Below are positions 1-64,000 of a DNA stretch of 64,000 nt, piece by piece; within the stretch, counting starts at the first letter, position 1, and every line of letters begins with the position of its first letter. The DNA is from Theionarchaea archaeon (lineage in GTDB: Archaea; Methanobacteriota_B; Thermococci; Methanofastidiosales; SZ-28-30), in contig JACVGT010000007.1 in assembly GCA_018992685.1 (NCBI GenBank), positions 1 to 64,000 of the forward strand. The letters are read 5' to 3'. The notes beneath the pieces were generated by a model. That model was not told the origin of the DNA, made no database searches, and saw only the letters and a list, made by a program, of their open reading frames with translations. The translations under genes and the position numbers were made by a program.

Positions 1-40
1 CAGCACCTAATAAGACAGCTCCTATTTTTTTAAGCTTCAT
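1..40 (-). CDS. 5' end of a secreted protein gene, probably S-layer type (partial)
   Basis: Only the first 13 codons are in the window. They read Met-Lys-Leu-Lys-Lys followed by a hydrophobic, Gly/Ala-rich stretch, which is a typical start of an archaeal Sec signal peptide and resembles S-layer protein signal peptides. A strong ribosome site (AGGAGG, about positions 51-56 on the minus strand) precedes the ATG at 40. A TATA-like box lies at 119-127, giving a leader of roughly 55-60 nt. The S-layer assignment is inference from the signal peptide alone. Confidence 0.55.
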   Translation of the reverse strand, partial: MKLKKIGAVLLGA

Positions 41-118
41 TTCTATAATCCTCCTACCTGTTTTTGTGATTTGTTTAGGGTCCCATCTGGTATGTTATTA
101 TATCATTAACACAAGCTA

Positions 119-134
119 CTATATAAGCTTTTCG
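119..134 (-). promoter_or_regulatory. TATA/BRE promoter of the gene at 1-40
   Basis: The minus strand carries a TATA-like box (CTTATATAG) preceded by a purine-rich BRE-like tract. Thirteen bases of this site (122-134) are identical to the promoter at 20718-20730 upstream of another secreted-protein gene. Confidence 0.5.
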
Positions 135-186
135 GTATTGCTAATCAATAATACTAATCATCAGTAGTTAAGATTCGACAGTTGTC

Positions 187-906
187 TTATATGTGTCTGG
201 CAATTGACTCAGAAACAAAGCTGTGAACCACTTCAGACAGATCCATGCCAATATTTTGGATTTCCCGCAAGGACAATGAAATGGTATCTGGCTCTACAAT
301 GCTCATGGCAACAGGAACTAGCCTGACTACAGCCAGAAAAACATCCTCAATATCCTCGAAGAGTACTTCAACGCCCACCACACCGGTCCAATCAGGCCCT
401 TCTGTTCTTCTTGAGTTTATCTTGTTGATGTAGGCCCCTGCTGAGTTGACAGTTTCCATGACTGTTTCTTTCAGCCTTTCTTCAGTGTCTGAGCGGCCTT
501 CAAATACCATCTTCATGAGGATCCCCCCGTAGCTTATGGTCTCATCAATGAAATCAGGGTCCACACCAGGAGCCTCCTGGAATCTCCTGCCAGCATTCTG
601 GATGGCTATTCCGAGTTTCTGGCTGAGTTTGCTGATTCGCGAAGAGATGTCTCCGAACACAGGAAGGAGCTCTCTTGGTTCAAGCGATACCGAGCCACTG
701 CTGACATCAATGGCCGTGGGAGTGAGACGCATGCATAGATTGATATACGCTCTGAAATCAGCTTTCAGCCTGATCTGCAACACGCCTGAGTAGTATCGGG
801 TTCCTTCGACTTCATGCTCAATAATCTCTTCGGACTTGGATGTGATGACAGTGGCGTTGGTTTCCACATCAGTAAGAAGTTCACGGAGAGAGCTTTCTAC
901 CGCCAT
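187..906 (-). CDS. Hypothetical protein, about 239 residues
   Basis: I do not recognise a family. The protein is mostly amphipathic with no signal peptide or membrane segment. It contains a repeated character of acidic, Val/Ile-rich strands and helices, for example around the segments RLTPTAIDVSSGSVSLEPRE and RLVPVAMSIVEPDTISLSLR, which look like two related halves and may reflect an internal duplication. The frame is open further upstream. A TATA-like box at 973-980 puts the transcript start near 950, which would fit either a leaderless start at the ATG at 951 or, as chosen here, the ATG at 906 after a short leader. The gene is a single unit. Confidence 0.6.
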   Translation of the reverse strand: MAVESSLRELLTDVETNATVITSKSEEIIEHEVEGTRYYSGVLQIRLKADFRAYINLCMRLTPTAIDVSSGSVSLEPRELLPVFGDISSRISKLSQKLGIAIQNAGRRFQEAPGVDPDFIDETISYGGILMKMVFEGRSDTEERLKETVMETVNSAGAYINKINSRRTEGPDWTGVVGVEVLFEDIEDVFLAVVRLVPVAMSIVEPDTISLSLREIQNIGMDLSEVVHSFVSESIARHI

Positions 907-1192
907 GCTACTATTACTCTGTGCCTCTACGAAGAAGGTACAGTCAATCATACATGGACTGCAGTAAAAACACTTATAAATGTTTGGAGATTGATGCCAT
1001 TTGTACGAGTTCATGTGCGTGCCTGATTTTGGAGATAAGCCCAGCCACACGAAACAACCCAAGGAGGGACAGGGTTGCTGTCTGAGGGGAGAAGATGTCT
1101 TCAGCACGAAAAGAAGGCAGACCTAGGAGTCAGGGATGAGCATCGACCTGTAGATTCTTCCGGATGAATCTTTCTTGCTCTTATCCTCGTTG

Positions 1193-1642
1193 TTATTGAG
1201 TGATTGTAACTTTTCGTATTCTTATCCCCGCATTTCGAAGAAGCTGCATCTTTATTTGGTTATCTACATCGTATTCTTCTTCGTACACGATTTCCCTCAC
1301 TCCTGCGTTGATCAGGATTTTTGTACAACTCATACAGGGGAAGTGAGTGGTATAAATGACCGAATTCTCAGTGGAGGTTCCATGGAGTGCAGCCTGCACT
1401 ATTGTATTCTGCTCTGCGTGGACTCCTCGACAGTGATGGGATTCTTCCAGAGACCTTGACTCCAGGCGTAGACAAGTTTCCGTGGTGCAGTGGGGGATCC
1501 CTCTTGGTGCTCCATTATACCCTGTGGCGATGATATGGTTGTCTTTTACGAGGACTGCACCCACATGTTGTTTGACGCAGGTTGATCGTTCAGAAACTAG
1601 TCGGGCAATTTTCATGAAGTATGTGTCAACATCGATTCTCAT
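1193..1642 (-). CDS. dCMP deaminase (cytidine/deoxycytidylate deaminase family)
   Basis: This 149-residue protein matches the deoxycytidylate deaminase family, which converts dCMP to dUMP in thymidylate precursor synthesis. The zinc-site motifs are visible: His-Ala-Glu (in CRGVHAEQN) supplies one zinc ligand and the proton-shuttle Glu, and PCMSC supplies the two Cys ligands. The length is normal for the family. A GTG at 1645 lies directly before the ATG at 1642; the ATG is preferred. An additional Cys/His-containing segment between residues 50 and 75 fits the extra zinc site of ComE-type dCMP deaminases. It could alternatively act on free deoxycytidine derivatives, but the dCMP assignment is most likely. 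Confidence 0.88.
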   Translation of the reverse strand: MRIDVDTYFMKIARLVSERSTCVKQHVGAVLVKDNHIIATGYNGAPRGIPHCTTETCLRLESRSLEESHHCRGVHAEQNTIVQAALHGTSTENSVIYTTHFPCMSCTKILINAGVREIVYEEEYDVDNQIKMQLLRNAGIRIRKVTITQ

Positions 1643-1738
1643 CACGTTGGGAAGGTACAGTACCTTAAAAGCTCACCGGTTCACGAAGGCGATGTACCAG
1701 AATCTCTGAAAGACCCTGAGTCTGCATGGGTCTCCTTC

Positions 1739-2090
1739 TAATATAATATATAAAGCATACGTGGGAGACGTCACCGGGGTCAGGGCGATTTCATCTATGT
1801 CTCTTTCCTGTGTGAATGTGCAGAGGGCAGCTTCTGGCATACCCTTTCCTTTCAGCAGGCTAGGTCCTTCATGGCCCAGGCAGGCTGGAACTTCTCTGTG
1901 TAGACGGATACGTCGAAATTCAACCTAAATTTCGAGGAAGGGTACTCTGTATTCACTGTATTTCGGAAGTCCCTCCCTGCTACGGTGGGTACATCGTGAG
2001 AAGAGAGGCAAAGGAGTAGACCAGGCAGGAGCGTACCCTGATCCGCCTGCCTTGCAGCACGTGTTCTCCCCTTGAAAACTGCAAAACCTT
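1739..2090. other. Gene-free stretch with promoter-like box and hairpins; possible RNA
   Basis: No convincing protein gene is visible. A TATA-like tract lies at 1739-1755 and two hairpins follow: a 7-bp stem with a 7-base loop at about 1914-1934, and a 7-bp stem pairing 2023-2029 with 2046-2052. The block CAGGCAGG occurs twice, near 1877 and 2022. This could be a small RNA or just an untranslated region; no known RNA family was recognised. Confidence 0.2.
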
Positions 2091-2105
2091 TTTAAACTAT
2101 ATAAG
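2089..2105 (+). promoter_or_regulatory. TATA box for the membrane protein gene at 2118
   Basis: The segment CCTTTTTAAAC is centred about 25 bp before the ATG at 2118, the spacing expected for a leaderless archaeal transcript. A second AT-rich box (ACTATATAAG) follows immediately. Confidence 0.5.
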
Positions 2106-2117
2106 AACAACACTGAC

Positions 2118-2771
2118 ATGGAAGATAAAACCAAGGTATCGCTGCTGTTTATGCTGATCGGTGGATTGTTGGGGATTCTTTCCGCCTTCCTGAGTATCCT
2201 AGGGATTCCCAACACGGTGATTCTCCTCTTGTATGCGGTAATTCTGTATGGGACGACGTATCTGTATCCTCTGATAGGCGTGAAGCTTGAAAAACTGGGA
2301 GAAAGTCGCCCCAGATCAGCTCTGGGGGGCGTGTGGTCGTCGCTCCTGTCCTGGCTTGTGATCTGGACCATGGTCTTCTATGTGATTTCTCCAGTGATCA
2401 TTCTGGCGGGCCCGGATCATGCAGAAGCTGCTCAAGACCTTGGGACGTTCCTGGAATCAAGTGGGGTCCGTGTGTCTATTGCTGATGATTATACACGCTA
2501 CTTGTTTGCTCACCAGGTCATTGTAGTGGGCTCTCGGGTCAGTCTCCCTGTCGGAACAAGTTACGGGGTAACAGTTTTCCCTGACGCTGTCCAGCAGTTA
2601 ATCAGGGCAGAACAGCCCAAGGGAACTGTGACCAGAGAGGAAATTGACTCTGGCGAGCTGATTACGATTAACAAGACTGGTAGGACTATACTTGTCATTT
2701 CAGGAACTGACGCAGCAGTTGACAGGATAGCGCAGGAACAACAGGAGAAGATACTTAATTTGGTGCAGTAG
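2118..2771 (+). CDS. Membrane protein with a C-terminal extracytoplasmic domain
   Basis: The 217-residue protein has three hydrophobic helices (about residues 8-30, 35-55 and 72-97) followed by a soluble domain of about 110 residues. That domain alternates Val/Ile-rich strands with short helices (HQVIVVGSRVSLP, then TILVISGTDAAVDRI), reminiscent of S-layer/cell-wall-binding Rossmann-like repeats, but I cannot name the family. The TATA-like box 25 bp upstream suggests a leaderless start at the ATG. The stop is followed after 8 bp by the next gene, so the two are probably cotranscribed. Confidence 0.65.
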   Translation: MEDKTKVSLLFMLIGGLLGILSAFLSILGIPNTVILLLYAVILYGTTYLYPLIGVKLEKLGESRPRSALGGVWSSLLSWLVIWTMVFYVISPVIILAGPDHAEAAQDLGTFLESSGVRVSIADDYTRYLFAHQVIVVGSRVSLPVGTSYGVTVFPDAVQQLIRAEQPKGTVTREEIDSGELITINKTGRTILVISGTDAAVDRIAQEQQEKILNLVQ

Positions 2772-2779
2772 GTGATAAA

Positions 2780-3409
2780 ATGACTGGAAAGGATGTGGCT
2801 TTCATCATGCTCTTCATGCTCTTTATCCTTTCAGTTATGGGAAATGCCTTCTTGCTGTATTATTCTATTGAGTCTGATCAGGATGACAGGACTTTAGAGC
2901 AGAAAATAGCTTCCCTGGAGGCTGAGAAGAACAACCTGTACTACCAGTACGATCGACAGAAGCATGAGCTGGAAGAGGAAAACGAGGATCTCCAGAAGGA
3001 AATCGATTCACTGAATTCCAGCGTCAGAGAACTTCAGAGAGAACTGGAGTCACAAACAGGAAATACCATTTCATACGAAGGACTGGTGGATTCTCTGAGA
3101 ATGCGAGTGTATGATCTGGAGGCAGAAGCCCAGGAACTGGAAAACGATCTGAATGAATGTAGGTCACACCAGGTGCACTCTGATTGTTCCTACTGGGCTG
3201 ACCCTTACTGTTCGTGCTATCCATGTCAGAGTTGTGGCACCTGCCATCATTCAGTGTCTGTTTCAAATGTTTCGGGCACATTCAAAGGAAACGCGTATGA
3301 CGCTATAATTTTCGTGTATCTCAATTACTATCCGTGCAATGCTTTGAGGATTTATGTGGATATTCTAGACATTGATACAATACAGATCGTGGGAGTGGAC
3401 TGGGATTAG
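2780..3409 (+). CDS. Membrane-anchored coiled-coil protein with a Cys-rich domain
   Basis: One N-terminal hydrophobic helix (about residues 7-28) anchors the 209-residue protein. Residues 35-130 form a long Glu/Leu/Lys-rich coiled coil. A cysteine cluster follows (about residues 131-160, with CSCYPCQSCGTC), and the C-terminus is a short strand-rich domain. The Cys pattern could bind a metal or form disulfides outside the cell; no known domain was recognised. It lies 8 bp after the preceding membrane protein gene and ends 1 bp before the RLI gene, so the three probably form one transcript. Confidence 0.65.
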   Translation: MTGKDVAFIMLFMLFILSVMGNAFLLYYSIESDQDDRTLEQKIASLEAEKNNLYYQYDRQKHELEEENEDLQKEIDSLNSSVRELQRELESQTGNTISYEGLVDSLRMRVYDLEAEAQELENDLNECRSHQVHSDCSYWADPYCSCYPCQSCGTCHHSVSVSNVSGTFKGNAYDAIIFVYLNYYPCNALRIYVDILDIDTIQIVGVDWD

Positions 3410-3410
3410 C

Positions 3411-5171
3411 ATGAGGATTGCAGTATTGGACCTAGACAAGTGCGAACCTAAAAAATGCCATTATATGTGTATCAAATTCTGTCCTGGAGTGAGAATGGGT
3501 GAAGAGACAATCATTATGGACGAAGATACGAAAAAACCCGTGATCAGCGAGGTGTTGTGTACAGGGTGTGGCATCTGCATTCACAAGTGTCCCTTTGATG
3601 CAATTACTATTGTGAATCTGCCTGAGGAACTGGACCAGCCAATTCACCAGTTTGGACCCAACAGTTTCAGACTGTACAGACTTCCCATTCCCAGGGAGAA
3701 CCAGGTGTTGGGGTTACTGGGTGCCAATGGGGTAGGCAAGACCACAGCAATCCGGATACTATGTGGAGAGATTACCCCTAACCTGGGCGACTATGGTGGG
3801 TCTGAAGGCAAGCCTGATCTGTCTCAGTATTTCAGAGGCTCAGAACTGCAAACGTATTTTGAACGGCTGGAATCCAAAGAACTGAAGGTTGTGATGAAAC
3901 CGCAGCAAATCACCAGGATACCTGCTGTGGTCAAAGGAACAGTAGAGGACGTCATTGGGAAAATAGATGAGAGAGGGGTTTCCAATACACTGTATGAAGC
4001 CCTTGGCATGCAGGAGGCTCTGTCCAAGGATATTTCAAGTCTATCTGGGGGAGAATTACAGAGACTCGCTTTGATTGTGGCCATGTGCAGGGAAGCAGAC
4101 GTGTACTATTTTGATGAGCCTTCCAGTTACCTGGATATTACCCAGAGGCTGAATGCTTCCAGGGCAATCAGGGACTTATCTGAATCTAAGAGTGTCATTG
4201 TCGTGGAGCATGACCTGGCTCTACTGGACTATCTATCTGACTATGTGCATGTATTGTATGGGCAGCCGGCGGTGTACGGTGTCTGTTCTGTTCCATACGG
4301 GGTGAGAGTGGGTATCAATTCATATCTGAGAGGGTATTTGAAAGAGGAGAATGTACGATTCAGAAAGGAAGAGATTATATTTGATACAGCAGGCAAGGTG
4401 TGGAAGGGTGAGGAGATCATGTTGGCATATCCTCCCCTGAGGAAGGAGTTTGAGGGGTTTGTGTTCCAAGGGAGTCAGGGTGAAATCCATATGGGAGAGG
4501 TTCTGGGTATTATTGGGCCAAATGCTATCGGGAAGTCCACATTTGTGAAGATATTGGCAGGCGTAATTGAGGGTGAGGAGAAGTTTGAGACAACATTGAA
4601 GATTTCGTACAAGCCGCAGTATTTGCAGTCTGACTATGAAGGGAGTGTTGAGATGGTGCTGATGCAGGTAAACAAAAAGCCCCTGAGTTCGTTACAGATG
4701 ACGGAGATTGTGAAACCACTGGGGTTGGAGCGATTATTGGAGAACGTCGTATCAGAGCTGAGTGGAGGGGAGCTACAGCGGGTGAGCATTGCGGTATGTC
4801 TGCTGCAGGAGGCCGATATGTATCTACTGGATGAACCTACTGCACATTTGGACGTGGAGCAGAGGCTGGCCATGGCAAAGGTTGTGAGGCGGTTTGTGGA
4901 GAAGAATGAGAAAGCTGCCATGGTGGTCGAACATGATATTGTGTCTGTAGACTATCTGTCTGATAGGTTGCTTGTGTTTTCAGGTGTGCCAGGTGTGGAG
5001 GGAGAGACTTCCGAACCTGTAGGGTTAAAGGATGGGATGAATGCGTTTCTGAAGAGTATTGGGGTGACCTTTAGAAGAGAGCCTGAATCAGGAAGACCGC
5101 GGGCTAACAAGGAAGGTTCGTTACTGGACAGGGAACAGAAATCCCGTGGGGAGTACTACTATAGCAGATAG
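3411..5171 (+). CDS. ABCE1/RLI ribosome-recycling ATPase
   Basis: This is the conserved archaeal/eukaryotic ATPase that splits ribosomes after termination, acting in the cytoplasm. The 586-residue length is normal. An N-terminal Fe-S domain carries eight Cys (residues 11, 16, 20, 24, 50, 53, 56 and 60) for two 4Fe-4S clusters. Two ABC cassettes follow: Walker A at about 104-111 (GANGVGKT) and a second GPNAIGKS, each with an LSGGELQR signature and a DEP Walker B. The frame is open upstream of the ATG at 3411, but the conserved start MRIAVLDLDKC fixes it. The gene begins 1 bp after the preceding stop. An unrelated, charged C-terminal tail of about 30 residues is present. Confidence 0.97.
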   Translation: MRIAVLDLDKCEPKKCHYMCIKFCPGVRMGEETIIMDEDTKKPVISEVLCTGCGICIHKCPFDAITIVNLPEELDQPIHQFGPNSFRLYRLPIPRENQVLGLLGANGVGKTTAIRILCGEITPNLGDYGGSEGKPDLSQYFRGSELQTYFERLESKELKVVMKPQQITRIPAVVKGTVEDVIGKIDERGVSNTLYEALGMQEALSKDISSLSGGELQRLALIVAMCREADVYYFDEPSSYLDITQRLNASRAIRDLSESKSVIVVEHDLALLDYLSDYVHVLYGQPAVYGVCSVPYGVRVGINSYLRGYLKEENVRFRKEEIIFDTAGKVWKGEEIMLAYPPLRKEFEGFVFQGSQGEIHMGEVLGIIGPNAIGKSTFVKILAGVIEGEEKFETTLKISYKPQYLQSDYEGSVEMVLMQVNKKPLSSLQMTEIVKPLGLERLLENVVSELSGGELQRVSIAVCLLQEADMYLLDEPTAHLDVEQRLAMAKVVRRFVEKNEKAAMVVEHDIVSVDYLSDRLLVFSGVPGVEGETSEPVGLKDGMNAFLKSIGVTFRREPESGRPRANKEGSLLDREQKSRGEYYYSR

Positions 5172-5175
5172 ATGG

Positions 5176-5277
5176 CTTCAATACTTGTTGAAGTTAACGA
5201 TTATTGACGTTGTTAATTGATATCGGAAAGAGATATTCTTGAACAACAATAAATATTGACTTCGATCAGTGTTGAAG
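5176..5277. repeat. Degenerate ~102-bp direct repeat, left copy
   Basis: Two palindromic sites, 5176-5193 (CTTCAA, 6-base spacer, TTGAAG) and 5260-5277 (CTTCGA, spacer, TTGAAG), begin exactly 84 bp apart. The same arrangement with the same 84-bp spacing is found at 7297-7398 in the same orientation. The intervening AT-rich bases are partly alike. The two copies bracket a decayed gene. Confidence 0.6.
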
Positions 5278-5334
5278 TTATGGAATTATTGTCGTGATAG
5301 CAATAAACAAAGAAATCAGAAAGAATAAACGATA

Positions 5335-6947
5335 TTATTCTTGATTAGAGGAGGAGCTGTGTTTAAGATAGTGTAGAGACCTCTTGGTGGATAGAGTGTA
5401 TGGGTGATCAGGTCCAAGGATTTCATGAAATGTCCGGTGAGCTTTCTCAAAACACTCCACCATCTTCCTGGAATCTCCCAACGACTTCCAGGCAGATCCC
5501 AGGTTGTTGAGTCTCGTGGCCACAGAAGGATGCTTTTCTCCATATACTTCCCTGTCAATAGCCAGGGCTTTCTCATAATACTCCACCGCTTCCTTCAAGA
5601 AACTCATATCCTCAAGTACCCATCCGAACTCAAGATAAAACTCTGAATAATGCTCATCTCTCATTTCCTGCGAAATACTTTTCACAATACGCAGTCCAGT
5701 GATCAGAGCTTCTTTGTATGCGAGATAATTCTTTAGGAAACGCAGCAGTTCCCCTCTTTTTCAACAGCCAGATCCTGCATCCCACACTGTGTCGCATGGC
5801 CAATCAATTCAGACGCAAATATGGGCTCATAATCCTCAGAAGATGATAGCAGTCTTTGGTAGAACTCTGTGGGGGCATGGTGGCACTTCCTTCGAACTTC
5901 CTTATCAAAACTGTTAGAAATCACATCCCGAAAAAGGGGAGTCACCCAATAGTACACATTCTTTCCTATATCTTCTTCCACAAGGCTCAACCTGACAGCC
6001 AACTTCAACTCCTGTTCCCATTCTCATAGGTCTCTGCAGACCAGGCAAATTCCCTCCCTTACAACAGGCAGACGAAACACAGATGATCTCCCCAATACCC
6101 TTTGAAATTCGTGGTACTGACTTTTCAATATCTCTTTCAAAATGAGTTTCTGAACGAATTCTTCCTGTCTTCCTTCAACTTTCTTCAATAGTGACTGTAC
6201 ATCCAAATCCTCTTCTACTTCCAGTAGCGTATTTATATCTTCCATCGGTCTGGGATTTCTCCGTCCAGCTTGAATCAATTTCTCTCTAGTCCCTGCGTCA
6301 GGATAATTCTCGATCTGGCTGTTTTCCAGGTAGATATACTGAATATTTCGCCGCTTTGGCCTTGCCTTCTGACCATTTTCAACCAAGGATATCAGAGGTG
6401 TCCCATCTGAAGAGAGGCGGAGTGCGTACCATTCCGAAGAACTATCCTTTGCCATTTCTTTCCTGGCAGTAGAGACGGCATCAACAACAGACTTTCCCCT
6501 GTTCAGTTCAACGTACACTTTATTAGCAGCTTCAGTGGCCCCATGATCTGAAATTGAACTAGCACCTAAAGACGCTAACTATGAGCATTAGCTTCCTGAA
6601 GAGCACGCTTCAATAGCTGTCTGTCGCCATTTATGAGGGAAAAAAGTTTCCCACCAACTTGCTCCAGCAGAGAGTCAACGTGATGGATTTTGAAATCCTC
6701 CCACATCTTTGAGATCCCAGAGATAGATTGGGATTCACACACATTCGTGTCTCTACTGCCGTCTGGCATTGTCTCAGTCAGGGATATTCTTTCCTCCTCT
6801 GATCAAGGATCACTCCAAAGCACACTACCATGTAACCCCTCTATTGCAGCAGAATAACCTCTCGTGAAGAGAGCTGTCAGCTGCGCGATTTAGCATTTCA
6901 ACATTTCTTGTTTGAGTCAGCAGTGATTTAAGGTTTTCGGAAATCAT
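5335..6947 (-). pseudogene. Decayed CHAT protease/STAND ATPase/TPR protein gene
   Basis: Fragments of one protein lie in order on the minus strand, separated by stops or frameshifts. A probable N-terminus is read from the ATG at 6947 to about 6830. A short segment lies at 6769-6575. The end of a CHAT (caspase-like) domain lies at 6518-6024 (LNRGKSVVDAVSTARKE and EWYALRLSSDGTPL), followed by a STAND-type linker. Part of the STAND/winged-helix region lies at 6008-5733 (YYWVTPLFRDVI), and kinesin-light-chain-like TPRs at 5685-5335. The catalytic His/Cys of the CHAT domain and the ATPase Walker A motif are not visible, so much has been deleted. A TATA-like box near 6969-6979 would have driven it. 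Intact relatives act in stress or defence signalling; this copy should be inactive. Confidence 0.75.
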
Positions 6948-7296
6948 CTTTTTTTCTCTTTCTTGTGCCAAATAAATGCTAAATTAACAATAATCTGATA
7001 ATTGCCAATTCTCATTATAGATGATCACATCCTCATATTGAACTATAAAAGGAAATCTATGATCGGCAAATTTCCTCACCTTTAAAATCCCATTTTAAGG
7101 AGGGATTTTTCTCCTCCCGTTGAAGTCAGTAGTGACACAAGTGGAGTTCTCCGTAGTGGCACCTGACATCAAGCCCCCATACTCCATCTCTACGTTCTGA
7201 GAGTTCCCTTTGTGTTGTAAGCCTGATAAAGATTCATGTACTCTCTTGTTACTAGACCAGGTACTCACATACTTCTTTCTTTTCTTATCACATTGG
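6948..7296. other. AT-rich intergenic region upstream of the decayed gene
   Basis: The stretch is AT-rich and without a supported gene. A hairpin with a GGAGG/CCTCC stem and T-rich loop lies at about 7099-7119. Several TATA-like boxes are present, but only the one near 6974 on the minus strand is placed to serve a start codon. Confidence 0.3.
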
Positions 7297-7398
7297 TTTC
7301 AATATATGTTGAAGTTAAAGTTTACCAATAGCGGTTATCAATAGAGCATAGATATAATTTGAAACAGCAAAGAATAATAGCTTCAATTAATGTTGAAG
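7297..7398. repeat. Degenerate ~102-bp direct repeat, right copy
   Basis: Palindromes at 7297-7314 (TTTCAA, 6-base spacer, TTGAAG, one mismatch) and 7381-7398 (CTTCAA, spacer, TTGAAG) start 84 bp apart, matching the left copy at 5176-5277 in spacing and orientation. The starts of the two copies are 2121 bp apart. Confidence 0.6.
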
Positions 7399-7846
7399 TT
7401 ATTTAACATTGATTTATATTCTCTTATATTCAAAGAACAGGAATAAAAAGACAAAACCTTACTTTTACTCTACAACAGGAAATGAATAATTGCAGAAGGT
7501 CGTTGCTTGATGTCTCCTACCATTTCAGAATCTGACAGTCACATCGTATGGAAGATGATTCTCTCCAGCAGAGGCCTACCACTGTCATAATCTCCTTTGA
7601 GTAACATGGATTGATCTCACACTCTGGATCAGGTTGTCTCTTCGGGAGAGAAATGTGTGTGGCAAAATCTGCAGTTCCAAAGCCCTGCACGACCTCAGGG
7701 TGAGGCACCTGACAGGAAGACTACAGTGCAAGAAGAGAATTCGGGTCACTTTTCTGGTAAAAAATCCCCTGACACTCTTTGATAGAAGAAGTACTCCTTC
7801 CTTTTTGGAATGAGACAAATTCCTAAATAAGATTGCCTGATGAAAC
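7399..7846. other. Gene-free stretch before the ribose-5-phosphate isomerase gene
   Basis: No supported gene. A 63-codon open frame on the minus strand at 7517-7708 has no ribosome site or recognisable motif and is not called. Confidence 0.3.
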
Positions 7847-7882
7847 CGAAAAGTATAAAGTGTGAAGGGATGGAGTACCACC

Positions 7883-8545
7883 ATGTCTCAAGCATATGAA
7901 AAGAGAGACCTGGGAGTAACAGCTTCCAGAATGATAAAGGATGGGATGGTTGTTGGACTGGGCACAGGATCCACTGCAGCGGAATTCATCAAGGCTCTTG
8001 GGGAAAGAATCCGCACAGAGGGCATAACCGTGTACGGGGTTCCCACTTCGTACCAGGCCCACCTTCTGGCGGAGCAGCACAACATTCAGATAGTCACCTC
8101 TCAGACCATCGATATAGCGGTGGACGGAGCGGACCAGGTGGACCACCACGACTTCATTTCCAAGGGAGGCGGAGGTGCTCTCCTCAAGGAGAAACTGGTA
8201 GACTACAGGGCAGATCGGCTGATGATTCTGGCCGATTTTCACAAATTCGTGGAGAAGATAACAAAGGTTTTTGTCGAAGTTCATCCTCAGGCCATTCATT
8301 CAGTTCAGGAAGAGCTGTCACAGTACGGGACATGTGTCCTGCGTACTGTCCATGGACACCCTATTGAAGAGGGCGACCAGGTATTCATCACAGAATCAGG
8401 AAACGTGATCTTTGATGTAAAGACCACGGTTGAGGATCCTGTCAGGATGGAACGCGAGCTCAATGCAATCCACGGAGTTATGGAGAACGGGCTGTTCACC
8501 CGGACGTGTATAGTTATTCAAAGACCAAGAGGAATTCCCGGATAG
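7883..8545 (+). CDS. rpiA: Ribose-5-phosphate isomerase A
   Basis: The enzyme interconverts ribose 5-phosphate and ribulose 5-phosphate in the cytoplasm, supplying PRPP and nucleotide synthesis. The 220-residue length is typical. Family motifs are visible: GLGTGSTAAEF near residue 28, DGADQVD near 82, and SKGGGGALLKEK near 95, the last two containing the catalytic Asp and Lys of the family. A GTG at 7862 is in frame, but a TATA-like box (AGTATAAAG, about 7849-7858) is 27 bp from the ATG at 7883, so a leaderless start at 7883 is chosen. It stands alone as a transcription unit. Confidence 0.95.
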   Translation: MSQAYEKRDLGVTASRMIKDGMVVGLGTGSTAAEFIKALGERIRTEGITVYGVPTSYQAHLLAEQHNIQIVTSQTIDIAVDGADQVDHHDFISKGGGGALLKEKLVDYRADRLMILADFHKFVEKITKVFVEVHPQAIHSVQEELSQYGTCVLRTVHGHPIEEGDQVFITESGNVIFDVKTTVEDPVRMERELNAIHGVMENGLFTRTCIVIQRPRGIPG

Positions 8546-8655
8546 GTCTCATGCAGTATGACATGCACATGTATGTGATGCCAGAAGAAGTAAGAGACAG
8601 GGAGTCTGTTATCACGGGCAAGACCATCAATTCTGATATTCTTCCCGCCATTATC

Positions 8656-9060
8656 TCAAGGTTGTTTTTCTCGGAAGACTTTCATCATTTGCTTTCTCAG
8701 TCTGCGAAACTCTGTTTCATCATTGGCTTCCTTTGCCACTCTCATGGCATCCAGAATCTCAATGAGAAAATCAATTGTCTCCAACGGTATGACGTTGCAG
8801 TAGACAGCCAGCAGAAATGTTGCCATTGCTCTGTCAATATTCTCTCGTGCCAATCGAATGTTCTCCGCAACTCCCTGCTTGGTGATGTTCCGCCTGGCGG
8901 CGATCTCTTCATAGGTAGTCTTCTCTCCCATGTCTTGGTTCCACACGTAGGTCACGTAGTCCTTTATTTGCCTCTTTGTGAAGTAACTCGTTTCAAGCAG
9001 TCTTTTGGCAAAAGAGTCACTGTTCAGCCACCTTTCTACATAGGTTAAAGTGAACTGCAT
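8656..9060 (-). CDS. Helix-turn-helix transcription regulator, sigma-70 region 4-like
   Basis: The 134-residue protein has a probable HTH at residues 45-70 (YEEIAARRNITKQGVAENI), with the pattern of a sigma-70 region 4 or TrmB-type DNA-binding helix pair. The rest is helical, with charged C-terminal residues. Two adjacent ATGs exist; the second (9060) has better spacing to the GGTGA ribosome site. Just upstream, between the TATA box (9104-9110) and the start, is a near-perfect palindrome (9073-9092), which strongly suggests that the protein or a relative represses this promoter. Target genes elsewhere are unknown. Confidence 0.75.
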   Translation of the reverse strand: MQFTLTYVERWLNSDSFAKRLLETSYFTKRQIKDYVTYVWNQDMGEKTTYEEIAARRNITKQGVAENIRLARENIDRAMATFLLAVYCNVIPLETIDFLIEILDAMRVAKEANDETEFRRLRKQMMKVFREKQP

Positions 9061-9072
9061 CATATCACCAAA

Positions 9073-9092
9073 GTCAAGTCAAATTACTTGAC
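9073..9092 (-). promoter_or_regulatory. Palindromic operator of the HTH regulator gene
   Basis: A 7-bp inverted repeat (GTCAAGT, 6-base spacer, ACTTGAC) lies immediately downstream of the TATA-like box at 9104-9110 and upstream of the start codon. This is the usual place for a repressor site in archaea. Binding by the adjacent regulator is inference. Confidence 0.6.
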
Positions 9093-9211
9093 GAAATTCA
9101 CCTATTTAAAGGTTGTGGTTAGAAGTACCATCTAATACTATTGCTCATTAAAACTATATAAAACTATCGGTTTACCATAAGCTTTAAATATGTAAGTTTC
9201 AAGAATAGGTT

Positions 9212-10069
9212 ATGAAATTAGTAGTAGTCGTTGTACTCTTGTTGATCAGTGGTCTTTGTGTTGACACACAAGCTGCAACCCGCCGAGTCATGGTTGATCT
9301 CTCACATAGTGAGGAAAACGTCAATGCTGAGAACAACATGGTTGCATTACAGACACTGCTGCCGGATTTCTCTCTCAGCTTCAACTATCAGCCTTTGAAC
9401 CTGGACACCCTCAGGGGATTTGATGCAATTATGCTCTATCATCCTTTTGCATTGTTGACTAATTCTGACATGGACATTCTGAAGAAATTCGTGAAAGATG
9501 GCGGTGGACTTATCATTTGTGGAGAGCACGATATAGGATGGGAAGATGAGTCCAGATTGTCCTATAATGAATTTACTTCAACGTTCGGCGTGACATTTCA
9601 GTCCAATGCAGTGGACGATCCCACAGACAAGAAAGGGTGTTACTGTACTCCTGTGATTCACAACCTCGTAGAACATCCCCTGACACTGGGTGTTCAGCAA
9701 ATAGTCATGTACAAGCCATGTTCACTTCAGGTATCTGAAGATGCAACAACCGTTGCTTGGGGTGACGATGACACGAACACCATTGGGGCAGACATGGTCC
9801 AGGGAGAAAGTGTAGTGGTAGTTGCGGTGGTTGAATACGGCAAAGGAAGGATAATTATACTGGGGTCGAATACGCCCTTCTTGGATTCCTTCATTAACCT
9901 GCCAAACAACCAGGAATTCTCCATAAATTGCTTCCAGTGGGTGTCTGAGAATGCACTTCCGAGCTCCGGACTGTGGAACACAGTTGTTGTTGTCGTGGTA
10001 GTAGCAGGAGTTCTTTTGATTCTTGGTGCAATAACTGGACTCAGGGGTCGAAAGAGAACTGAAGAATAA
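9212..10069 (+). CDS. Secreted, C-terminally anchored protein with a GATase-like domain
   Basis: A signal peptide occupies residues 1-22, and a C-terminal membrane helix (about residues 255-275, Val-rich) is followed by a basic tail, so the body faces outside. The 230-residue ectodomain resembles the DUF4350/GldG-like or ThuA-like glutamine-amidotransferase fold: strands and glycine-rich turns such as GFDAIMLYHP and KFVKDGGGLIICGEHDI. Catalytic residues cannot be assigned, so a binding or structural role is as likely as catalysis. A TATA-like box at about 9180-9191 is about 26 bp from the ATG, suggesting a leaderless mRNA. Confidence 0.7.
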   Translation: MKLVVVVVLLLISGLCVDTQAATRRVMVDLSHSEENVNAENNMVALQTLLPDFSLSFNYQPLNLDTLRGFDAIMLYHPFALLTNSDMDILKKFVKDGGGLIICGEHDIGWEDESRLSYNEFTSTFGVTFQSNAVDDPTDKKGCYCTPVIHNLVEHPLTLGVQQIVMYKPCSLQVSEDATTVAWGDDDTNTIGADMVQGESVVVVAVVEYGKGRIIILGSNTPFLDSFINLPNNQEFSINCFQWVSENALPSSGLWNTVVVVVVVAGVLLILGAITGLRGRKRTEE

Positions 10070-10236
10070 GGACACAGAATCAACGAACCCTGGACAAAAA
10101 GTGCAGGAGTCAAAGCAACAGAGTAAGAGTAAGAGTAATTCCTGGAGACTAGGTCACAACCAGGAGAGCAAGTGCCATCAGGTGAATGAAAAAAAGAGAA
10201 ATCAGAGTCGCAAGGACTCTAGAACATAATATAGGA

Positions 10237-11193
10237 TTATATTTTTTCTCCGCAATTTTGGCAGAACTTACTTCCAGCAGGAATTTCAGACCCGCACTTT
10301 GGGCATTTAATGCCTGCAGACACTGTGCCCATGGCATTTCCGCAGCTTGGGCAGAATTTGGCATTTCGAGGCACCTGCATTCCACAGTTTGGGCACTGGA
10401 CCAGCGCTGCCCCTGGACCGGTCATCATCTGAGTTGCTCCCTGAAGTGCGTAAGGAATTGCCATGAATCCAGCACCCAAAGCAGCTCCTCCTCCTTTAGT
10501 ATCTCTGATAGCCTCTGCAAACTTCTCTGCCACCTCTTTGCCCATCAGTTGTTCGGCATTAACTCCTCTTTGAAGGTAGAAGAGTTTGTTCTTGTAGTCA
10601 TCGGGAATGGTTACTCCTTCAATTCGCATATCCACCATTTCCAGACCAAAGCGGTCCAGATCTGTCCGCAGCTGAGCCCTGATCTTCGTGGATGTTTCCT
10701 CCGTTTGTCTGTAGACTTCGAAGGATGTGTAATCAGCCAGTGTGTCGATGAATTTCTCGATTATAAAGGATTCAATAAAATCCTTTACTTCCGCCTCTGT
10801 AAAGCGGGACAGGTTGCCTACTATCTCAATGACAAACAGCTTTGGATCTCCTATCTGCAGGAATGTAGTGCCGAAACTTCCCACGGGAACCATGTCCTTG
10901 AGCATCACCTTCTGTTTTGTCCCAAACTTGATGGTGAACTTTGAGGTGTTGACGAAGACAACCTCTGCTGTAAATGGCGTGCGTCCATCAAAGAAAACTT
11001 TGTACGCCCGATACAGAAGAGGTATATTGAGCGTGGTCAAAGTATGTCTGCCAGGGCCAAGTGCATCGTATGCTTTTCCATCCCTGAAGAAGACGGCCTG
11101 TTGGTTTTCTCGGACAATGCATTGATCACCGAGTGTCACTTCTCCCCTGTATGCATTTACCAGATCGTCTCCTCTGTAATCTATAACGTGCAT
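10237..11193 (-). CDS. SPFH-domain protein with two C-terminal zinc ribbons
   Basis: Residues 20-220 match the SPFH (stomatin/prohibitin-like) family related to virion-core/YdjI-type proteins, which assemble scaffolds at membranes or protein complexes. A Gly/Ala-rich linker leads to two zinc ribbons, CPNCG...CPSCG and CPKCG...CQNCG, at the C-terminus. An ATG at 11214 is in frame, but the ATG at 11193 has a good ribosome site (GAGGG, 7 bases upstream) and is chosen. It overlaps the end of the preceding coiled-coil gene by 13 bp, so the two are translationally coupled and probably work together. Confidence 0.85.
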   Translation of the reverse strand: MHVIDYRGDDLVNAYRGEVTLGDQCIVRENQQAVFFRDGKAYDALGPGRHTLTTLNIPLLYRAYKVFFDGRTPFTAEVVFVNTSKFTIKFGTKQKVMLKDMVPVGSFGTTFLQIGDPKLFVIEIVGNLSRFTEAEVKDFIESFIIEKFIDTLADYTSFEVYRQTEETSTKIRAQLRTDLDRFGLEMVDMRIEGVTIPDDYKNKLFYLQRGVNAEQLMGKEVAEKFAEAIRDTKGGGAALGAGFMAIPYALQGATQMMTGPGAALVQCPNCGMQVPRNAKFCPSCGNAMGTVSAGIKCPKCGSEIPAGSKFCQNCGEKI

Positions 11194-11624
11194 AACTCTT
11201 CCCTCTTGTCCCATTCTTCTTCGATTTCCAGGATTCTTGTCTTCAGAATCTCTAGTTCTTCAATTCCCTTAACTCGACTTATGAGATCAAACACTTTTAG
11301 GTCGTGCTCGTAGATCAAGTCAAGTGTATCTTCATCGATATGATTGAGGTCGAAGAATCCTGCATAGCCGTAGTCTGCGTGCTCAATCTCGTCTTTCAGT
11401 TTCTGGATGCGAGCAATGAAAGTCTCAAGTTCCTTGACTTTCTTCAAATCGTCAGGATATTCCTCTTCCATACCGATCAGATCATACTTGAGACCATCCA
11501 AGGCCCGAACTAGCCGCATTCTCAGGGCTTTATCCTGTTCTCTTCGAATTTCCTTTTCCTTGTAGCCCTTGAATCCAGGAACAATCAGCTCGAGTCTTTC
11601 CAGAAGTCTTAGCTTCTTGGGCAT
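11181..11624 (-). CDS. Coiled-coil hypothetical protein upstream of the SPFH gene
   Basis: This 147-residue, highly charged protein is almost wholly helical, with heptad-like Leu/Glu/Lys patterning over residues 5-145. No enzyme motif is visible. It has a GGTGAGG ribosome site before the ATG at 11624, and a TATA-like box (about 11656-11663) places the transcript start about 10 nt upstream. Because it overlaps the SPFH gene, it is likely a partner or regulator of that protein. Confidence 0.75.
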   Translation of the reverse strand: MPKKLRLLERLELIVPGFKGYKEKEIRREQDKALRMRLVRALDGLKYDLIGMEEEYPDDLKKVKELETFIARIQKLKDEIEHADYGYAGFFDLNHIDEDTLDLIYEHDLKVFDLISRVKGIEELEILKTRILEIEEEWDKREELCTL

Positions 11625-11815
11625 AGCCTCACCATCTTTAGGTAGTCATTGCGGGTATAAAAAGATTTCTCAATTCTTTACCTTAGCAAAGTGAACAAAT
11701 ATTGCTTTCAGGCTTTCTGTGGGGTTCGTGGCAGGAAGACAGTGACATGCTGTCACCTCATGAGTGGAGAAGAGAAAAACGGGAAATCAGTGATAGCAGT
11801 CAAAAAAGGGAGAGG

Positions 11816-12676
11816 TTATAACATGTCTTGGAGCAGTTCTGCAATGTTATCTGGGGTATCAGCTACAGGCACCTTCGCTTTCTTGAATGCTTCCACCTTG
11901 GATTCCACTGTACCTGTTTTGCCAGAAATGACAGCACCTGCATGTCCCATACGTTTTCCCTTGGGCGCAGTTTTCCCCGCCACGTACGCCACCACTGGTT
12001 TGTCAATAAATTCTTTGATGAATTCTGAAGCCAGTTCTTCAGCATTTCCTCCGATTTCACCAATCAATACCACAGCCTGTGTCTCCTTTTCCCTCTCATA
12101 TTTCTTCAGGGCATCAATGAAATTAAACCCTACCACAGGATCTCCCCCTAGTCCCACGACGGTTGACTGTCCAAGGCCATTTCTGGTGAGATCTGTCACG
12201 ATCTCATACGTTAGGGTCCCGCTCCGTGAGGCTACCCCCACGGGCCCCGCTTTGAATATATGTGAGGGCATGATTCCCAGTTTACATTTCTCGGGAACCA
12301 TCATTCCTGGCGTGTTGGGGCCAATAACGCTAATCTCTTTGGAAACGGCCAGCTGGATGAACATGATTGAGTCATGCACAGGGACATGCTCTGTGATTAC
12401 TACGATAGGGTTCAGTCCAGAGCCGATGGATTCAAGAACCGCATCCTTGGCAAAAGGGGCAGGAACAAAAATAATGGAGGCTGTGACCCCCGTTTCTGCT
12501 TTTGCTTCAGCAACTGTGTCATACACGGGGATATTATGAACAGACTGACCGCCTTTTCCTGGAGTAGCTCCTGCAACTATCTTTGTACCGTAGTCCAGCA
12601 TGGATTTTGCATGGAACTGGCCCTGCGTCCCAGTGATATTCTGGACCACGATTCTTGTGTTCTCATCGATAAGCAT
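11816..12676 (-). CDS. sucD: Succinyl-CoA synthetase (ADP/GDP-forming) alpha subunit
   Basis: The 286-residue protein matches the alpha subunit that binds CoA and carries the phosphohistidine, making ATP from an acyl-CoA. Motifs visible are the N-terminal CoA-binding Rossmann region (ITGTQGQFHAKSMLDYGT), GPNTPGM, SGTLTYE, and GHAGAVI, where the His is the phosphorylated residue. A TATA-like box at 12698-12705 sits 25 bp before the ATG. There is no sucC (beta subunit) next to it, which is unusual; the beta partner must lie elsewhere. An alpha subunit of an ADP-forming acyl-CoA synthetase is a less likely alternative. Confidence 0.9.
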   Translation of the reverse strand: MLIDENTRIVVQNITGTQGQFHAKSMLDYGTKIVAGATPGKGGQSVHNIPVYDTVAEAKAETGVTASIIFVPAPFAKDAVLESIGSGLNPIVVITEHVPVHDSIMFIQLAVSKEISVIGPNTPGMMVPEKCKLGIMPSHIFKAGPVGVASRSGTLTYEIVTDLTRNGLGQSTVVGLGGDPVVGFNFIDALKKYEREKETQAVVLIGEIGGNAEELASEFIKEFIDKPVVAYVAGKTAPKGKRMGHAGAVISGKTGTVESKVEAFKKAKVPVADTPDNIAELLQDML

Positions 12677-12832
12677 ACGTCACCTTCTGGTTTCTTCTTA
12701 TAAGTCTTGTGGATTCTTTTCGATCAGCAACAGTTCTCTCAACTTGTGGAAAATCCGGTCAAGACACACAGGTTCCGGGTGGTAGAAGCGCGAGTCCGAA
12801 ACCCTTAAATCGTATTACTCACAGGGTATGAA

Positions 12833-14491
12833 ATGGAGAAAATCTGGCTTAAGCACTATCCCGAGGAAGTGCCTGAAGGTGCAGACTATCCTGACGTGCC
12901 CATGTTTTACTTCTTGGACGAAGCCACCTCGAAATTTCCTGAAAAGACATCCATGATTTTTGTGGGGAAAAAGATAACCTATTTTGAGTTGTATGATGCG
13001 GTTCTCAGACTGGCAAATGGACTTATTGATTTGGGAGTCGAGAAAGGCGACAGGGTTTCTGTTTTCATGCCCAACTGCCCCCAGGCAGTAATCTCGTATT
13101 TTGCCATCCAGAAAGCTGGAGGCATTGTGGTAGAGACAAATCCATTGTACGTGGAACGAGAGCTTGAATATCAGCTGCAGGACGCGGGAGTGAACACTGT
13201 GGTTACCTTGGACTTGAAGATGTTGTTTCCCAAGGTACAGGCCGTCCGCGACACTGTTCCCCTCAAGACCGTTATTGTCAGCAGTCTTTCTGAATATCTT
13301 CCTTTCCCAAAAAATGTCCTCTATCCTGTAGTGAGAAGACGGGACTGTGTCCCAGTCGAGAGAGGTGAAGGTACATTCCTTTTCAAGGACGTGCTCTCCA
13401 CCCACCCCCGACGTGACCCTAAGATTGCCGTGGATGCTGATGAATGTGCTGTTCTCCTGTATACAGGAGGAACCACAGGAGTTCCCAAAGGAGTCACTCT
13501 CACTCACAAGAACCTGGTGGCTAATTGTGTCCAGGGATTCCACTGGCTGTACAAGGCAGAATATGCGGGAGAAATAATATTAGCTGCCCTCCCCCTGTTT
13601 CACAGTTTTGGACATACATGCTGCCTGAATTTTGCCGTGTACGCAGCTTCTACGCTTGTCTTGATCCCGGATCCTAGAGATACCAAGGATATCCTGGAGA
13701 ATATTCAAAAGCATCGAGGGACTATGGTTCCTGGCGTCCCAGCCATGTATGTCAACATGATTAACTACCCTGGGCTGACGAGGTATGATCTCTCCTCCGT
13801 CAAGTACTGTTTCAGTGGGGCAGCTCCCATGCCAGTGGAGGTTCTTGAGAGATTTGAGGCACTGACTGGAGGGGTGATACTGGAAGGGTTCGGCATGACA
13901 GAAACTAGTCCCGTCACCCACATCAATCCGTTGACTGGCCGAAGAAAAGTGGGCAGCATAGGACTCCCTATTTCTGACACTGACTGCAAGATTGTTGACC
14001 TGAAAGAAGGAGAGAGAGAAGTTCCCGTGGGTGAGGAAGGTGAGATGGTGGTTAGAGGGCCCCAGGTAATGAAGGGATACTGGAATGATGCTGAAGAAAC
14101 AGGAAAAGTACTGCGCGAAGGCTGGATGTACACAGGAGACATTGCCACAATGGATGAAGAAGGATACTTCTATATTGTAGGTAGAAAGAAGGACATGATC
14201 ATCTCATCCGGGTTCAATGTCTATCCCAGGGAAATAGAGGAAGTCCTTTTTGAACATCCAAAGATCAAGGAAGCTTCAGTCATTGGCATTCCTGATGAGA
14301 AGAGAGGAGAGACTGTCAAAGCTTTCATTGTACTAAAAGAAGGAGAACAGACCACTTCAGAAGAAGTAATTGAGTTCTGCAAGGAGAATCTGGCAGCTTA
14401 TAAAGTTCCGACTTCCATCGAGGTGGTGGAAACTCTTCCAAAGAGCATGGTGGGAAAGGTACTGAGGAGAAAACTGAGAGAGCCACAATGA
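12833..14491 (+). CDS. AMP-forming acyl-CoA synthetase (fatty-acid:CoA ligase type)
   Basis: This 552-residue ANL-superfamily enzyme activates a carboxylic acid as an acyl-adenylate and transfers it to CoA. Motifs: the ATP-binding loop LLYTGGTTGVPKG near residue 210, GFGMTE near 350, GWMYTGD near 425, the hinge GRKKDMIISSGFNVYP near 445, and the catalytic Lys in PKSMVGKVLRR at the C-terminus. It resembles long-chain fatty-acid ligases (FadD), although the substrate is not readable. A TATA-like box (CCCTTAAATC, about 12803-12812) precedes the ATG. It ends 17 bp from the convergent NOG1 gene. Confidence 0.92.
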   Translation: MEKIWLKHYPEEVPEGADYPDVPMFYFLDEATSKFPEKTSMIFVGKKITYFELYDAVLRLANGLIDLGVEKGDRVSVFMPNCPQAVISYFAIQKAGGIVVETNPLYVERELEYQLQDAGVNTVVTLDLKMLFPKVQAVRDTVPLKTVIVSSLSEYLPFPKNVLYPVVRRRDCVPVERGEGTFLFKDVLSTHPRRDPKIAVDADECAVLLYTGGTTGVPKGVTLTHKNLVANCVQGFHWLYKAEYAGEIILAALPLFHSFGHTCCLNFAVYAASTLVLIPDPRDTKDILENIQKHRGTMVPGVPAMYVNMINYPGLTRYDLSSVKYCFSGAAPMPVEVLERFEALTGGVILEGFGMTETSPVTHINPLTGRRKVGSIGLPISDTDCKIVDLKEGEREVPVGEEGEMVVRGPQVMKGYWNDAEETGKVLREGWMYTGDIATMDEEGYFYIVGRKKDMIISSGFNVYPREIEEVLFEHPKIKEASVIGIPDEKRGETVKAFIVLKEGEQTTSEEVIEFCKENLAAYKVPTSIEVVETLPKSMVGKVLRRKLREPQ

Positions 14492-14508
14492 CCGGCACTG
14501 TAGCAGGA

Positions 14509-15441
14509 TTACTCTGTCAGTGTAGTCCTAATCTTTTTGGCGTGGGCCAAGAAATGCTGCTCAATCTCCTCACGAAGTTCATCAACCCCCTTGTGTGTCT
14601 CAGTGGAGATATTGGAGTACGTACTTTCTCCAAGGTCACACTTATTGTTGACAACAATCAGGGGGATACCCATTCCTCTGATTTCCTCGAGTAATCGTTC
14701 TTGCTGATTGACAGAGTATCCACACGTTTCTGATACATCAAAGATATACACGATGAGATCTGCCACGTTGGTTAAGGCACTTATTGCCTGCCTTTCAATC
14801 CAGTTTCTTCGAGAAAGGGGACGATCGAGCAGGCCTGGAGTATCAACCACTTGTATGTCTGTGTGGTGGTATTCCATGTGACCAATGTTTATGCCCTGAG
14901 TGGTGAAAGGGTAAGCCTGAATTTCGGGTTCTGATCCTGTCAACTCTTTCAGTAATGATGTCTTGCCCACATTGGGAAGTCCAGCCAACACCACGGTGAA
15001 TGAATCGGGGTTAACAGAGGGCAGAGATACAAGCTTACTCCTCACCTCTATGAGGAAAATGAGATTTTCTTCAACCTGATCGAGGACAGAGACGTAACGG
15101 GCGTAACACTGTTGTAAGAGCTGCAGCCGCAGGTCTCTGTTCTTTCTCATTTTGGACAGATATTCTCTCTTGATCTTCTGGATTGTGTTCAGAGCCCATT
15201 GCAGGGCACCAAGGTTGTGCCTGACAGCATCTTCCCCCACCAGGATATCAATGAGTTCCCGTTGAAACGTGTCAAGATGCTGAAAAGAAGGGTATCTTTT
15301 TATGATCTTCTCAAGCATTGACGCGATGGTATCAGCTGCCATAGTTACCTTTTCCAGGTCGTTCTTTCCCTTTCTGGATGCCTTCTTGAAAGCGACGTCG
15401 ACAATTTCCTGCTTGGTGAACGGTGGGATTTCTTTGAACAT
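14509..15441 (-). CDS. NOG1-family GTPase
   Basis: The 310-residue protein matches archaeal Nog1 GTPases of the OBG-HflX group, which assist large-ribosomal-subunit assembly. An N-terminal helical bundle (residues 1-155) precedes the G domain, with G1 GLPNVGKTS, G3 DTPGLLDRP and G4 NNKCD. Archaeal members lack the long C-terminal extension of the eukaryotic protein, as here. The start at 15441 gives a normal N-terminus. It is convergent with the acyl-CoA synthetase gene. Confidence 0.93.
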   Translation of the reverse strand: MFKEIPPFTKQEIVDVAFKKASRKGKNDLEKVTMAADTIASMLEKIIKRYPSFQHLDTFQRELIDILVGEDAVRHNLGALQWALNTIQKIKREYLSKMRKNRDLRLQLLQQCYARYVSVLDQVEENLIFLIEVRSKLVSLPSVNPDSFTVVLAGLPNVGKTSLLKELTGSEPEIQAYPFTTQGINIGHMEYHHTDIQVVDTPGLLDRPLSRRNWIERQAISALTNVADLIVYIFDVSETCGYSVNQQERLLEEIRGMGIPLIVVNNKCDLGESTYSNISTETHKGVDELREEIEQHFLAHAKKIRTTLTE

Positions 15442-15593
15442 TAGGTTCCCTCTGCTTTGAAGGTTAAAGAAGGTTTTGTTTCAGCTTCTTTTCCTGCAAG
15501 AAGAGAAATGAAAGTGCCCTTTGAGGCAGAATGCACAGGCCGGAGCTCAGATCCACCGAAAGCCTTATAAGATTTTTTTTCACTACTCTTTTC

Positions 15594-16043
15594 ATGGCTA
15601 TTACATTCAGGGTTGAAGACCACAAGGATATAATTGACGAGAACAACGTGTATTACATCCTCATGAAAAGTTCGTCTCAGTTGGGAACTGTTTATGCGAT
15701 TCCTTCTGGTAATCATCCTATCCGCAGTTTTAGAAAAGAAATGACCTACATGGAGAGTACGACCATTCCTTATCTGGAGGAGATGGGCGTCCAGCTGATC
15801 AAAGTATCGAATGTAGTTTTCGAAGGTGACAGGATGATTGTTCGTTTGGACAACCCTGAAGATCTCAAGTTTTTCTACAGAGAGTTCTTCCTGACCGGTG
15901 AGAAATATAACTACACCTATGTTGCTTCTCTGATTTTCTCTCCACCTGTGATTTTCTCTTTTTCTGGACCGCACAGAACCACCAGAGAATTTGCAAAGAA
16001 ACTGGAGGAAGAAGGGTATAAGGTAATCAGAGGAGAAATTTGA
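15594..16043 (+). CDS. Hypothetical protein, 149 residues
   Basis: No family is recognised. The protein is soluble, mixed alpha/beta, with strand-rich Phe/Tyr/Val stretches (NVYYILMKSSSQ, YTYVASLIF) and a basic C-terminus. The frame is open from 15531, but a TATA-like box (CTTATAAG, about 15562-15570) is about 26 bp from the ATG at 15594, so a leaderless start is chosen. It stands between the divergent NOG1 gene and the convergent surface protein gene. Confidence 0.6.
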   Translation: MAITFRVEDHKDIIDENNVYYILMKSSSQLGTVYAIPSGNHPIRSFRKEMTYMESTTIPYLEEMGVQLIKVSNVVFEGDRMIVRLDNPEDLKFFYREFFLTGEKYNYTYVASLIFSPPVIFSFSGPHRTTREFAKKLEEEGYKVIRGEI

Positions 16044-16150
16044 TGATTCAAGCAGTGAGAGCGGCATCCTGTTTTCCTCTTCAGTTCGAAGGAGCTTCTT
16101 GTCAATTTTCCGGTCGTATTTGGAGGCAGTCCTGATTTCATGTACATGTA

Positions 16151-19100
16151 CTATGAGGATCGCATGTAGATGAAGAGTAGTGCTGCTGCCACTGCTATGA
16201 GAACTCCTGCACCAGCTGCAACCATCAGCAGCGTCGTCCTCGTGTCCAGTCCTTCCAACAACCCTCGCCCAGTTGCTTGCCCCACAATTAGCTGGATCTG
16301 AGCTGAGGTTTCAAGCCCTGCCCTGTCTCTTGCCGTCACCGCAATTGTGTAGGTTCCCTCTGCAGTTGGGACTATCCATTGATAGGTCCAGGACTCAGTA
16401 CCCTGGGCTTCCTGTGGGGGTTCGCCATTCACAGCCACTTCTACAGTGGCTATTCCATTGAGATCATAGGCAGTTCCAGTGATCAGGAAGGAATCTCCTG
16501 TGACCGTGCTCCTGTCAGGAGTGGTGATGTATAGCTCAGGAGGTGTGGTGTCAATGATCACTGAGATTTCTTCAGAGTACCCGGCCTGGCCAAGGTCATC
16601 CCAGGCTCGTGCTTGCAAAGTGTATTCGCCATCCACAGGATACCAGGAGAAGGTCCATGTTCCCACAGGTCCCTCAACAGGCTGCCACGTGTCGCCTCCA
16701 TCGGTGGTGATCTCGATCCGTCTCACCACATCATTGTCAAGAGCAGTTCCCTTCAGTTCAAAACTGGTCTGAGACTCAATCTCCTTCAGCTGTAATCCTG
16801 GATCAAAAGCCACCACTGGAGGAGTGTTATCAACAACAATCATCACTGCATCCCCTACCAGCTCGGTGTTACCTTCATCATCGATGGCTCTGGATCGTAT
16901 GGTGTAGATTCCGTCTGATGGAAGTCTCCACCTGTAGGACCAGCTGACCGTTCCTGAGGCTGCACGCCAGGTTACCCCATTGTCAAAAGATACCTCCACT
17001 TTCGTCACCTCATTATTGTCAGAAGCCGTACCTCTAACGGTGATGTAGGTTCCTTTGTGCTTGGTGTTTGTCTGGGGATAGGTAATAATGGAATTGGGAG
17101 ATATTGTATCTGTGGGGGGCTGAGCGCTGGGTGGAGGCGGATGTGGAGGGAGGGGCATTGCAAGAACTGTAAAGGTCTTATTGGGCACACTGGAAGCAGG
17201 AGTGGAAGCACCAGAAGCGTCAACCTGCTTGATCCCCGGGCTGGATGGGGGCACTCTGAACTTGGCAGAAAAGTTCCCCGTGCTGTTCGCTTTCACTGTC
17301 CCTGCAGACGTTCCAGGCACTGTGGATCCCAAGGGAGTGAGGGAAACGGGGACCCCTGCAAAGGTCACCTTAATATTATCTTCATTGGCAGAGAATCCTG
17401 TCCCAGATACAGTCACCCAGATGCCTGAGGGACCAGCAATGGGGAAAATACTGATCCGCGGAGCAGGTGGAGGTGTGGGCGGTGCACAATCACCTACAGG
17501 GATCTCTGGTCCTGTGCCTCCCACAGAGGTGGTGTCAGTCCCATCATCTGCTGTTACGGTGTAGCTGTGGGTTCCTATGGGGAAGCCCCCAGAATACACG
17601 TAGAAATAGACTTTTCCGTTCTTGTAGTACGTGTCTCCAGGATCCAGTTCTGACATTGCAAAGGTGCCAATTCCCGTTATGGTAATGGTAAGAGAGACAG
17701 GATCATCATTATCTGTATCTGTGTAGGTGACCTGGTATACGAAAACGGTCGAGGTGTTGCCACATGCGGGAGTCACAGAGTAACTGGTGAGAGTTGCGGG
17801 TGTATTGGGATCTGCTGTTACCGTCGGCCCCGTACCTCCCACAGAGGTGGTATCAGTCCCATCATCTGCTGTTATGGTGTAGCTGTGGGTTCCTGGTGAC
17901 AGGCCAGCTGTGTAGTCATAGTAGTACAGCTTCCCATCTTTGTAGTACGTGTCTCCAGGATCCAGTTCTGACATTGCAAAGGTGCCAATTCCCGTTATAG
18001 TAATCGTCAGAGAAGCAGGATCATCATTATCAAAATCTGTGTAGGTGACAGTATATCTGAAGTTGGTGGTTTGAGTGCCTGAGGATGGAGTCACAGAGTA
18101 ACTGGTGAGAGTTGCGGGTGTATTGGGATCTGCTGTTACCGTCGGCCCCGTACCTCCCACAGAGGTGGTATCAGTTCCATCATCTGCTGTTATGGTGTAG
18201 CTGTGGGTTCCGGGTGACAGGCCAGCTGTGTAGTCATAGTAGTACAGCTTCCCATCTTTGTAGTACGTGTCTCCAGGATCCAGTTCTGACATTGCAAAGG
18301 TGCCAATTCCCGTTATAGTAATCGTCAGAGAAGCAGGATCATCATTATCAGCGTCTGTGTAGGTGACAGTATATCTGAAGTTGGTGGTTTGAGTGCCTGA
18401 GGACGGGGTAACTCCCAGAGAAAGGAGGGTGGGTGCAGTGTTTGTGCCAGAGACGGAAGGGCCAGTTGCACCGATGGATACGGGGTTCGTTCCATCACTG
18501 GCCGCTATTGTATAACTATGAGTCCCCGCCCCCAGACCTGAATATTCGTAATAGTACTGATTACCATCCACATAATTGTAATCATCTGGATTGCTTTCTA
18601 TCATGTTAAAGGTGCCTACACCTGTAATGGTAAGACTAACATACGTGGGTGCATTGTTGTCCTGATCTGTGTAGGTGACAGTATACCTGAAAATAGTAGT
18701 GGACGTTCCTGAAGAGGGAGACACCTGATAGTTGACGAGTTGAGGAGGGTTGTCAGGAGGATCTTCTACCACAGTGATGGTCACAGAACTGGTGTCCCGT
18801 GCTCCAAAATCGTCTTCAGCCACTACCTCAAGGGTGTATGTACCCTCAGGAGTTTCTTTGGATATCACAGTTTGTACAGTGTATACGGAGTCTCCTGCAA
18901 CCTTGTCAGGAATTACTCCATCATCTTTCATTGCGGTCATAGAGCCATTAAAAGGGGAAAAATCAATGAGGACTGTCTCAATATTGTCATCGCTGTCTTC
19001 AACATGGGCTGACAGTATGAGGGTGGTGGTTCCATTGTTTGGTACGAATTGAGGAACTGCACTGACATCAACAATAACAGGCGGACTGTTTGGTTCAAAA

Positions 19101-19936
19101 CTGAGAAGACCACTCTCCAAGGTGTCTGATTTTCCATCGGGATTAACAATAGTGACATCATACCTGCCGGGGTTCAAAGCCGGAATGGTCACGGTCAGAG
19201 CTGTGTCTGAAATGAACGAAACACTGCAGTGGATCGCCCCCACCAGAACCTGTGGAGTTTCCACAAAGTGATTGCCTGAAATCTCCGCTGTGTACTCCTT
19301 GTCAGACTCAATTTCATCTGGCTGAATAGATTCTATGTGGGGAGGAACTGATTCTACGAAAACTGTAATCTCTGCACTTTCTATGCTATTCCCTGCCATA
19401 TCCTGGGCCCGGCAGCATAATACAACCTTCCCCTGAGGAGGGGAAGTGATTGATAAGCGCCAGGTGGAAGTGCCTGATGCCCGGTACCACGTTCCGTTAA
19501 CACGCACCTCCACCTGGTTGACACCAGTTTCTCCGTCTGATGCTGTCCCTTCAATGTTGAGAGTTCCACTGATACGGGCTCCATCACTTGGTGATGCAAT
19601 ATTCAGGAGAGGAGCCTCGCGATCGCACACTGCGCTTGCTGGGAGGGAGGGAGGACTCTCAGTGTCACCTGAAAGGGCAGTCACCCAGTAGTAGTAAACG
19701 TTACCATTTGTGTCTGGATAATCGGTATATGCAGTACCTTTGATTCTTGCTATTTCCTCTGCTACCTGGAATGATTCCTTTTCTGCTCTGTATAAAACAA
19801 AGGAATCCCCAGATCCGTCCCATTTCAGCAGGATAGCACCTTCAGGGCCAGATCGCGCTTCCAGCACGGTGGGGATTTCTGTTTTTGTGGCAAGTGATAA
19901 CATAATACAGAAGAGGATGAGAAGGAATCGATTCAC
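16151..19936 (-). CDS. Large repeat-containing surface protein, C-terminally anchored
   Basis: The 1261-residue protein has a signal peptide (residues 1-20) and a C-terminal membrane helix (about 1235-1257) with a short basic tail, so nearly all of it lies outside the cell. In order it shows a fibronectin-III-like domain, Ig-like domains with the Bap-type pattern (ISGTLNIEGTASDGETGV), an IPT/TIG domain, four ~106-residue repeats of the type TYTDxDNDDPASLTITITG, another IPT/TIG-like domain, and three more Ig-like domains near the end. It is probably a cell-surface adhesin or S-layer-associated protein. It starts 2 bp after the upstream gene ends, so the two are cotranscribed. Confidence 0.85.
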   Translation of the reverse strand: MNRFLLILFCIMLSLATKTEIPTVLEARSGPEGAILLKWDGSGDSFVLYRAEKESFQVAEEIARIKGTAYTDYPDTNGNVYYYWVTALSGDTESPPSLPASAVCDREAPLLNIASPSDGARISGTLNIEGTASDGETGVNQVEVRVNGTWYRASGTSTWRLSITSPPQGKVVLCCRAQDMAGNSIESAEITVFVESVPPHIESIQPDEIESDKEYTAEISGNHFVETPQVLVGAIHCSVSFISDTALTVTIPALNPGRYDVTIVNPDGKSDTLESGLLSFEPNSPPVIVDVSAVPQFVPNNGTTTLILSAHVEDSDDNIETVLIDFSPFNGSMTAMKDDGVIPDKVAGDSVYTVQTVISKETPEGTYTLEVVAEDDFGARDTSSVTITVVEDPPDNPPQLVNYQVSPSSGTSTTIFRYTVTYTDQDNNAPTYVSLTITGVGTFNMIESNPDDYNYVDGNQYYYEYSGLGAGTHSYTIAASDGTNPVSIGATGPSVSGTNTAPTLLSLGVTPSSGTQTTNFRYTVTYTDADNDDPASLTITITGIGTFAMSELDPGDTYYKDGKLYYYDYTAGLSPGTHSYTITADDGTDTTSVGGTGPTVTADPNTPATLTSYSVTPSSGTQTTNFRYTVTYTDFDNDDPASLTITITGIGTFAMSELDPGDTYYKDGKLYYYDYTAGLSPGTHSYTITADDGTDTTSVGGTGPTVTADPNTPATLTSYSVTPACGNTSTVFVYQVTYTDTDNDDPVSLTITITGIGTFAMSELDPGDTYYKNGKVYFYVYSGGFPIGTHSYTVTADDGTDTTSVGGTGPEIPVGDCAPPTPPPAPRISIFPIAGPSGIWVTVSGTGFSANEDNIKVTFAGVPVSLTPLGSTVPGTSAGTVKANSTGNFSAKFRVPPSSPGIKQVDASGASTPASSVPNKTFTVLAMPLPPHPPPPSAQPPTDTISPNSIITYPQTNTKHKGTYITVRGTASDNNEVTKVEVSFDNGVTWRAASGTVSWSYRWRLPSDGIYTIRSRAIDDEGNTELVGDAVMIVVDNTPPVVAFDPGLQLKEIESQTSFELKGTALDNDVVRRIEITTDGGDTWQPVEGPVGTWTFSWYPVDGEYTLQARAWDDLGQAGYSEEISVIIDTTPPELYITTPDRSTVTGDSFLITGTAYDLNGIATVEVAVNGEPPQEAQGTESWTYQWIVPTAEGTYTIAVTARDRAGLETSAQIQLIVGQATGRGLLEGLDTRTTLLMVAAGAGVLIAVAAALLFIYMRSS
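17500..18755 (-). repeat. Four tandem ~318-bp coding repeats in the surface protein
   Basis: Four repeats of about 106 residues follow one another. The two central copies, about 17794-18111 and 18112-18429, are nearly identical at the DNA level (offset 318 bp). The outer two are diverged. Such identity suggests recent duplication and possible copy-number variation. Confidence 0.75.
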
Positions 19937-19938
19937 GG

Positions 19939-20694
19939 TTATTCCTCCTGCAGCTCACTGAGGAGTTTTTCTAATTCTGTCAGATGTTGGAGACAAAGGA
20001 GGTAGTTTCCATCTTCGAAGGATTCTGTAGCTTTTTTGAGTAGCTTCTCGCACTCCTCCTTGAGCTCTACATCCTCTTCTGCAAACTCAATGCCTGCCAG
20101 TCGTTCGGAGGCTTCTTTGAGTCTCTTCTCGCATATAGTCCTAAGATCATCTTGTCGGTTGCTGGTGATTATCTTTATTTCTTCGATTCCCAGCTGGTTA
20201 ATTTGCTCAAGCATGTCATCAAGTTGGGAAACATCACAAAAGAACAGAGGAACACTATTCTCGATAGCTAGTTTCTTTCCTCTGACAATACTTGCCCTGC
20301 TGGTATCCACAACAACTACTGCAAACTCATTGTTGAAGTGCTCTTGAAACGCTTTGTACAGCTCAAGAGACGTCTGTGCTCTGTCTCTTCCCGCCACCCT
20401 GAAGACACTGAATCCCATCTGGTCCAGCATCTGCTGGATTTGTTCCACAACGGCCATGCTTCCGCCTATAATTATAATATTGTTGGGATCTGATTCCACA
20501 ACCTCTAAGAGTATATTCTCGTCGAACTGACCCCATTCCACTTCCACAATCTTTGCCTCAGTAACCGAGGCCAAGAGCTCTGCCATGGCTACATCACAAT
20601 CTGAATCCGATACAATGACTACTGTACCCTGCGCTGCTATTGGTGCAGCGAGGACAAGTGAAACAGCGATTACCAGCCATCTCTTAGGTGTCAT
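19939..20694 (-). CDS. Secreted protein with cell-wall-binding-repeat-like domain
   Basis: A signal peptide occupies residues 1-22. Residues 25-180 form two alpha/beta halves similar to cell wall-binding repeat 2 (IIIIGGSMAVVEQIQQML, then FRVAGRDRAQTSLELYKAF), a module that attaches proteins to S-layer or wall polymers. The last 70 residues are a charged helical hairpin or coiled coil. The gene lies 2 bp upstream of the large surface-protein gene, so it may anchor or assist that protein. A TATA-like box within a palindrome (20707-20728) lies 25 bp before the ATG, suggesting a leaderless transcript. Confidence 0.75.
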   Translation of the reverse strand: MTPKRWLVIAVSLVLAAPIAAQGTVVIVSDSDCDVAMAELLASVTEAKIVEVEWGQFDENILLEVVESDPNNIIIIGGSMAVVEQIQQMLDQMGFSVFRVAGRDRAQTSLELYKAFQEHFNNEFAVVVVDTSRASIVRGKKLAIENSVPLFFCDVSQLDDMLEQINQLGIEEIKIITSNRQDDLRTICEKRLKEASERLAGIEFAEEDVELKEECEKLLKKATESFEDGNYLLCLQHLTELEKLLSELQEE

Positions 20695-20706
20695 GGTTTA
20701 CCCTGT

Positions 20707-20728
20707 AAAAGCTCATTTATAAGCTTTT
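20707..20728 (-). promoter_or_regulatory. Palindrome spanning the TATA box of the surface-protein operon
   Basis: A 7-bp inverted repeat (AAAAGCT, 8-base spacer, AGCTTTT) encloses the TATA-like box CTTATAAAT on the minus strand, centred 25 bp before the ATG at 20694. A regulator bound here would compete with TBP. Bases 20718-20730 are identical to the promoter at 122-134. Confidence 0.5.
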
Positions 20729-20747
20729 CGCTCGCCATTTAGGGACT

Positions 20748-20761
20748 GATAAACGTTTATC
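20748..20761. promoter_or_regulatory. Perfect 14-bp palindrome, possible operator
   Basis: The sequence GATAAACGTTTATC is a perfect palindrome in the divergent intergenic region. Half-site-like copies of GAACGTTT occur twice near 20809-20826, which suggests one regulator with several sites. The target promoter could be on either side. Confidence 0.4.
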
Positions 20762-21118
20762 GCAATTTTAGCTTATAATTTCGTTCTGATCCGTTACTGA
20801 AAGTTCCTGAACGTTTCTGAACGTTTATAGTGTCATGAAAAGCGACTAGTTACAGAATACATTCAGGGTACAAGGGTAAAGAAATCGTGAGTTCAGCCCC
20901 CCCGATTCTGGGATATGAAGTGACTTTCTCAGGACTATCGAATCACTTCTAACTGTTGCTAATCGTTTCTTTGCAGTCTGATATGATCAATGTCTTCTCT
21001 GAGGAGTCTATTTTACCATAATTGCCCTCTTGACACTTTTTTCCGTTTTCCTGGTGATACCAGAACTCTCACGGGTTCGTGTCAGAGTGACCAGAGAGGA
21101 ATCTAAGAATGACCATGA
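20762..21118. other. Divergent intergenic region
   Basis: No gene is supported here. The region holds two direct repeats of TGAACGTTT around 20808-20826. The promoter of the gene at 21156 (TATA-like box in TCTATTTATG, about 21123-21134) follows. Confidence 0.35.
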
Positions 21119-21155
21119 GAAATCTATTTATGTAATCTATCAACAAGAACATTTC

Positions 21156-22202
21156 ATGAAGGCTGCTCTCACTACGTTGGATCTCCAGAAATATCTTGAC
21201 CAGAAGAAGAAAACCATGAGGATCTTTGCTCATTTCTGCTCATTTACGCCGGAAGAGGTTTTGCATGCAGCAGGTATCCTGCCAGTACGCATCTTTGGCT
21301 CGAATATCATAGAAAAAGCCAGCGCCCACTTGCAGTCCTACTGTTGCTCATATGCAAAGAGGGTCCTGGAAGCAGGACTGACCAACCCTTTTGATGGTTC
21401 TGTGTTCGTTCACAGTTGCGACACCATGCAGAGACTTTCTGACATCTGGGGATATTCGATTGATGATGGCTTCCATGAGACTCTGGTCCTTCCTGTGGCC
21501 GTTGATAAGGGGATTGAATACCTCACGAAGGAATTGAACCGGTTCACAAGGGGATTGGAGGTCTATGCGGGAGAAATATCTGATACTGCTCTGAAAGAAA
21601 GCATCTCTGTCTATAATGATAACAGGAACCTACTTCAGGAGTTATATGAAAAAAGAAAAGGGGGCCATATCCTTGCCGTGGTAGTAGACAAGGTGATGAA
21701 AGCCAGTATGAGCATGCTGAAGCAGGAACATACCGTGTTGTTGGAGGAATTCCTGGAGGAGGTGGAACTGGGAGAGTATTCTCGGCCTCGTCTCATCCTC
21801 TCAGGAAGTGTTGTTGAAGACCCTAGCATACTGGAGATTATTGAAGAATATGGGTTAATCTGCTATGATGATCTCTGCACAGGTTCTCGATATTTATCCC
21901 TGGCAGAGGAACAGTCACTACGAGGAATTGCACGACGATACCAGGGCATGTGGTGCCCCTGCAGAACTGCTTCTGCTCCCAGAGGACAGTACCTCGTTGA
22001 GAAGGCAGGAGAATACGATGCAGACGGAGTCATACTTCTTCTTCACAAGTTCTGCGAGCCACATCTTTTTGAAGCAGTCTCAATCAGGAACAGTCTGAAA
22101 GAGCACGGCTACCCGTGTCTACAACTGGAGCTCGAAGACCAGACCTCACCAGAGCAAGTACGGACCAGGATCCAGGCGTTCTGCGAAATGCTGGAGGGAT
22201 AG
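21156..22202 (+). CDS. 2-hydroxyacyl-CoA dehydratase/benzoyl-CoA reductase-type subunit
   Basis: The 348-residue protein belongs to the 2-hydroxyglutaryl-CoA dehydratase D-component family, whose members bind a 4Fe-4S cluster and use one low-potential electron to dehydrate 2-hydroxyacyl-CoA or reduce aromatic CoA esters. Conserved features include HAAGILPVRIFG, HSCDTMQRL and CYDDLCTGSRY, with Cys residues placed for the cluster. The frame is open from 21030, but a TATA-like box lies about 26 bp before the ATG at 21156. It is followed after 3 bp by a second subunit and then the activator, forming a three-gene operon. The substrate cannot be read from the sequence. Confidence 0.88.
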   Translation: MKAALTTLDLQKYLDQKKKTMRIFAHFCSFTPEEVLHAAGILPVRIFGSNIIEKASAHLQSYCCSYAKRVLEAGLTNPFDGSVFVHSCDTMQRLSDIWGYSIDDGFHETLVLPVAVDKGIEYLTKELNRFTRGLEVYAGEISDTALKESISVYNDNRNLLQELYEKRKGGHILAVVVDKVMKASMSMLKQEHTVLLEEFLEEVELGEYSRPRLILSGSVVEDPSILEIIEEYGLICYDDLCTGSRYLSLAEEQSLRGIARRYQGMWCPCRTASAPRGQYLVEKAGEYDADGVILLLHKFCEPHLFEAVSIRNSLKEHGYPCLQLELEDQTSPEQVRTRIQAFCEMLEG

Positions 22203-22205
22203 CCA

Positions 22206-23396
22206 ATGAAAAAACTCAATTCCTATGAAAATCTTAAAAAACTCGTTGGGAGCCATTACATGCAGGCCAAAACTGCCCATTTTTTCAATCAGAAGATTGG
22301 CTGGGTCTCAAGTGGGGCTCCTGTGGAAGTGCTTCGTCCTTTTGACATCGTCACTGTCTACCCGGAAAACCATGCTTCAATATGTGGAGCAGCAAAACAG
22401 GGTTCTGAACTCTGTGAAGCAGCTGAGGCTGAAGGCTTTTCCCGTGATCTCTGCAGCTATTTCAGGTGCGATAGGGGATCCACCCTCCTGGGCACGAGCC
22501 CCATCGGGGGATTACCTCGCCCAGATTTCCTCTACGGGTGCAATAATATTTGTGGAACTATATTGAAATGGTATGAAATTGCATCCAGGCACTTTGACGT
22601 TCCCTTTCTCTTTGTGGATACCCCATTTGTTCACACCACCATGACTGACCATGCTGTAGAGTATGTTGCAGCTCAGCTAGAGGAGATTGTACCGTATCTA
22701 GAATCATTGACGGGAAGAGAATTCGATGAGCAGAAATTCACGGAGACACTGGAACTTTCCAAAACATGTGTGGAATTGTGGAAAAAGACTTTGCAGTTCG
22801 GTGCACATAAACCCTCTCCTCTCACGTGCTTTGACGCTTTTACTCAGATGGCCGCTATTGTGTCTCTGAGGGGAACGCAGGAAGCAGTGACCCATTACAA
22901 GACTTTAAATGAGGAACTGGAATCACGGATTCAGAAAGGGATTGCTGCAGTGGACAACGAGAAAATTCGGCTTTTATGGGACAATATTCCTGTGTGGTAT
23001 GCCATGAGGGGACTGTCTGAATTGTTTGAGAATCATCAAGCCTGCCTGGTGGCAGATACCTATACGAACGCCTGGGCTTCAGCTGCATTGGATACGGGTA
23101 ATCCCATGGAGAGTCTTGCTCGAAACTATCTGGAAATCTACCTGAACATCTCCATGGATCTTATGCTCGAACGGATTATCGCCCTCATTCACCAGTTTGA
23201 TGTGGACGGTATGGTAATGCACAGCAACAGATCCTGCAAACCATACTCTCTGGGACAGTATGATCTTGCCCGCTGCATAAAAGAGGAAACAGGTATACCT
23301 GTGGTGATAATTGAGGCAGACATGGTGGATTCACGCACATATGCGGAGGAACAAGCGCGAACGAGGATAGAAGCGTTTCTGGAATCTCTTGGGTGA
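22206..23396 (+). CDS. 2-hydroxyacyl-CoA dehydratase-type second subunit
   Basis: This 396-residue protein is a second D-component family member, distinct from the first, as in the alpha/beta heterodimers HgdAB, FldBC or BcrBC. Features are WVSSGAPVEVLRPFDIVTVYPENHAS near the N-terminus, GCNNICGTILKWYE, and HSNRSCKPYSLGQYD near the C-terminus. The gene starts 3 bp after its partner and is followed by the activator, so the complex should be heterodimeric and ATP-activated. The alternatives are a benzoyl-CoA reductase-like or an uncharacterised branch of this family. Confidence 0.88.
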   Translation: MKKLNSYENLKKLVGSHYMQAKTAHFFNQKIGWVSSGAPVEVLRPFDIVTVYPENHASICGAAKQGSELCEAAEAEGFSRDLCSYFRCDRGSTLLGTSPIGGLPRPDFLYGCNNICGTILKWYEIASRHFDVPFLFVDTPFVHTTMTDHAVEYVAAQLEEIVPYLESLTGREFDEQKFTETLELSKTCVELWKKTLQFGAHKPSPLTCFDAFTQMAAIVSLRGTQEAVTHYKTLNEELESRIQKGIAAVDNEKIRLLWDNIPVWYAMRGLSELFENHQACLVADTYTNAWASAALDTGNPMESLARNYLEIYLNISMDLMLERIIALIHQFDVDGMVMHSNRSCKPYSLGQYDLARCIKEETGIPVVIIEADMVDSRTYAEEQARTRIEAFLESLG

Positions 23397-23400
23397 GTAG

Positions 23401-24189
23401 ATGTGGTGTGGTATTGATATTGGGGCAGCTACTGCCAAGCTGGTGCTGCTTGAGAACACAGTAGTTGCGGGCATCATTATCCCCAGCGGATTCGACACGG
23501 TGAAGACCGCTGAAGAGCTGGTGGAGCACGGGTTGGAGAAAGCAGGTATTCTCCGGAAAGATATCCAATGCATAGTGGCCACAGGTTATGGGAGAAGGAT
23601 GGTGCCCATGGCTGACAGGACAGTAACTGAGATCACCTGTCATGCAAGAGGTGCTCATTACCTAGACAATGAGGTAAGGACCATTATTGACATTGGGGGG
23701 CAGGATTCCAAAGGGATTTCCCTTGATGCTACGGGGAAGGTGACGGATTTTGTGATGAATGACAAGTGTGCAGCTGGAACAGGGAGGTTTCTGGAGGTCA
23801 TGGCTCGCGCTCTTGAGGTGGAGCTGGGTGAATTGGGAACCCTCTCTTTGAAATGCGAGGAGAAAGTTGCGATATCCTCTACCTGTACTGTTTTTGCAGA
23901 GTCTGAAGTTATCTCTTACAAGAATCAGGGAAAGAAGAAAGAAGACATCATTGCAGGGGTTCATGAAGCCATTGCGTCACGGATCTATGCCATGGTGCAT
24001 CAGATACCCATACAGGAGAAGATCATGGTAACAGGTGGAGTTGCCTTAAACAGAGGAATGGTTCGTGCTCTAGAACGAAAGATGGAGAAAGAAGTGGAGA
24101 TACCGGGAGATCCGCAGATTGTGGGTGCACTGGGTGCAGCACTGCTGGGGAGAGAATCACAGTCCATCAAGAAGGGTTCTTTTTCATAA
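23401..24189 (+). CDS. ATP-dependent activator of the dehydratase (HgdC/BcrA type)
   Basis: The 262-residue protein is an ASKHA-fold activase that hydrolyses ATP to push an electron from ferredoxin onto the dehydratase. Motifs are GIDIGAATAKLVLL (phosphate 1), DIGGQDSK, NDKCAAGTGRFLE with one cluster Cys, SSTCTVFAESE with the second, and GGVALNRG. Two such subunits share a 4Fe-4S cluster through these Cys. It starts 4 bp after the preceding stop. Its end overlaps the convergent MaoC gene by 23 bp. Confidence 0.95.
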   Translation: MWCGIDIGAATAKLVLLENTVVAGIIIPSGFDTVKTAEELVEHGLEKAGILRKDIQCIVATGYGRRMVPMADRTVTEITCHARGAHYLDNEVRTIIDIGGQDSKGISLDATGKVTDFVMNDKCAAGTGRFLEVMARALEVELGELGTLSLKCEEKVAISSTCTVFAESEVISYKNQGKKKEDIIAGVHEAIASRIYAMVHQIPIQEKIMVTGGVALNRGMVRALERKMEKEVEIPGDPQIVGALGAALLGRESQSIKKGSFS

Positions 24190-24607
24190 GGAGCAGCGCA
24201 TCACAGATCATGACGTTCTCACCTTTTTCATTCACTACTGAGTTTCGCAAGGTTACAATTCCATTGTCTCCTCTGTCTCTCTTTTCTACAATTTCCACTA
24301 TCAGATGAATTGTCGTCCCAATGAGAACAGGTCTCAAGAATCGCATTGTATCCACACCGTAGAAAGCAACTACTGTCTCGCGGATGATTCCCAGTTGGTC
24401 CCAAAACCCTGTCATGATGGAGAAAGTCAGGGCTCCATGGGCTATTCGCTGGCTGAACTGTGATTGTTCTGCGAATGTCTTGTCTGTGTGCAACGGGTTA
24501 TAATCTCCACTTAGTCCAGCAAACCGGACAATATCAGCTTCCGTTACAGTTCTTCCAGATGAGACGTATTTCTCACCAAGGGCCAGGTCCTCATAGTATT
24601 TTCCCAT
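24167..24607 (-). CDS. MaoC-like (R)-specific enoyl-CoA hydratase
   Basis: The 146-residue hot-dog-fold protein has the family signature FAGLSGDYNPLHTDKTFAEQ, containing the catalytic Asp and His, followed by RIAHGALTFSIMTGF. Such enzymes hydrate trans-2-enoyl-CoA or dehydrate (R)-3-hydroxyacyl-CoA. The ATG at 24607 has an AAGGTGA ribosome site, and a TATA-like box near 24641-24649. It converges with the activator gene and may process the product of the 2-hydroxyacyl-CoA dehydratase, but that is inference. Confidence 0.88.
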   Translation of the reverse strand: MGKYYEDLALGEKYVSSGRTVTEADIVRFAGLSGDYNPLHTDKTFAEQSQFSQRIAHGALTFSIMTGFWDQLGIIRETVVAFYGVDTMRFLRPVLIGTTIHLIVEIVEKRDRGDNGIVTLRNSVVNEKGENVMICDALLLMKKNPS

Positions 24608-24780
24608 TCACTTCACCTTGCTGCCCTGGCGAGTTCACTGCTATAAGCGTTTTGCTGCCCCAACATTGTGGGAGAACCTTTTTCAATTCGTACTGTCAGG
24701 ATTATCTAGCCGAGGTGTTGTTGCTTATTGGCATAGAACTATCTGTTGTTCATTGCGGTCCAGAACCAAGGAGGTCTTTC

Positions 24781-25647
24781 ATGTGTGAATGGTGTATGAA
24801 ACATGGAGCAGGAAAGAAATGGTACCTGAATGCCAAGAACTACTCTGATGAGCTGGCCAGGGAACTGGAGGCAGAAGCCTATCTTACAGAACAGTGGAGG
24901 AATTTTGAACAGGTTTTCATCCGAAAAATTGCTGGATTCAGCTCTATTGGTCTCGGCTACAAACTGAGAATGCCCTTGATTGGGAGGGTTCTCAGGTGGA
25001 ATGCAGAGAAAATGATCCACAGTGAGAGCAGAAACAGAGATCCCATAAGAGCTGATGGTCACTTTGGGCAAGTTATCCCCCTGGAAGATGCTAGAATCAT
25101 CCTTTCAGAACTGGCAGCCGAACCCATTATTGAAAACTATTGTATGTGTCGGTGGATGCAGAGAAATGTAAAAGATGTGTGCTGCATCAACTTCGGAGTG
25201 CTGTCAGGCGTGATTGAGAAGCTTCCCCGGTTCGTTCCCGAAGGAATGCAGCACCTTGACAGGGAGAAAGCCATGAATCGGCTCACAGAACACAATGAAA
25301 AGGGATATGTGGCAACTGTGTGGTTTCAACCGGTTCCTTACATCAATGCCATCTGTTCCTGTGAGAGCCCAGAGTGCGGAGGGCTGCGTCTGAGAAAAGA
25401 TTTCGGCCTGCATTCTGTATACAAGGCAGAGTACGTCATTCTCCTGGATCCGGACAAGTGCCAGGGCTGCAAGTCCTGTGTAACCATGTGCCAGTTTGGA
25501 GCTATCAGGTATATTCCTTCGCTAAAACGAGTCATCGTTGACTATAACGCATGTTTTGGGTGTGGCTTGTGCAGGCATGCATGCATTCACGATGCACTCA
25601 AGCTTATTCCCAGAGAGGACTTTCCGGGGCTGCGAGGTATGTATTGA
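24781..25647 (+). CDS. Protein with two C-terminal 4Fe-4S ferredoxin motifs
   Basis: The 288-residue protein has a Cys-containing N-terminal domain (CEWCMKHG at the start; YCMCRWMQRNVKDVCC near residue 125; CSCESPECGG near 200) and two ferredoxin motifs near the C-terminus (CQGCKSCVTMCQ and CFGCGLCRHAC). It resembles the proteins at 27175-27981 and 31647-32189, which share an N-terminal domain with Cys clusters. An open frame extends upstream, but the ATG at 24781 has a strong GGAGGT ribosome site. It is likely an electron carrier for the nearby Fe-S enzymes. Confidence 0.8.
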   Translation: MCEWCMKHGAGKKWYLNAKNYSDELARELEAEAYLTEQWRNFEQVFIRKIAGFSSIGLGYKLRMPLIGRVLRWNAEKMIHSESRNRDPIRADGHFGQVIPLEDARIILSELAAEPIIENYCMCRWMQRNVKDVCCINFGVLSGVIEKLPRFVPEGMQHLDREKAMNRLTEHNEKGYVATVWFQPVPYINAICSCESPECGGLRLRKDFGLHSVYKAEYVILLDPDKCQGCKSCVTMCQFGAIRYIPSLKRVIVDYNACFGCGLCRHACIHDALKLIPREDFPGLRGMY

Positions 25648-25661
25648 GGCGAGGTGCTACA

Positions 25662-25913
25662 ATGAATGCTACGAGAATTGCCATTGATTATTCAAAATGT
25701 GGAGAAGTGGGAAAAATAGACCCTAGAAAATGTGGAAAGTGTCTGAAAATATGTGACCCTGCCGTTTTCTTAATGCACCAGCCGCTTCACACGCAACAAG
25801 ATCCCTTTGATCCTCAAGTGTGGCGGATTACTGCAGTGTGGCTCTCTTTGTGTACACGATGCATGAAATGTGTAAATGCTTGTCCGGAGAAGGCGATTAC
25901 CGTTTCCTGGTAG
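25662..25913 (+). CDS. Small ferredoxin-like protein
   Basis: The 83-residue protein has a CxxC-type Cys cluster (KCGKCLKICDP) and a second ferredoxin motif (CTRCMKCVNACP), enough for two Fe-S clusters. The ATG at 25662 follows the preceding stop by 14 bp and has a GAGGTGC ribosome site. It overlaps the convergent membrane-protein gene by 17 bp. It is probably an electron carrier cotranscribed with the previous gene. Confidence 0.75.
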   Translation: MNATRIAIDYSKCGEVGKIDPRKCGKCLKICDPAVFLMHQPLHTQQDPFDPQVWRITAVWLSLCTRCMKCVNACPEKAITVSW

Positions 25914-26703
25914 GAAAAAGCAGATTCTGAGATTCTCTCCTGCTGTTTATCAGGGTTCGCACCTGAGCAATGATTTCCAGACCTATCAACAGGATAGCAG
26001 AGAACGCCATGAGACCAGGGACCCAATATCGAGACATAACGAGCGCAGTGAGCACGAACGCAGCTATGATCAAAGCAGTGTACTTGAGGTACCCCACTGA
26101 TTCATCAACATAGCGAGGCAACCCTTTCTGGACGACATAAAAAGCCACCATCAGCCCAACAAAGAATAACAAGAATTCCCCCATGAAAAACAGGAACAAT
26201 ACCTGGTAGTTCCATTGTACGAACTGTTCGTTAAACTTCACAAACCAGGTTCCCTCCCGGTAATTAATGAAGGTGGGGGGGGTGTCTCGCACCTCAACCC
26301 AGGAGTGGTAAGGGCCGATCACCGCAACGGCATCATATCCAGCATACCGTAGAACCGAACACAGCACCACAGCCTGGCCATCGCAATCATCTCTACCTCT
26401 CAGCAGGACTTCTTCTGCATTCGCCAAGTGGTTGAGGGCTCCGTAGTTGAACAGGTCGGTGGCATACTGGACTTTCCATTCAATAACAGAAAACATTTGA
26501 GCAGGGTCGTCCTTGACATTCTCTTCCATTTCGTGAAATAGATCGGCAGTGGTTTCAGGGAGAATGAGCTGCTGAGGAAAGAAAAACCTGTTAGCCTGTG
26601 TTTTCCACGCCAGCGGGTTCATGTTGCCCCCCAGCCCAATTACAAATACAACGCTGACTGTGGAGATCAAGAGCGACTTCCTAACATGTGATCTGAGGGG
26701 CAT
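25897..26703 (-). CDS. Membrane-bound transglutaminase-like protein
   Basis: An N-terminal membrane helix (residues 10-28) is followed by a transglutaminase-like domain (residues 60-170), with the Cys in GRDDCDGQAV and the His in YHSWVEV placed as a Cys-His pair. Two or three membrane helices follow (about residues 170-245), and the C-terminus is basic and cytoplasmic. The active domain should face outside. A TATA-like box (CTTTAAG, about 26723-26731) is 24 bp before the ATG at 26703. The substrate is unknown; peptidase activity is more likely than protein cross-linking. Confidence 0.75.
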   Translation of the reverse strand: MPLRSHVRKSLLISTVSVVFVIGLGGNMNPLAWKTQANRFFFPQQLILPETTADLFHEMEENVKDDPAQMFSVIEWKVQYATDLFNYGALNHLANAEEVLLRGRDDCDGQAVVLCSVLRYAGYDAVAVIGPYHSWVEVRDTPPTFINYREGTWFVKFNEQFVQWNYQVLFLFFMGEFLLFFVGLMVAFYVVQKGLPRYVDESVGYLKYTALIIAAFVLTALVMSRYWVPGLMAFSAILLIGLEIIAQVRTLINSRRESQNLLFPTRKR

Positions 26704-26820
26704 TACTTCATGTTTGAAGCGGTGCTTAAAGAGGTTTCTGCTCCAGCACTCCCTATGAGGAGACGGACAGATCGTAAGCAGCTTGTCGGTGTGATCCGTA
26801 AGTCATGTGTTGAAGCCAGG

Positions 26821-27060
26821 AAAAAAGAGAGAGAGGACCATGAATCACATGGGTAGAGAGGCTAAGCCTGCTCCTGGTCCTCTATGAGGGACAATAACCC
26901 AGAGGGACTGCATCTCTGGATATTTAGTCCCTGTCTGAAGGGGGTGAAAGATTCGTGTTTGTCCACTCGAATTACCTGTGGAAAGTTCTGCGGAGGACCG
27001 GTGTGCTCGAGGTGAGAACTCTAGGAGCACACTCCAACAGCATCCTCACCCGGTCTTCCA
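26821..27060 (-). ncRNA. Predicted structured RNA gene, about 240 nt, family not recognised
   Basis: On the minus strand, a TATA-like box (TTAATAAAG, 27081-27089) is about 25 bp from 27060. The RNA would begin there with a strand that pairs later. Four stems are visible: 27059-27050 with 27001-26992 (10 bp with one G-U), enclosing 27032-27025 with 27008-27001 (8 bp); 26972-26968 with 26955-26951 (5 bp); 26932-26926 with 26909-26903 (7 bp); and 26883-26875 with 26840-26832 (9 bp). The last stem is followed by a pyrimidine tract ending in six T's (26826-26821), a terminator. The segments 27011-27016 and 27045-27050 are also complementary. It could be a diverged RNase P or SRP RNA, but I could not find their universal core motifs. 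Confidence 0.6.
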
Positions 27061-27080
27061 TTCTTACTGAGCTGACGAAA

Positions 27081-27089
27081 CTTTATTAA
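27081..27089 (-). promoter_or_regulatory. TATA box of the structured RNA gene
   Basis: TTAATAAAG on the minus strand is centred about 25 bp before the predicted 5' end at 27060, with another AT-rich tract behind it. Confidence 0.45.
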
Positions 27090-27174
27090 CCTGATGACGA
27101 TTTAACCAGGAATATCCCCATATTGACATATTCTTAATAGGACTACGCAATAATAGCGGGTATCATCTCAATAA

Positions 27175-27981
27175 TCAGGTAATATCCACTAAATCAGATA
27201 TGAAGTTGATTGATCGCTCTGCAAAATCCTTTTCCACGACGACCCTGATCGCATGTCGGGGACAAGTGGTAGCACAGCGACCACAACCCCTGCACCCTTC
27301 ATCTATCTCGGCCCGGCCATCCTTCACAGCAATTGCATTGACAAAACACACAGATTCACAGGTTCTGCACCCCAAACATGCATCAGTGACAACCATGTTG
27401 ACGCCAGGCATCTTTGTTACCTTTCTTCCAATTCCAGGTGCTAGGTTGGGAAGCATGCGCCACAGACAACAACAGGGGCAGCAATTGCATACCGTTAGAA
27501 GTTTGCTGCCAGGGCCCACATTGAGCCAGACAGTATCCAACTTGTTTCTACCGATCAAATGGATCAATCCTGCTTCTCTGCACTTTTTAATATGTTCTAG
27601 CGCTTCTTCCTTGGTTACTCTTCTTCCCAGTTCAGGGTTGATTTTCATGGCAGCCTCCCCCATGAAGAGACAACCAAGATCAATGGGGTAGTCTTTACAT
27701 GTGGCCGCATCGCGGCAGATGCAGAAGTTCATAATCCAGTGATACGCAGCATTCTGGATGAAGTGCTCAACCACGCTGGAGGGGAGCACCAAGCTTTCTG
27801 GTACAAGTGATTCGTCAATTGTGATAATCTGGTCAGCAGGCAGGTATATGATTCCATCATCCTTGAAAACCAAGTTGTCAATGATCCTCCCGAGAAGTGG
27901 TACTCTGGTTAGCCGGGCTAAAAAGAACCGCAGTGAGAATCCTTTCTTTAGAATTCCGACTAGCCATATGGACCAGCTCAT
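27175..27981 (-). CDS. 4Fe-4S ferredoxin-domain protein
   Basis: The 268-residue protein has an N-terminal hydrophobic/basic segment and a Cys-bearing domain (CICRDAATCKDYPIDLGC near residue 85; CNCCPCCC near 165). Two ferredoxin motifs follow (CLGCRTCESVC and CRGCGRCATTC). It shares architecture with the gene at 24781 and is a likely electron carrier or a subunit of an oxidoreductase. It stands alone on the minus strand downstream of the structured RNA. Confidence 0.78.
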   Translation of the reverse strand: MSWSIWLVGILKKGFSLRFFLARLTRVPLLGRIIDNLVFKDDGIIYLPADQIITIDESLVPESLVLPSSVVEHFIQNAAYHWIMNFCICRDAATCKDYPIDLGCLFMGEAAMKINPELGRRVTKEEALEHIKKCREAGLIHLIGRNKLDTVWLNVGPGSKLLTVCNCCPCCCLWRMLPNLAPGIGRKVTKMPGVNMVVTDACLGCRTCESVCFVNAIAVKDGRAEIDEGCRGCGRCATTCPRHAIRVVVEKDFAERSINFISDLVDIT

Positions 27982-28045
27982 TCAATCACATGTTCTCGAC
28001 GTTGGGCTTCAATATAAATCGATGCGTTTTCAATGTGAGCAGTTC

Positions 28046-28444
28046 TCATCCATGGATTCTTCTGCACTCGGGACACACCTTCAGATTCATCAGGGAGGTT
28101 CCAACTGAGAAGGGAGAGCACTCCAGCTCTTCCTTGCTTCCACAGAGGGGGCACTGTTCCCAAGCTGTAATCCTGAACTTCACTACTCTGCTGGGACAGG
28201 TGTACACTCTTGAATTCCTGTTGGGGGAGCCCAGCATCTGCATGTCTCCGCCTGTGCGCAGCGCGAAGAGAATGGGATACATGCCTGCAAAAGATTCACC
28301 ACATATACCCTTGGGCGTATTCCAGTCGAAGGTGAATGTCTGCCCTTTTTCGTGTTGAGCCCTGCATGCTGAAGCGACCTCAAGAATTTCAACCTCGAAC
28401 TTGATGGGTTCTTTCCACAACTTGACAAATTCGTCAAAATCCAT
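28046..28444 (-). CDS. TIGR04076-like protein with a zinc-ribbon tail
   Basis: Residues 15-100 resemble the TIGR04076 family (VEILEVASACRAQHEKGQTF, then GESFAGMYPILFALRTGG), small proteins of unknown function often found near redox genes. The C-terminus carries CPLCGSKEEL and CPECRRIHG, a probable zinc site. A GTG at 28453 overlaps the preceding stop, but the ATG at 28444 has an AAGGTGA site with ideal spacing and is chosen. It is coupled to the upstream zinc-ribbon gene. Confidence 0.7.
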   Translation of the reverse strand: MDFDEFVKLWKEPIKFEVEILEVASACRAQHEKGQTFTFDWNTPKGICGESFAGMYPILFALRTGGDMQMLGSPNRNSRVYTCPSRVVKFRITAWEQCPLCGSKEELECSPFSVGTSLMNLKVCPECRRIHG

Positions 28445-28449
28445 GACTG

Positions 28450-28650
28450 TCACCTTGATGGGTTATCTCTCATTCTTTTTTCTAGTGTTCTGAGTTTTTC
28501 TTTCTCCTTCATTTTCTTCAACGATTCGTCAGGAAAGTCCACTACAAACCAGTCTTGATAGCCACATTTCCTGCACAGCCAGAGTCTTCCCAGTCTCCCA
28601 CCATATCGCAAGACAATATCCGTACTTCCGCATTTTGGACAGCATTTCAT
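28450..28650 (-). CDS. Small zinc-ribbon protein
   Basis: The 66-residue protein starts with a zinc ribbon (CCPKCGSTDIV, then WLCRKCGYQDWF) and has a highly charged C-terminal helix. The ATG at 28650 was chosen because the ribbon begins there; the open frame upstream has no support. The stop lies 6 bp before the next gene, so the two are cotranscribed. It may bind nucleic acid or a protein partner. Confidence 0.65.
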   Translation of the reverse strand: MKCCPKCGSTDIVLRYGGRLGRLWLCRKCGYQDWFVVDFPDESLKKMKEKEKLRTLEKRMRDNPSR

Positions 28651-28741
28651 TTTCTCGACCCCTTGCAGTGAGCAATGTCGTTCTCCAATATCAGGCAGTC
28701 TGTCTGCCAGTCTGAAGATCTTGCGGGGGTACACATATGAT

Positions 28742-30193
28742 CTACTGTGCTGAATTCTTGATGAGCTGGATATAAAACTGTATGCACTCTGTATAGTTTT
28801 CAACAGATATCCGTTCATCAGTTCCATGAATGCGTTTCAAATCCTCTGAAGTCACCACCAATGGAACGATCTTGAATACATTTCGCGTCAACGGTAGATA
28901 GTGACGGGAATCCGTTGCTCCGGTGACCAGGTAGGGAGCTACAACTGTGCTTGGAAAAATCTGTCGGATTGTTCTCTGGATGGCAGCGAAGCTCTGTGAG
29001 TTCGTGTCTGATATCTGAGAAGGATTCCAGGCCTGGGTCATTTGAGCTATTTCTACCCTCGAATCATTGATAACGTCAGCCACTCTCTTCATGACTGTTT
29101 CTGTGGTTTCTCCAGGGAGTATTCTGAAGTTGACTACTGCTCTGACTCTCTTGGGCAGGATATTCTCCTTTGTACCCCCTTCCAGTATTGTGGGGGCCGT
29201 GGTGGTTCGAATTAATGAATCTGTGTTGGGAGATTCGGAAAGTTGGCTGACTACCAGCCCCTTGAACAACCACAGATTGGCAAAGAGGATTTTTTTGATG
29301 AATGTCATTTCAGGCCCAGTGTACTCAACCAAATCCCTGACTACTCCCTTGAACTTGGATGGGAATCTGTGTCTCTCCAGGTTGCTGATGGCTCTGGACA
29401 GAATGCCTGCAGCTGTCTCTCTGGGAGGCATGGAAGAGTGGCCCCCTTCTGATCGTACTGAGAGTTCGAGGCTGATGTACCCTTTTTCCGCTACGCCCAC
29501 CAGAGCTACGGGGACATTGACACCGGGGATTATCCCTATAGTATTCGTGCCGCCTTCATCCAGTATGTATTCCAGAGCGACACCTCTTTCCTTCAGCAAA
29601 GCAGCGATAGAAGAAGCTCCCCGTGGTCCACCCACTTCCTCATCATGACCAAAGGCAAGGTGGATAGTGCGTTCTGGTACAAAGTCTTCCTGCAGTAAAG
29701 CTTCCACAGCTTCTAATATACCCAAGACTCCTTCTTTGATGTCCATGGTACCTCTGCCCCAGATATATCCATCTTTGATATCTCCTGAGAACGGTGGGCA
29801 TGTCCATTCTGATTCGGTTCCAGGTTCAATGGGTACTACATCAAGGTGGGACATCAGCAGGATGGGCGAGACGTTCAGGTTCTTGCCTTTCCATGTGTAA
29901 AGCAGACTGTAGTCTGCAACCACTTCCCTTGTCAGGGTGGAATGCGTTTTGGGAAAGGCTTCCTTCAGGTACTCGTGCAGTCCTTGAAACTGTTTTCTGT
30001 CACATTCGGTCTCCTCCTGGTATGATATCGTCCTGAACTGGACAGCCTTGGACAGACGTTCAGGTGCTTTCTGGTCTATCACTTGGCGCGTCACGGGTTC
30101 AACAGAAAGCTGTCTGGACTTGAAGAGGCCGGCTCGGACGAGCATGACTACAAAGAGAAGTACAATCAACAGTACAACCAATTCTCTAAACAT
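28742..30193 (-). CDS. M20-family metallopeptidase (carboxypeptidase S-like)
   Basis: A single N-terminal membrane helix (residues 5-23) anchors the 483-residue zinc peptidase. Metal-ligand motifs are visible: SHLDVVP (His-Asp), GRGTMDIKEG (bridging Asp), GHDEEVGG (catalytic and ligand Glu), and HYLP near the C-terminus (His). The lid domain GGHSSMPP is also present. The closest relatives are yeast carboxypeptidase S/PM20D1-type enzymes, which hydrolyse peptides or N-acyl amino acids. The ATG at 30193 with a GAGGTGA site is preferred to a GTG at 30202. The membrane helix suggests activity outside the cytoplasm. Confidence 0.9.
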   Translation of the reverse strand: MFRELVVLLIVLLFVVMLVRAGLFKSRQLSVEPVTRQVIDQKAPERLSKAVQFRTISYQEETECDRKQFQGLHEYLKEAFPKTHSTLTREVVADYSLLYTWKGKNLNVSPILLMSHLDVVPIEPGTESEWTCPPFSGDIKDGYIWGRGTMDIKEGVLGILEAVEALLQEDFVPERTIHLAFGHDEEVGGPRGASSIAALLKERGVALEYILDEGGTNTIGIIPGVNVPVALVGVAEKGYISLELSVRSEGGHSSMPPRETAAGILSRAISNLERHRFPSKFKGVVRDLVEYTGPEMTFIKKILFANLWLFKGLVVSQLSESPNTDSLIRTTTAPTILEGGTKENILPKRVRAVVNFRILPGETTETVMKRVADVINDSRVEIAQMTQAWNPSQISDTNSQSFAAIQRTIRQIFPSTVVAPYLVTGATDSRHYLPLTRNVFKIVPLVVTSEDLKRIHGTDERISVENYTECIQFYIQLIKNSAQ

Positions 30194-30404
30194 ATGAATC
30201 ACCTCTAGTTCATCATGGAGCGGTTAGGCTTCCTGATCGATTTTTCTTCGCTTGAACTACATAAATATTTGTGTGTCCAGAGCTACACGACAGGCTGTAA
30301 GGTCTGGCCTTGCTCGACTTTTCGAGGTTGTTGGTAGCCAGGACTGAAAAGAGGGGGTTTGGATCCTGAACATCACCGTCTGCTCAGGTCTTCTGCCTTG
30401 ACCC

Positions 30405-30725
30405 CTAGCGATAGTCCTCCCTTACAGGATAGAATACGTCAATGACCCGTGACCTGGTGACTGCCCTCCCAGCATGAGGGACTCCAGCTGGGATCACCAT
30501 TACTGAACCTTCTTCAAGCAGATGGGGTTCACCTTCCATAATCAATTCCATGGTACCCTCAAGCACATTCACCACCTGTTCATGAGGATGAGAATGTTCG
30601 GGCAGGGGTGCACCGGCAGCAATATTCCAGTAGGCTATCGTCATATTCTCAGTATGTATGAATTTACCATGATATCCGGGGATGATTTCTTTTTCCTTGA
30701 CTTCACGCAAATTGTATGTGTGCAT
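30405..30725 (-). CDS. Cupin-domain protein
   Basis: The 106-residue single-domain cupin carries the metal motif HSHPHEQVVNVLEG (His-His-Glu) and the second motif PAGVPHAG, enough for one metal site. Function cannot be deduced; relatives include isomerases, dioxygenases and ligand sensors. The ATG at 30725 has a GGAGGAA ribosome site, and a TATA-like box near 30752-30763 fits a short leader. Confidence 0.85.
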   Translation of the reverse strand: MHTYNLREVKEKEIIPGYHGKFIHTENMTIAYWNIAAGAPLPEHSHPHEQVVNVLEGTMELIMEGEPHLLEEGSVMVIPAGVPHAGRAVTRSRVIDVFYPVREDYR

Positions 30726-30790
30726 AGGTTCTTCCTCCTTTCATGCTTTCTTTGAGGATACCATTTATACCTTTTCCCCGGGCACAATAC

Positions 30791-30831
30791 GTGGAGTCTC
30801 TTTGGAATTGCTTTGCAATCCTTCACTCCAC
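30791..30831. terminator. Long two-part hairpin between the HEAT-like and cupin genes
   Basis: GTGGAGT at 30791-30797 pairs with ACTCCAC at 30825-30831, and inside it GGAATTGC pairs with GCAATCC (one bulge) around a TTT loop. Its place after the stop of the HEAT-like gene suggests a terminator or RNA processing signal, though no long T-tract follows. Confidence 0.4.
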
Positions 30832-30932
30832 ACGAAACAAGGGCAACCAGAACCTCAAACCTTACATTTTGTAGTATCATCTGCAGCAGTCTGTTGATTC
30901 GAGACGAGTGGAAAATGAGCACAATCTGTTTC

Positions 30933-31556
30933 CTAGACATCATGCTGCCATTTTTCTATGAATCTTCTTGCTGCCTTCTGTGTCCGGGGGCTGGTGCTGG
31001 TTAGCTGTTTCCTAACGAATTCCATGATTTCCTGTTTTTCTTTTGACTGTTCGAAATACTCATCAAATGCCTGGATAGCATACGATTTCACCAGTTCCTT
31101 CTGTCTGCCAGCGTGATCTCTATCAATGTGCAGCAGCTTTTCTGTTATTCTGGACTCCAGGGCGGGATTGTTTCCAGCAATCCTGCCCGAGACTGCTGCT
31201 ACATGTGATGCTGTCATGGTCTTCTTACCACGTAATATGTTGTAGAATGTGTCGAACAGGTTTTCAAATTTCCCCTCCGAATCGACATTGGTGAGGGCTG
31301 CTATCATGTATATCCCGATGTATTGTGAATACGAGTTGCTGCTGGACAGCAGTTCTGCAAAGAAGTCCCAGCTGGGATAGAGTATTTCCGGGTGATTTTC
31401 GCTTATATGTAGCAGGACGTTGAAACTGTTGAACCTGATTACGTCCGTCTTTGACCTTAGGCATTCAAGCAGTTTTGAGAGTATTTCTCTGTCCCTTAGT
31501 GCTTTTTCAGCCATGTTCTTAACATCAATTTCCTTTTTTTCAAGTTCAGGTATCAT
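30933..31556 (-). CDS. HEAT-like helical-repeat protein
   Basis: The 207-residue protein is all helical with HEAT/ARM-like repeat character (SKLLECLRSKTDVIRFNSFN, then VLLHISENHPEILYP) and a conserved-looking tail typical of repeat proteins. It should be a protein-binding scaffold. The open frame starts upstream, but the ATG at 31556 has a GGAGGC ribosome site 6 bases before it. Confidence 0.65.
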   Translation of the reverse strand: MIPELEKKEIDVKNMAEKALRDREILSKLLECLRSKTDVIRFNSFNVLLHISENHPEILYPSWDFFAELLSSSNSYSQYIGIYMIAALTNVDSEGKFENLFDTFYNILRGKKTMTASHVAAVSGRIAGNNPALESRITEKLLHIDRDHAGRQKELVKSYAIQAFDEYFEQSKEKQEIMEFVRKQLTSTSPRTQKAARRFIEKWQHDV

Positions 31557-31646
31557 AAATCTGCCTCCGTCGCCGGTCAGCCCCAGCAGGCATTCTGTTC
31601 CAGCCACAGACCCACAGTACTCTCTGCCTGTGAGGGTTTTCCTGTG

Positions 31647-32189
31647 CTACCGTCTCACCATCTGTACGCAGTCTGCACTGCACACATCAGCACACAACCC
31701 GCATCCGTAGCAGTTCTCCCTGGAAATTTCAAGACACCCTTCTTGGATTTTTCGAGCACCAAAGTAACAGACCTCCGCACAGTCACCACACCCAGTGCAG
31801 GATTCGATATCCGTCTTTTCCATAAATGTTCCCTTATCACATGATTCAGCTGCCTCTCCAAAGTAATAGCAGCAGTCATCACAGCAAAAGCAGATCCCTT
31901 GGATGCGAGTTTTTTCGGTTTCATAACGGAAGGGACGAGTAACGAGATGGGTTTGCTCTGCTTCTTTGAGGATGCCTTCCACGAAATTCCTCTCTACTTC
32001 CTTCAGCCCTGAGCCCGTTCCGCCCATTTCAGGATCGAAGAACAGACATACATCCATTCGAGAGCGGCTACACCCTGATCCACGTTCTCGGCATCCGCAG
32101 TTGGAAACCCAAAACCTTTCCTGGTGCGCTATTATTTCGCGTGCTTCATCTCTGGTGCAAACAAAATGAAAATGCAAATCTTCGTTCAT
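31647..32189 (-). CDS. 4Fe-4S ferredoxin-domain protein
   Basis: The 180-residue protein has an N-terminal domain with CGCRERGSGC and CFCCDDCCYYF, then two ferredoxin motifs (CTGCGDCAEVC and CYGCGLCADVC). It resembles the proteins at 24781 and 27175 but is shorter. An ATG at 32201 is also possible, but its ribosome site is too close. It is the third gene of this type in the window and is probably an electron carrier. Confidence 0.75.
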   Translation of the reverse strand: MNEDLHFHFVCTRDEAREIIAHQERFWVSNCGCRERGSGCSRSRMDVCLFFDPEMGGTGSGLKEVERNFVEGILKEAEQTHLVTRPFRYETEKTRIQGICFCCDDCCYYFGEAAESCDKGTFMEKTDIESCTGCGDCAEVCYFGARKIQEGCLEISRENCYGCGLCADVCSADCVQMVRR

Positions 32190-32225
32190 AATGCCTTTCA
32201 TCTCCTACTGCTTCATAAAGATTTG

Positions 32226-33026
32226 TCACTGCTGGCAAGATGGACACAGATACGTGGTAGAACCCAGAACATTCATTTTCTCAATGGACGTGCCACACAC
32301 AGGACAGGCTCTTCCCAGACTGTGAGCGCCCAGAACCTTATGGTATCCTCCTGAATTTCCATACAGGTCAGTAATATCATCTTTTCCTCCCGATATTACA
32401 GCATCAGTGATTATTTCTCTTATTGTGGTATAGAGTGTTCTCTTCTCCTTCTCGGTGAGATCTCTTGCCTTTCTTTTTGGATGTACTCCCGCCCTGAATA
32501 CAATTTCTTGAAAATAGCCATTGCCTAATCCTGCAAGGATACTCTGATTCAGGAGAATGGCTTTCACGATCTTGACACCATTCTGCTCAAGGATCTCATT
32601 GAAGGATTCAATCGTGAACGTGGTGTCAAGAGGGGAAATCCCCAATACTCCTGGATACTTGAACGTTCCCAGTTCATCCTTTTGAACTACTCGCAGAAAA
32701 CTCATTCCATGGTTGCGAATGGTCAGTACTGTCCTGTCGGAAAAATCCACTCTCAGAGTGTAGACCTGGGGGATAGTTCCCGTGGTAGCATGGTATAGTA
32801 CATGCCCAGTGTGTTCGCCAACCTGCAAATACGTTTCAGAGGACATTTTCACAGAAATCCATTTTCCTTTTCCTTCAACTGACTCAATAGTCTTTCCGGT
32901 TAATGCAGCTTCGAAATCCTTCTTTGGCAGGTTGAAGTATCCCTTCTCGTTGAAATCAGCACTCTTTATCGTTTTTCCTATTAGTTCCTTATTCATTTGC
33001 TGGACCAACGCTAGTATGTCTGGCAA
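32226..33026 (-). CDS. Fpg/Nei-family DNA glycosylase relative
   Basis: The 266-residue protein follows the formamidopyrimidine-DNA glycosylase/endonuclease VIII plan: an N-terminal beta-rich domain, the H2TH region (LNQSILAGLGNGYFQEIVF) and a C-terminal zinc finger (CPVCGTSIEKM and CPSCQQ). The start is a TTG at 33026, supported by the Pro that follows it, which is the catalytic N-terminal residue in this family. Asp replaces the usual Glu after that Pro, and the second conserved Glu of the PELPEV motif is absent, so activity may be altered or lost. It would act in base-excision repair. Confidence 0.75.
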   Translation of the reverse strand: MPDILALVQQMNKELIGKTIKSADFNEKGYFNLPKKDFEAALTGKTIESVEGKGKWISVKMSSETYLQVGEHTGHVLYHATTGTIPQVYTLRVDFSDRTVLTIRNHGMSFLRVVQKDELGTFKYPGVLGISPLDTTFTIESFNEILEQNGVKIVKAILLNQSILAGLGNGYFQEIVFRAGVHPKRKARDLTEKEKRTLYTTIREIITDAVISGGKDDITDLYGNSGGYHKVLGAHSLGRACPVCGTSIEKMNVLGSTTYLCPSCQQ

Positions 33027-33601
33027 CTCATACAGGAAGCATACCTCCCTCTTCTCCTTAGGTGATTACGTCTCATCCCTTCCTCAGGGAGATTGTATGA
33101 GCATATGGGTCATCCTATTTATACTTTCCTTCAAGATACCGCCTTTCCTGACTTATTCTTCTTCCCAGTGGGAATCTGAGACTCTCATCACACGCTATCC
33201 ATCGCTTTCCGCGTTCCTTCAATACGTAACCAATTCCCCCCCAACCTGACATCTTACGGGAAGAGAGCATACTGTTTCGGAAGGCTCTCTGAATCTTTTG
33301 CAGATAGTTCTTCGGTTCCAAGTTTCGACCTCTTACTCGTGTTATACACCTCCTTACTTGGCACATTTCTTTGTGCAGTGCTTTTGCTCTATAACAGGCA
33401 GAGATTCCTCTTATATAAATTCTTCGATAGATTCGTTACAATTCGCACTGACAGAAAGATCTTATATGGGAATGACTCATAAACCGTTGAGCTGCAATTA
33501 TTCCAGGTACATATCTCATTCTATTACGGAGTTCTGGCAGGGGCATAATTCACGCAAATTCTATGTCTGCGAACGGAAGGAATACAAGCATGAATGGAAA
33601 C
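33027..33601. other. Gene-free stretch upstream of the redox operon
   Basis: No convincing gene. A 7-bp hairpin pairs 33262-33268 with 33284-33290, and plus-strand TATA-like boxes lie near 33412 and 33464 without a clear start codon after them. It may contain an unrecognised RNA or promoter elements. Confidence 0.3.
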
Positions 33602-33647
33602 CTTTATATATTCACATACACATATAAAATCAATATTCGATGTGAAT
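33602..33647 (+). promoter_or_regulatory. Promoter and inverted repeat of the aldo/keto reductase operon
   Basis: A TATA-like box (CTTTATATA, about 33602-33610) is followed by an 8-bp perfect inverted repeat, ATTCACAT at 33610-33617 and ATGTGAAT at 33640-33647. This overlaps the expected transcript start and is a good repressor-site candidate. Confidence 0.5.
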
Positions 33648-33690
33648 AATTAATGTGATAGATAACAATCTCATGAGATGAAAAAAGTGC

Positions 33691-33731
33691 AGATGAGCTG
33701 GATTCATTCTCATGGTTGATATCTGCACAAC
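33691..33731 (+). promoter_or_regulatory. Hairpin in the 5' leader of the flavoprotein gene
   Basis: Between the TATA box and the ATG at 33745 is a leader of over 100 nt, unusual for this genome. TGCAGAT at the 5' side pairs with ATCTGCA near 33725, with an inner ATGAG/CTCAT stem. This could be a regulatory leader, but no known riboswitch is recognised. Confidence 0.4.
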
Positions 33732-33744
33732 TAAAGGTGATAAT

Positions 33745-34290
33745 ATGTCCAAGAAAGGAGGAAAGAAAGTGCTTGGAATTGTAGGAAGTCCACATCTTGA
33801 AGGAAATACTGATAGGCTTGTAGCAGCAGTCCTGAAAGGCGCAGAGGAAGCCGGCGCTGAAACGGAAAAAATCATACTCAATACGCTGGAGATTTCTCCC
33901 TGCCAGGCCTGCAACACCTGTCACAAGACTGGTCGGTGTGTGCAGGAAGACGACATGCTCACAGTTCTGGACAAGATGGAGCGGAGTCATGTGTGGGTCT
34001 TGGGTACTCCGGTCTACTGGTGGGGACCTTCTGCACAGTTCAAAGCCTTTCTGGATCGATGGTATGGTGTTGATCGGGCAGTTTTCAAAGATAAGAGTGC
34101 TGTCATCGTAATTACTCTGGGGGGCAGTGAAAGTTATGCAAAGTACACCGTGGGGATCTTGACAAGTGTTCTTCCATATCTTAATATTGAACACATTGGA
34201 ACAGTGCTTGCTCCCGGGGGCATACCTGGTACCCCCCACATACTGGAAAAGGCTTTTCACGTCGGGCTAGAATCCATTGAGAGGCGGTGA
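33745..34290 (+). CDS. Iron-sulfur flavoprotein (NADPH-dependent FMN reductase fold)
   Basis: The 181-residue protein has a flavodoxin-like fold with the FMN loop GSPHLEGNTDRL and a Cys motif CQACNTCHKTGRC, which binds a 4Fe-4S cluster in iron-sulfur flavoproteins of anaerobes. It probably moves electrons between ferredoxin or NAD(P)H and a substrate. The ATG at 33745 has a GGTGA ribosome site. It heads an operon with three Fe-S aldo/keto reductases, so it may be their electron partner. Confidence 0.87.
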   Translation: MSKKGGKKVLGIVGSPHLEGNTDRLVAAVLKGAEEAGAETEKIILNTLEISPCQACNTCHKTGRCVQEDDMLTVLDKMERSHVWVLGTPVYWWGPSAQFKAFLDRWYGVDRAVFKDKSAVIVITLGGSESYAKYTVGILTSVLPYLNIEHIGTVLAPGGIPGTPHILEKAFHVGLESIERR

Positions 34291-34294
34291 TCAC

Positions 34295-35467
34295 GTGCTC
34301 TGCAGAATGCTGGGAAGTACTGGAATAAGAACATCTATTCTGGGATTTGGATGCATGCGGCTGCCAACTGTGGCCTGGGATAAGGCAGAAATAGCCGAAA
34401 AGGAAGCAATTAAGATTATCAGAAAAGGAATTGACAATGGGATAACCTATGTTGATACTGCAGAGCCCTACCACATGGGTGAGAGTGAAATAGTACTGGG
34501 CAAGGCACTCAAGGACGGATACAGGGATAGAATCACTCTAGCTACCAAGTCTCCAGTATGGAAAGACGACTTTGATAGACCCGATCAGTTTGAGAACTAT
34601 TTGAACCTTCAGCTCAAACGGTTGGGCGTGGATTATGTTGACATATACCTTTTTCATTCTCTCAACCAGAACTTATGGAAGGAAAAAGTTCTGGAGTTCG
34701 ATCTCATTGAAAGAGCAGAAAAAGCAAGGGATGAAGGAAAGATCAGGCATATAGGGTTCTCTTTCCATGACAGTCCTGAGGTCTTGAAAGAGATCATTGA
34801 TTCCAATGCATTCAAAGTCATGCTGGTTCAATACAACATCCTCAATCCTGTAAATGAAGAAATGATCTCCTATGCTGCGGAAAAGGGTCTCGGAGTGGCA
34901 ATCATGGGTTCAGTTGCTGGCGGCCGCCTGGCGGGTGAACCTCCAGCTGAAATGCGTCAATGGCTGAGCACAGGCAGGAAGAATTTTGTGGATCTGGCAT
35001 TGAAATTCGTGTGGACCCACCCTAATGTCTCGGTCGCTCTCTCTGGCATGGGTTCTGAACAGATGGTTGATGACAACCTGGGCATTGCTTCGGGTAGCTC
35101 GTGTACGTTGAGTCCAAAGGAGACGGAAATTGCTCAAGACATCAGACAGAAATTCAAAGAACTGACGAACAATATCTGCACAACCTGCGAATACTGCATA
35201 CCCTGCCCAAATGAAGTCAATATTCCCTTTATTTTTACAGCACTCATGTATTACCAGGTCTACAGCCAGAAAGAAAGAGCTCGCCTGTATTACAAGAACA
35301 TAGGGAATGTTGAGGCGTACTATCCTCCGGGAAAAGATGCTACCGGTTGTGTTGAATGTGGAGAATGTGAAAAGAAGTGCCCTCAGAAGATTTCGATTAT
35401 AGAACAGCTGAAGAAAGCACATCAGATTCTCAGCGAAGATGAAATCGAACGGAGAGATGAAAAATGA
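34295..35467 (+). CDS. Aldo/keto reductase with C-terminal 4Fe-4S domain (first of three)
   Basis: The 390-residue protein has the AKR barrel with the tetrad Asp (DTAEPY), Tyr, Lys (ATKSP) and His (FHSLN), and a C-terminal ferredoxin-like domain (CTTCEYCIPCPNEVNIP and CVECGECEKKCPQ). This architecture is typical of anaerobe AKRs. The start is probably the GTG at 34295, because MLCRMLGSTG aligns with the start of its paralog at 37096 and a GGTGA site lies 5 bases upstream. It begins 4 bp after the flavoprotein gene and overlaps the next gene by 4 bp. Confidence 0.87.
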   Translation: MLCRMLGSTGIRTSILGFGCMRLPTVAWDKAEIAEKEAIKIIRKGIDNGITYVDTAEPYHMGESEIVLGKALKDGYRDRITLATKSPVWKDDFDRPDQFENYLNLQLKRLGVDYVDIYLFHSLNQNLWKEKVLEFDLIERAEKARDEGKIRHIGFSFHDSPEVLKEIIDSNAFKVMLVQYNILNPVNEEMISYAAEKGLGVAIMGSVAGGRLAGEPPAEMRQWLSTGRKNFVDLALKFVWTHPNVSVALSGMGSEQMVDDNLGIASGSSCTLSPKETEIAQDIRQKFKELTNNICTTCEYCIPCPNEVNIPFIFTALMYYQVYSQKERARLYYKNIGNVEAYYPPGKDATGCVECGECEKKCPQKISIIEQLKKAHQILSEDEIERRDEK

Positions 35468-36516
35468 AAACCATTGTCTTGGGTAAGACTGGACTGGAAG
35501 TGTCCAGAGTCGGGATAGGTGGCATTCCTCTGAACCGTCCCTCCGAAGAGAAGGCAATCAAGGTGGTGCAGCGTGCTCTGGACCTGGGAGTCAATTTCAT
35601 CGACACTGCCAATGGATATTCAGAGAGTGAGAATCGCATCGGAAAGGCAATATCAGGACGCCGAGAAGAAGTAATCATAGCAACCAAGACAGGAAGACGG
35701 GATAAGGACGCAGCACTACAGGAACTGGAAGTCAGCCTAGAGAGGCTTCGCACTGATTATATTGATATCTGGCAGTTTCACGGTATCAACACTGCTGCGA
35801 TTCTGGAAAAAGTGTTAGAACCGGGTGGAGCAATGGAAGGAGCACAGGTTGCGTTGAGGAAAGGTAAAGTCAGGCATATTGGATTCAGCAGCCACAATCT
35901 GGAGATCGCTATGAAAGCGGTAAGTTCTGGTCAGTTTGAGACGGTTCAATTCCCCCTCAACTTCGTCTCCGATGAAGCTGCACCAAGTTTGGTCCCGCTG
36001 GCGAGGCAGGAAGACATGGGATTCATTGCAATGAAGCCATTTGCTGGAGGAAGGATACGAGATGCTGATCTTGCCATCAAATATCTGCTCCAATTTGACA
36101 CTGTTGTTCCAGATCCGGGTGTTCAGAAAGTCGAGGAAATTGAAGAAATTGTTGGAATTGTGGACAGTGAGTCATGGGAAGTGTCATCTCAGGACTTAGA
36201 AAGAATAGAAAGCATTCGTGAGAAAGTAGGGAAAAGATTCTGCCGGCAGTGCACCTACTGTATGCCCTGTCCTCAGGAGGTCTTCATATGTGGTGTCCTG
36301 TACTTGCCGATTTTGTGGGAGCTGTGGCCGTCTGATTGGTTTTTTAACTGGGACTACGTTAACCATTCGGTGAAAAGTGCGAAGAACTGCATAAGATGTG
36401 GCGAATGCGAAGAAAAATGCCCGTACTTATTGCCTATCAGAGAAATGATCGAGGAGAGTGTCAATTTCTTCGAACAGAAGGCAAGAGAGTATAATAGGAA
36501 GGAGATTAAGAACTAG
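35464..36516 (+). CDS. Aldo/keto reductase with C-terminal 4Fe-4S domain (second of three)
   Basis: The 350-residue AKR keeps the catalytic tetrad (DTANGY, ATKTG, FHGIN) and ends with CRQCTYCMPCPQE and CIRCGECEEKCPY. Its start ATG overlaps the preceding stop (ATGA), so translation is coupled. It is shorter than its neighbours and diverged, so it probably has a different substrate. No substrate can be assigned. Confidence 0.87.
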   Translation: MKTIVLGKTGLEVSRVGIGGIPLNRPSEEKAIKVVQRALDLGVNFIDTANGYSESENRIGKAISGRREEVIIATKTGRRDKDAALQELEVSLERLRTDYIDIWQFHGINTAAILEKVLEPGGAMEGAQVALRKGKVRHIGFSSHNLEIAMKAVSSGQFETVQFPLNFVSDEAAPSLVPLARQEDMGFIAMKPFAGGRIRDADLAIKYLLQFDTVVPDPGVQKVEEIEEIVGIVDSESWEVSSQDLERIESIREKVGKRFCRQCTYCMPCPQEVFICGVLYLPILWELWPSDWFFNWDYVNHSVKSAKNCIRCGECEEKCPYLLPIREMIEESVNFFEQKAREYNRKEIKN

Positions 36517-36535
36517 CACATAAGGAGGTTTGTAA

Positions 36536-37081
36536 ATGAACATGATTGAGAGAAAAGTCAGGTACTTCCCGAATTATGGAGCACAGAATACAGATCAAGT
36601 CATTGAAATTGTAAAGAATCGAGCAACAGAGGGTGATGTGAGGACAGTCGTGGTTGCCAGCACTTCTGGAGAAACGGGTGTCAAATTTTTAAGAGAACTC
36701 GGAGACATTGCAGCTGTTGTCGTCGTCTCACACGAGAAAATGAATCCCACCCACAAACAGCGCATTACTGAACTGGGTGGTATCGCACTGGACACGACTC
36801 ATCTACCTCTGCACACGCCAGGAATGGATCCTATCAGAGAGGCGTTTCGAACTCTTGGCCAAGGATTTAAAGTCGCAGTCGAAGTTATTCTTATTGCTTC
36901 CGACAAAGGAGAAGTTGCCGTGTACGAAGACGTTATTGGGGTAGGCGGAACTGGCCGAGGGGAAGACACTGCAATACTTGCCAGAGCAACCCCCACCCAA
37001 GATGCATTTGGCAGTGATGAGACGAAGAAACTGGAAATCAGGGAAATCCTTGCCATGCCACTGAAGAAGAAATGGTGGTAG
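36536..37081 (+). CDS. Stand-alone pyruvate kinase alpha/beta (C-terminal) domain protein
   Basis: The 181-residue protein matches the C-terminal (alpha/beta) domain of pyruvate kinase without the catalytic barrel. Features include VVVASTSGETGVKFLREL and EVILIASDKGEVAVYEDVI. Free-standing versions of this domain are known in archaea, where their function is not established; the fold binds allosteric effectors in true pyruvate kinases. The ATG at 36536 has an AAGGAGG ribosome site. It lies between two AKR genes and may sense a metabolite for that system. Confidence 0.8.
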   Translation: MNMIERKVRYFPNYGAQNTDQVIEIVKNRATEGDVRTVVVASTSGETGVKFLRELGDIAAVVVVSHEKMNPTHKQRITELGGIALDTTHLPLHTPGMDPIREAFRTLGQGFKVAVEVILIASDKGEVAVYEDVIGVGGTGRGEDTAILARATPTQDAFGSDETKKLEIREILAMPLKKKWW

Positions 37082-37095
37082 GAGAGGGTGCTGCA

Positions 37096-38310
37096 ATGCA
37101 ATACCGGGCATTTGGCAGGCTAGATTGGAGGGTATCTGCTCTTGGATTCGGGTGCATGAGACTCCCCTATCAGGAAGGAGACTATCGACGTATACGTGAA
37201 CCTGAAGCAACCCAGATGATTCACTATGCCATTGATCACGGAGTTAACTACGTGGATACTGCCTATAATTACCATGATGGGAACAGTGAGCGATTCCTCG
37301 GTCGGGCATTGAGAGGGGGGTATCGAGAGAAGGTCAAGCTTGCCACCAAGATGTTTCCTTTGTCCATTAAAGAATATGACGATTTTGACAGATTGCTCAG
37401 CGAACAATTGGAGAGACTGCAGACTGGTTACGTGGACTTCTACCTCCTACACGGGATGAATCACAGATGGTGGCCAAGGCTTCGTGATCTGGGAGTGCTG
37501 GACTGGGCCGAAGGAGCAGCTGATGATGGACGTATTAGGCATCTTGGGTTCTCCTTCCATGACGAATTTCCAACCTTCAAGGAGATAGTCGACGCCTATA
37601 GCAAATGGACCTTATGCCAGATACAGTACAACTACATGGACACAGAGCATCAAGCAGGCACCAAGGGTCTCAGGTATGCTGCATCCAAGGGGCTGGCAGT
37701 TGTCATCATGGAACCTCTGCTGGGGGGTTGGCTTGCACATGCTCCCCAAGAAACTGAAAAATTACTGGATACAGCACTTAAGACCCGTACTCCAGCCGAA
37801 TGGGGATTGCAGTGGCTATGGAATCACCCCGAAGTGTCAGTGGTGCTCAGCGGAATGAGCACGATGAACCAGGTTGAGGAAAATGTGGTCAGCGCGGACA
37901 GATCTAACACCAACCACTTGTCTGAAAGAGAGCTCGCGCTTGTGGATCAACTGCGGACAGCATTCCAGAAACTCAGTCCCATCCCATGTACAGGATGTGG
38001 CTATTGTAAGCCGTGCCCCAACAACGTTGACATCCCCTATAACTTCAAGCTATTCAATGATGGCGTGATGTATGAAAGAGAGAGTTTCTGGAGGGCCCGT
38101 CGGTGGTATCGCTTCATGAAAGAGGGGCTCAAGGGAGATTATCATTGCGAAAGAGGACAGGCTGGCACATGTGTTCAGTGCCAGGAATGTGAAGCCAAAT
38201 GTCCGCAGAGCATTCCCATCAGTCGGTTGATGCCAGTTGTCCACCAGGTGCTGGGTGAGGACATGCCGTACAGCAGCGTGAATCTGGAGAATCTCATGTT
38301 GCAGAAATAA
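37096..38310 (+). CDS. Aldo/keto reductase with C-terminal 4Fe-4S domain (third of three)
   Basis: The 404-residue AKR has the tetrad (DTAYNY, ATKMF, LHGMN) and a ferredoxin-like C-terminus (CTGCGYCKPCPNNVDIP and CVQCQECEAKCPQ). It is most like the first AKR of the operon. The ATG at 37096 has a GAGAGGGTG ribosome site; an ATG at 37072 within the previous gene is less likely. It is the last gene before the T-rich terminator near 38372. Confidence 0.87.
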   Translation: MQYRAFGRLDWRVSALGFGCMRLPYQEGDYRRIREPEATQMIHYAIDHGVNYVDTAYNYHDGNSERFLGRALRGGYREKVKLATKMFPLSIKEYDDFDRLLSEQLERLQTGYVDFYLLHGMNHRWWPRLRDLGVLDWAEGAADDGRIRHLGFSFHDEFPTFKEIVDAYSKWTLCQIQYNYMDTEHQAGTKGLRYAASKGLAVVIMEPLLGGWLAHAPQETEKLLDTALKTRTPAEWGLQWLWNHPEVSVVLSGMSTMNQVEENVVSADRSNTNHLSERELALVDQLRTAFQKLSPIPCTGCGYCKPCPNNVDIPYNFKLFNDGVMYERESFWRARRWYRFMKEGLKGDYHCERGQAGTCVQCQECEAKCPQSIPISRLMPVVHQVLGEDMPYSSVNLENLMLQK

Positions 38311-38365
38311 TACACCTGGCTATCCCGATTCGTAGATATGTGAATGCGTCTCACTCCCCTCCATG

Positions 38366-38380
38366 GGACAGTTTTTTTTG
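38366..38380 (+). terminator. T-tract terminator of the aldo/keto reductase operon
   Basis: Eight T's (38372-38379) lie about 60 bp after the last stop of the operon, the usual archaeal termination signal. Confidence 0.5.
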
Positions 38381-38459
38381 AGGTGCTGCAGTGCTGCCTC
38401 TCTCAAGAAAGGTGTGGTTTACTTCCAAGAAGAACTACCCTCTTTTCACGTGACATCAC

Positions 38460-39200
38460 CTACAAGAAAAGTGCTTCCATTTCCTTTTTCTTTTCGCTTT
38501 CCAGGTATTTTACTGCCTTCCTGATGAGCAACCTTGATATTCTGTCCTTCTTTTCACCCTGTGATTCGAGAAACGTGACTAGTAGATCAGGATGATGCTT
38601 TCCTATCGTCTTCAACCCCCACCCAATCCCCTTGACCACGTCCACCTGTTTTTCTGTGATATGAGGTTCAAGCGCGTCAAGCAACTTCCGAGTCTTCTCC
38701 GGCTGGTCCACTACCCGTTTGCTGAAAAAGTGGATGGCTACCCCCATACTTCGTTTTACCCATCTGTTCTCATCATCAAGGTATCTTTCAAGCCAGGGTA
38801 ACATCTCGTCGAAATGATTGACCACTGCGTGGCCCAGGCTGCGTTCTCCAATTATATCGCAAACGTACCACGTATCTCCCCTTATGATATATTCCTTGCT
38901 TTTTCTCATGACAGATTCCAGATGCGAAGGCAGAAACCAGATCAGAGCTTGACTGACAACGACATAGCTTCCCATGGTGTTGTACCTGATAATTTCATCA
39001 AATGCCGCAAAGAGTTTTTTGTGCTCATTAACACCCAATTGGCCAATCTGTTTTCCCAGCAGATCCAGTCTCGAAAAAGGGCACTTCTCATCCAGGATTG
39101 GTTTGAGAGCGTCAAGAGCGACATCATATTCTTCACAGAGACAGGCTTCGAGAACCTGGTGAGCTATGGTTTCAATCCTCTCTCGGGGCAGATGACTCAT
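38460..39200 (-). CDS. DNA alkylation repair (AlkD-like) HEAT-repeat protein
   Basis: The 246-residue all-helical protein resembles the AlkD family of HEAT-like DNA glycosylases (RWVKRSMGVAIHFFSKRV and VKGIGWGLKTIGKHHPDLL). Family members remove bulky or cationic alkylated bases. The match is based on general repeat pattern and size, and the specific catalytic residues could not be confirmed. A TATA-like box (GTTTAAATT, about 39222-39231) is 26 bp before the ATG, suggesting a leaderless start. Confidence 0.7.
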   Translation of the reverse strand: MSHLPRERIETIAHQVLEACLCEEYDVALDALKPILDEKCPFSRLDLLGKQIGQLGVNEHKKLFAAFDEIIRYNTMGSYVVVSQALIWFLPSHLESVMRKSKEYIIRGDTWYVCDIIGERSLGHAVVNHFDEMLPWLERYLDDENRWVKRSMGVAIHFFSKRVVDQPEKTRKLLDALEPHITEKQVDVVKGIGWGLKTIGKHHPDLLVTFLESQGEKKDRISRLLIRKAVKYLESEKKKEMEALFL

Positions 39201-39236
39201 GTCATAGTACCCCTCTCCACCAATTTAAACTCTTTC

Positions 39237-39560
39237 TGACAGCGAAGCAGGCGGCCTCAGAGTTCATCCGCACGTACTCCCGAGATAGAACGAGGTGCAA
39301 TCACTGTTTTGACCTAAAATCCTCATAGGTGTGGGTCTTCGGGGAGTTTTCTCTTTTTGTGAGTATCTCAGGACGAATGAAAACCTTTTTAAATTACTCC
39401 AATTAAGGTACCATAAGCATAGCTGTTGCACACGGTGATGTAATGAAAGGCACAGAGGCGGGTTCTTCTGAGGGAACAGAAAAGAGAAGACATCACCTAT
39501 ATAGTATTGAGATGCGCACAATATCTGCCTTATATCACGTCAACCGGAGTGTCCGGATTG
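39237..39560. other. Intergenic region with two possible promoters
   Basis: A TATA-like box at about 39390-39400 and another at 39527-39535 both face right. A 74-codon open frame starts at 39443 after a GGTGATG site, but it overlaps the methyltransferase and has no recognisable content. It could be a leader peptide or spurious. Confidence 0.3.
39544..39556 (+). promoter_or_regulatory. Perfect inverted repeat at the methyltransferase promoter
   Basis: CCGGA-GTG-TCCGG lies about 15 bp after the TATA-like box (CTTATATC, 39527-39535), at the expected start of transcription, and is a likely operator for the methyltransferase-kinase operon. Confidence 0.45.
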
Positions 39561-39581
39561 TACAGAGAAAGAGGGATTCCA

Positions 39582-40358
39582 ATGGAAATAATGACCAGGA
39601 TAAAACCGAATTCGGCCCGGATGTGGGATTATATCATGGGCGGAGCCCACAATTTCGCCATAGATAGGACTGCAGTGAAACTGGCCAGGACTCTGTATCC
39701 CCACTATGAAGAGTCAATGCGTGCACAGAGACGGTTTCTTCAGCGGGCAGTAACCTTTATGGTCAAGGAGAAGAACCTGAGGAATATCCTGGATTTCGGG
39801 TCAGGGCTTCCCACCAGGGGGAATGTGCATGAACTTGTCCGAAAGATCAATCCCAAGACAAAAGTCATCTACTCTGATAGAGACCCCATTGCTGTTGCTT
39901 TTGGCCAGGAAATTCTGGGAGATATCCCCAATGTTCGGTATGTGTATTGTGATGTGGAAGAGCCCCATACACTCCTTGATTCTCCAGTCATTCCTGAAAT
40001 GTTCGGAGATAGCCGTCGTATGGGTATTGGGTTTGTGGGTGTCTTCCTGTATGTACCTGATGAACCTCTGGAGCGCTTCTTTGATCTTATGTATGAATGG
40101 GTGGACAAGGGCAGCTATATTGCAGTGTCAAGTGCTGGTCTCAAAGTCAGTGAGGTAGAAGGGGTGAACGAGGCTTCCAAGAAAATGGATATGCGGTTCT
40201 ATGCACGTTCCGAGGAAAAGACTATTGATATCATCAAACCATGGAAACTGACTCAGGAGGGCCTGGCCAAAGGGTTCTACTGGGGACTTCCTGATGATTC
40301 GCCGGAAATAAATGAAGACATAAGTAAACTCAGTTATACCTTTGTTGCTTACAAATGA
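39582..40358 (+). CDS. S-adenosyl methyltransferase, SAV2177/DUF574-like
   Basis: The 258-residue protein matches the S-adenosyl methyltransferase family (PF04672-like) through its N-terminal signature SARMWDYIMGGAHNFAIDR and SAM-binding glycine-rich strand ILDFGSGLPTRGN, followed by VIYSDRDP. Such proteins are common in Actinobacteria and their substrates are unknown. The ATG at 39582 has a GAGGG ribosome site. It lies 10 bp before the hybrid kinase gene, so the two are cotranscribed; it may have come by transfer from bacteria. Confidence 0.82.
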   Translation: MEIMTRIKPNSARMWDYIMGGAHNFAIDRTAVKLARTLYPHYEESMRAQRRFLQRAVTFMVKEKNLRNILDFGSGLPTRGNVHELVRKINPKTKVIYSDRDPIAVAFGQEILGDIPNVRYVYCDVEEPHTLLDSPVIPEMFGDSRRMGIGFVGVFLYVPDEPLERFFDLMYEWVDKGSYIAVSSAGLKVSEVEGVNEASKKMDMRFYARSEEKTIDIIKPWKLTQEGLAKGFYWGLPDDSPEINEDISKLSYTFVAYK

Positions 40359-40368
40359 GGTAGATGAC

Positions 40369-42384
40369 ATGCCAGGATATCGTTGCGATCTATCCGCTGA
40401 GGAACTGGAATTGCTCTCTCAGGTGGGGCAGACACTCCGTATTCATGAAGCCAGCATTGCAGCGGCTCTGAGAAAGGTGCTGGAATATAAGGCAGTCTAC
40501 CACGAGCACGTATTTTCCCAGGAGGAGCTCTCGGACATCAGCCTAGCCAATGTAAGAGGGCTGCTGGCAGCTCTGAGCTCTGGCGGGATGTATTCAGCAC
40601 CAGATTCCATCCATCAACTGGGAGCACAGTTTTCACACCATGGACTGGGAGACAAATCCACAGTTGACTTCTTGTCTGCGTTGCAGGATGTATGTCTCCC
40701 CTTAGTGATACAGGACTATCCAGACCAGGAGTGCAAAGCTGCGATGGTGACAGCACGAGGGATAAGTCGCTACGTTTCTCTATTCATGGAAGGAGTTCTT
40801 GCTGCTGGCAGGGACCGTATTCTGGATGCCCAAGAAAGGATCGTCCTGGCCCTTGAGCAGAGCCTCAGAGAGAGTGAGCAGTGGTTGGTCACCACCCTGA
40901 AGAGCATTGGGGATGGCGTGATAGCCACAGACACGAGGGGAAAGATAACCTTCATGAACAGTGTAGCTGAACAGCTCACAGACTGGAAAGAAGAAGAAGC
41001 TGAAGGGAAGCCTCTGGCTGAGGTGTTCTTTATCATTAATGAAGAAACTCGGGAACATTGCTCCAATCCCTTTGAGAAAATCATGAAGACTGGCAAGGTG
41101 GTGGGGCTTGCCAACAGTACAGTATTAATCGCTAGAGATGGCACTGAACGGATGATCGCAGACAGTGGAGCCCCCATTCGTGATGAGGAGAGCAACATAT
41201 TGGGAACGGTTCTGGTATTTCGTGATGTTACTGAGAAGAGAAAGATGGAAGATGATATCCTCAGGTTAGAGAGGGAGAAGATGGAATCCGTCAGCATTCT
41301 GGCTGGAGGGATAGCTCATGACTTCAATAACATCCTCACTGCAATCCTTGGGAATGTGACGATAGCAAAGATGCAGACCATGCCTGATAGTGAAATCTTC
41401 AGACTGCTCACTGAGGCAGAGAAGGCATCCCTCAGAGCAAAGAGTCTGACTCAACAACTTTTAACCTTTTCCAAAGGAGGTGCTCCAGTCCGGAAACCCG
41501 CTTCCTTAGCCGAATTGCTCAAGGCTACAGCTGAGTTTGCACTTTCAGGATCCAAAGCGCGATGCGAATTCCGGATTGCAGAGAATCTGAAATCTGCAGA
41601 CGTGGATGCAGGTCAGATCAGCCAGGTCATCAATAACCTCATGATCAATGCAGATCAGGCCATGCCCGCAGGAGGCATCATCACTATCCAGGCGGAAAAT
41701 GTTGAGGTCAACCCAAAGGCCGGGCTCCCTGTCAAGGACGGACCCTACATAAAAGTGAGCATTCAGGATGAAGGCATCGGTATACCTGAAGACTATCTGA
41801 AGCGGATATTTGAACCCTATTTCTCTACCAAGCAGAAAGGAAGTGGCCTGGGGTTAGCCACCAGTTATTCCATTATAAAGAACCATGAGGGGTGCATCAC
41901 GGTCTCCAGCAAGCTGGGAAGTGGTACAACCTTTTGCATTTATCTGCCTGCCTCTGAAAAAGAAGCCCCGCACGTTGAGGTACTGCCACCCAAGGGATCA
42001 GAAGGAAAGGGGCGAATTCTGCTGATGGATGATGAAGAGTGCATTCTGGAAGCTACCAGTGAAGTCCTCTCGTTTCTCGGTTATGAAAGTGAAGTGGTCA
42101 GAGATGGGGTGGATGCAGTGAAGTCATATAAAAAGGCGAGAGAGCAGAATCAACCTTTTGATGCAGTTATTATTGATCTCACCATCAAGGGCAAGATGAG
42201 CGGTCAAGAGACCATCCAGCACCTGCTGAAGATCGACGCTGATGTAAAGGCTATTGTGTCCAGTGGCTATTCTGATGACCCTGTTATGGCCAACTATGAA
42301 GAATATGGATTCAGCGGCGTGGTGGCCAAACCCTACACAATCGAGGAGCTGAAGGAGACTTTGGCTCAAGTCCTGCACAGGTAG
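40369..42384 (+). CDS. Hybrid sensor histidine kinase with PAS and receiver domains
   Basis: The 671-residue protein has an N-terminal sensor region resembling RsbR-type globin-like domains (residues 1-160), a PAS domain (about 170-290), HisKA with phospho-His in GGIAHDFNNILTA (about 315), HATPase with N box (INNLMINADQA) and G boxes (DEGIGIP, GSGLGLA), and a C-terminal receiver with acidic pair MDDEE, phospho-Asp in IIDL and Lys in AKPY. It is a cytoplasmic sensor because no membrane helix is seen. The ATG at 40369 has a GAGGTAG site. Hybrid kinases of this type are bacterial in character. Confidence 0.9.
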   Translation: MPGYRCDLSAEELELLSQVGQTLRIHEASIAAALRKVLEYKAVYHEHVFSQEELSDISLANVRGLLAALSSGGMYSAPDSIHQLGAQFSHHGLGDKSTVDFLSALQDVCLPLVIQDYPDQECKAAMVTARGISRYVSLFMEGVLAAGRDRILDAQERIVLALEQSLRESEQWLVTTLKSIGDGVIATDTRGKITFMNSVAEQLTDWKEEEAEGKPLAEVFFIINEETREHCSNPFEKIMKTGKVVGLANSTVLIARDGTERMIADSGAPIRDEESNILGTVLVFRDVTEKRKMEDDILRLEREKMESVSILAGGIAHDFNNILTAILGNVTIAKMQTMPDSEIFRLLTEAEKASLRAKSLTQQLLTFSKGGAPVRKPASLAELLKATAEFALSGSKARCEFRIAENLKSADVDAGQISQVINNLMINADQAMPAGGIITIQAENVEVNPKAGLPVKDGPYIKVSIQDEGIGIPEDYLKRIFEPYFSTKQKGSGLGLATSYSIIKNHEGCITVSSKLGSGTTFCIYLPASEKEAPHVEVLPPKGSEGKGRILLMDDEECILEATSEVLSFLGYESEVVRDGVDAVKSYKKAREQNQPFDAVIIDLTIKGKMSGQETIQHLLKIDADVKAIVSSGYSDDPVMANYEEYGFSGVVAKPYTIEELKETLAQVLHR

Positions 42385-42449
42385 CTGGAACAGTGATCTT
42401 TTGGAATTATGTAATTTATTTCTGAGAGCCCCGTTAATTCCCCGCTTAC

Positions 42450-42462
42450 TGTAAAACTTATA
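42450..42462 (+). promoter_or_regulatory. TATA box of the HTH-STAND-TPR gene
   Basis: CTTATATAGG is centred about 29 bp before the ATG at 42486, consistent with a leaderless or nearly leaderless mRNA. Confidence 0.45.
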
Positions 42463-42485
42463 TAGGTGCACTTACCTTTTAAAGC

Positions 42486-45059
42486 ATGGAGATTCAGACG
42501 CAGGAACTCCTAAAGACACTTTCAAACAAGACCAACCTCGAGATCATAAACTTGTTGAGAAACGAACCATCCTATCCCCGGAAAATATCTGAGATACTGG
42601 GAATGCAGGAAGGCTATATCTCGAGAATTCTCTCAAATCTCGAAAAAATGGGTATTTTGCGCAGTCAGTGGGCATATCGAGAACGTAATGTCAAGCTGTA
42701 CTATGTTGACACAAAGGAGATCAGCATCGCCTTTGAACCTGAAGGCTTGAAGCTTCACGTGAAGACCAAAGGTGAGAAAGAGGTATCTGTGTCTTATGAT
42801 GCGTTCAAGTTTGAAATACCTGAACCGCATGGCTTCATCAATAGAAGAAAGGAGCTGCAGTTGATTGATACTCAACCCATGGTCGTCATTGAAGGATTGG
42901 CGGGTATTGGAAAGACCTTCCTGGCTGCAGAGTATGCTCAGAACGTACAGCCAAGGGGGAAGAAGATCTTCTGGCATTCATTCACCGATATTGACTCCTT
43001 TCACTATGTTATCAACAAATTATCTGTATTCCTGAATAATGTGGGCCTTTCCAATCTTCTGGAGTATATAAAACAGGAGGGTAGGGACAGCAGGGTACTG
43101 CTTTCCCTCTTCCAGCGGGGAATGACAGAGGACATGGTATTCTGTTTTGATGGGTTTCAGAAAGTGCAGGATTCTGAACTTGTCACCATGTTCAAACTGC
43201 TCAAAGACCCAGTTGCAAAAATTATTGTTACGTCCCGGGAACGTCCTTCCTTTGTTACAATATCCCGGAGTGATATTACAGAAATCAGGTTATCAGCTTT
43301 CACTGAAAAAGAAGCCAGAGAGCTCCTTCATTCCAGAGGTGTCATTCTGGGAGACAAAATGATGAAAAAGGCCCACAGAAAACTGGGAGGTCATCCTCTG
43401 ATTCTGGACATGTTCTGTGAAGCAGCAAAAGAGAAGCAGCCAAACCTCGTTTTGGAAAACCTTCCTGGCCACCAGGTGGAAGATTATCTGTGGAGCGAAA
43501 TCTTTCAGACCCTGTCAGAGGATGAACGGAAACTTGTGGAGTGCTTGTCCATGTTCAGAATACCTGCATCGGTCGATATCCTTAAGAAGGTGTACCAGGC
43601 TCCTGGGTTCTGGACCTGCCTGAAGGGACTGGAAAAACGCATGTTTATCAGGAGACAGAACGGCGGATACGTGCTCCCCTCTTCGATTGTGGAATTCACC
43701 TATCAGAGAGTCCCCGACAAGGAGGAACTGCATTCAGAAATCGCTGCCTTCTACAAATGCCAGGGCACTTCAGAGGGGCTCCTGGAATCTATGTATCATT
43801 TCCTGCAGGGTGAAAACCAGGATGAGGCTGCTCGTCTGGTAGCACAACCTCAAGATGTCGATTTGATAGAAAGGGGGTACCTGTCACCCTATCTGGACAT
43901 TCTGAATGGGTTCAGGAAATCCAAGATATCCCCGGAGCTGTGGTGCTGTATCATGTGTGCCAAAGGTAGAATTCTGTCGTTGTATGGAGATTCCAAGAGT
44001 GCACTCCGGGCATTTGAGGAGATGCAGAAAACTGCTCAGACCATCCAGTCTGACAAGTACGACGCCCGGGCTCTACATTGGATAGGAAACATCCATGCGT
44101 CAAAAGGAGACTGGAAGACAGCGCACATGTGTCTTGACACCAGCCTGTCCATACTGGAAAGACTCCAGGAGCATGAGGAAATGGTGGGTATCCATGCAGA
44201 CATTGGATTGCTCTTGATGAAAGAGGGAGTATTTGAGAAAGCACTTTCTCATTTTCGGGCAGGAAAGGACATTGCCGAAAAGAGTGGGTTCATGTACGGC
44301 CTTTCACAGATGCTGCGAGGCATAGCAAATGTGTACTACTACCAGGATCAGTTCGACACAGCTCTGGAATTTCACACGAAGAGTTTGACCCTGGCTGAAA
44401 AGGTGAGGGATGTGAGGGGCATTGCAGCAAACTACAACACGCTGGGATTGATTCACTTCTATAAGGGTGATCTTGAAAAGGCCATATCCTGCTTTAAGAG
44501 GACGCTTAATATATCAGAGAGGATTTCAGATATCAGAGATCAGATCATCTCGTGCGGAAACCTGGGGATGGTGTACGCAGAGGGAGGAGAGAGCGGCCTG
44601 GCACAGAACTATTATCAGAGAGCGTTGCATCTGGCAGAATCGCTGGAGGATCTATACTCCATTACCTATTTGAAAATGAAAATGGCAAGTCTTCTCCTGG
44701 AGAAAAAAGAATTGGAGAAAGCTCGCGCTCTCTGCGAGGTGTGCGAGAACATGTTTTCCTTGTTGGGCAAGAGCCTTCATTACGGGGAGTTCTGCAGGAT
44801 TTTTGCCATGGTATTGCAGCAGAGAGGGGAATGGGAAAAAGCGCAGGAACTCTACCTCAAAAGTATTGATGAGACCAGTGGATCACCTCTTGAACTGGGA
44901 AAGACCTATTTAGAGTTTGGACTTGGGATGAAGAGATATGGATCACTGGAAGAAGCTGAAGCGTGTTACGAGATGGCGCTTCAACTGTTTCAGCAAGTAT
45001 CAGCAGAAAGAGAAAGAGAAAAAGCACAGGAGAAGTGGGGAGCTGACAATCGGGGTTAA
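42486..45059 (+). CDS. HTH-STAND ATPase-TPR regulator
   Basis: The 857-residue protein has an N-terminal winged HTH (about residues 5-75, ArsR-like), a STAND/NB-ARC ATPase (Walker A GLAGIGKT at 137-144; Walker B VFCFD near 218), a winged-helix region near 340-420, and at least eight TPRs from about 480 to the end. This is the plan of MalT/LAL-type signal-transducing transcription regulators, in which ligand or partner binding by the TPRs controls ATP-driven assembly. The ATG at 42486 follows a TATA-like box. The gene follows the methyltransferase-kinase pair by about 100 bp and may belong to the same signalling system. Confidence 0.85.
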   Translation: MEIQTQELLKTLSNKTNLEIINLLRNEPSYPRKISEILGMQEGYISRILSNLEKMGILRSQWAYRERNVKLYYVDTKEISIAFEPEGLKLHVKTKGEKEVSVSYDAFKFEIPEPHGFINRRKELQLIDTQPMVVIEGLAGIGKTFLAAEYAQNVQPRGKKIFWHSFTDIDSFHYVINKLSVFLNNVGLSNLLEYIKQEGRDSRVLLSLFQRGMTEDMVFCFDGFQKVQDSELVTMFKLLKDPVAKIIVTSRERPSFVTISRSDITEIRLSAFTEKEARELLHSRGVILGDKMMKKAHRKLGGHPLILDMFCEAAKEKQPNLVLENLPGHQVEDYLWSEIFQTLSEDERKLVECLSMFRIPASVDILKKVYQAPGFWTCLKGLEKRMFIRRQNGGYVLPSSIVEFTYQRVPDKEELHSEIAAFYKCQGTSEGLLESMYHFLQGENQDEAARLVAQPQDVDLIERGYLSPYLDILNGFRKSKISPELWCCIMCAKGRILSLYGDSKSALRAFEEMQKTAQTIQSDKYDARALHWIGNIHASKGDWKTAHMCLDTSLSILERLQEHEEMVGIHADIGLLLMKEGVFEKALSHFRAGKDIAEKSGFMYGLSQMLRGIANVYYYQDQFDTALEFHTKSLTLAEKVRDVRGIAANYNTLGLIHFYKGDLEKAISCFKRTLNISERISDIRDQIISCGNLGMVYAEGGESGLAQNYYQRALHLAESLEDLYSITYLKMKMASLLLEKKELEKARALCEVCENMFSLLGKSLHYGEFCRIFAMVLQQRGEWEKAQELYLKSIDETSGSPLELGKTYLEFGLGMKRYGSLEEAEACYEMALQLFQQVSAEREREKAQEKWGADNRG

Positions 45060-45225
45060 CCCGGCTGAATATTCACGGCACAGTGGTAGATTCTAAGAAA
45101 GGAGAGGAAGCAGTGCCACCTCCATATATTTCCCTCATAGCGCTCCAGAGATTGGTACCTGGCTGTTGTTTTAAGAAGAGTGTAACTTCAGAATTCTGGG
45201 AGTTCCACAGATATTCGACTTCAAT

Positions 45226-46059
45226 TCATGAGGTAACCAGCGATCTCACTGTCTCCAGGTTTTGCCTGTGTCCTCTGGTTGCATCCACAGGGGTTTCCAG
45301 TATGAGAGGAAGGTCCCTAATAGCGGGATGGTTCACAAACACTCTGAATCCCTCTTCCCCTATCTCGCCCAGTCCGATGTGAGCATGTTCGTCTTTTCGG
45401 GAATTGAAAGGATACTTGGAATCATTCAGCTGTACGGCCCTGAGGTTGGAGATGCCGACAGTGCTGTCAACCTGGTTCATTGTTCTATCAAGTCCCTCTC
45501 TGGTTGTAATATCGTACCCTGCAGCAAATACGTGACAGGTATCCAGACAGATACCTGTTTCACAATTGATGAGATCTCTGAGGTGCTGCAGTTGCTGAAA
45601 GGTGTAACCCAGATCTGTTCCCTTTCCTGCAGTCGTCTCCAGCAGGATGATGACTTCCTCCATGTCAGGTTCGAGGTTGTTCAGGGAGGTGGCAATTTGC
45701 AGTAATCCCTTGTCTTCACCCTGCCCCAGATGAGATCCAGGATGAATTTTGATATATTCAATTCCCAGGGCTTTAGCTGCTGCAATTTCCTTCTCCATGG
45801 TCTCCATGGACTTCTTGTAGATATCCTCCTTGGGGGTGGCCAGATTCGTTAGATAGGACTCATGTATGAGAATAGGCCATATCTCCTTTTTCCTGTAGAT
45901 CTCTTTGAATCTGGCTGCCTCTTCATCATCTAGTTCTGGAAACCGCCAAGTACGAGGAGAATGAGTGAAGATTTGCCCGCACGTACCTCCAATTTCCCGA
46001 ATTTCATCAAATGCATGGGTTACCCCTCCTTGTATTGAGACGTGAGCTCCGATATTCAT
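45226..46059 (-). CDS. Endonuclease IV-family AP endonuclease
   Basis: The 277-residue TIM-barrel enzyme cuts DNA at abasic sites. Zinc-ligand motifs are visible (IHPGSHLG, LLETTAGKG, CLDTCHVFAAGYD, LNDSKYP, HAHIGLGEIG). An upstream ATG at 46083 exists; a TATA-like box near 46084-46092 is about 29 bp before the ATG at 46059, so that start is chosen. It is divergent from the deoC operon. Confidence 0.93.
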   Translation of the reverse strand: MNIGAHVSIQGGVTHAFDEIREIGGTCGQIFTHSPRTWRFPELDDEEAARFKEIYRKKEIWPILIHESYLTNLATPKEDIYKKSMETMEKEIAAAKALGIEYIKIHPGSHLGQGEDKGLLQIATSLNNLEPDMEEVIILLETTAGKGTDLGYTFQQLQHLRDLINCETGICLDTCHVFAAGYDITTREGLDRTMNQVDSTVGISNLRAVQLNDSKYPFNSRKDEHAHIGLGEIGEEGFRVFVNHPAIRDLPLILETPVDATRGHRQNLETVRSLVTS

Positions 46060-46173
46060 GTGTAAGAAAGGTTCGACACTCATAAATAAGTTCCCATGGC
46101 GACACGGTACGCTAGTATGGCGAAAGTCCACAGATTTTTAAACAAGGTCTTCCAAAGGAAAGAGAGGGATTTC

Positions 46174-46842
46174 ATGAAAATGTCCAAGAAGGACCTGGCA
46201 AAAGTGATAGATCACACGCTGCTGGCTTCTACGGCAACGCAGGAACAGATTACAGTACTCTGTGAGGAGGGAAAAGAACACGGATTTGCTTCTGTGTGCG
46301 TCAACAGTTGCTGGGTGTCTCTGTGCAAGAGTCTTCTCGAGAATTGTGAGGTAAAGGTATGCAGCGTTGTGGGGTTCCCCCTGGGCGCCATGGCTACCCC
46401 GGCCAAAGCATATGAAGCAGAAAGAGCGGTAAAGGATGGAGCCGATGAAATCGACATGGTTATGAATGTTGGGAAATTTCTATCTGGGACTCCTGGGGAT
46501 CTGATCTATGTCAAGAGTGATATCAAGGCTGTGGTAGAGGCTGCTTCAGGAAACCCTGTGAAAGTTATTCTGGAAACTGGCCACCTATCAGATGAGCAGG
46601 TGGCGATGGCATGCAGGATCGCACAGGAAGCAGGAGCTCATTTTGTTAAAACGTCTACGGGATTTGGGCCTCCATTTGAGATGAAACATGTCACTTTGAT
46701 GAGGAAAGCGGTGGGCGATACCATGGGTGTGAAGGCAGCAGGGGGCATAAAAACATATGAGAAGGCAGTGGAAGTCATTCAGGCTGGAGCAAGCAGGATC
46801 GGAGCCAGCGCAGGAGTGGCTATTGTGAAGGCTGCTCTGTAG
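46174..46842 (+). CDS. deoC: Deoxyribose-phosphate aldolase
   Basis: The 222-residue TIM-barrel enzyme splits 2-deoxyribose 5-phosphate into acetaldehyde and glyceraldehyde 3-phosphate by a Schiff base. Motifs: DHTLLASTAT, the Asp near DGADEIDMVMN, the catalytic Lys in FVKTSTGF, and VKAAGGIKT. The open frame starts earlier, but the ATG at 46174 has a GAGGG ribosome site. It is followed after 9 bp by a phosphohexomutase-family gene, and a nucleoside transporter lies downstream, so it probably degrades imported deoxynucleosides. Confidence 0.95.
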   Translation: MKMSKKDLAKVIDHTLLASTATQEQITVLCEEGKEHGFASVCVNSCWVSLCKSLLENCEVKVCSVVGFPLGAMATPAKAYEAERAVKDGADEIDMVMNVGKFLSGTPGDLIYVKSDIKAVVEAASGNPVKVILETGHLSDEQVAMACRIAQEAGAHFVKTSTGFGPPFEMKHVTLMRKAVGDTMGVKAAGGIKTYEKAVEVIQAGASRIGASAGVAIVKAAL

Positions 46843-46851
46843 GGTGGAGTC

Positions 46852-48237
46852 ATGAGAGGGCTTTTTGGGACCTCTGGGGTGCGTGGGCATACAACCAGTG
46901 AAATCACCCCACAACTGGCCATGGACATTGGAGGTGCAGTGGGTGCACTGATTGGAAGAGGAAAGAAGGCGTGCACAGGAAGAGATACGCGTTTCGGCTC
47001 ACACATGCTGGAGCTGGCCGCACGTTCTGGATTGATGTCCCAGGGAATTGATGTCACAGAATGTGGTGTGGTTCCCACTCCCGTCCTAGCTCACATGGTG
47101 AGAGAAGAAGCCGATTGCGGTATCATGATAACAGGGTCGCACCTCCCCCCAGACATGGTGGGAATTATACCCTTGTTGGAAGATGGGGCATATCTGCCTG
47201 ATCAACAGGCCAGACTTGTGGAGGAGAGCATTTTACACCGGACATTTCATAAAACCAGAGTTGGAAATATGGGACTTGGTGGGCTGTATGAGGTGGCAGA
47301 TTCTCTTTCCCGGTATAAAGAGAGACTCCTTTCTATGGTTGATGAAGATTCTATTGCTAAGAATGGATTTAAAGTGGCTGTTGACCCTGTAAATGGCACT
47401 GCCTGTGCGTTCCTGGCTGACATTCTAGGTTCCCTTGGATGTGAGGTTTCTGAAATAAATGGAGAACCTTCTGGAATTCCAGGCCGATCTCCTGAGCCCC
47501 GAGCCTCTACGCTCACCGATCTCTGTGCACTGGTAAAGGAGAGTTCATTTGACCTCGGTGTTGGATTGGATACAGATGCAGACCGTGTGGTCTTTGTCGA
47601 TGAAAAGGGAACCCCTGTATCAGAGGATGTCATGGGAGTGATTTTTGCAGACCATGTCTTTCATGAACAGAAGGGGATTCTTGTGACCCCAGTCAATTCG
47701 TCAGGTATTGTGGAATGGTTTGCCAGAACCAGAGATGTGAAGGTGGAATACTGCAAAATCGGGCAGCCTGCTACTGTGGAGGCTATAAGAAAGACTGGTG
47801 CAGCTTACAGCTATGAGGAATCAGGTAAATACTACTTTGCTGAAGAAGTGAACTGGTGTGACGGACTGCTGGCCACCCTGAAACTCCTGGAGATCCTTTC
47901 TCTCAATGATTCTACACTATCTCAGCTGGTGAATAGATACCCCCGGTTTTACCAGGTCAAACAGACTGTTGACCTTCTTCCGGAGAAGAAAGATGCAATC
48001 ATGTCTCTTATCGAGAACCGTGTGCAGCAGGTTTTGGGAGACAACCAATCACGGATCGTAGAGATTGACGGTTACAAACTGGTTTACCCTGATGATTCTT
48101 GGCTACTCTTGAGAGGGTCTGGTACGGAGCCAGTGCTCAGGATTTACTCTGACTCTCCAAACAGGAAAAGAGCTGAAACCCTGGTGAAGAGAGGAATAAC
48201 CCTTGTTAATAAAATCATGAACTCAAAGCTCGTCTGA
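46852..48237 (+). CDS. Phosphohexomutase family; likely phosphopentomutase
   Basis: The 461-residue alpha-D-phosphohexomutase has the phosphoserine loop ITGSHLPPDMVG, the metal loop DTDADR, the sugar loop EESGKYYF and the phosphate loop RGSGTEP. In archaea, members of this family act as phosphomannomutase, phosphoglucosamine mutase or phosphopentomutase. Position right after deoC suggests phosphopentomutase, converting deoxyribose 1-phosphate to the 5-phosphate that DeoC uses; this is inference from context. A phosphoglucosamine mutase is the main alternative. Confidence 0.85.
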   Translation: MRGLFGTSGVRGHTTSEITPQLAMDIGGAVGALIGRGKKACTGRDTRFGSHMLELAARSGLMSQGIDVTECGVVPTPVLAHMVREEADCGIMITGSHLPPDMVGIIPLLEDGAYLPDQQARLVEESILHRTFHKTRVGNMGLGGLYEVADSLSRYKERLLSMVDEDSIAKNGFKVAVDPVNGTACAFLADILGSLGCEVSEINGEPSGIPGRSPEPRASTLTDLCALVKESSFDLGVGLDTDADRVVFVDEKGTPVSEDVMGVIFADHVFHEQKGILVTPVNSSGIVEWFARTRDVKVEYCKIGQPATVEAIRKTGAAYSYEESGKYYFAEEVNWCDGLLATLKLLEILSLNDSTLSQLVNRYPRFYQVKQTVDLLPEKKDAIMSLIENRVQQVLGDNQSRIVEIDGYKLVYPDDSWLLLRGSGTEPVLRIYSDSPNRKRAETLVKRGITLVNKIMNSKLV

Positions 48238-48492
48238 TTCTTGCTATTGACTACGCAAGTCCTGTTAAGTACGACTTCGCTCCATGTCTCGCCACGAAAT
48301 GCCACAATACCCCTTCTTTCGGGATTCCCTGGGAATAGAAGTGGTCATTCCTTCTTGACCTTCTGCATTGCTGAAACGTCTCCCGTGGTGACTAGTTGTC
48401 TCAAGAACCATCTGGAAAGGAGCTATCAGCGTCTTGTCGTGTCCTGGAACTGAACGCCTCGTTCAACGCCCAGGCCTTTTTCTACTCCGATA
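48238..48492. other. Short gene-free stretch
   Basis: No gene or clear signal was seen between the phosphohexomutase and the small membrane protein. Confidence 0.3.
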
Positions 48493-48687
48493 TCATGGAT
48501 TTCTACACTTGTACTTCCTGTACAATCCGTATCCCACCAGAAGAGGAGCTCCCACAATGCAAACAGGGCATACTGCGCTTGCAGCCACTCCAGCTACCGC
48601 GACTGCGGTCAACCCCCCACCAGCTGCCAGATAGAGAGTTCCATCATCAGTAGGATCTTTCTTTTTTTCGAGCGATTCAGCTTCCAT
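48493..48687 (-). CDS. Small membrane protein, 64 residues
   Basis: The peptide has a charged N-terminus (residues 1-16), one Ala/Gly/Val-rich membrane helix or hairpin (residues 18-53) containing CPVC, and a basic tail (YRKYKCRNP). It is typical of tiny archaeal membrane proteins of unknown role. A TATA-like box (ATACTTAAAAACC, about 48705-48717) is centred about 25 bp before the ATG, supporting expression as a leaderless mRNA. No ribosome site is present, as expected. Confidence 0.6.
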   Translation of the reverse strand: MEAESLEKKKDPTDDGTLYLAAGGGLTAVAVAGVAASAVCPVCIVGAPLLVGYGLYRKYKCRNP

Positions 48688-48904
48688 CTTTGTCTTTTTT
48701 TAAGCTGGTTTTTAAGTATTTCCCGAGAACGTCTGGAATAAACGAAAATTAGATATAGTCTCATATAATCTTTATAATATGTCTATAAGGGCAGATACTC
48801 TGAGTCGGCAGAGGCGACCAAGAGGGCTACAGGGTTTGTCGCAGGACAGGCCTTATCACACCCGCTACCTAATCCACATTTTCAACGAGAAGAACAAAAC
48901 GGAT

Positions 48905-49825
48905 CTATTTCTTTCCCTTCTCGTAGTGTTTCCCAAGAGCTGCCGGTGGTACAGCTCTCTTCACTGCTCCAGCCAAGACCAGAATAGTCAGAACATAGGG
49001 AATCATCTGAATGAACTGATTGGCAGCCACTGTCCCCTGCAATTTCATTTGCAGAGCATCAGTAAAACTGAAGAGAAGACTTGCTCCAAAGGCTCCTGCA
49101 GGGTTCCATTTGCCAAAGATGTTCGCCGCCAGAGCGATGAATCCTCTCCCTGCAGACATGTTTTGGCTGAACAGGTTCAACCATCCCAGGGACAGGTAGG
49201 CACCCCCCAACCCCGATAGCATGCCGCTGGCTGTTACAGATAAATACTGAATCCGGTGCACGTTGATTCCCACGGTATCTGCAGCCTCTGGGTGCTCACC
49301 TACTGCCCTAATTCTCAATCCCAGAGGAGTCCTAAACATGATGACCCAGGCAGCAACAACAATCACAATCATGATGTATACCAGAGGGTTTTGCTGGTCA
49401 AAGATATCCTTGAGGTAGGGAATGTCTCTGATCAGTGGGATGGACAAGGGCTTCAATCCGGAAACAGGGTCTGACGCTCCCCTATTTCCCCAGATGATCT
49501 GGAGCAACAGCGTGGTAAGCCCAAGAGAAAGAATATTCACTCCCACTCCACTGACGACCTGATTTGCTTTGAACTGGATACATAGTACCGCATGCAGCAA
49601 TCCAAAGGCCCCGCCTGCCAGGACTGCGCACAGCACACCGATCCAGGGATTTCCCAGAAAATGTGTGCCCACTACACCAGCAAAAGCACCCATCAGGATC
49701 ATGCCTTCCAGTCCGATATTAATGATACCACTGCGTTCTGAGTACGCGCCCCCGATGGAGGCCAGGGCAATAGGGGGAGATATCCTTAAGGTTGCACCCA
49801 GCAGTATGGCAATACTAGAAAGCAT
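48905..49825 (-). CDS. Nucleoside-type ABC transporter permease, second subunit
   Basis: The 306-residue protein has about eight membrane helices and the signatures of the BmpA-linked permeases (SGIINIGLEGMILMGAFAG, FRTPLGLRIRAVGEHPEAADT). It forms the membrane channel with the permease just upstream. The frame is open from a TTG at 49885, but the ATG at 49825 overlaps the previous gene by 11 bp with a ribosome site (AAGGAGG) in front. It is the last gene of the transporter operon. Confidence 0.92.
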   Translation of the reverse strand: MLSSIAILLGATLRISPPIALASIGGAYSERSGIINIGLEGMILMGAFAGVVGTHFLGNPWIGVLCAVLAGGAFGLLHAVLCIQFKANQVVSGVGVNILSLGLTTLLLQIIWGNRGASDPVSGLKPLSIPLIRDIPYLKDIFDQQNPLVYIMIVIVVAAWVIMFRTPLGLRIRAVGEHPEAADTVGINVHRIQYLSVTASGMLSGLGGAYLSLGWLNLFSQNMSAGRGFIALAANIFGKWNPAGAFGASLLFSFTDALQMKLQGTVAANQFIQMIPYVLTILVLAGAVKRAVPPAALGKHYEKGKK

Positions 49826-50894
49826 TGGCAATCCCTCCTTTCCTGATTTTCTTGAAGATTCTGAACATTTCAGGAGCTGCCACAAACAGTATCACGATAC
49901 CCTGGATCACCACCACCAGATCTGTGGGGACATTGGTCATCTGTTTCATGACCATCCCTCCGTTCCGCAGAGCACCAAACAGCAAAGCACCCAGTACTAC
50001 TCCCACAGGATGGTTTCTCCCCAGAACAGCAACAGCGATCCCGTCAAATCCGTACCCCGGGGAGAATCCGAAAATAAACCGTTTGTGCAGTCCCAGTACC
50101 TCGCCTGATCCACCCAGTCCTGCCAGCATTCCTGATATGAACATCGATATGATAATGCTTTTCTGGACACTTATCCCCCCGTATTCTGCAGCTGTGGGGT
50201 TGAGTCCTACTGCTCTGATTTCGTATCCCAGGGTAGTCCTATACAGAATATAGTACGTGACACCGACGCAAATGAGAGCCACGATTATGGCTGCTGATAA
50301 CTGGGTGGAGGGTACCAACCGTGGAAGCTGGGCTGATGGTGTAACAACATCAGTCTGAGCAATCCATCCTTCAGCCTTCAAAGGATAGTTGGCCAGATAG
50401 TTGCACAGGAGCACACCGATGTAATTCATCATAATGGTGGTAATCACTTCATGGGCACCCACCCTGGCTTTCAACACACTGGGCACCAGAGACCATGCAC
50501 CACCTGCAAGGGCCCCGGCTCCCAGGGCCAAAGGAATGTGAAAGAACCAGGGAAGCCAGGCAAAGTTGATCCCTACCACGGCAGCAGTAATGGCCCCAAC
50601 GTACAGTTGTCCCTCACCACCAATGTTGAATAACCCACATCGAAAGGCGAAGGCCACGGTCAGCCCTGTAAAGATGAGGGGTGTTGCCCTTGTGAGGGTC
50701 TGGGCAAAATCATACGTACTGCCGAATGCACCTTCGTACAGTGCCTTGTATGCCTCAAGAGGCGATGAGCCTGCAAGATATACAATCACTGCTCCCACCA
50801 AAAGGGCAGCAATAACAGCAATGATTGAGATAAAAATGTCCATCAGACTTTCTTTTTGAATAACCTGAGTTATTTTTATTAATCGTGGATTCAT
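49815..50894 (-). CDS. Nucleoside-type ABC transporter permease, first subunit
   Basis: The 359-residue membrane protein has eight or nine helices, with the family motifs GGEGQLYVGAITAAVVGI and YEIRAVGLNPTAAEYGGIS. It pairs with the second permease. The ATG at 50894 overlaps the ATPase stop (ATGA) and has a CAGGTGG ribosome site. This supports cotranscription and coupled translation. Confidence 0.92.
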   Translation of the reverse strand: MNPRLIKITQVIQKESLMDIFISIIAVIAALLVGAVIVYLAGSSPLEAYKALYEGAFGSTYDFAQTLTRATPLIFTGLTVAFAFRCGLFNIGGEGQLYVGAITAAVVGINFAWLPWFFHIPLALGAGALAGGAWSLVPSVLKARVGAHEVITTIMMNYIGVLLCNYLANYPLKAEGWIAQTDVVTPSAQLPRLVPSTQLSAAIIVALICVGVTYYILYRTTLGYEIRAVGLNPTAAEYGGISVQKSIIISMFISGMLAGLGGSGEVLGLHKRFIFGFSPGYGFDGIAVAVLGRNHPVGVVLGALLFGALRNGGMVMKQMTNVPTDLVVVIQGIVILFVAAPEMFRIFKKIRKGGIANAF

Positions 50895-52411
50895 GCGTGT
50901 CCACCTGCCATCAATAATCCCAGTTCTTCTTCAGTGGTCTTCTGAGGATCTCGCTCTCCCACAATTTTCCCTTCGTAGATGACAGCGATCCTGTCAGAGA
51001 GACAGCGAACCTCATCTAAATCTGCAGAAATGAGAAGTATGGCCTTGTCCTTTTTCCTCATGCTGAGAAGGGTTTCATGGATGAACTCGATTGCGCCCAC
51101 GTCGAGACCTCTGGTAGGCTGTGAAGCGATAATAATCTCGGGCTCTCTTCCCAGTTCTCTGGCCACAATCACTTTCTGCTGGTTTCCACCTGACAGATAT
51201 TTGACCTCACTGTGTACCCCAGTTCCTCTAATGTCAAAGGTCTCCACCAGCTCGGACGCATATGAATCCACCTTATCATATTCCATTCTGAACCCGCGGG
51301 AAAAAGGAGCCTTAAAGTGGGATCCCAGTATCAGATTCTCGGATAGAGAGAAATCCTGGATGAGCCCTCTCTTCTGGCGATCTTCAGGGATGTGGGATAC
51401 TCCTGCGTTGATGAAGTCCCTCGGGGAGGAATGTGTTAGATCTTCCCCGTTTACAAGAATCTTCCCCCCGCTTGGGCTTCGCAGTCCCGTTGCCGTTTCT
51501 GCCAGTTCCAACTGGCCATTGCCTTCAACTCCCGCAATGCCAAGAATCTCACCTTTCCGCAGTTCCAATGTTATCCCCTGTAGGGCTTTCACTCCTCTCT
51601 CATTGTATGCTTCCAGGTTCTGCATCTGCATCACAGCCCCCTTTGGGGGGTGAGGAGGTTTTTCCACTACCAGGCAGACTTCTCTGCCCACCATCATTCT
51701 TGCCAGACTGGCAACATCTGTTTCCCCGGTGTGAACTGTTCCCACCAGTTGTCCTTTTCTCAGCACGGTGATGCGGTCACAGGTCGCCATGGGTTCCTTC
51801 AGTTTGTGGGTGATGAAAATGATAGTCTTTCCTTCTTCTTTTAACGATTTCATAACTTTGAACAGTTCTTCCCCTTCTTGTGGGGTCAAGACTGCTGTTG
51901 GTTCATCCAGAATGAGAATTTCAGCTCCCCGGTACAATGCTTTCAGAATCTCTACTCGCTGTTCAATGCCTACTGATATATCCTGGATCTTGGCTCTGGG
52001 GTCTACAGCAAGACCATACCGTTTTGAGATTTCTTCAACATCTCGTGCTGCCTTTTCTCTGTCCATGAGGAAATGAGTCTCCGGCTCAACACCCAGGACA
52101 ACGTTCTCAGCCACAGTGAAGGGAGGCACTAACATGAAGTGCTGGTGGATCATGCCAATACCCAGTGAGATCGCATCATTGGGATTTGTTATCGCAGTGG
52201 GCTTACCATTAACAGAAATTTCACCAGAATCAGGCTGGTATAGCCCATACAAGACGTTCATTAACGTGGTCTTTCCCGCACCGTTTTCTCCAAGAAGAGC
52301 ATGAATTTCTCCTTTTCTAACTGAAAAAGTAATATCGTCATTCGCCAGAACACCAGGGAAGCGCTTGGTTATGTGTTGCATCTCCACAGCATTGATGGGT
52401 TCTGCATTCAT
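50891..52411 (-). CDS. Nucleoside-type ABC transporter ATPase
   Basis: The 506-residue protein has two fused ABC domains, as in sugar/nucleoside (RbsA, YufO-like) ATPases. The first has GENGAGKTT and LDEPTAVLTP; the second has a degenerate Walker A (GVEGNGQ) and LSGGNQQK. It energises the uptake of nucleosides captured by BmpA. The ATG at 52411 is about 26 bp from a TATA-like box (CTTTTTAAG, about 52432-52442), showing that the transporter has its own promoter separate from the peptide-maturation genes upstream. Confidence 0.93.
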   Translation of the reverse strand: MNAEPINAVEMQHITKRFPGVLANDDITFSVRKGEIHALLGENGAGKTTLMNVLYGLYQPDSGEISVNGKPTAITNPNDAISLGIGMIHQHFMLVPPFTVAENVVLGVEPETHFLMDREKAARDVEEISKRYGLAVDPRAKIQDISVGIEQRVEILKALYRGAEILILDEPTAVLTPQEGEELFKVMKSLKEEGKTIIFITHKLKEPMATCDRITVLRKGQLVGTVHTGETDVASLARMMVGREVCLVVEKPPHPPKGAVMQMQNLEAYNERGVKALQGITLELRKGEILGIAGVEGNGQLELAETATGLRSPSGGKILVNGEDLTHSSPRDFINAGVSHIPEDRQKRGLIQDFSLSENLILGSHFKAPFSRGFRMEYDKVDSYASELVETFDIRGTGVHSEVKYLSGGNQQKVIVARELGREPEIIIASQPTRGLDVGAIEFIHETLLSMRKKDKAILLISADLDEVRCLSDRIAVIYEGKIVGERDPQKTTEEELGLLMAGGHA

Positions 52412-52431
52412 TGCCATCATAAGCGTATTTC

Positions 52432-52442
52432 CCTTAAAAAGG
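52432..52442 (-). promoter_or_regulatory. TATA box of the transporter ATPase operon
   Basis: CCTTTTTAAGG on the minus strand is centred about 26 bp before the ATG at 52411, giving the ATPase-permease genes an independent start. Confidence 0.5.
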
Positions 52443-52534
52443 CTACCGGTTGCATCTCTGGTGGCAGTATTTGATGGGCGAATTCTCACGATAACAGCTT
52501 AGGCAGTTCCTGCAAAATCAGACACCTCGCCCCT

Positions 52535-54379
52535 CTACTTCCTCATGGCTGTCTTTCTTTCATGATTTTCGGTTCTAGCCTCTGCCCCTGGCACTCTTTT
52601 GTCTGCTCTCAGCACTGAGATGATGTTCTCGAGAGACTGGTCATAGTACAATACGCCCCTTTCTCTGAGAATCTCCAGTATGTGCAAAAGCTCTTTCTCC
52701 TCCAGATGGGAAAAGTGTTGCTGTACCTGGGTGAATGACGTTATGCTGTCACAGAAAACTAGAAGGTCGGTCTCGTCTCTGCTAAAGGTACAGGAAAGAG
52801 ACCTTGATCCTTTTTCCTTAAAGGCAGAACAATCGGGATATTCTGTCCACTGATAATCGCTTCCAGCCCGGGAATAAAACTGCAGAAGTCTTTGAAAGGT
52901 GTTCCACAAAAGGTAGTGGCGAATTCTCCCTGCAAAGAATCCAAAGAATTCAAATCGTTCCCCCTCTGGCAGCTGCAAGACAGATGCGATTTCTGCCCAC
53001 ATGGGGTCTTTGTTGTAGGCATCCCTTTCATGTTCTGACATCTCATTGTAATATGGTGATCCCTTGTACAGTGTGAAGTACTTGGGGACAATGGAATACT
53101 TCCTCAGGAAGAATCTCAGAAATCTCAAGTTCACACAACTCTCCAGGACGTCTTCCTCAGTTTCAGGTGGCGTCTCTGCTACAAAATTCCCTTTGATCTC
53201 GAGGTTGTGTTGATCCCCGAGCTTGAGAGCCTGTATATTGTGGGCAAAAGAGTGTCTCTTTTCCATTTTCTTCAAGAGAGCATCAGTCATTGCTTCAAAT
53301 CCGATCTGCACGATTTCAAAACAAACCTTTTTCATGGCACGTGCTGTATCGGGGTTGATGAAGATTGGAGATGCTTCTGCAAAAAGGCGGTAGGGACGTC
53401 CTCTTCTTTCAGAACTTTCCACAATCAGGGCAAGCAGATGGTGGAATCGCTTCTTGTTACCGGGGAGTTCAGTATCTACAAATACGAATGTGTCACCACC
53501 GTGTCTCTTGGACTGGAATTCCAGTTCTTCGACAATGTTCTCAGGAGATCGAGCCCGATATGAGAATTCCTCATTCAGAACGCAAAATTTGCACCTGTTC
53601 CAGGGGCAGGAGCGCGACCCCCAAATGGGGATGATGACCCGCATGTCTTCATGAATGTGGGTTTTCAGTGCCGCAAAATAGTCTGTGTGGTCTGCAAATG
53701 GGTATGAATCCAGATCACAGCTTTCAGAATGCTTGTTTGTTGAGATGATGGCGGCACCATCCCGGTACACCAGATGAGGGATCTCGGTGAACGTTCCCTC
53801 TCGTATCCCCTGAATCAGATGAACCAAAGGGTATTCTCCCTCCCCCCATACAGCGTAGTCAGCCAGCTCAAATACCTTCATAAAGGCGTGAGCCTGTTCA
53901 TCATTGCGAATCCCTCCAATGACGATCTGTATTTCGGGGTTTAATTCTTTCAGTCGCCTCATTACATAAGAGCTCAGAAGCCACTGGTAGGTCTTTAGAG
54001 TAAATCCCGCCAGAGGTTCTTTGTAGAGGCCATTTTGGTATATGTAGTCATCGATTTTTGTTCGAAGTGTGTCTACAAAGGGAGGTATTTTCCCCTGATC
54101 AAAAAAGGGTGAAAAATACTGGTCGAGAACAGTCGTCTCGTGATGGGCACCTGAGAGATGTCTCACTGTATACAGAACGGGAGTATTAAGAGAGGACAAG
54201 GATGAAAACACAGGATAGTCCCCAATGTGATCCTGGAGTTCTGACAGCTCCTCAGCAAGTATTAGATTCCAGTAGATATTTGTCACAGAGATTCCCCTTG
54301 ATTGCAGGAACCCTTTCAGATATCCCAAAGCAGGATTGGGAATATCGTAACTGTAGGGGGGCAAACAGTTTAGTATCAT
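52535..54379 (-). CDS. Radical-SAM protein resembling RiPP C-methyltransferases (B12-binding type)
   Basis: The 614-residue protein has an N-terminal cobalamin-binding-like region (LGYLKGFLQSRGISV at the start; IVIGGIRNDEQ and VWGEGEYPLVHLI at 150-190) and a radical-SAM domain with the cluster Cys at residues 258, 263 and 266 (CX4CX2C, not the classical CX3CX2C). The surrounding sequence SCPWNRCKFCVLN resembles RiPP maturation radical-SAM protein 1 (TIGR03975), whose members methylate unactivated carbons of peptides. The start ATG overlaps the preceding stop and follows GGAGG. It would modify the peptide encoded at 57108-57215. Its exact reaction is inference. Confidence 0.8.
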   Translation of the reverse strand: MILNCLPPYSYDIPNPALGYLKGFLQSRGISVTNIYWNLILAEELSELQDHIGDYPVFSSLSSLNTPVLYTVRHLSGAHHETTVLDQYFSPFFDQGKIPPFVDTLRTKIDDYIYQNGLYKEPLAGFTLKTYQWLLSSYVMRRLKELNPEIQIVIGGIRNDEQAHAFMKVFELADYAVWGEGEYPLVHLIQGIREGTFTEIPHLVYRDGAAIISTNKHSESCDLDSYPFADHTDYFAALKTHIHEDMRVIIPIWGSRSCPWNRCKFCVLNEEFSYRARSPENIVEELEFQSKRHGGDTFVFVDTELPGNKKRFHHLLALIVESSERRGRPYRLFAEASPIFINPDTARAMKKVCFEIVQIGFEAMTDALLKKMEKRHSFAHNIQALKLGDQHNLEIKGNFVAETPPETEEDVLESCVNLRFLRFFLRKYSIVPKYFTLYKGSPYYNEMSEHERDAYNKDPMWAEIASVLQLPEGERFEFFGFFAGRIRHYLLWNTFQRLLQFYSRAGSDYQWTEYPDCSAFKEKGSRSLSCTFSRDETDLLVFCDSITSFTQVQQHFSHLEEKELLHILEILRERGVLYYDQSLENIISVLRADKRVPGAEARTENHERKTAMRK

Positions 54380-55704
54380 TCATGGGCCTCCTTTTGCTTA
54401 CTGACATATGTTTTCACCTGTGGCAGCCCGAAAACCTGCCTGGTAAAATCCACGGTGAAACAGCCAGGAGCATCCAGTGTTCCTTTCTCTCTCAATGCAA
54501 TGGCAGGGCATCCCCCCATACACCGGGGAAGCATGACGCAGGCTTTACACTCAGTAATGGCCAGGGGGTTGCGGGCCATCCACGAGTAGTATGCAGGTGT
54601 TTTGTCCAGAGAACCACGAGAGTTCAGAGACCCCACAGCATGGCGGGTGTCTCCTACCAAAGACATGCACTTGTAGACACGGCCATCCACATTGATGATG
54701 TGAAACCAATCAGTAATACCAGCACACAAGGAAAAGTACACACCAATTCCAAAAGGGAGTGTGGTGAATCCTTTGTGAGCAGCCATTTCCATGACTTCAC
54801 TGAAGAGATCTGAAGTCCCCGGATATCCGTAAGAACTGTAGTAGTGGGTACAGTAATCCATGCGGGGAGTAACCGTCCCAAAGTAGGTATGGGCCTTCTC
54901 AAGGCCAGCTTCTCTCAACATTTCAAGAAAGGTAATGATATTGTCTTCCCATACGTTAATTCGCATAATCAGATTCATGCCATGATCTTCAACACATTGG
55001 GCACCCTCTACCACTGATTGCAGGCTGCTTGTCTCATCAGGGAAAACCCTCCTGGTGTGGTGGTAGTACTCAGGTGCATCAAAAGTGATATGAATATCTG
55101 CTACCGTGAACTGTGAGAGGTTGTCGAGTCCTTCAGGAGTAAGGAGAGTTCCATTGGTGAAGAGCTTGATGAGGAGAGAAATACCTGCTTCACTACATGC
55201 CTCTTGCAGGGTTTCAGTAAGAGAGGTTATGCACTCTTGATTCAAGAGTGGTTCTCCTCCGTAAAGACTCACAAAGAGCGTGTCAATGCCTCGTACGATC
55301 TGATTCTCAGCAAAGGTTACCCCTCTTTCTGCTACCTTCTTGCTCATATGCCCAGTGCAGGCAGAAGAATTCCTGTAGCAGTACCTACAGTTCAAGTTGC
55401 ATTCGTGCGTGACAATGAAGTTCAAGAATGCAACTCTCCCAAGAGGAGAGCCCCGATATCCTGTAGAGGGGAGGCACCACTTCTTCTGTTCCAAGGAAGC
55501 CTGTATCAAGTTCATCTCTTGACCGGTGTCCTCTATGAGAAGTCCCTGCTTTGATAGTGCTTCAATAATCTCAGGGGAGCCTTTTCCGGTCATGAGGACG
55601 TCATACATTTCAGAATCAATCACTGTGAGAGACCCGTTCAATGTATTGTATACAAGGAAATCCTCTCTAAATGGGATAATAAAGCAGTACTGTGATCTCT
55701 GCAT
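54376..55704 (-). CDS. SPASM-domain radical-SAM peptide maturase (second)
   Basis: The 442-residue protein has a short N-terminal recognition-like segment (VYNTLNGSLTVIDSEMYDVL), a radical-SAM core with ECNLNCRYCYR (Cys 102, 106, 109) and YGGEPLL, and a C-terminal SPASM region (CMSLVGD, CKACVMLPRCMGGCPA, APGCF) that holds extra Fe-S clusters. This architecture is that of ranthipeptide/sactipeptide-type maturases that form thioether or C-C bonds in a peptide. A TTG at 55713 overlapping the previous stop is an alternative start. It is cotranscribed with its paralog upstream. Confidence 0.88.
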   Translation of the reverse strand: MQRSQYCFIIPFREDFLVYNTLNGSLTVIDSEMYDVLMTGKGSPEIIEALSKQGLLIEDTGQEMNLIQASLEQKKWCLPSTGYRGSPLGRVAFLNFIVTHECNLNCRYCYRNSSACTGHMSKKVAERGVTFAENQIVRGIDTLFVSLYGGEPLLNQECITSLTETLQEACSEAGISLLIKLFTNGTLLTPEGLDNLSQFTVADIHITFDAPEYYHHTRRVFPDETSSLQSVVEGAQCVEDHGMNLIMRINVWEDNIITFLEMLREAGLEKAHTYFGTVTPRMDYCTHYYSSYGYPGTSDLFSEVMEMAAHKGFTTLPFGIGVYFSLCAGITDWFHIINVDGRVYKCMSLVGDTRHAVGSLNSRGSLDKTPAYYSWMARNPLAITECKACVMLPRCMGGCPAIALREKGTLDAPGCFTVDFTRQVFGLPQVKTYVSKQKEAHE

Positions 55705-55709
55705 AATAA

Positions 55710-57053
55710 TCAAACCCAGATGATCTTTCCCGCCTTGAACCGGTCAGGAAGCTTCTTTTCGAGGTACCAACGAAGCTGATGTTTCATTTCCTGGTACGGT
55801 GCATAGCATCCAACTGCGTGGAATGTCCCATGCTTTTCATATGCAACAGCAGCACATCCTCCCCCACATGAGGGTAGCATCTGGCACTCACGACATTCCG
55901 GTATCTGCAGGGGGTCTCTGCTCATCCAGTCGTAGTAGGTCCATGTATACTCTGGTATGGTACCGTCTTCTGAAATATGACCAATGGAATGGTTTTTCTG
56001 CCCCACGAAGGTGAGACACTTGTAAAGATCTGCATGAGGATCTATGATGAAGGTTCCTTCCCCTAGGAATCCACAAAAGACGTGAGCTGGCTTGTGGGTG
56101 CGAATGACAGCAGCCGCTTGACCTTTTTGATCCACAATATCTCTGAATTCAGCAAGTACCTCACGGGCTTCTTCCTCTTTAATGCACTTGGAGTAGTCCT
56201 TACATGCTTGAGTTGATGCCCCCACTGTACCACAGCGCACAGGGACATTCTTGAATCCCCTCTCCTGAAGCTCGTCCAGCAGCTCACCGATGAACGGTCT
56301 GCTTTCAGAATCCACGTTCACCCTAAAGCTCACTCCGACGTTTTGGTCCTGCAGAATGTGAGCTGATTGCATCATGTCATCAAAGGTACCTCCTCCACTC
56401 TTGTAGAATCGTTTGGTGTCGTGGATGCGTTTGGGACCATCCAGCGTGATCTGTACGTAGTCTGTGTGGTAGCGCTTCAACGTTTCAGCTATTTCAGGTG
56501 TGACCAGAGTACCATTTGTCACCATCATTGTCACGTATGAGATGCCGTGGTCTTCTGCCCAGGAAAAGCAGGAATCCATAATGTACTCAGAATCGTCGAA
56601 TCTGAGCAGTGGTTCACCACCATACAGCGACACAGAAAATTCCCGCGCGTGAGTGTCTTCCACGTATTTCTTTATGAATTTCACAGTTCTTTCCCTGGTG
56701 TCAGCATTCATTGTCCCGCGGAATAGCTCTCCTTTTCCTTCATAGCAGTATGGACATGCTAGATTGCAGGCATATGTCGTTATGAGCATGAAATGGGGAA
56801 AATCCACCGTGTATTTCCTGTATTCATATCCTACCTTGAATTTTCGAGATTCATCAAAATCATCTTCTATGATTACCTTGAGCGCTGCAAGAGATTTGAA
56901 CAAGTCAGAATCCAGAATGTCAATATTCCCGGCTTTCAAAGCTTCCTTCAGCTCTTCATCTATTCCTATTACTGCACCACTCATCATGTTGGCCAACAGG
57001 TATTCTCCAGGAGTCTCTGTGGGGATAACTATGTTGAAGTTTGACACTTTCAT
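55710..57053 (-). CDS. SPASM-domain radical-SAM peptide maturase (first)
   Basis: The 447-residue protein has an N-terminal segment resembling those that read peptide leaders (FNIVIPTETPGEYLLAN and MSGAVIGIDEELKEAL), a radical-SAM core with ACNLACPYCYE (Cys 96, 100, 103), YGGEPLL, and a SPASM region (CLTFVGQ, CRECQMLPSCGGGCAA, GCYAP). It is likely to act first on the peptide. A GTG at 57062 is in frame, but the ATG at 57053 has a GAGGTGA ribosome site. It lies about 50 bp after the precursor peptide gene, past a hairpin terminator. Confidence 0.9.
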   Translation of the reverse strand: MKVSNFNIVIPTETPGEYLLANMMSGAVIGIDEELKEALKAGNIDILDSDLFKSLAALKVIIEDDFDESRKFKVGYEYRKYTVDFPHFMLITTYACNLACPYCYEGKGELFRGTMNADTRERTVKFIKKYVEDTHAREFSVSLYGGEPLLRFDDSEYIMDSCFSWAEDHGISYVTMMVTNGTLVTPEIAETLKRYHTDYVQITLDGPKRIHDTKRFYKSGGGTFDDMMQSAHILQDQNVGVSFRVNVDSESRPFIGELLDELQERGFKNVPVRCGTVGASTQACKDYSKCIKEEEAREVLAEFRDIVDQKGQAAAVIRTHKPAHVFCGFLGEGTFIIDPHADLYKCLTFVGQKNHSIGHISEDGTIPEYTWTYYDWMSRDPLQIPECRECQMLPSCGGGCAAVAYEKHGTFHAVGCYAPYQEMKHQLRWYLEKKLPDRFKAGKIIWV

Positions 57054-57068
57054 GAGGTTCACCTCAGG

Positions 57069-57097
57069 AAAAAAGAAAGGCAGGTTGAACTGCCTTT
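57069..57097 (-). terminator. Hairpin and T-tract between peptide gene and first maturase
   Basis: AAAGGCAG (57076-57083 on the plus strand) pairs with CTGCCTTT (57090-57097) around a 6-base loop, and on the minus strand a CTTTTTT tract follows (57069-57075). This would end most transcripts after the short peptide gene and let some read into the maturase genes, as often seen in RiPP operons. Confidence 0.65.
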
Positions 57098-57107
57098 TGT
57101 TATAGAC

Positions 57108-57215
57108 TTACACATAGGGGTGGCAAATTCTGCAGCACCAGGAACCAGTTCCTTCCGTGATGCACAGAGGCTCCATGATTTGCTCTTCTGCTTCGATGAG
57201 GATAGTCATGTTCAT
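57108..57215 (-). CDS. Candidate RiPP precursor peptide, 35 residues
   Basis: This short gene encodes a peptide with an acidic, leader-like N-terminal half (residues 1-17, with several Glu and Ile/Leu/Met) and a core-like C-terminal half (residues 18-35) containing Cys at 18, 27, 28 and 31, Trp at 26, and a Gly/Thr/Ser-rich spacer. The peptide ends in His-Pro-Tyr-Val. The gene is directly upstream of two SPASM radical-SAM maturases and a C-methyltransferase-like enzyme, in the same direction. The ATG at 57215 follows a purine-rich ribosome-site-like stretch (GGAAGTGG) and two TATA-like boxes. Precursor function is inference, but the context is strong. Confidence 0.7.
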   Translation of the reverse strand: MNMTILIEAEEQIMEPLCITEGTGSWCCRICHPYV

Positions 57216-57233
57216 AGATTCCACTTCCTATTG

Positions 57234-57266
57234 CTATATAAAGTTTCTCTTTATCTTTATATACTT
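57234..57266 (-). promoter_or_regulatory. Tandem TATA boxes of the peptide cluster
   Basis: TTTATATAG lies at 57234-57243 and AGTATATAAAG at about 57256-57266 on the minus strand. The farther one would give a leader of about 20 nt containing the ribosome-site-like GGAAGTGG before the ATG at 57215. This indicates an independent start for the RiPP genes. Confidence 0.5.
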
Positions 57267-57335
57267 TTCTATTCATATGAATTCTACTAATTTCGTCACT
57301 CTTATAGTAATCAAATAAGAGCAAATGCAGAAGCC

Positions 57336-57377
57336 AGTAGTCTTTAAAGACAATATCTCTTGATATTTTGGACTACT
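57336..57377 (-). promoter_or_regulatory. Nested hairpin upstream of the peptide cluster
   Basis: AGTAGTC (57336-57342) pairs with GACTACT (57371-57377), enclosing a second stem AATATC/GATATT (57352-57357 and 57362-57367) with a 4-base loop. The 12-bp palindrome GTCTTTAAAGAC (57340-57351) overlaps it. It could be an operator or an RNA structure. Confidence 0.45.
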
Positions 57378-57411
57378 TTCGTCCATGTGAGGTTAAATGC
57401 AGAGATTCTCA

Positions 57412-57460
57412 ACCGAAATGCCCCCTTTTCTCACTTTTGTAAAAAGTGATAATGTTCGGT
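57412..57460 (-). promoter_or_regulatory. Second nested hairpin between bmpA and the peptide cluster
   Basis: ACCGAA (57412-57417) pairs with TTCGGT (57455-57460); inside, TCACTTTT (57431-57438) pairs with AAAAGTGA (57442-57449) around GTA. Together with the hairpin at 57336-57377 it makes an unusually structured intergenic region. Confidence 0.45.
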
Positions 57461-57530
57461 AGAAGAGCTCTCCCTCACAGATTTTGCAGAATCTGGTAAT
57501 TGCACCTGCGATCATGAGCTGGCCCGAGAA

Positions 57531-57557
57531 CAAAAAAGTAAAAAGTAAAAAGAAGAA
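57531..57557 (-). terminator. Poly-T terminator of bmpA
   Basis: Directly after the bmpA stop, the minus strand has several runs of five or six T's separated by AC or C, a typical archaeal terminator. This separates bmpA transcripts from the peptide genes. Confidence 0.6.
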
Positions 57558-57560
57558 GTA

Positions 57561-58601
57561 TTAATCCCAGGTGTATTCACCGGCCTCGTCAATACCAGTG
57601 GGAACCTTGATTTCGCCAGATGCGATCTGCTCCCTGTAGTCTTCAATGATGTCTCGTATGTCATTAGGCACGTGCTCGCAAGCACCAACACCATTCTCTT
57701 TTGCGCCAAAGCTCTGTATGCCGCCTGCAAAAGTCCCGTCGATTACCTGCCGTATGGTCTCGTATACAGCTACATCCACACGCTTTATCATACTGCATAA
57801 GAAGGTCGTTACCGGTACTCCCTCAATGGTGTCGCACTGATCCGCATCTACGCCAATGACCAATCCACCACGTTCAAAAGCCGCCTGGATAGCTCCCAAG
57901 CCAGATCTTCCGGCAGCAGCGAACACGATGTCTGCCTCTCCGTCATACTGAGCAAGGGCAAGCTCCTTTCCTTTTGCAGGGTCTACCCAGTCGCCCACAT
58001 ACTTCCAGGTGACCTCAACATCTGGATTGACGTACTCGGCTCCAAACTTGTAGCCAGCCAGGAATTTTCGAATCAAGGGTATGTCCATTCCACCTACAAA
58101 TCCAATCATATCAGTTTCAGTTTTCAGACCAGCAGCTGCTCCTACCAGGAAACTACCTTCGTTTTCCCTGAATACAAGAGAAGCCACATTAGGTTTGTCT
58201 ACCACCATGTCCACGATCGCAAACTTCTGGTCGGGGTATTCATCTGCAACAACAGTGATGGCATCTGCCTGATCAAATCCTATACCTATTATCAGTGCAT
58301 ATTCCCCGGACTTGGCGTACTGCCTGTGGAATCCTTCGTACTCAGCGATGGCTGTAGGTTCAACATAGTCAAATTCAATGCCGAAATCATCTCTAGCCTT
58401 CTTGATACCTACGTAACAACTATCATTGAAGCTCTTGTCTCCTAGTCCACCAGTGGCAAAGACAACAGCAATTTTCAATTCGGGGGGTGGGGGTGTAGAA
58501 GTTGGTGTCGGAGTTGTGGTTTCTTCCTCCTGTCCGATGCATCCCAATGTAAGGGAGCACAAAACTACCAGGGTGAACAGCATCTTAATACTTTTGTTCA
58601 T
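57561..58601 (-). CDS. BmpA-type nucleoside-binding lipoprotein
   Basis: The 346-residue protein has a lipoprotein signal (lipobox LTLGC, Cys 21), a short Thr/Pro-rich linker and a BMP family periplasmic-type binding domain (GGLGDKSFNDS near residue 52, GFVGGMDIPLI near 165, VFAAAGRSGLGA near 225). BmpA proteins capture purine nucleosides for the ATPase-permease genes found at 48905-52411. The ATG at 58601 has a GGAGGG ribosome site, and a TATA-like box near 58637 is well placed. The peptide-maturation cassette separates it from its transporter partners, which is unusual. Confidence 0.92.
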   Translation of the reverse strand: MNKSIKMLFTLVVLCSLTLGCIGQEEETTTPTPTSTPPPPELKIAVVFATGGLGDKSFNDSCYVGIKKARDDFGIEFDYVEPTAIAEYEGFHRQYAKSGEYALIIGIGFDQADAITVVADEYPDQKFAIVDMVVDKPNVASLVFRENEGSFLVGAAAGLKTETDMIGFVGGMDIPLIRKFLAGYKFGAEYVNPDVEVTWKYVGDWVDPAKGKELALAQYDGEADIVFAAAGRSGLGAIQAAFERGGLVIGVDADQCDTIEGVPVTTFLCSMIKRVDVAVYETIRQVIDGTFAGGIQSFGAKENGVGACEHVPNDIRDIIEDYREQIASGEIKVPTGIDEAGEYTWD

Positions 58602-59353
58602 ATGATTCCCTCCACGCTCACAGAGCTTGAGTAGATTTAAATACGTTTCGATGAAGCACCGAGGGTTCACTTTGATGTTAGAAGGAGCGTATGCGAGTCG
58701 TTGCTTTTCCGAAATGATGGTCCATTTGCAGGCCAATGAAGTCCTCCTCAAGAGCAACTGGGATTCGCTTTTTCTTTCTTACCCTCTTCCAGCTTTTCCT
58801 TCTTGTTTACAGGGTTCCGGTACAGTCCTTGTGTGAGAATCCCCTTTCTCATTCTTGAAGAAGTTCCTTCATTCTTGAGACCCCTCGCCCAGCCTCAAGG
58901 AAGCGTTGCTCTTCAGAACCAAAAAAGCTTTAGGGTCAAGGACTGAAAGGGAGGTGAAAGATGTGAATCTGCCCGTTTCAGTAAAACCCTCAATTTCCCC
59001 GCTCTCTCGGTTCTGGGTTCAGAAGGAAGGAGTTTTCGTGACCAACGGCGCCCGTGATTTAAGGGACCCAGAAAGCTGTAGCTCCCACTGTTAAAGTTGA
59101 AATAATTAGAACTCTTTGCTGAAGTCCCATCGGCATTCAAAATGTTCTCGTTCTCACTACCTGTTCTGGTGGGTAGGACGCCCCGGCAGCCCTGTCCCAA
59201 AGCTTCTGCTCTCACGTACATTTTGATCTCCTGGTTCTTTCAACTTCCTTCCTCTGGAGACTGAGATGGAGGTTCAGTAGCGTGGATTCCTGCAGCCTGC
59301 ATCTCAGTCCATGTGTACAATCCTGTCTGAAAAACGGGATACACCTACGGAAG
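58602..59353. other. Long gene-free stretch, possibly decayed element
   Basis: Apart from the bmpA promoter (58630-58645), no gene is supported. GC-rich, partly self-complementary sequence at 58890-59250 contains a 102-codon minus-strand open frame without a ribosome site. It may be a decayed mobile element end (such as a TnpB remnant) or an unrecognised RNA; I cannot decide. Confidence 0.2.
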
Positions 59354-59386
59354 ATTTATATAGGGTTTATATTAATTTTCTGTTGC

Positions 59387-60280
59387 ATGGAAGCGCACCA
59401 GTTGGACATTGTCTATGCATACGTTCAGTATTGCAGCGACACGAAGGAAGTGAGGTACTCAAAATTCCATAAATGGTATAAGCCTTATAACCGTAAACAA
59501 TCTACCTTCAGACTTTTGAATAGGGCAGTTGAGGAAAAGATCATATTTCCACCACGCATTTTCTGCATACAGAAAGTTAAGGTCAACCTGGTAGAACACA
59601 AGGAAGTTCCCCTCGTTGATCAATTCGAGAAGATTAGCAGCCAAGAAGACACGTTCTATGCAGTCCTCTTGCTGGGGGCTCATTCACTTCTGTATTTTTC
59701 GGCAAGTGATACCGGGACCAACTTGACATATTCGAAATGCATCTTTCCGAGCTATCCCCCAAAGAAGGAGATACAGCATATTGATCCGTGCCTTCATGAA
59801 CCCAGAAAGCTACCTTGTATGGCCCCACCTGACTGGTCTTCTTTTGACTGGGAAGTGTTTCAGAAAAGGAGGGATCCCACTGAATCAAGTATCAAGATTG
59901 GAGGGGTGCTTGGAGTTTCCCACAGAAGAGTCCTGAATAGCTATAAAAGAATTCTAGGAGACTGTTCCGTGTGGATTCCTTTCTTTCCAAAGGGCTACGG
60001 GAATTACACACCCTACTTTGTTTCTTTTGAAACGGATTATGAGACTGGGGTTGTTGAGGAACTGAAAAAGATCGACAGATCCAGCTACGTTTACAGAATT
60101 GATGACACAATGCTTCTGAATCTGTTCTTTGAAAGGCGTCTTGAGATTGACAGCATGTTGCAGTTAGAAAAAAAGGGGATAATACACGATCTCCGTGTAT
60201 CCTCCCCAATGTATAGTTTTGAACGATTTCAATCTCAACAAGGCATTCCAGAACCAGGGCCATCTCCAGACAAAGTGTAA
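59387..60280 (+). CDS. Hypothetical protein with possible N-terminal winged helix
   Basis: The 297-residue protein starts with a region that could be a winged HTH (LDIVYAYVQYCSDTKEVRYS, then FRLLNRAVEEKIIFPPRI). It continues with a mixed alpha/beta domain rich in aromatic residues and a Pro-rich tail. No family is recognised; a DNA-binding regulator is the most likely role, similar to many unclassified archaeal regulators. A TATA-like box (TTTATATAG, about 59356-59364) is 27 bp before the ATG at 59387. Confidence 0.6.
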   Translation: MEAHQLDIVYAYVQYCSDTKEVRYSKFHKWYKPYNRKQSTFRLLNRAVEEKIIFPPRIFCIQKVKVNLVEHKEVPLVDQFEKISSQEDTFYAVLLLGAHSLLYFSASDTGTNLTYSKCIFPSYPPKKEIQHIDPCLHEPRKLPCMAPPDWSSFDWEVFQKRRDPTESSIKIGGVLGVSHRRVLNSYKRILGDCSVWIPFFPKGYGNYTPYFVSFETDYETGVVEELKKIDRSSYVYRIDDTMLLNLFFERRLEIDSMLQLEKKGIIHDLRVSSPMYSFERFQSQQGIPEPGPSPDKV

Positions 60281-60872
60281 GGAGCTTTGGTCTTGACAGG
60301 TTCAAATGGCCATCCCTTTAGTCCTTTCGTATCAATCACCTGAGAAAAATTTCATGAAATTAGAATATATGGTTTTCTGGGGGAACATGACATTCAAGAA
60401 TATCTCTAAAGTACGGATTTGATGGATTTCAATCTCTGCATCGCATTTGAGAGCCAGGGCCATTTCCCACCAAGGAGTGAAAACGTGTATTAAATGGGAC
60501 TAGGTGCTCATCTCCTCAGTTCTTTTCTGCAATCTTCTTCCTTTTCTTGGGTTAGGCCGGTAATACTTGGCAATAACCAGAGAATACCATGTACCTTCAC
60601 GAGCGAACATATCGAGCATTCCCTCTACTACCAACAACGGGTGGAACAATTGCAAAGCTGTCTTGGCCCATGCTACGGAATAAGCCTTTTCATGTGTTTT
60701 TAGTTGATTTCGGATCAAGGGAAGCTATCGTGTTCAAGTGATGTAGTTGCAGTATCTTGCTGCTTTTGTCTATGAGTTCAATATTCAGGAAGAGCACATT
60801 CCCTCTCATCAATTAGGAGTTCTTGGCTGCCAAGGAATTTGTGGTATCTGTCGTGGTGGAGAGATGTAGAAA

Positions 60873-60884
60873 ACCTTTTATACT
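60873..60884 (+). promoter_or_regulatory. TATA box of the RHH gene
   Basis: CCTTTTATACTG is centred near 60879, putting transcription start near 60905, where the direct repeats of the proposed operator begin. Confidence 0.45.
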
Positions 60885-60908
60885 GTTGTGTGCCAGTACA
60901 ATATGTAG

Positions 60909-60924
60909 TGTAACGTAATGTAAC
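60909..60924 (+). promoter_or_regulatory. Direct-repeat operator of the RHH gene
   Basis: TGTAAC occurs twice with a 10-bp period (60909-60914 and 60919-60924), right at the expected transcription start. Ribbon-helix-helix proteins often bind direct repeats on one DNA face, so self-regulation is likely. Confidence 0.45.
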
Positions 60925-60964
60925 ACAACTCCTATCCCTCCCTCGTTTCAGGACTGGTGGAAAA

Positions 60965-61135
60965 ATGGTGAACAATAAGAAACGGATCACTGTCTATTTG
61001 GAAGAGGAACTATACAAAGAGCTTGTGCAGGTTATGGATAAGTTGAGAGAACAGGACAGCATACACTCAAAGTCGGAAAGCGCTTGCGCCAGACACTTGA
61101 TTTCCCTGGGAATTCAAAGATATCTCACAAGCTGA
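60965..61135 (+). CDS. Ribbon-helix-helix DNA-binding protein, 56 residues
   Basis: The gene encodes a 56-residue protein with the RHH plan: a basic strand (KKRITVYLEEELYKELVQV), a helix with a Ser-rich turn (HSKSESACARHLISLGIQR), and a short tail. These proteins dimerise through the strand and act as repressors. The start ATG at 60965 is followed by a typical MVNNKKR N-terminus; no strong ribosome site is seen. It may control itself and the small genes downstream, such as the one at 61193, through the TGTAAC repeats. Confidence 0.7.
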   Translation: MVNNKKRITVYLEEELYKELVQVMDKLREQDSIHSKSESACARHLISLGIQRYLTS

Positions 61136-61192
61136 AGAAAAGTTTATAAAGTAAACTAAGTGATGGGAATTCACCACATCGGAGGTGAAGTA

Positions 61193-61480
61193 ATGATTCT
61201 GTCAAGTGTGGAGAAGAAGAAGATGAAGGAGGCAATTGATGAACTGAAGGAAAGTATTATGAGAGAGGCAGAGGGGAGAAATGTCGAGATAAGCAAAGAC
61301 TCCTTGTTAGATATTGAAGAAATCGAAGATAGGTTTGATATTGAAGCAAGAAGACCCCGGTTTTCCTTTGACTGGCAGAAAAGCAGAAAAGGCTGGGATA
61401 TCCTAAAAGAGTTTATCCCGAAGGAGGACCTGGCAAAACGAAAGAGAGAGTTGGCGGATTATCTGGATAAGTCACAGTAG
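61193..61480 (+). CDS. Small charged hypothetical protein
   Basis: The 95-residue protein is highly charged and helical (KKKMKEAIDELKESIMREAE near the N-terminus). No domain is recognised. The ATG at 61193 has a strong GGAGGTGA ribosome site. It follows the RHH gene by 57 bp and precedes the frameshifted membrane protein by 15 bp, so the three may be one operon. Confidence 0.65.
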   Translation: MILSSVEKKKMKEAIDELKESIMREAEGRNVEISKDSLLDIEEIEDRFDIEARRPRFSFDWQKSRKGWDILKEFIPKEDLAKRKRELADYLDKSQ

Positions 61481-61495
61481 TGGGGGGCAATATGA

Positions 61496-62079
61496 ATGGT
61501 TCTTTCTGAGAAAGTTGCTGAAACGCTGAAAGAAGTACTGGATTACCCTTTGCAGGTTTCTCAAAATGCATTCGTTTATGCTGAGGCTGTGACAGGTGAA
61601 TTGGTTTACGAAGGCATGGGAGAATTTCGAGATGCTATTACTCATATATCCAGAGCACTCTGGATAGCTGATGAAGAGGAGGCACTAAGAAATCTGGATG
61701 AGGCATTGAACACATCCGGAGAGCAGGTGTTGAAAGCATTGAGTGGGCAGCCGCAAGACAGTTCGAATATGTCAAGAGGATAATTCAGACACCTTCCTTC
61801 ATTTTCAGATTGATATTCTTCAAGAGAAAGAGTGAGGTACTCGAGATTGAGCGCCAAATCAGGAGACTACTCTTAGAGGGAAGAGAAAAGAAATCTAGGA
61901 AAGACAAATGGGTTGAGGCAATTCTTGATTACAAGAAAGCCATTGAAAAAACTGACAAGCTCTATGAGATGTGTCCCTCGAAACTTGAATACCGGTATAG
62001 GATATTCATGGTGGTAACTGGCTTGGCAACACTGGCTGCCCTGGCCATAAATGTCTATCTCCTTTTCGGGACTGTCTAA
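61496..62079 (+). pseudogene. Frameshifted hypothetical membrane protein
   Basis: Two frames appear to encode one protein. The first, 61496-61783 (95 residues, starts with MVLSEKVAETLKEV), is soluble and helical. The second frame is open from 61702, with helical sequence (IEWAAARQFEYVKRI), and continues to 62079, ending with a hydrophobic helix (residues near 2000-2070 of the segment: VTGLATLAALAINVYLLF). The two overlap at 61702-61783, so a frameshift there would join them into about 193 residues. It could be a sequencing error, a true mutation, or programmed shifting. Without a shift, the second part would need a TTG start at 61810. Confidence 0.55.
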
Positions 62080-62263
62080 GGGACATTTCTAATCAGTGAT
62101 CAGTGAGTGTAGGAAAATCAGAGACTTGGGATACGAAGAATTATCCCTGCTAGGAGGATAGGAAAATCCGAAATTCGCTTTCTGTTGAGTCAAGAATAAG
62201 AGAGGGTTTAGGCAGAATCATCTATTTCTTTGAGGTCAGTAGCGTTTTCAGCATGGTGACGCC

Positions 62264-63013
62264 TCATTTCAAGTTAACATAATCTACGGTAACAGCAATG
62301 ACCAGTATGGTAAGAACCAGAGAAGATCCCACCAGGAAAATCGCAAAGTGAATAGTCCCGGACACAAGATTTGAAACCAGATACACAGCTGTCAACGATA
62401 TCAACGTTACAAAGGCCAGAAGCAGTGATTCTCTCAAGTGGTTCAACACAATTCCAATGCTCAACCCGATGGCGGTGACAGAATCCAGCCCATCCACCAC
62501 AATGGCAGGAAGCATATACAGAAACAAGATCCCCAGCATGAACCCCAGCAGCACAACAAAGGCATAAAATAATGCAGACACAAGCCCTGGTTCTGATATC
62601 ATCTGAGTGACAGCCAGGATTCCTCCAACGATCAATATTCCGGAGATTACCCCTGCAATGAAGAAGGCCACGATGATAGAGAATATGTGACTCTCTATCT
62701 CCCGGATTCCCTTTCCAATGGACGATTCGCCAGTAGCTATTCCCACCTTGGTCATGCCGCAGATGACTGCAGCCCCACACACAACAATCAGGAAGATGAC
62801 AGCACATAGGACGAGCAGCTGGCTGAATCGTTCTCCCAATAAGTCTGGAATCGTCTCCACGAGTTCTGAAATCGACGAAAAGCTTCCAAAGGCTGATGAA
62901 AAGATGTACAAGCTGAACCCTATCACAGATAGAGCAGGAACAATAAGAGATGGCTGATTCTTCAAACTGTCAAGTGACAGGTAGAGTACATCCAGAAGTC
63001 CCAGCCGTCTCAT
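62264..63013 (-). CDS. Polytopic membrane protein, DUF7847-like
   Basis: The 249-residue protein has six or so membrane helices with long Leu/Ile/Val stretches and few charged residues, and a characteristic N-terminus (DVLYLSLDSLKNQPSLIVPAL) similar to archaeal membrane proteins of the glycerophosphodiester-phosphodiesterase-like membrane-domain group. Function is unknown. The open frame starts at 63061, but a TATA-like box (CTATTTATT, about 63034-63046) is 25 bp before the ATG at 63013, supporting that start. Confidence 0.7.
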   Translation of the reverse strand: MRRLGLLDVLYLSLDSLKNQPSLIVPALSVIGFSLYIFSSAFGSFSSISELVETIPDLLGERFSQLLVLCAVIFLIVVCGAAVICGMTKVGIATGESSIGKGIREIESHIFSIIVAFFIAGVISGILIVGGILAVTQMISEPGLVSALFYAFVVLLGFMLGILFLYMLPAIVVDGLDSVTAIGLSIGIVLNHLRESLLLAFVTLISLTAVYLVSNLVSGTIHFAIFLVGSSLVLTILVIAVTVDYVNLK

Positions 63014-63235
63014 AGACTGAAGGTATTCACTAAGAATAAATAGGTTTCCCCTGCTGTACACCCTCTCCTTTACCGTTTCGCATGCTCCCTCTCAGGCTGT
63101 TCTTGATAATCCTTCGTTGATCTTCATCACGTTCCTGTCAGGTGATTTCACGTCCTGCTTGGTGATAGTTTCTACCCCACTCTGGAAGACCAAACCTTTT
63201 TATGGAAAATTCCGACAGGAGTATCAGGTGATCAA

Positions 63236-64000
63236 ATGGATTTTAAGCAGATACTTGTGGAGAAAAAAGGTCCAATTGGTGTCATTACAGTGAATAGACC
63301 TGATAAACTGAATGCTCTTAACACAGAAGTTGTCTCAGAGATCAGATCGGGATTTGAAATTCTCGATACTGATTCTGAGGTGAGAGTTGTCGTAATTACT
63401 GGGAAAGGTGATAAAGCCTTTATTGCAGGGGCTGACATCTCTGAAATGCAGAACATCAGACCGTTGGAAGCTATGGCCTTTGCACAGCATGGCCAAGCTA
63501 CTCTGAGGGCCATGGAGAAAAGCGATAAAGTCGTCATTGCGGCGATAAACGGGTATGCCCTTGGTGGAGGACTTGAGCTTGCCATGGCATGTGACTTTCG
63601 TATTGCTTCTGACACGGCAAAAGTGGGGCAGCCTGAAATCAAGATCGGAGTGATCCCTGGATGGGGAGGGACTCAGAGGCTGGCCCGCCTGGTGGGCAAG
63701 ACCAAGGCTAAAGAATTGGTGCTGACAGGGAAGATGATGTCTGCAGAGGAAGCAGAACGCATTGGACTGCTTACCATGGTGGTCCCACTTGACACATTGA
63801 TGGAAACGGTCATGAAAGTAGCTCACTCTCTTGCTGAACTGGGAAAGTTCTCTCTTGGAGCGGCAAAGCACGCCATTGATGATGGGTGTGAAGTTGACTT
63901 TGAAAAGGCGCAGGAGATTGAACGGCAGTTCTTTGCTCTGTGTTTTGCACACCCTGATCAGAAGGAAGGAATGACTGCATTCTTAGAGAAGCGAACTCCT
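63236..64000 (+). CDS. Enoyl-CoA hydratase/crotonase family (cut by window end)
   Basis: At least 255 codons are present, almost the whole protein. Motifs are the oxyanion-hole GADISEMQ, the catalytic Glu in ALGGGLELAMACDFR, and the second Glu region QPEIKIGVIPGWGGTQRLARLVG. The enzyme hydrates trans-2-enoyl-CoA in fatty-acid or amino-acid breakdown. The ATG at 63236 has a GGTGAT ribosome site and a TATA-like box (CCTTTTTATGG, about 63196-63206). It may work with the acyl-CoA synthetase at 12833 and the MaoC protein at 24167, though they are far apart. Confidence 0.92.
   Translation, partial: MDFKQILVEKKGPIGVITVNRPDKLNALNTEVVSEIRSGFEILDTDSEVRVVVITGKGDKAFIAGADISEMQNIRPLEAMAFAQHGQATLRAMEKSDKVVIAAINGYALGGGLELAMACDFRIASDTAKVGQPEIKIGVIPGWGGTQRLARLVGKTKAKELVLTGKMMSAEEAERIGLLTMVVPLDTLMETVMKVAHSLAELGKFSLGAAKHAIDDGCEVDFEKAQEIERQFFALCFAHPDQKEGMTAFLEKRTP

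Follow-up and report, generated by a model that had tools for sequence, protein, structure and literature searches.

A candidate RiPP cluster with a Cys-rich 35-residue precursor, two SPASM proteins and a B12-type radical-SAM enzyme in Theionarchaea

Does a 35-codon ORF that precedes three radical-SAM genes in a Theionarchaea archaeon encode the substrate of these enzymes, and what would they make of it? Radical-SAM RiPP clusters have been predicted in many archaea. In the literature surveyed, the experimentally characterised archaeal RiPPs are haloarchaeal lanthipeptides (PMC12144867). The window, i.e. the whole 64-kb stretch of DNA analysed, belongs to contig 13 of a 3.03 Mb genome (G000). 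It was compared with the nearest relative, Theionarchaea archaeon SZ_28-30 (L001), apparently the same stretch as G001:C154 (L047), so that the comparison is one of two genomes of one genus. We read the locus as a compact RiPP cluster in which a pair of SPASM proteins would form thioethers and a B12-type enzyme would then modify the peptide at carbon, and we give this proposal as a whole a probability of about 0.75. On the minus strand, the gene for a BMP binding protein is followed by the 35-aa ORF, SPASM-1 (SpA), SPASM-2 (SpB), the B12-type radical-SAM gene, an ABC ATPase and two permeases. The gene order is identical in the relative, and all four cassette genes are linked in both G000 and G001. 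The features are as follows.

57561 to 58595, minus strand: BMP-family substrate-binding lipoprotein of the importer below, flanking the cassette on its 5′ side
57255 to 57263, minus strand: TATA box TATATAAAG with A-rich BRE-like bases before it, read from the sequence as the putative promoter of the peptide gene
57221 to 57228, minus strand: weak Shine-Dalgarno-like site GGAAGTGG, 5 nt 5′ of the ATG and identical in L001
57108 to 57215, minus strand: predicted precursor peptide gene, 35 aa
57069 to 57097, minus strand: hairpin AAAGGCAG-UUCAAC-CUGCCUUU with CTTTTTT between precursor and maturase genes, putative terminator/attenuator
55710 to 57053, minus strand: SPASM radical-SAM maturase 1 (SpA)
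54376 to 55704, minus strand: SPASM radical-SAM maturase 2 (SpB)
52535 to 54379, minus strand: B12-type radical-SAM enzyme, overlapping the SpB stop (ATGA)
48905 to 52489, minus strand: nucleoside-type (BMP) ABC importer, its ATPase and two permeases, directly 3′ of the cassette

The translation of the peptide ORF, MNMTILIEAEEQIMEPLCITEGTGSWCCRICHPYV, agrees with the original prediction of a leader-like half (residues 1-17) and a Cys-rich core-like half (residues 18-35) with Cys at positions 18, 27, 28 and 31. Four Cys in a short ORF were rejected as unusual by themselves: the window contains 611 ORFs of 25-60 aa, and 49 of them encode four or more. As Cys-rich short ORFs are common by chance, the reality of the peptide ORF rests on conservation and context. 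Two checks proposed with the prediction, a comparison of synonymous and nonsynonymous changes and a search of relatives for the peptide beside the three enzymes, did not go against it where they could be applied. The window and L001/L047 differ within the ORF by four silent changes and a single replacement (R29K), giving a dN/dS of 0.053 (Fisher p = 0.005, from five changes and one related genome), and the stop codon changes from TAA to TGA. Thirty-four of the 35 residues are unchanged, the non-Cys half included. At the nucleotide level, the ORF and the hairpin spacer are each 94% identical and the stretch from the promoter to the Shine-Dalgarno site 86%, and over the 261 nt beyond it identity drops to 63%. 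These comparisons indicate that the ORF is under purifying selection; the test is modest with its five changes, yet the location of the conservation agrees with it. Among 115 genomes of the phylum, the peptide is present solely in the two genomes of its genus, other weak matches being due to chance, and no family in NCBIfam and Pfam matched it (only chance matches, in plasmids). A short conserved precursor next to modifying enzymes, the hallmark of a RiPP locus, is thus present in two genomes.

SpA and SpB were each predicted to be SPASM radical-SAM proteins, and both have CX3CX2C, CX18C, CX2CX5CX3C and CX15C, a complete SPASM set with the Fe-S motifs intact in SpA and every Fe-S cysteine kept in SpB. 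The SPASM maturase with CX3CX2C and auxiliary-cluster cysteines that marks ranthipeptide systems is therefore found twice. SpA likely starts at 57053, with an ATG behind GAGGTGA, while the alternative GTG at 57062 overlaps that Shine-Dalgarno site; SpB likely starts at 55704. NF038107 (CefB) ranked first for both, scoring 383 bits with SpA and 219 with SpB where its cut-off is 600. The TIGR04463, Clo7bot, geopeptide and PapB models ranked after it, with 161 bits against 340 for the PapB model and 99 against 425 for the SCIFF model. Precursor and enzymes score below the cut-off of every curated specific family compared. The PDB sequence nearest to SpA is 5WGG, and a fold search placed 5WHY/5WGG first ('Structural Insights into Thioether Bond Formation in the Biosynthesis of Sactipeptides'); as the SpA model is moderate (pLDDT 65), this match supports only what the sequence already says. 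The strands and helices N-terminal to the SAM domain of SpA could form an RRE, judging from their secondary-structure pattern.

By sequence, the maturases resemble the thioether formers of the CteB, PapB and CefB types, and thioether crosslinking of the peptide is likely, being plausible from these enzyme relatives. In Thermococcales, relatives of the CefB/CefA ('Cys-every-fifth') systems carry, directly upstream of one SPASM gene, a short precursor that is rich in Cys and has a strong Shine-Dalgarno site. Unlike them, the window peptide has no Cys spacing of five and its maturases score far under 600 bits, and the Thermococcales loci that we read are without a homolog of the B12-type gene. 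The PapB/CteB-type ranthipeptide (SCIFF) maturases have in common with SpA and SpB the SPASM architecture, the fold and Cys-rich substrates; the window differs in that a second SPASM gene and a B12-type enzyme are present, and in PapB and SCIFF scores that stay below the cut-offs. PapB is documented to form Cys-Xn-Asp/Glu thioethers (PMC9413430). Cys18-Ile-Thr-Glu21 of the window peptide resembles the substrates accepted by PapB and would suit such a link, and CALE in the repeat precursor of two other loci (L038 and L052) shares its spacing; these two cases are only a hint of a PapB-like link.

SpA-related SPASM genes (E <= 1e-30) number 11 in G000 and 22 in G001. The order's remaining 19 genomes gave none at this threshold, and those Thermococcales that have such genes carry one to three. 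By similarity searches, G000 and G001 contain, with obvious orthologs paired, about 14 further distinct SPASM loci besides that of the window, and most of them carry a different short Cys-rich ORF behind GGAGGTGA-type sites. These putative precursors include MKALRVNKKLWTNVLIVDMNESPSLCEIIVTPYGVCGCGGCCCAFYCRTLIC in L041, with an ortholog in L055, the CALEVQPTF repeats of L038 and L052, three MKCEKVE... peptides in L043, three related peptides in L046, MYTKAEIKEISMEIDQCMCC... pairs in L042 and L056, and an FCATLP precursor with three cores in L053. No precursor was seen in L037 and L045, where both SPASM pairs lie near contig ends, and no clear short one in L039 and L051. A PqqD-type protein is encoded in L039, L050 and L103.

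In the non-coding DNA of the loci read from the two genomes, short Cys-rich ORFs with strong Shine-Dalgarno sites numbered 22 in 19.4 kb within 700 nt of SPASM genes versus 14 in 56.4 kb elsewhere, a 4.6-fold higher density (p = 7e-6). Among the 22, those of L051, L054 and L106 are probably chance; among the 14, those of L046, L050 and L103 look like real precursors. The enrichment is conservative because several of the ORFs outside are precursor-like. The weak Shine-Dalgarno site of the window peptide keeps it out of the 22. The proposed identity of the window locus as a RiPP cluster is thus well supported by selection on the peptide, linkage of the four genes in two genomes and a plan that recurs at paralogous SPASM loci with Cys-rich precursors of their own. 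The bigger result is that SPASM clusters form a whole set within the genus.

The original prediction also held that the two SPASM maturases differ in kind. They are only 31% identical, and in the tree they fall in separate lineages as old, distinct paralogs, each on a long branch whose deeper position is not settled. Two different maturases would agree with the data, but a cooperating pair is at least as probable. At least two SPASM genes are adjacent in the window, its ortholog, L037, L038, L039, L041, L044, L045, L046, L048, L049, L051, L052 and L055, and three in L040; such pairing is found at nine or more loci. The partners in L037, L044, L045 and L046 split into two sister clades, both with 100% support, even though two of these loci have the order A-B and two the order B-A. 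That the two clades run in parallel despite the swapped order argues for a retained partnership. The recurrence of pairs suggests two-enzyme maturation as in the sactipeptide thuricin CD, whose Cys-containing precursors are known to be served by two SPASM enzymes acting together (PMC12093266). There, TrnC and TrnD form a tight complex in which radical chemistry is essential in just one partner (PMC12093266). Thuricin CD differs in being bacterial and in having two precursors. The dN/dS between the two genomes is 0.079 for SpA and 0.151 for SpB, and it is speculation by the same analogy that the faster-evolving SpB might be a helper partner.

Alternatively, SpA and SpB may act serially as independent maturases, each introducing its own kind of crosslink and with no single complex. 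We place this at somewhat short of even odds. The low identity, the separate lineages and the complete Fe-S motifs of both proteins are in its favour, whereas the recurrence of pairs at many loci with very different precursors, the parallel partner clades, which fit an obligate partnership, and the precedent of thuricin CD (PMC12093266) speak for cooperation. A further-reaching proposal is that RiPP production in this uncultured genus is a large programme that diversifies fast and is built on obligate SPASM pairs, to which the cobalamin enzyme is added here to yield a crosslinked, C-methylated peptide; this is tentative, and we would expect it to fail in some part sooner than to hold throughout.

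The third enzyme has the predicted CX4CX2C motif (C258-X4-C263-X2-C266) and a dN/dS of 0.101 between the two genomes. Its assignment as a TIGR03975-type C-methyltransferase stood in part: the model of these RiPP enzymes matches nearly the whole protein (residues 6-577), yet at 163 bits against a cut-off of 282. The B12-binding domain PF02310 scored 25 bits (Pfam gathering score 32), and the predicted structure has a pLDDT of 32. Since the CefB and TIGR03975 cut-offs are both missed, the cluster is assigned to neither family. Paralogs of the enzyme (36-53%) are encoded in these two genomes, and several sit beside a short precursor or a SPASM gene (L040, L050, L103 and L104). B12 radical-SAM enzymes of RiPP pathways most often methylate (PMC12707348), and ApyD, for example, yields beta-methyltyrosine (PMC10635010). 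The reaction here is most likely a carbon modification by methylation, but this is weaker than the thioether reading because such enzymes also form C-C crosslinks, as BipD does in making a biaryl bond (PMC12707348). It is unlikely, though well worth weighing, that the enzyme instead makes a non-methyl bond, e.g. an aryl or C-C crosslink with Trp26, His32 or Tyr34. The score below the TIGR03975 cut-off leaves room for this; against it, the top family match is a RiPP C-methyltransferase group, and most described B12 radical-SAM RiPP enzymes methylate (PMC12707348; ApyD, PMC10635010).

Of the tandem TATA boxes claimed for the peptide gene, the upstream one is kept as TATTTAAAG in the relative, but the second TATA-like box is lost there. 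The hairpin and T-run at 57097-57069 had been missed in the original prediction. It has an eight-pair stem, the stretches containing it have z values of -2.5 and -3.1, and stem, loop and T-run are all identical in L001. At least six paralogous precursor genes (L042, L044, L046, L049, L103 and L104) likewise have a T-rich stretch, or a hairpin plus T-run, on their 3′ side. From this arrangement we infer that transcripts of the precursor would be more abundant than those of the enzymes. A Cys-codon-rich short ORF followed by a terminator-like hairpin before an operon also recalls classical attenuation, but it is very improbable that the ORF is a regulatory leader peptide controlling termination at the hairpin and T-run, with the true enzyme substrate encoded elsewhere, as leader peptides usually conserve mainly regulatory codons while this ORF keeps all but one of its 35 residues, in the non-Cys half too (dN/dS 0.05), and as the other Cys-rich peptides at paralogous SPASM loci, several tandem-repeat or multi-copy and some without a hairpin, fit substrates.

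With the ORF taken as the substrate, the 35-aa peptide would be made in excess from its own promoter, the hairpin and T-run passing only part of the transcripts into the enzyme genes, possibly by attenuation. The maturases would hold the N-terminal half, residues about 1-17, as a leader. The SPASM proteins, probably as a pair, would abstract hydrogen from core residues, which would be joined to Cys 18, 27, 28 and/or 31, presumably as thioethers. Ranthipeptides are defined by thioethers between Cys and a non-alpha carbon, sactipeptides by thioethers to an alpha carbon. The B12-type enzyme may then act at carbon, most likely by methylation. No protease or exporter gene lies within the cluster, and leader removal and export would fall to proteins encoded elsewhere.

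Literature on Theionarchaea RiPPs and on Cys-every-fifth, in a search that most subscription journals lay outside, contained nothing on this system, and no archaeal description of a SPASM pair combined with a cobalamin enzyme was found in it. The locus is one of more than a dozen distinct peptide-making sites in a small archaeal group without described products of this kind. With three radical enzymes and a precursor that is both very small and strongly conserved, it is a good bench target, and the about 14 further loci, with repeat-type, multi-core and multi-copy precursors, offer a test of enzyme-partner-substrate co-diversification. The wider locus set could also address why SPASM genes stay paired.

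The cassette is flanked by importer genes. The ATPase is 47-51% identical to those of Thermococcales operons, and the BMP lipoprotein gene adjoins the ATPase gene in all six Thermococcales checked. In both genomes here, the RiPP cassette parts these two genes. On this gene order, the simplest reading is that the cassette was inserted into a nucleoside-type ABC importer operon, and the ATPase/permease flank is probably not part of the RiPP pathway.

The RiPP cassette interrupts a nucleoside-type BMP ABC importer operon in the window, and this operon is unbroken in all six Thermococcales checked. The operon and the further loci considered here are as follows.

Window 48905-52489 and 57561-58595, the two parts of the importer operon
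L038:6883-7110, minus strand, putative CALEVQPTF-repeat precursor
L052:7550-7726, minus strand, putative CALEVQPTF-repeat precursor
L103:3212-8456, plus strand, cluster distinct from the window's, same genome
L104:8500-8604, plus strand, peptide of 34 aa containing one Cys, MKFNVKKVETVSTTAMAIVDDAGGPWMESKNQCL
L053:956-1195, plus strand, precursor with three FCATLP cores
L002:2714-3077, Thermotogota MAG SPASM locus with precursor
L003:1897-2771, Thermotogota MAG SPASM locus with precursor

The CALEVQPTF units of the putative precursor are exact repeats, and their copy number differs between close relatives, as there are five full copies and one partial in the genome holding the window (G000) versus four in Theionarchaea SZ_28-30 (G001). 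A SPASM pair and then an MFS transporter gene accompany these repeats.

L103 combines its Cys-pair peptide, MINVPMVFEGPALLANTMVPLGRGTNVCCYNDTDGDYYCCIKTEVL, with two short radical-SAM genes and one of the B12 type, and it also encodes a PqqD-type protein. The L104 peptide, which has a strong Shine-Dalgarno site, is followed by a hairpin with a T-run and then a SPASM pair; this genetic plan is shared with the window cluster, but the peptide is not Cys-rich. In L053, charged segments separate the three cores. After the precursor come a single SPASM gene, a protein of 378 aa that has only a SPASM-like remnant at its C-terminus, and a B12-type radical-SAM gene truncated by the contig end.

The Thermotogota precursor leaders (MEYINEPVDVG and MEFFNLPSS) resemble the Thermococcales Cef-like leader MEWIVEP, and this sequence likeness suggests exchange between domains. 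Several precursors (L041, L048, L049, L050 and L055) share an NKK[L/T/M]W leader motif soon after the start, which is likely a recognition element.
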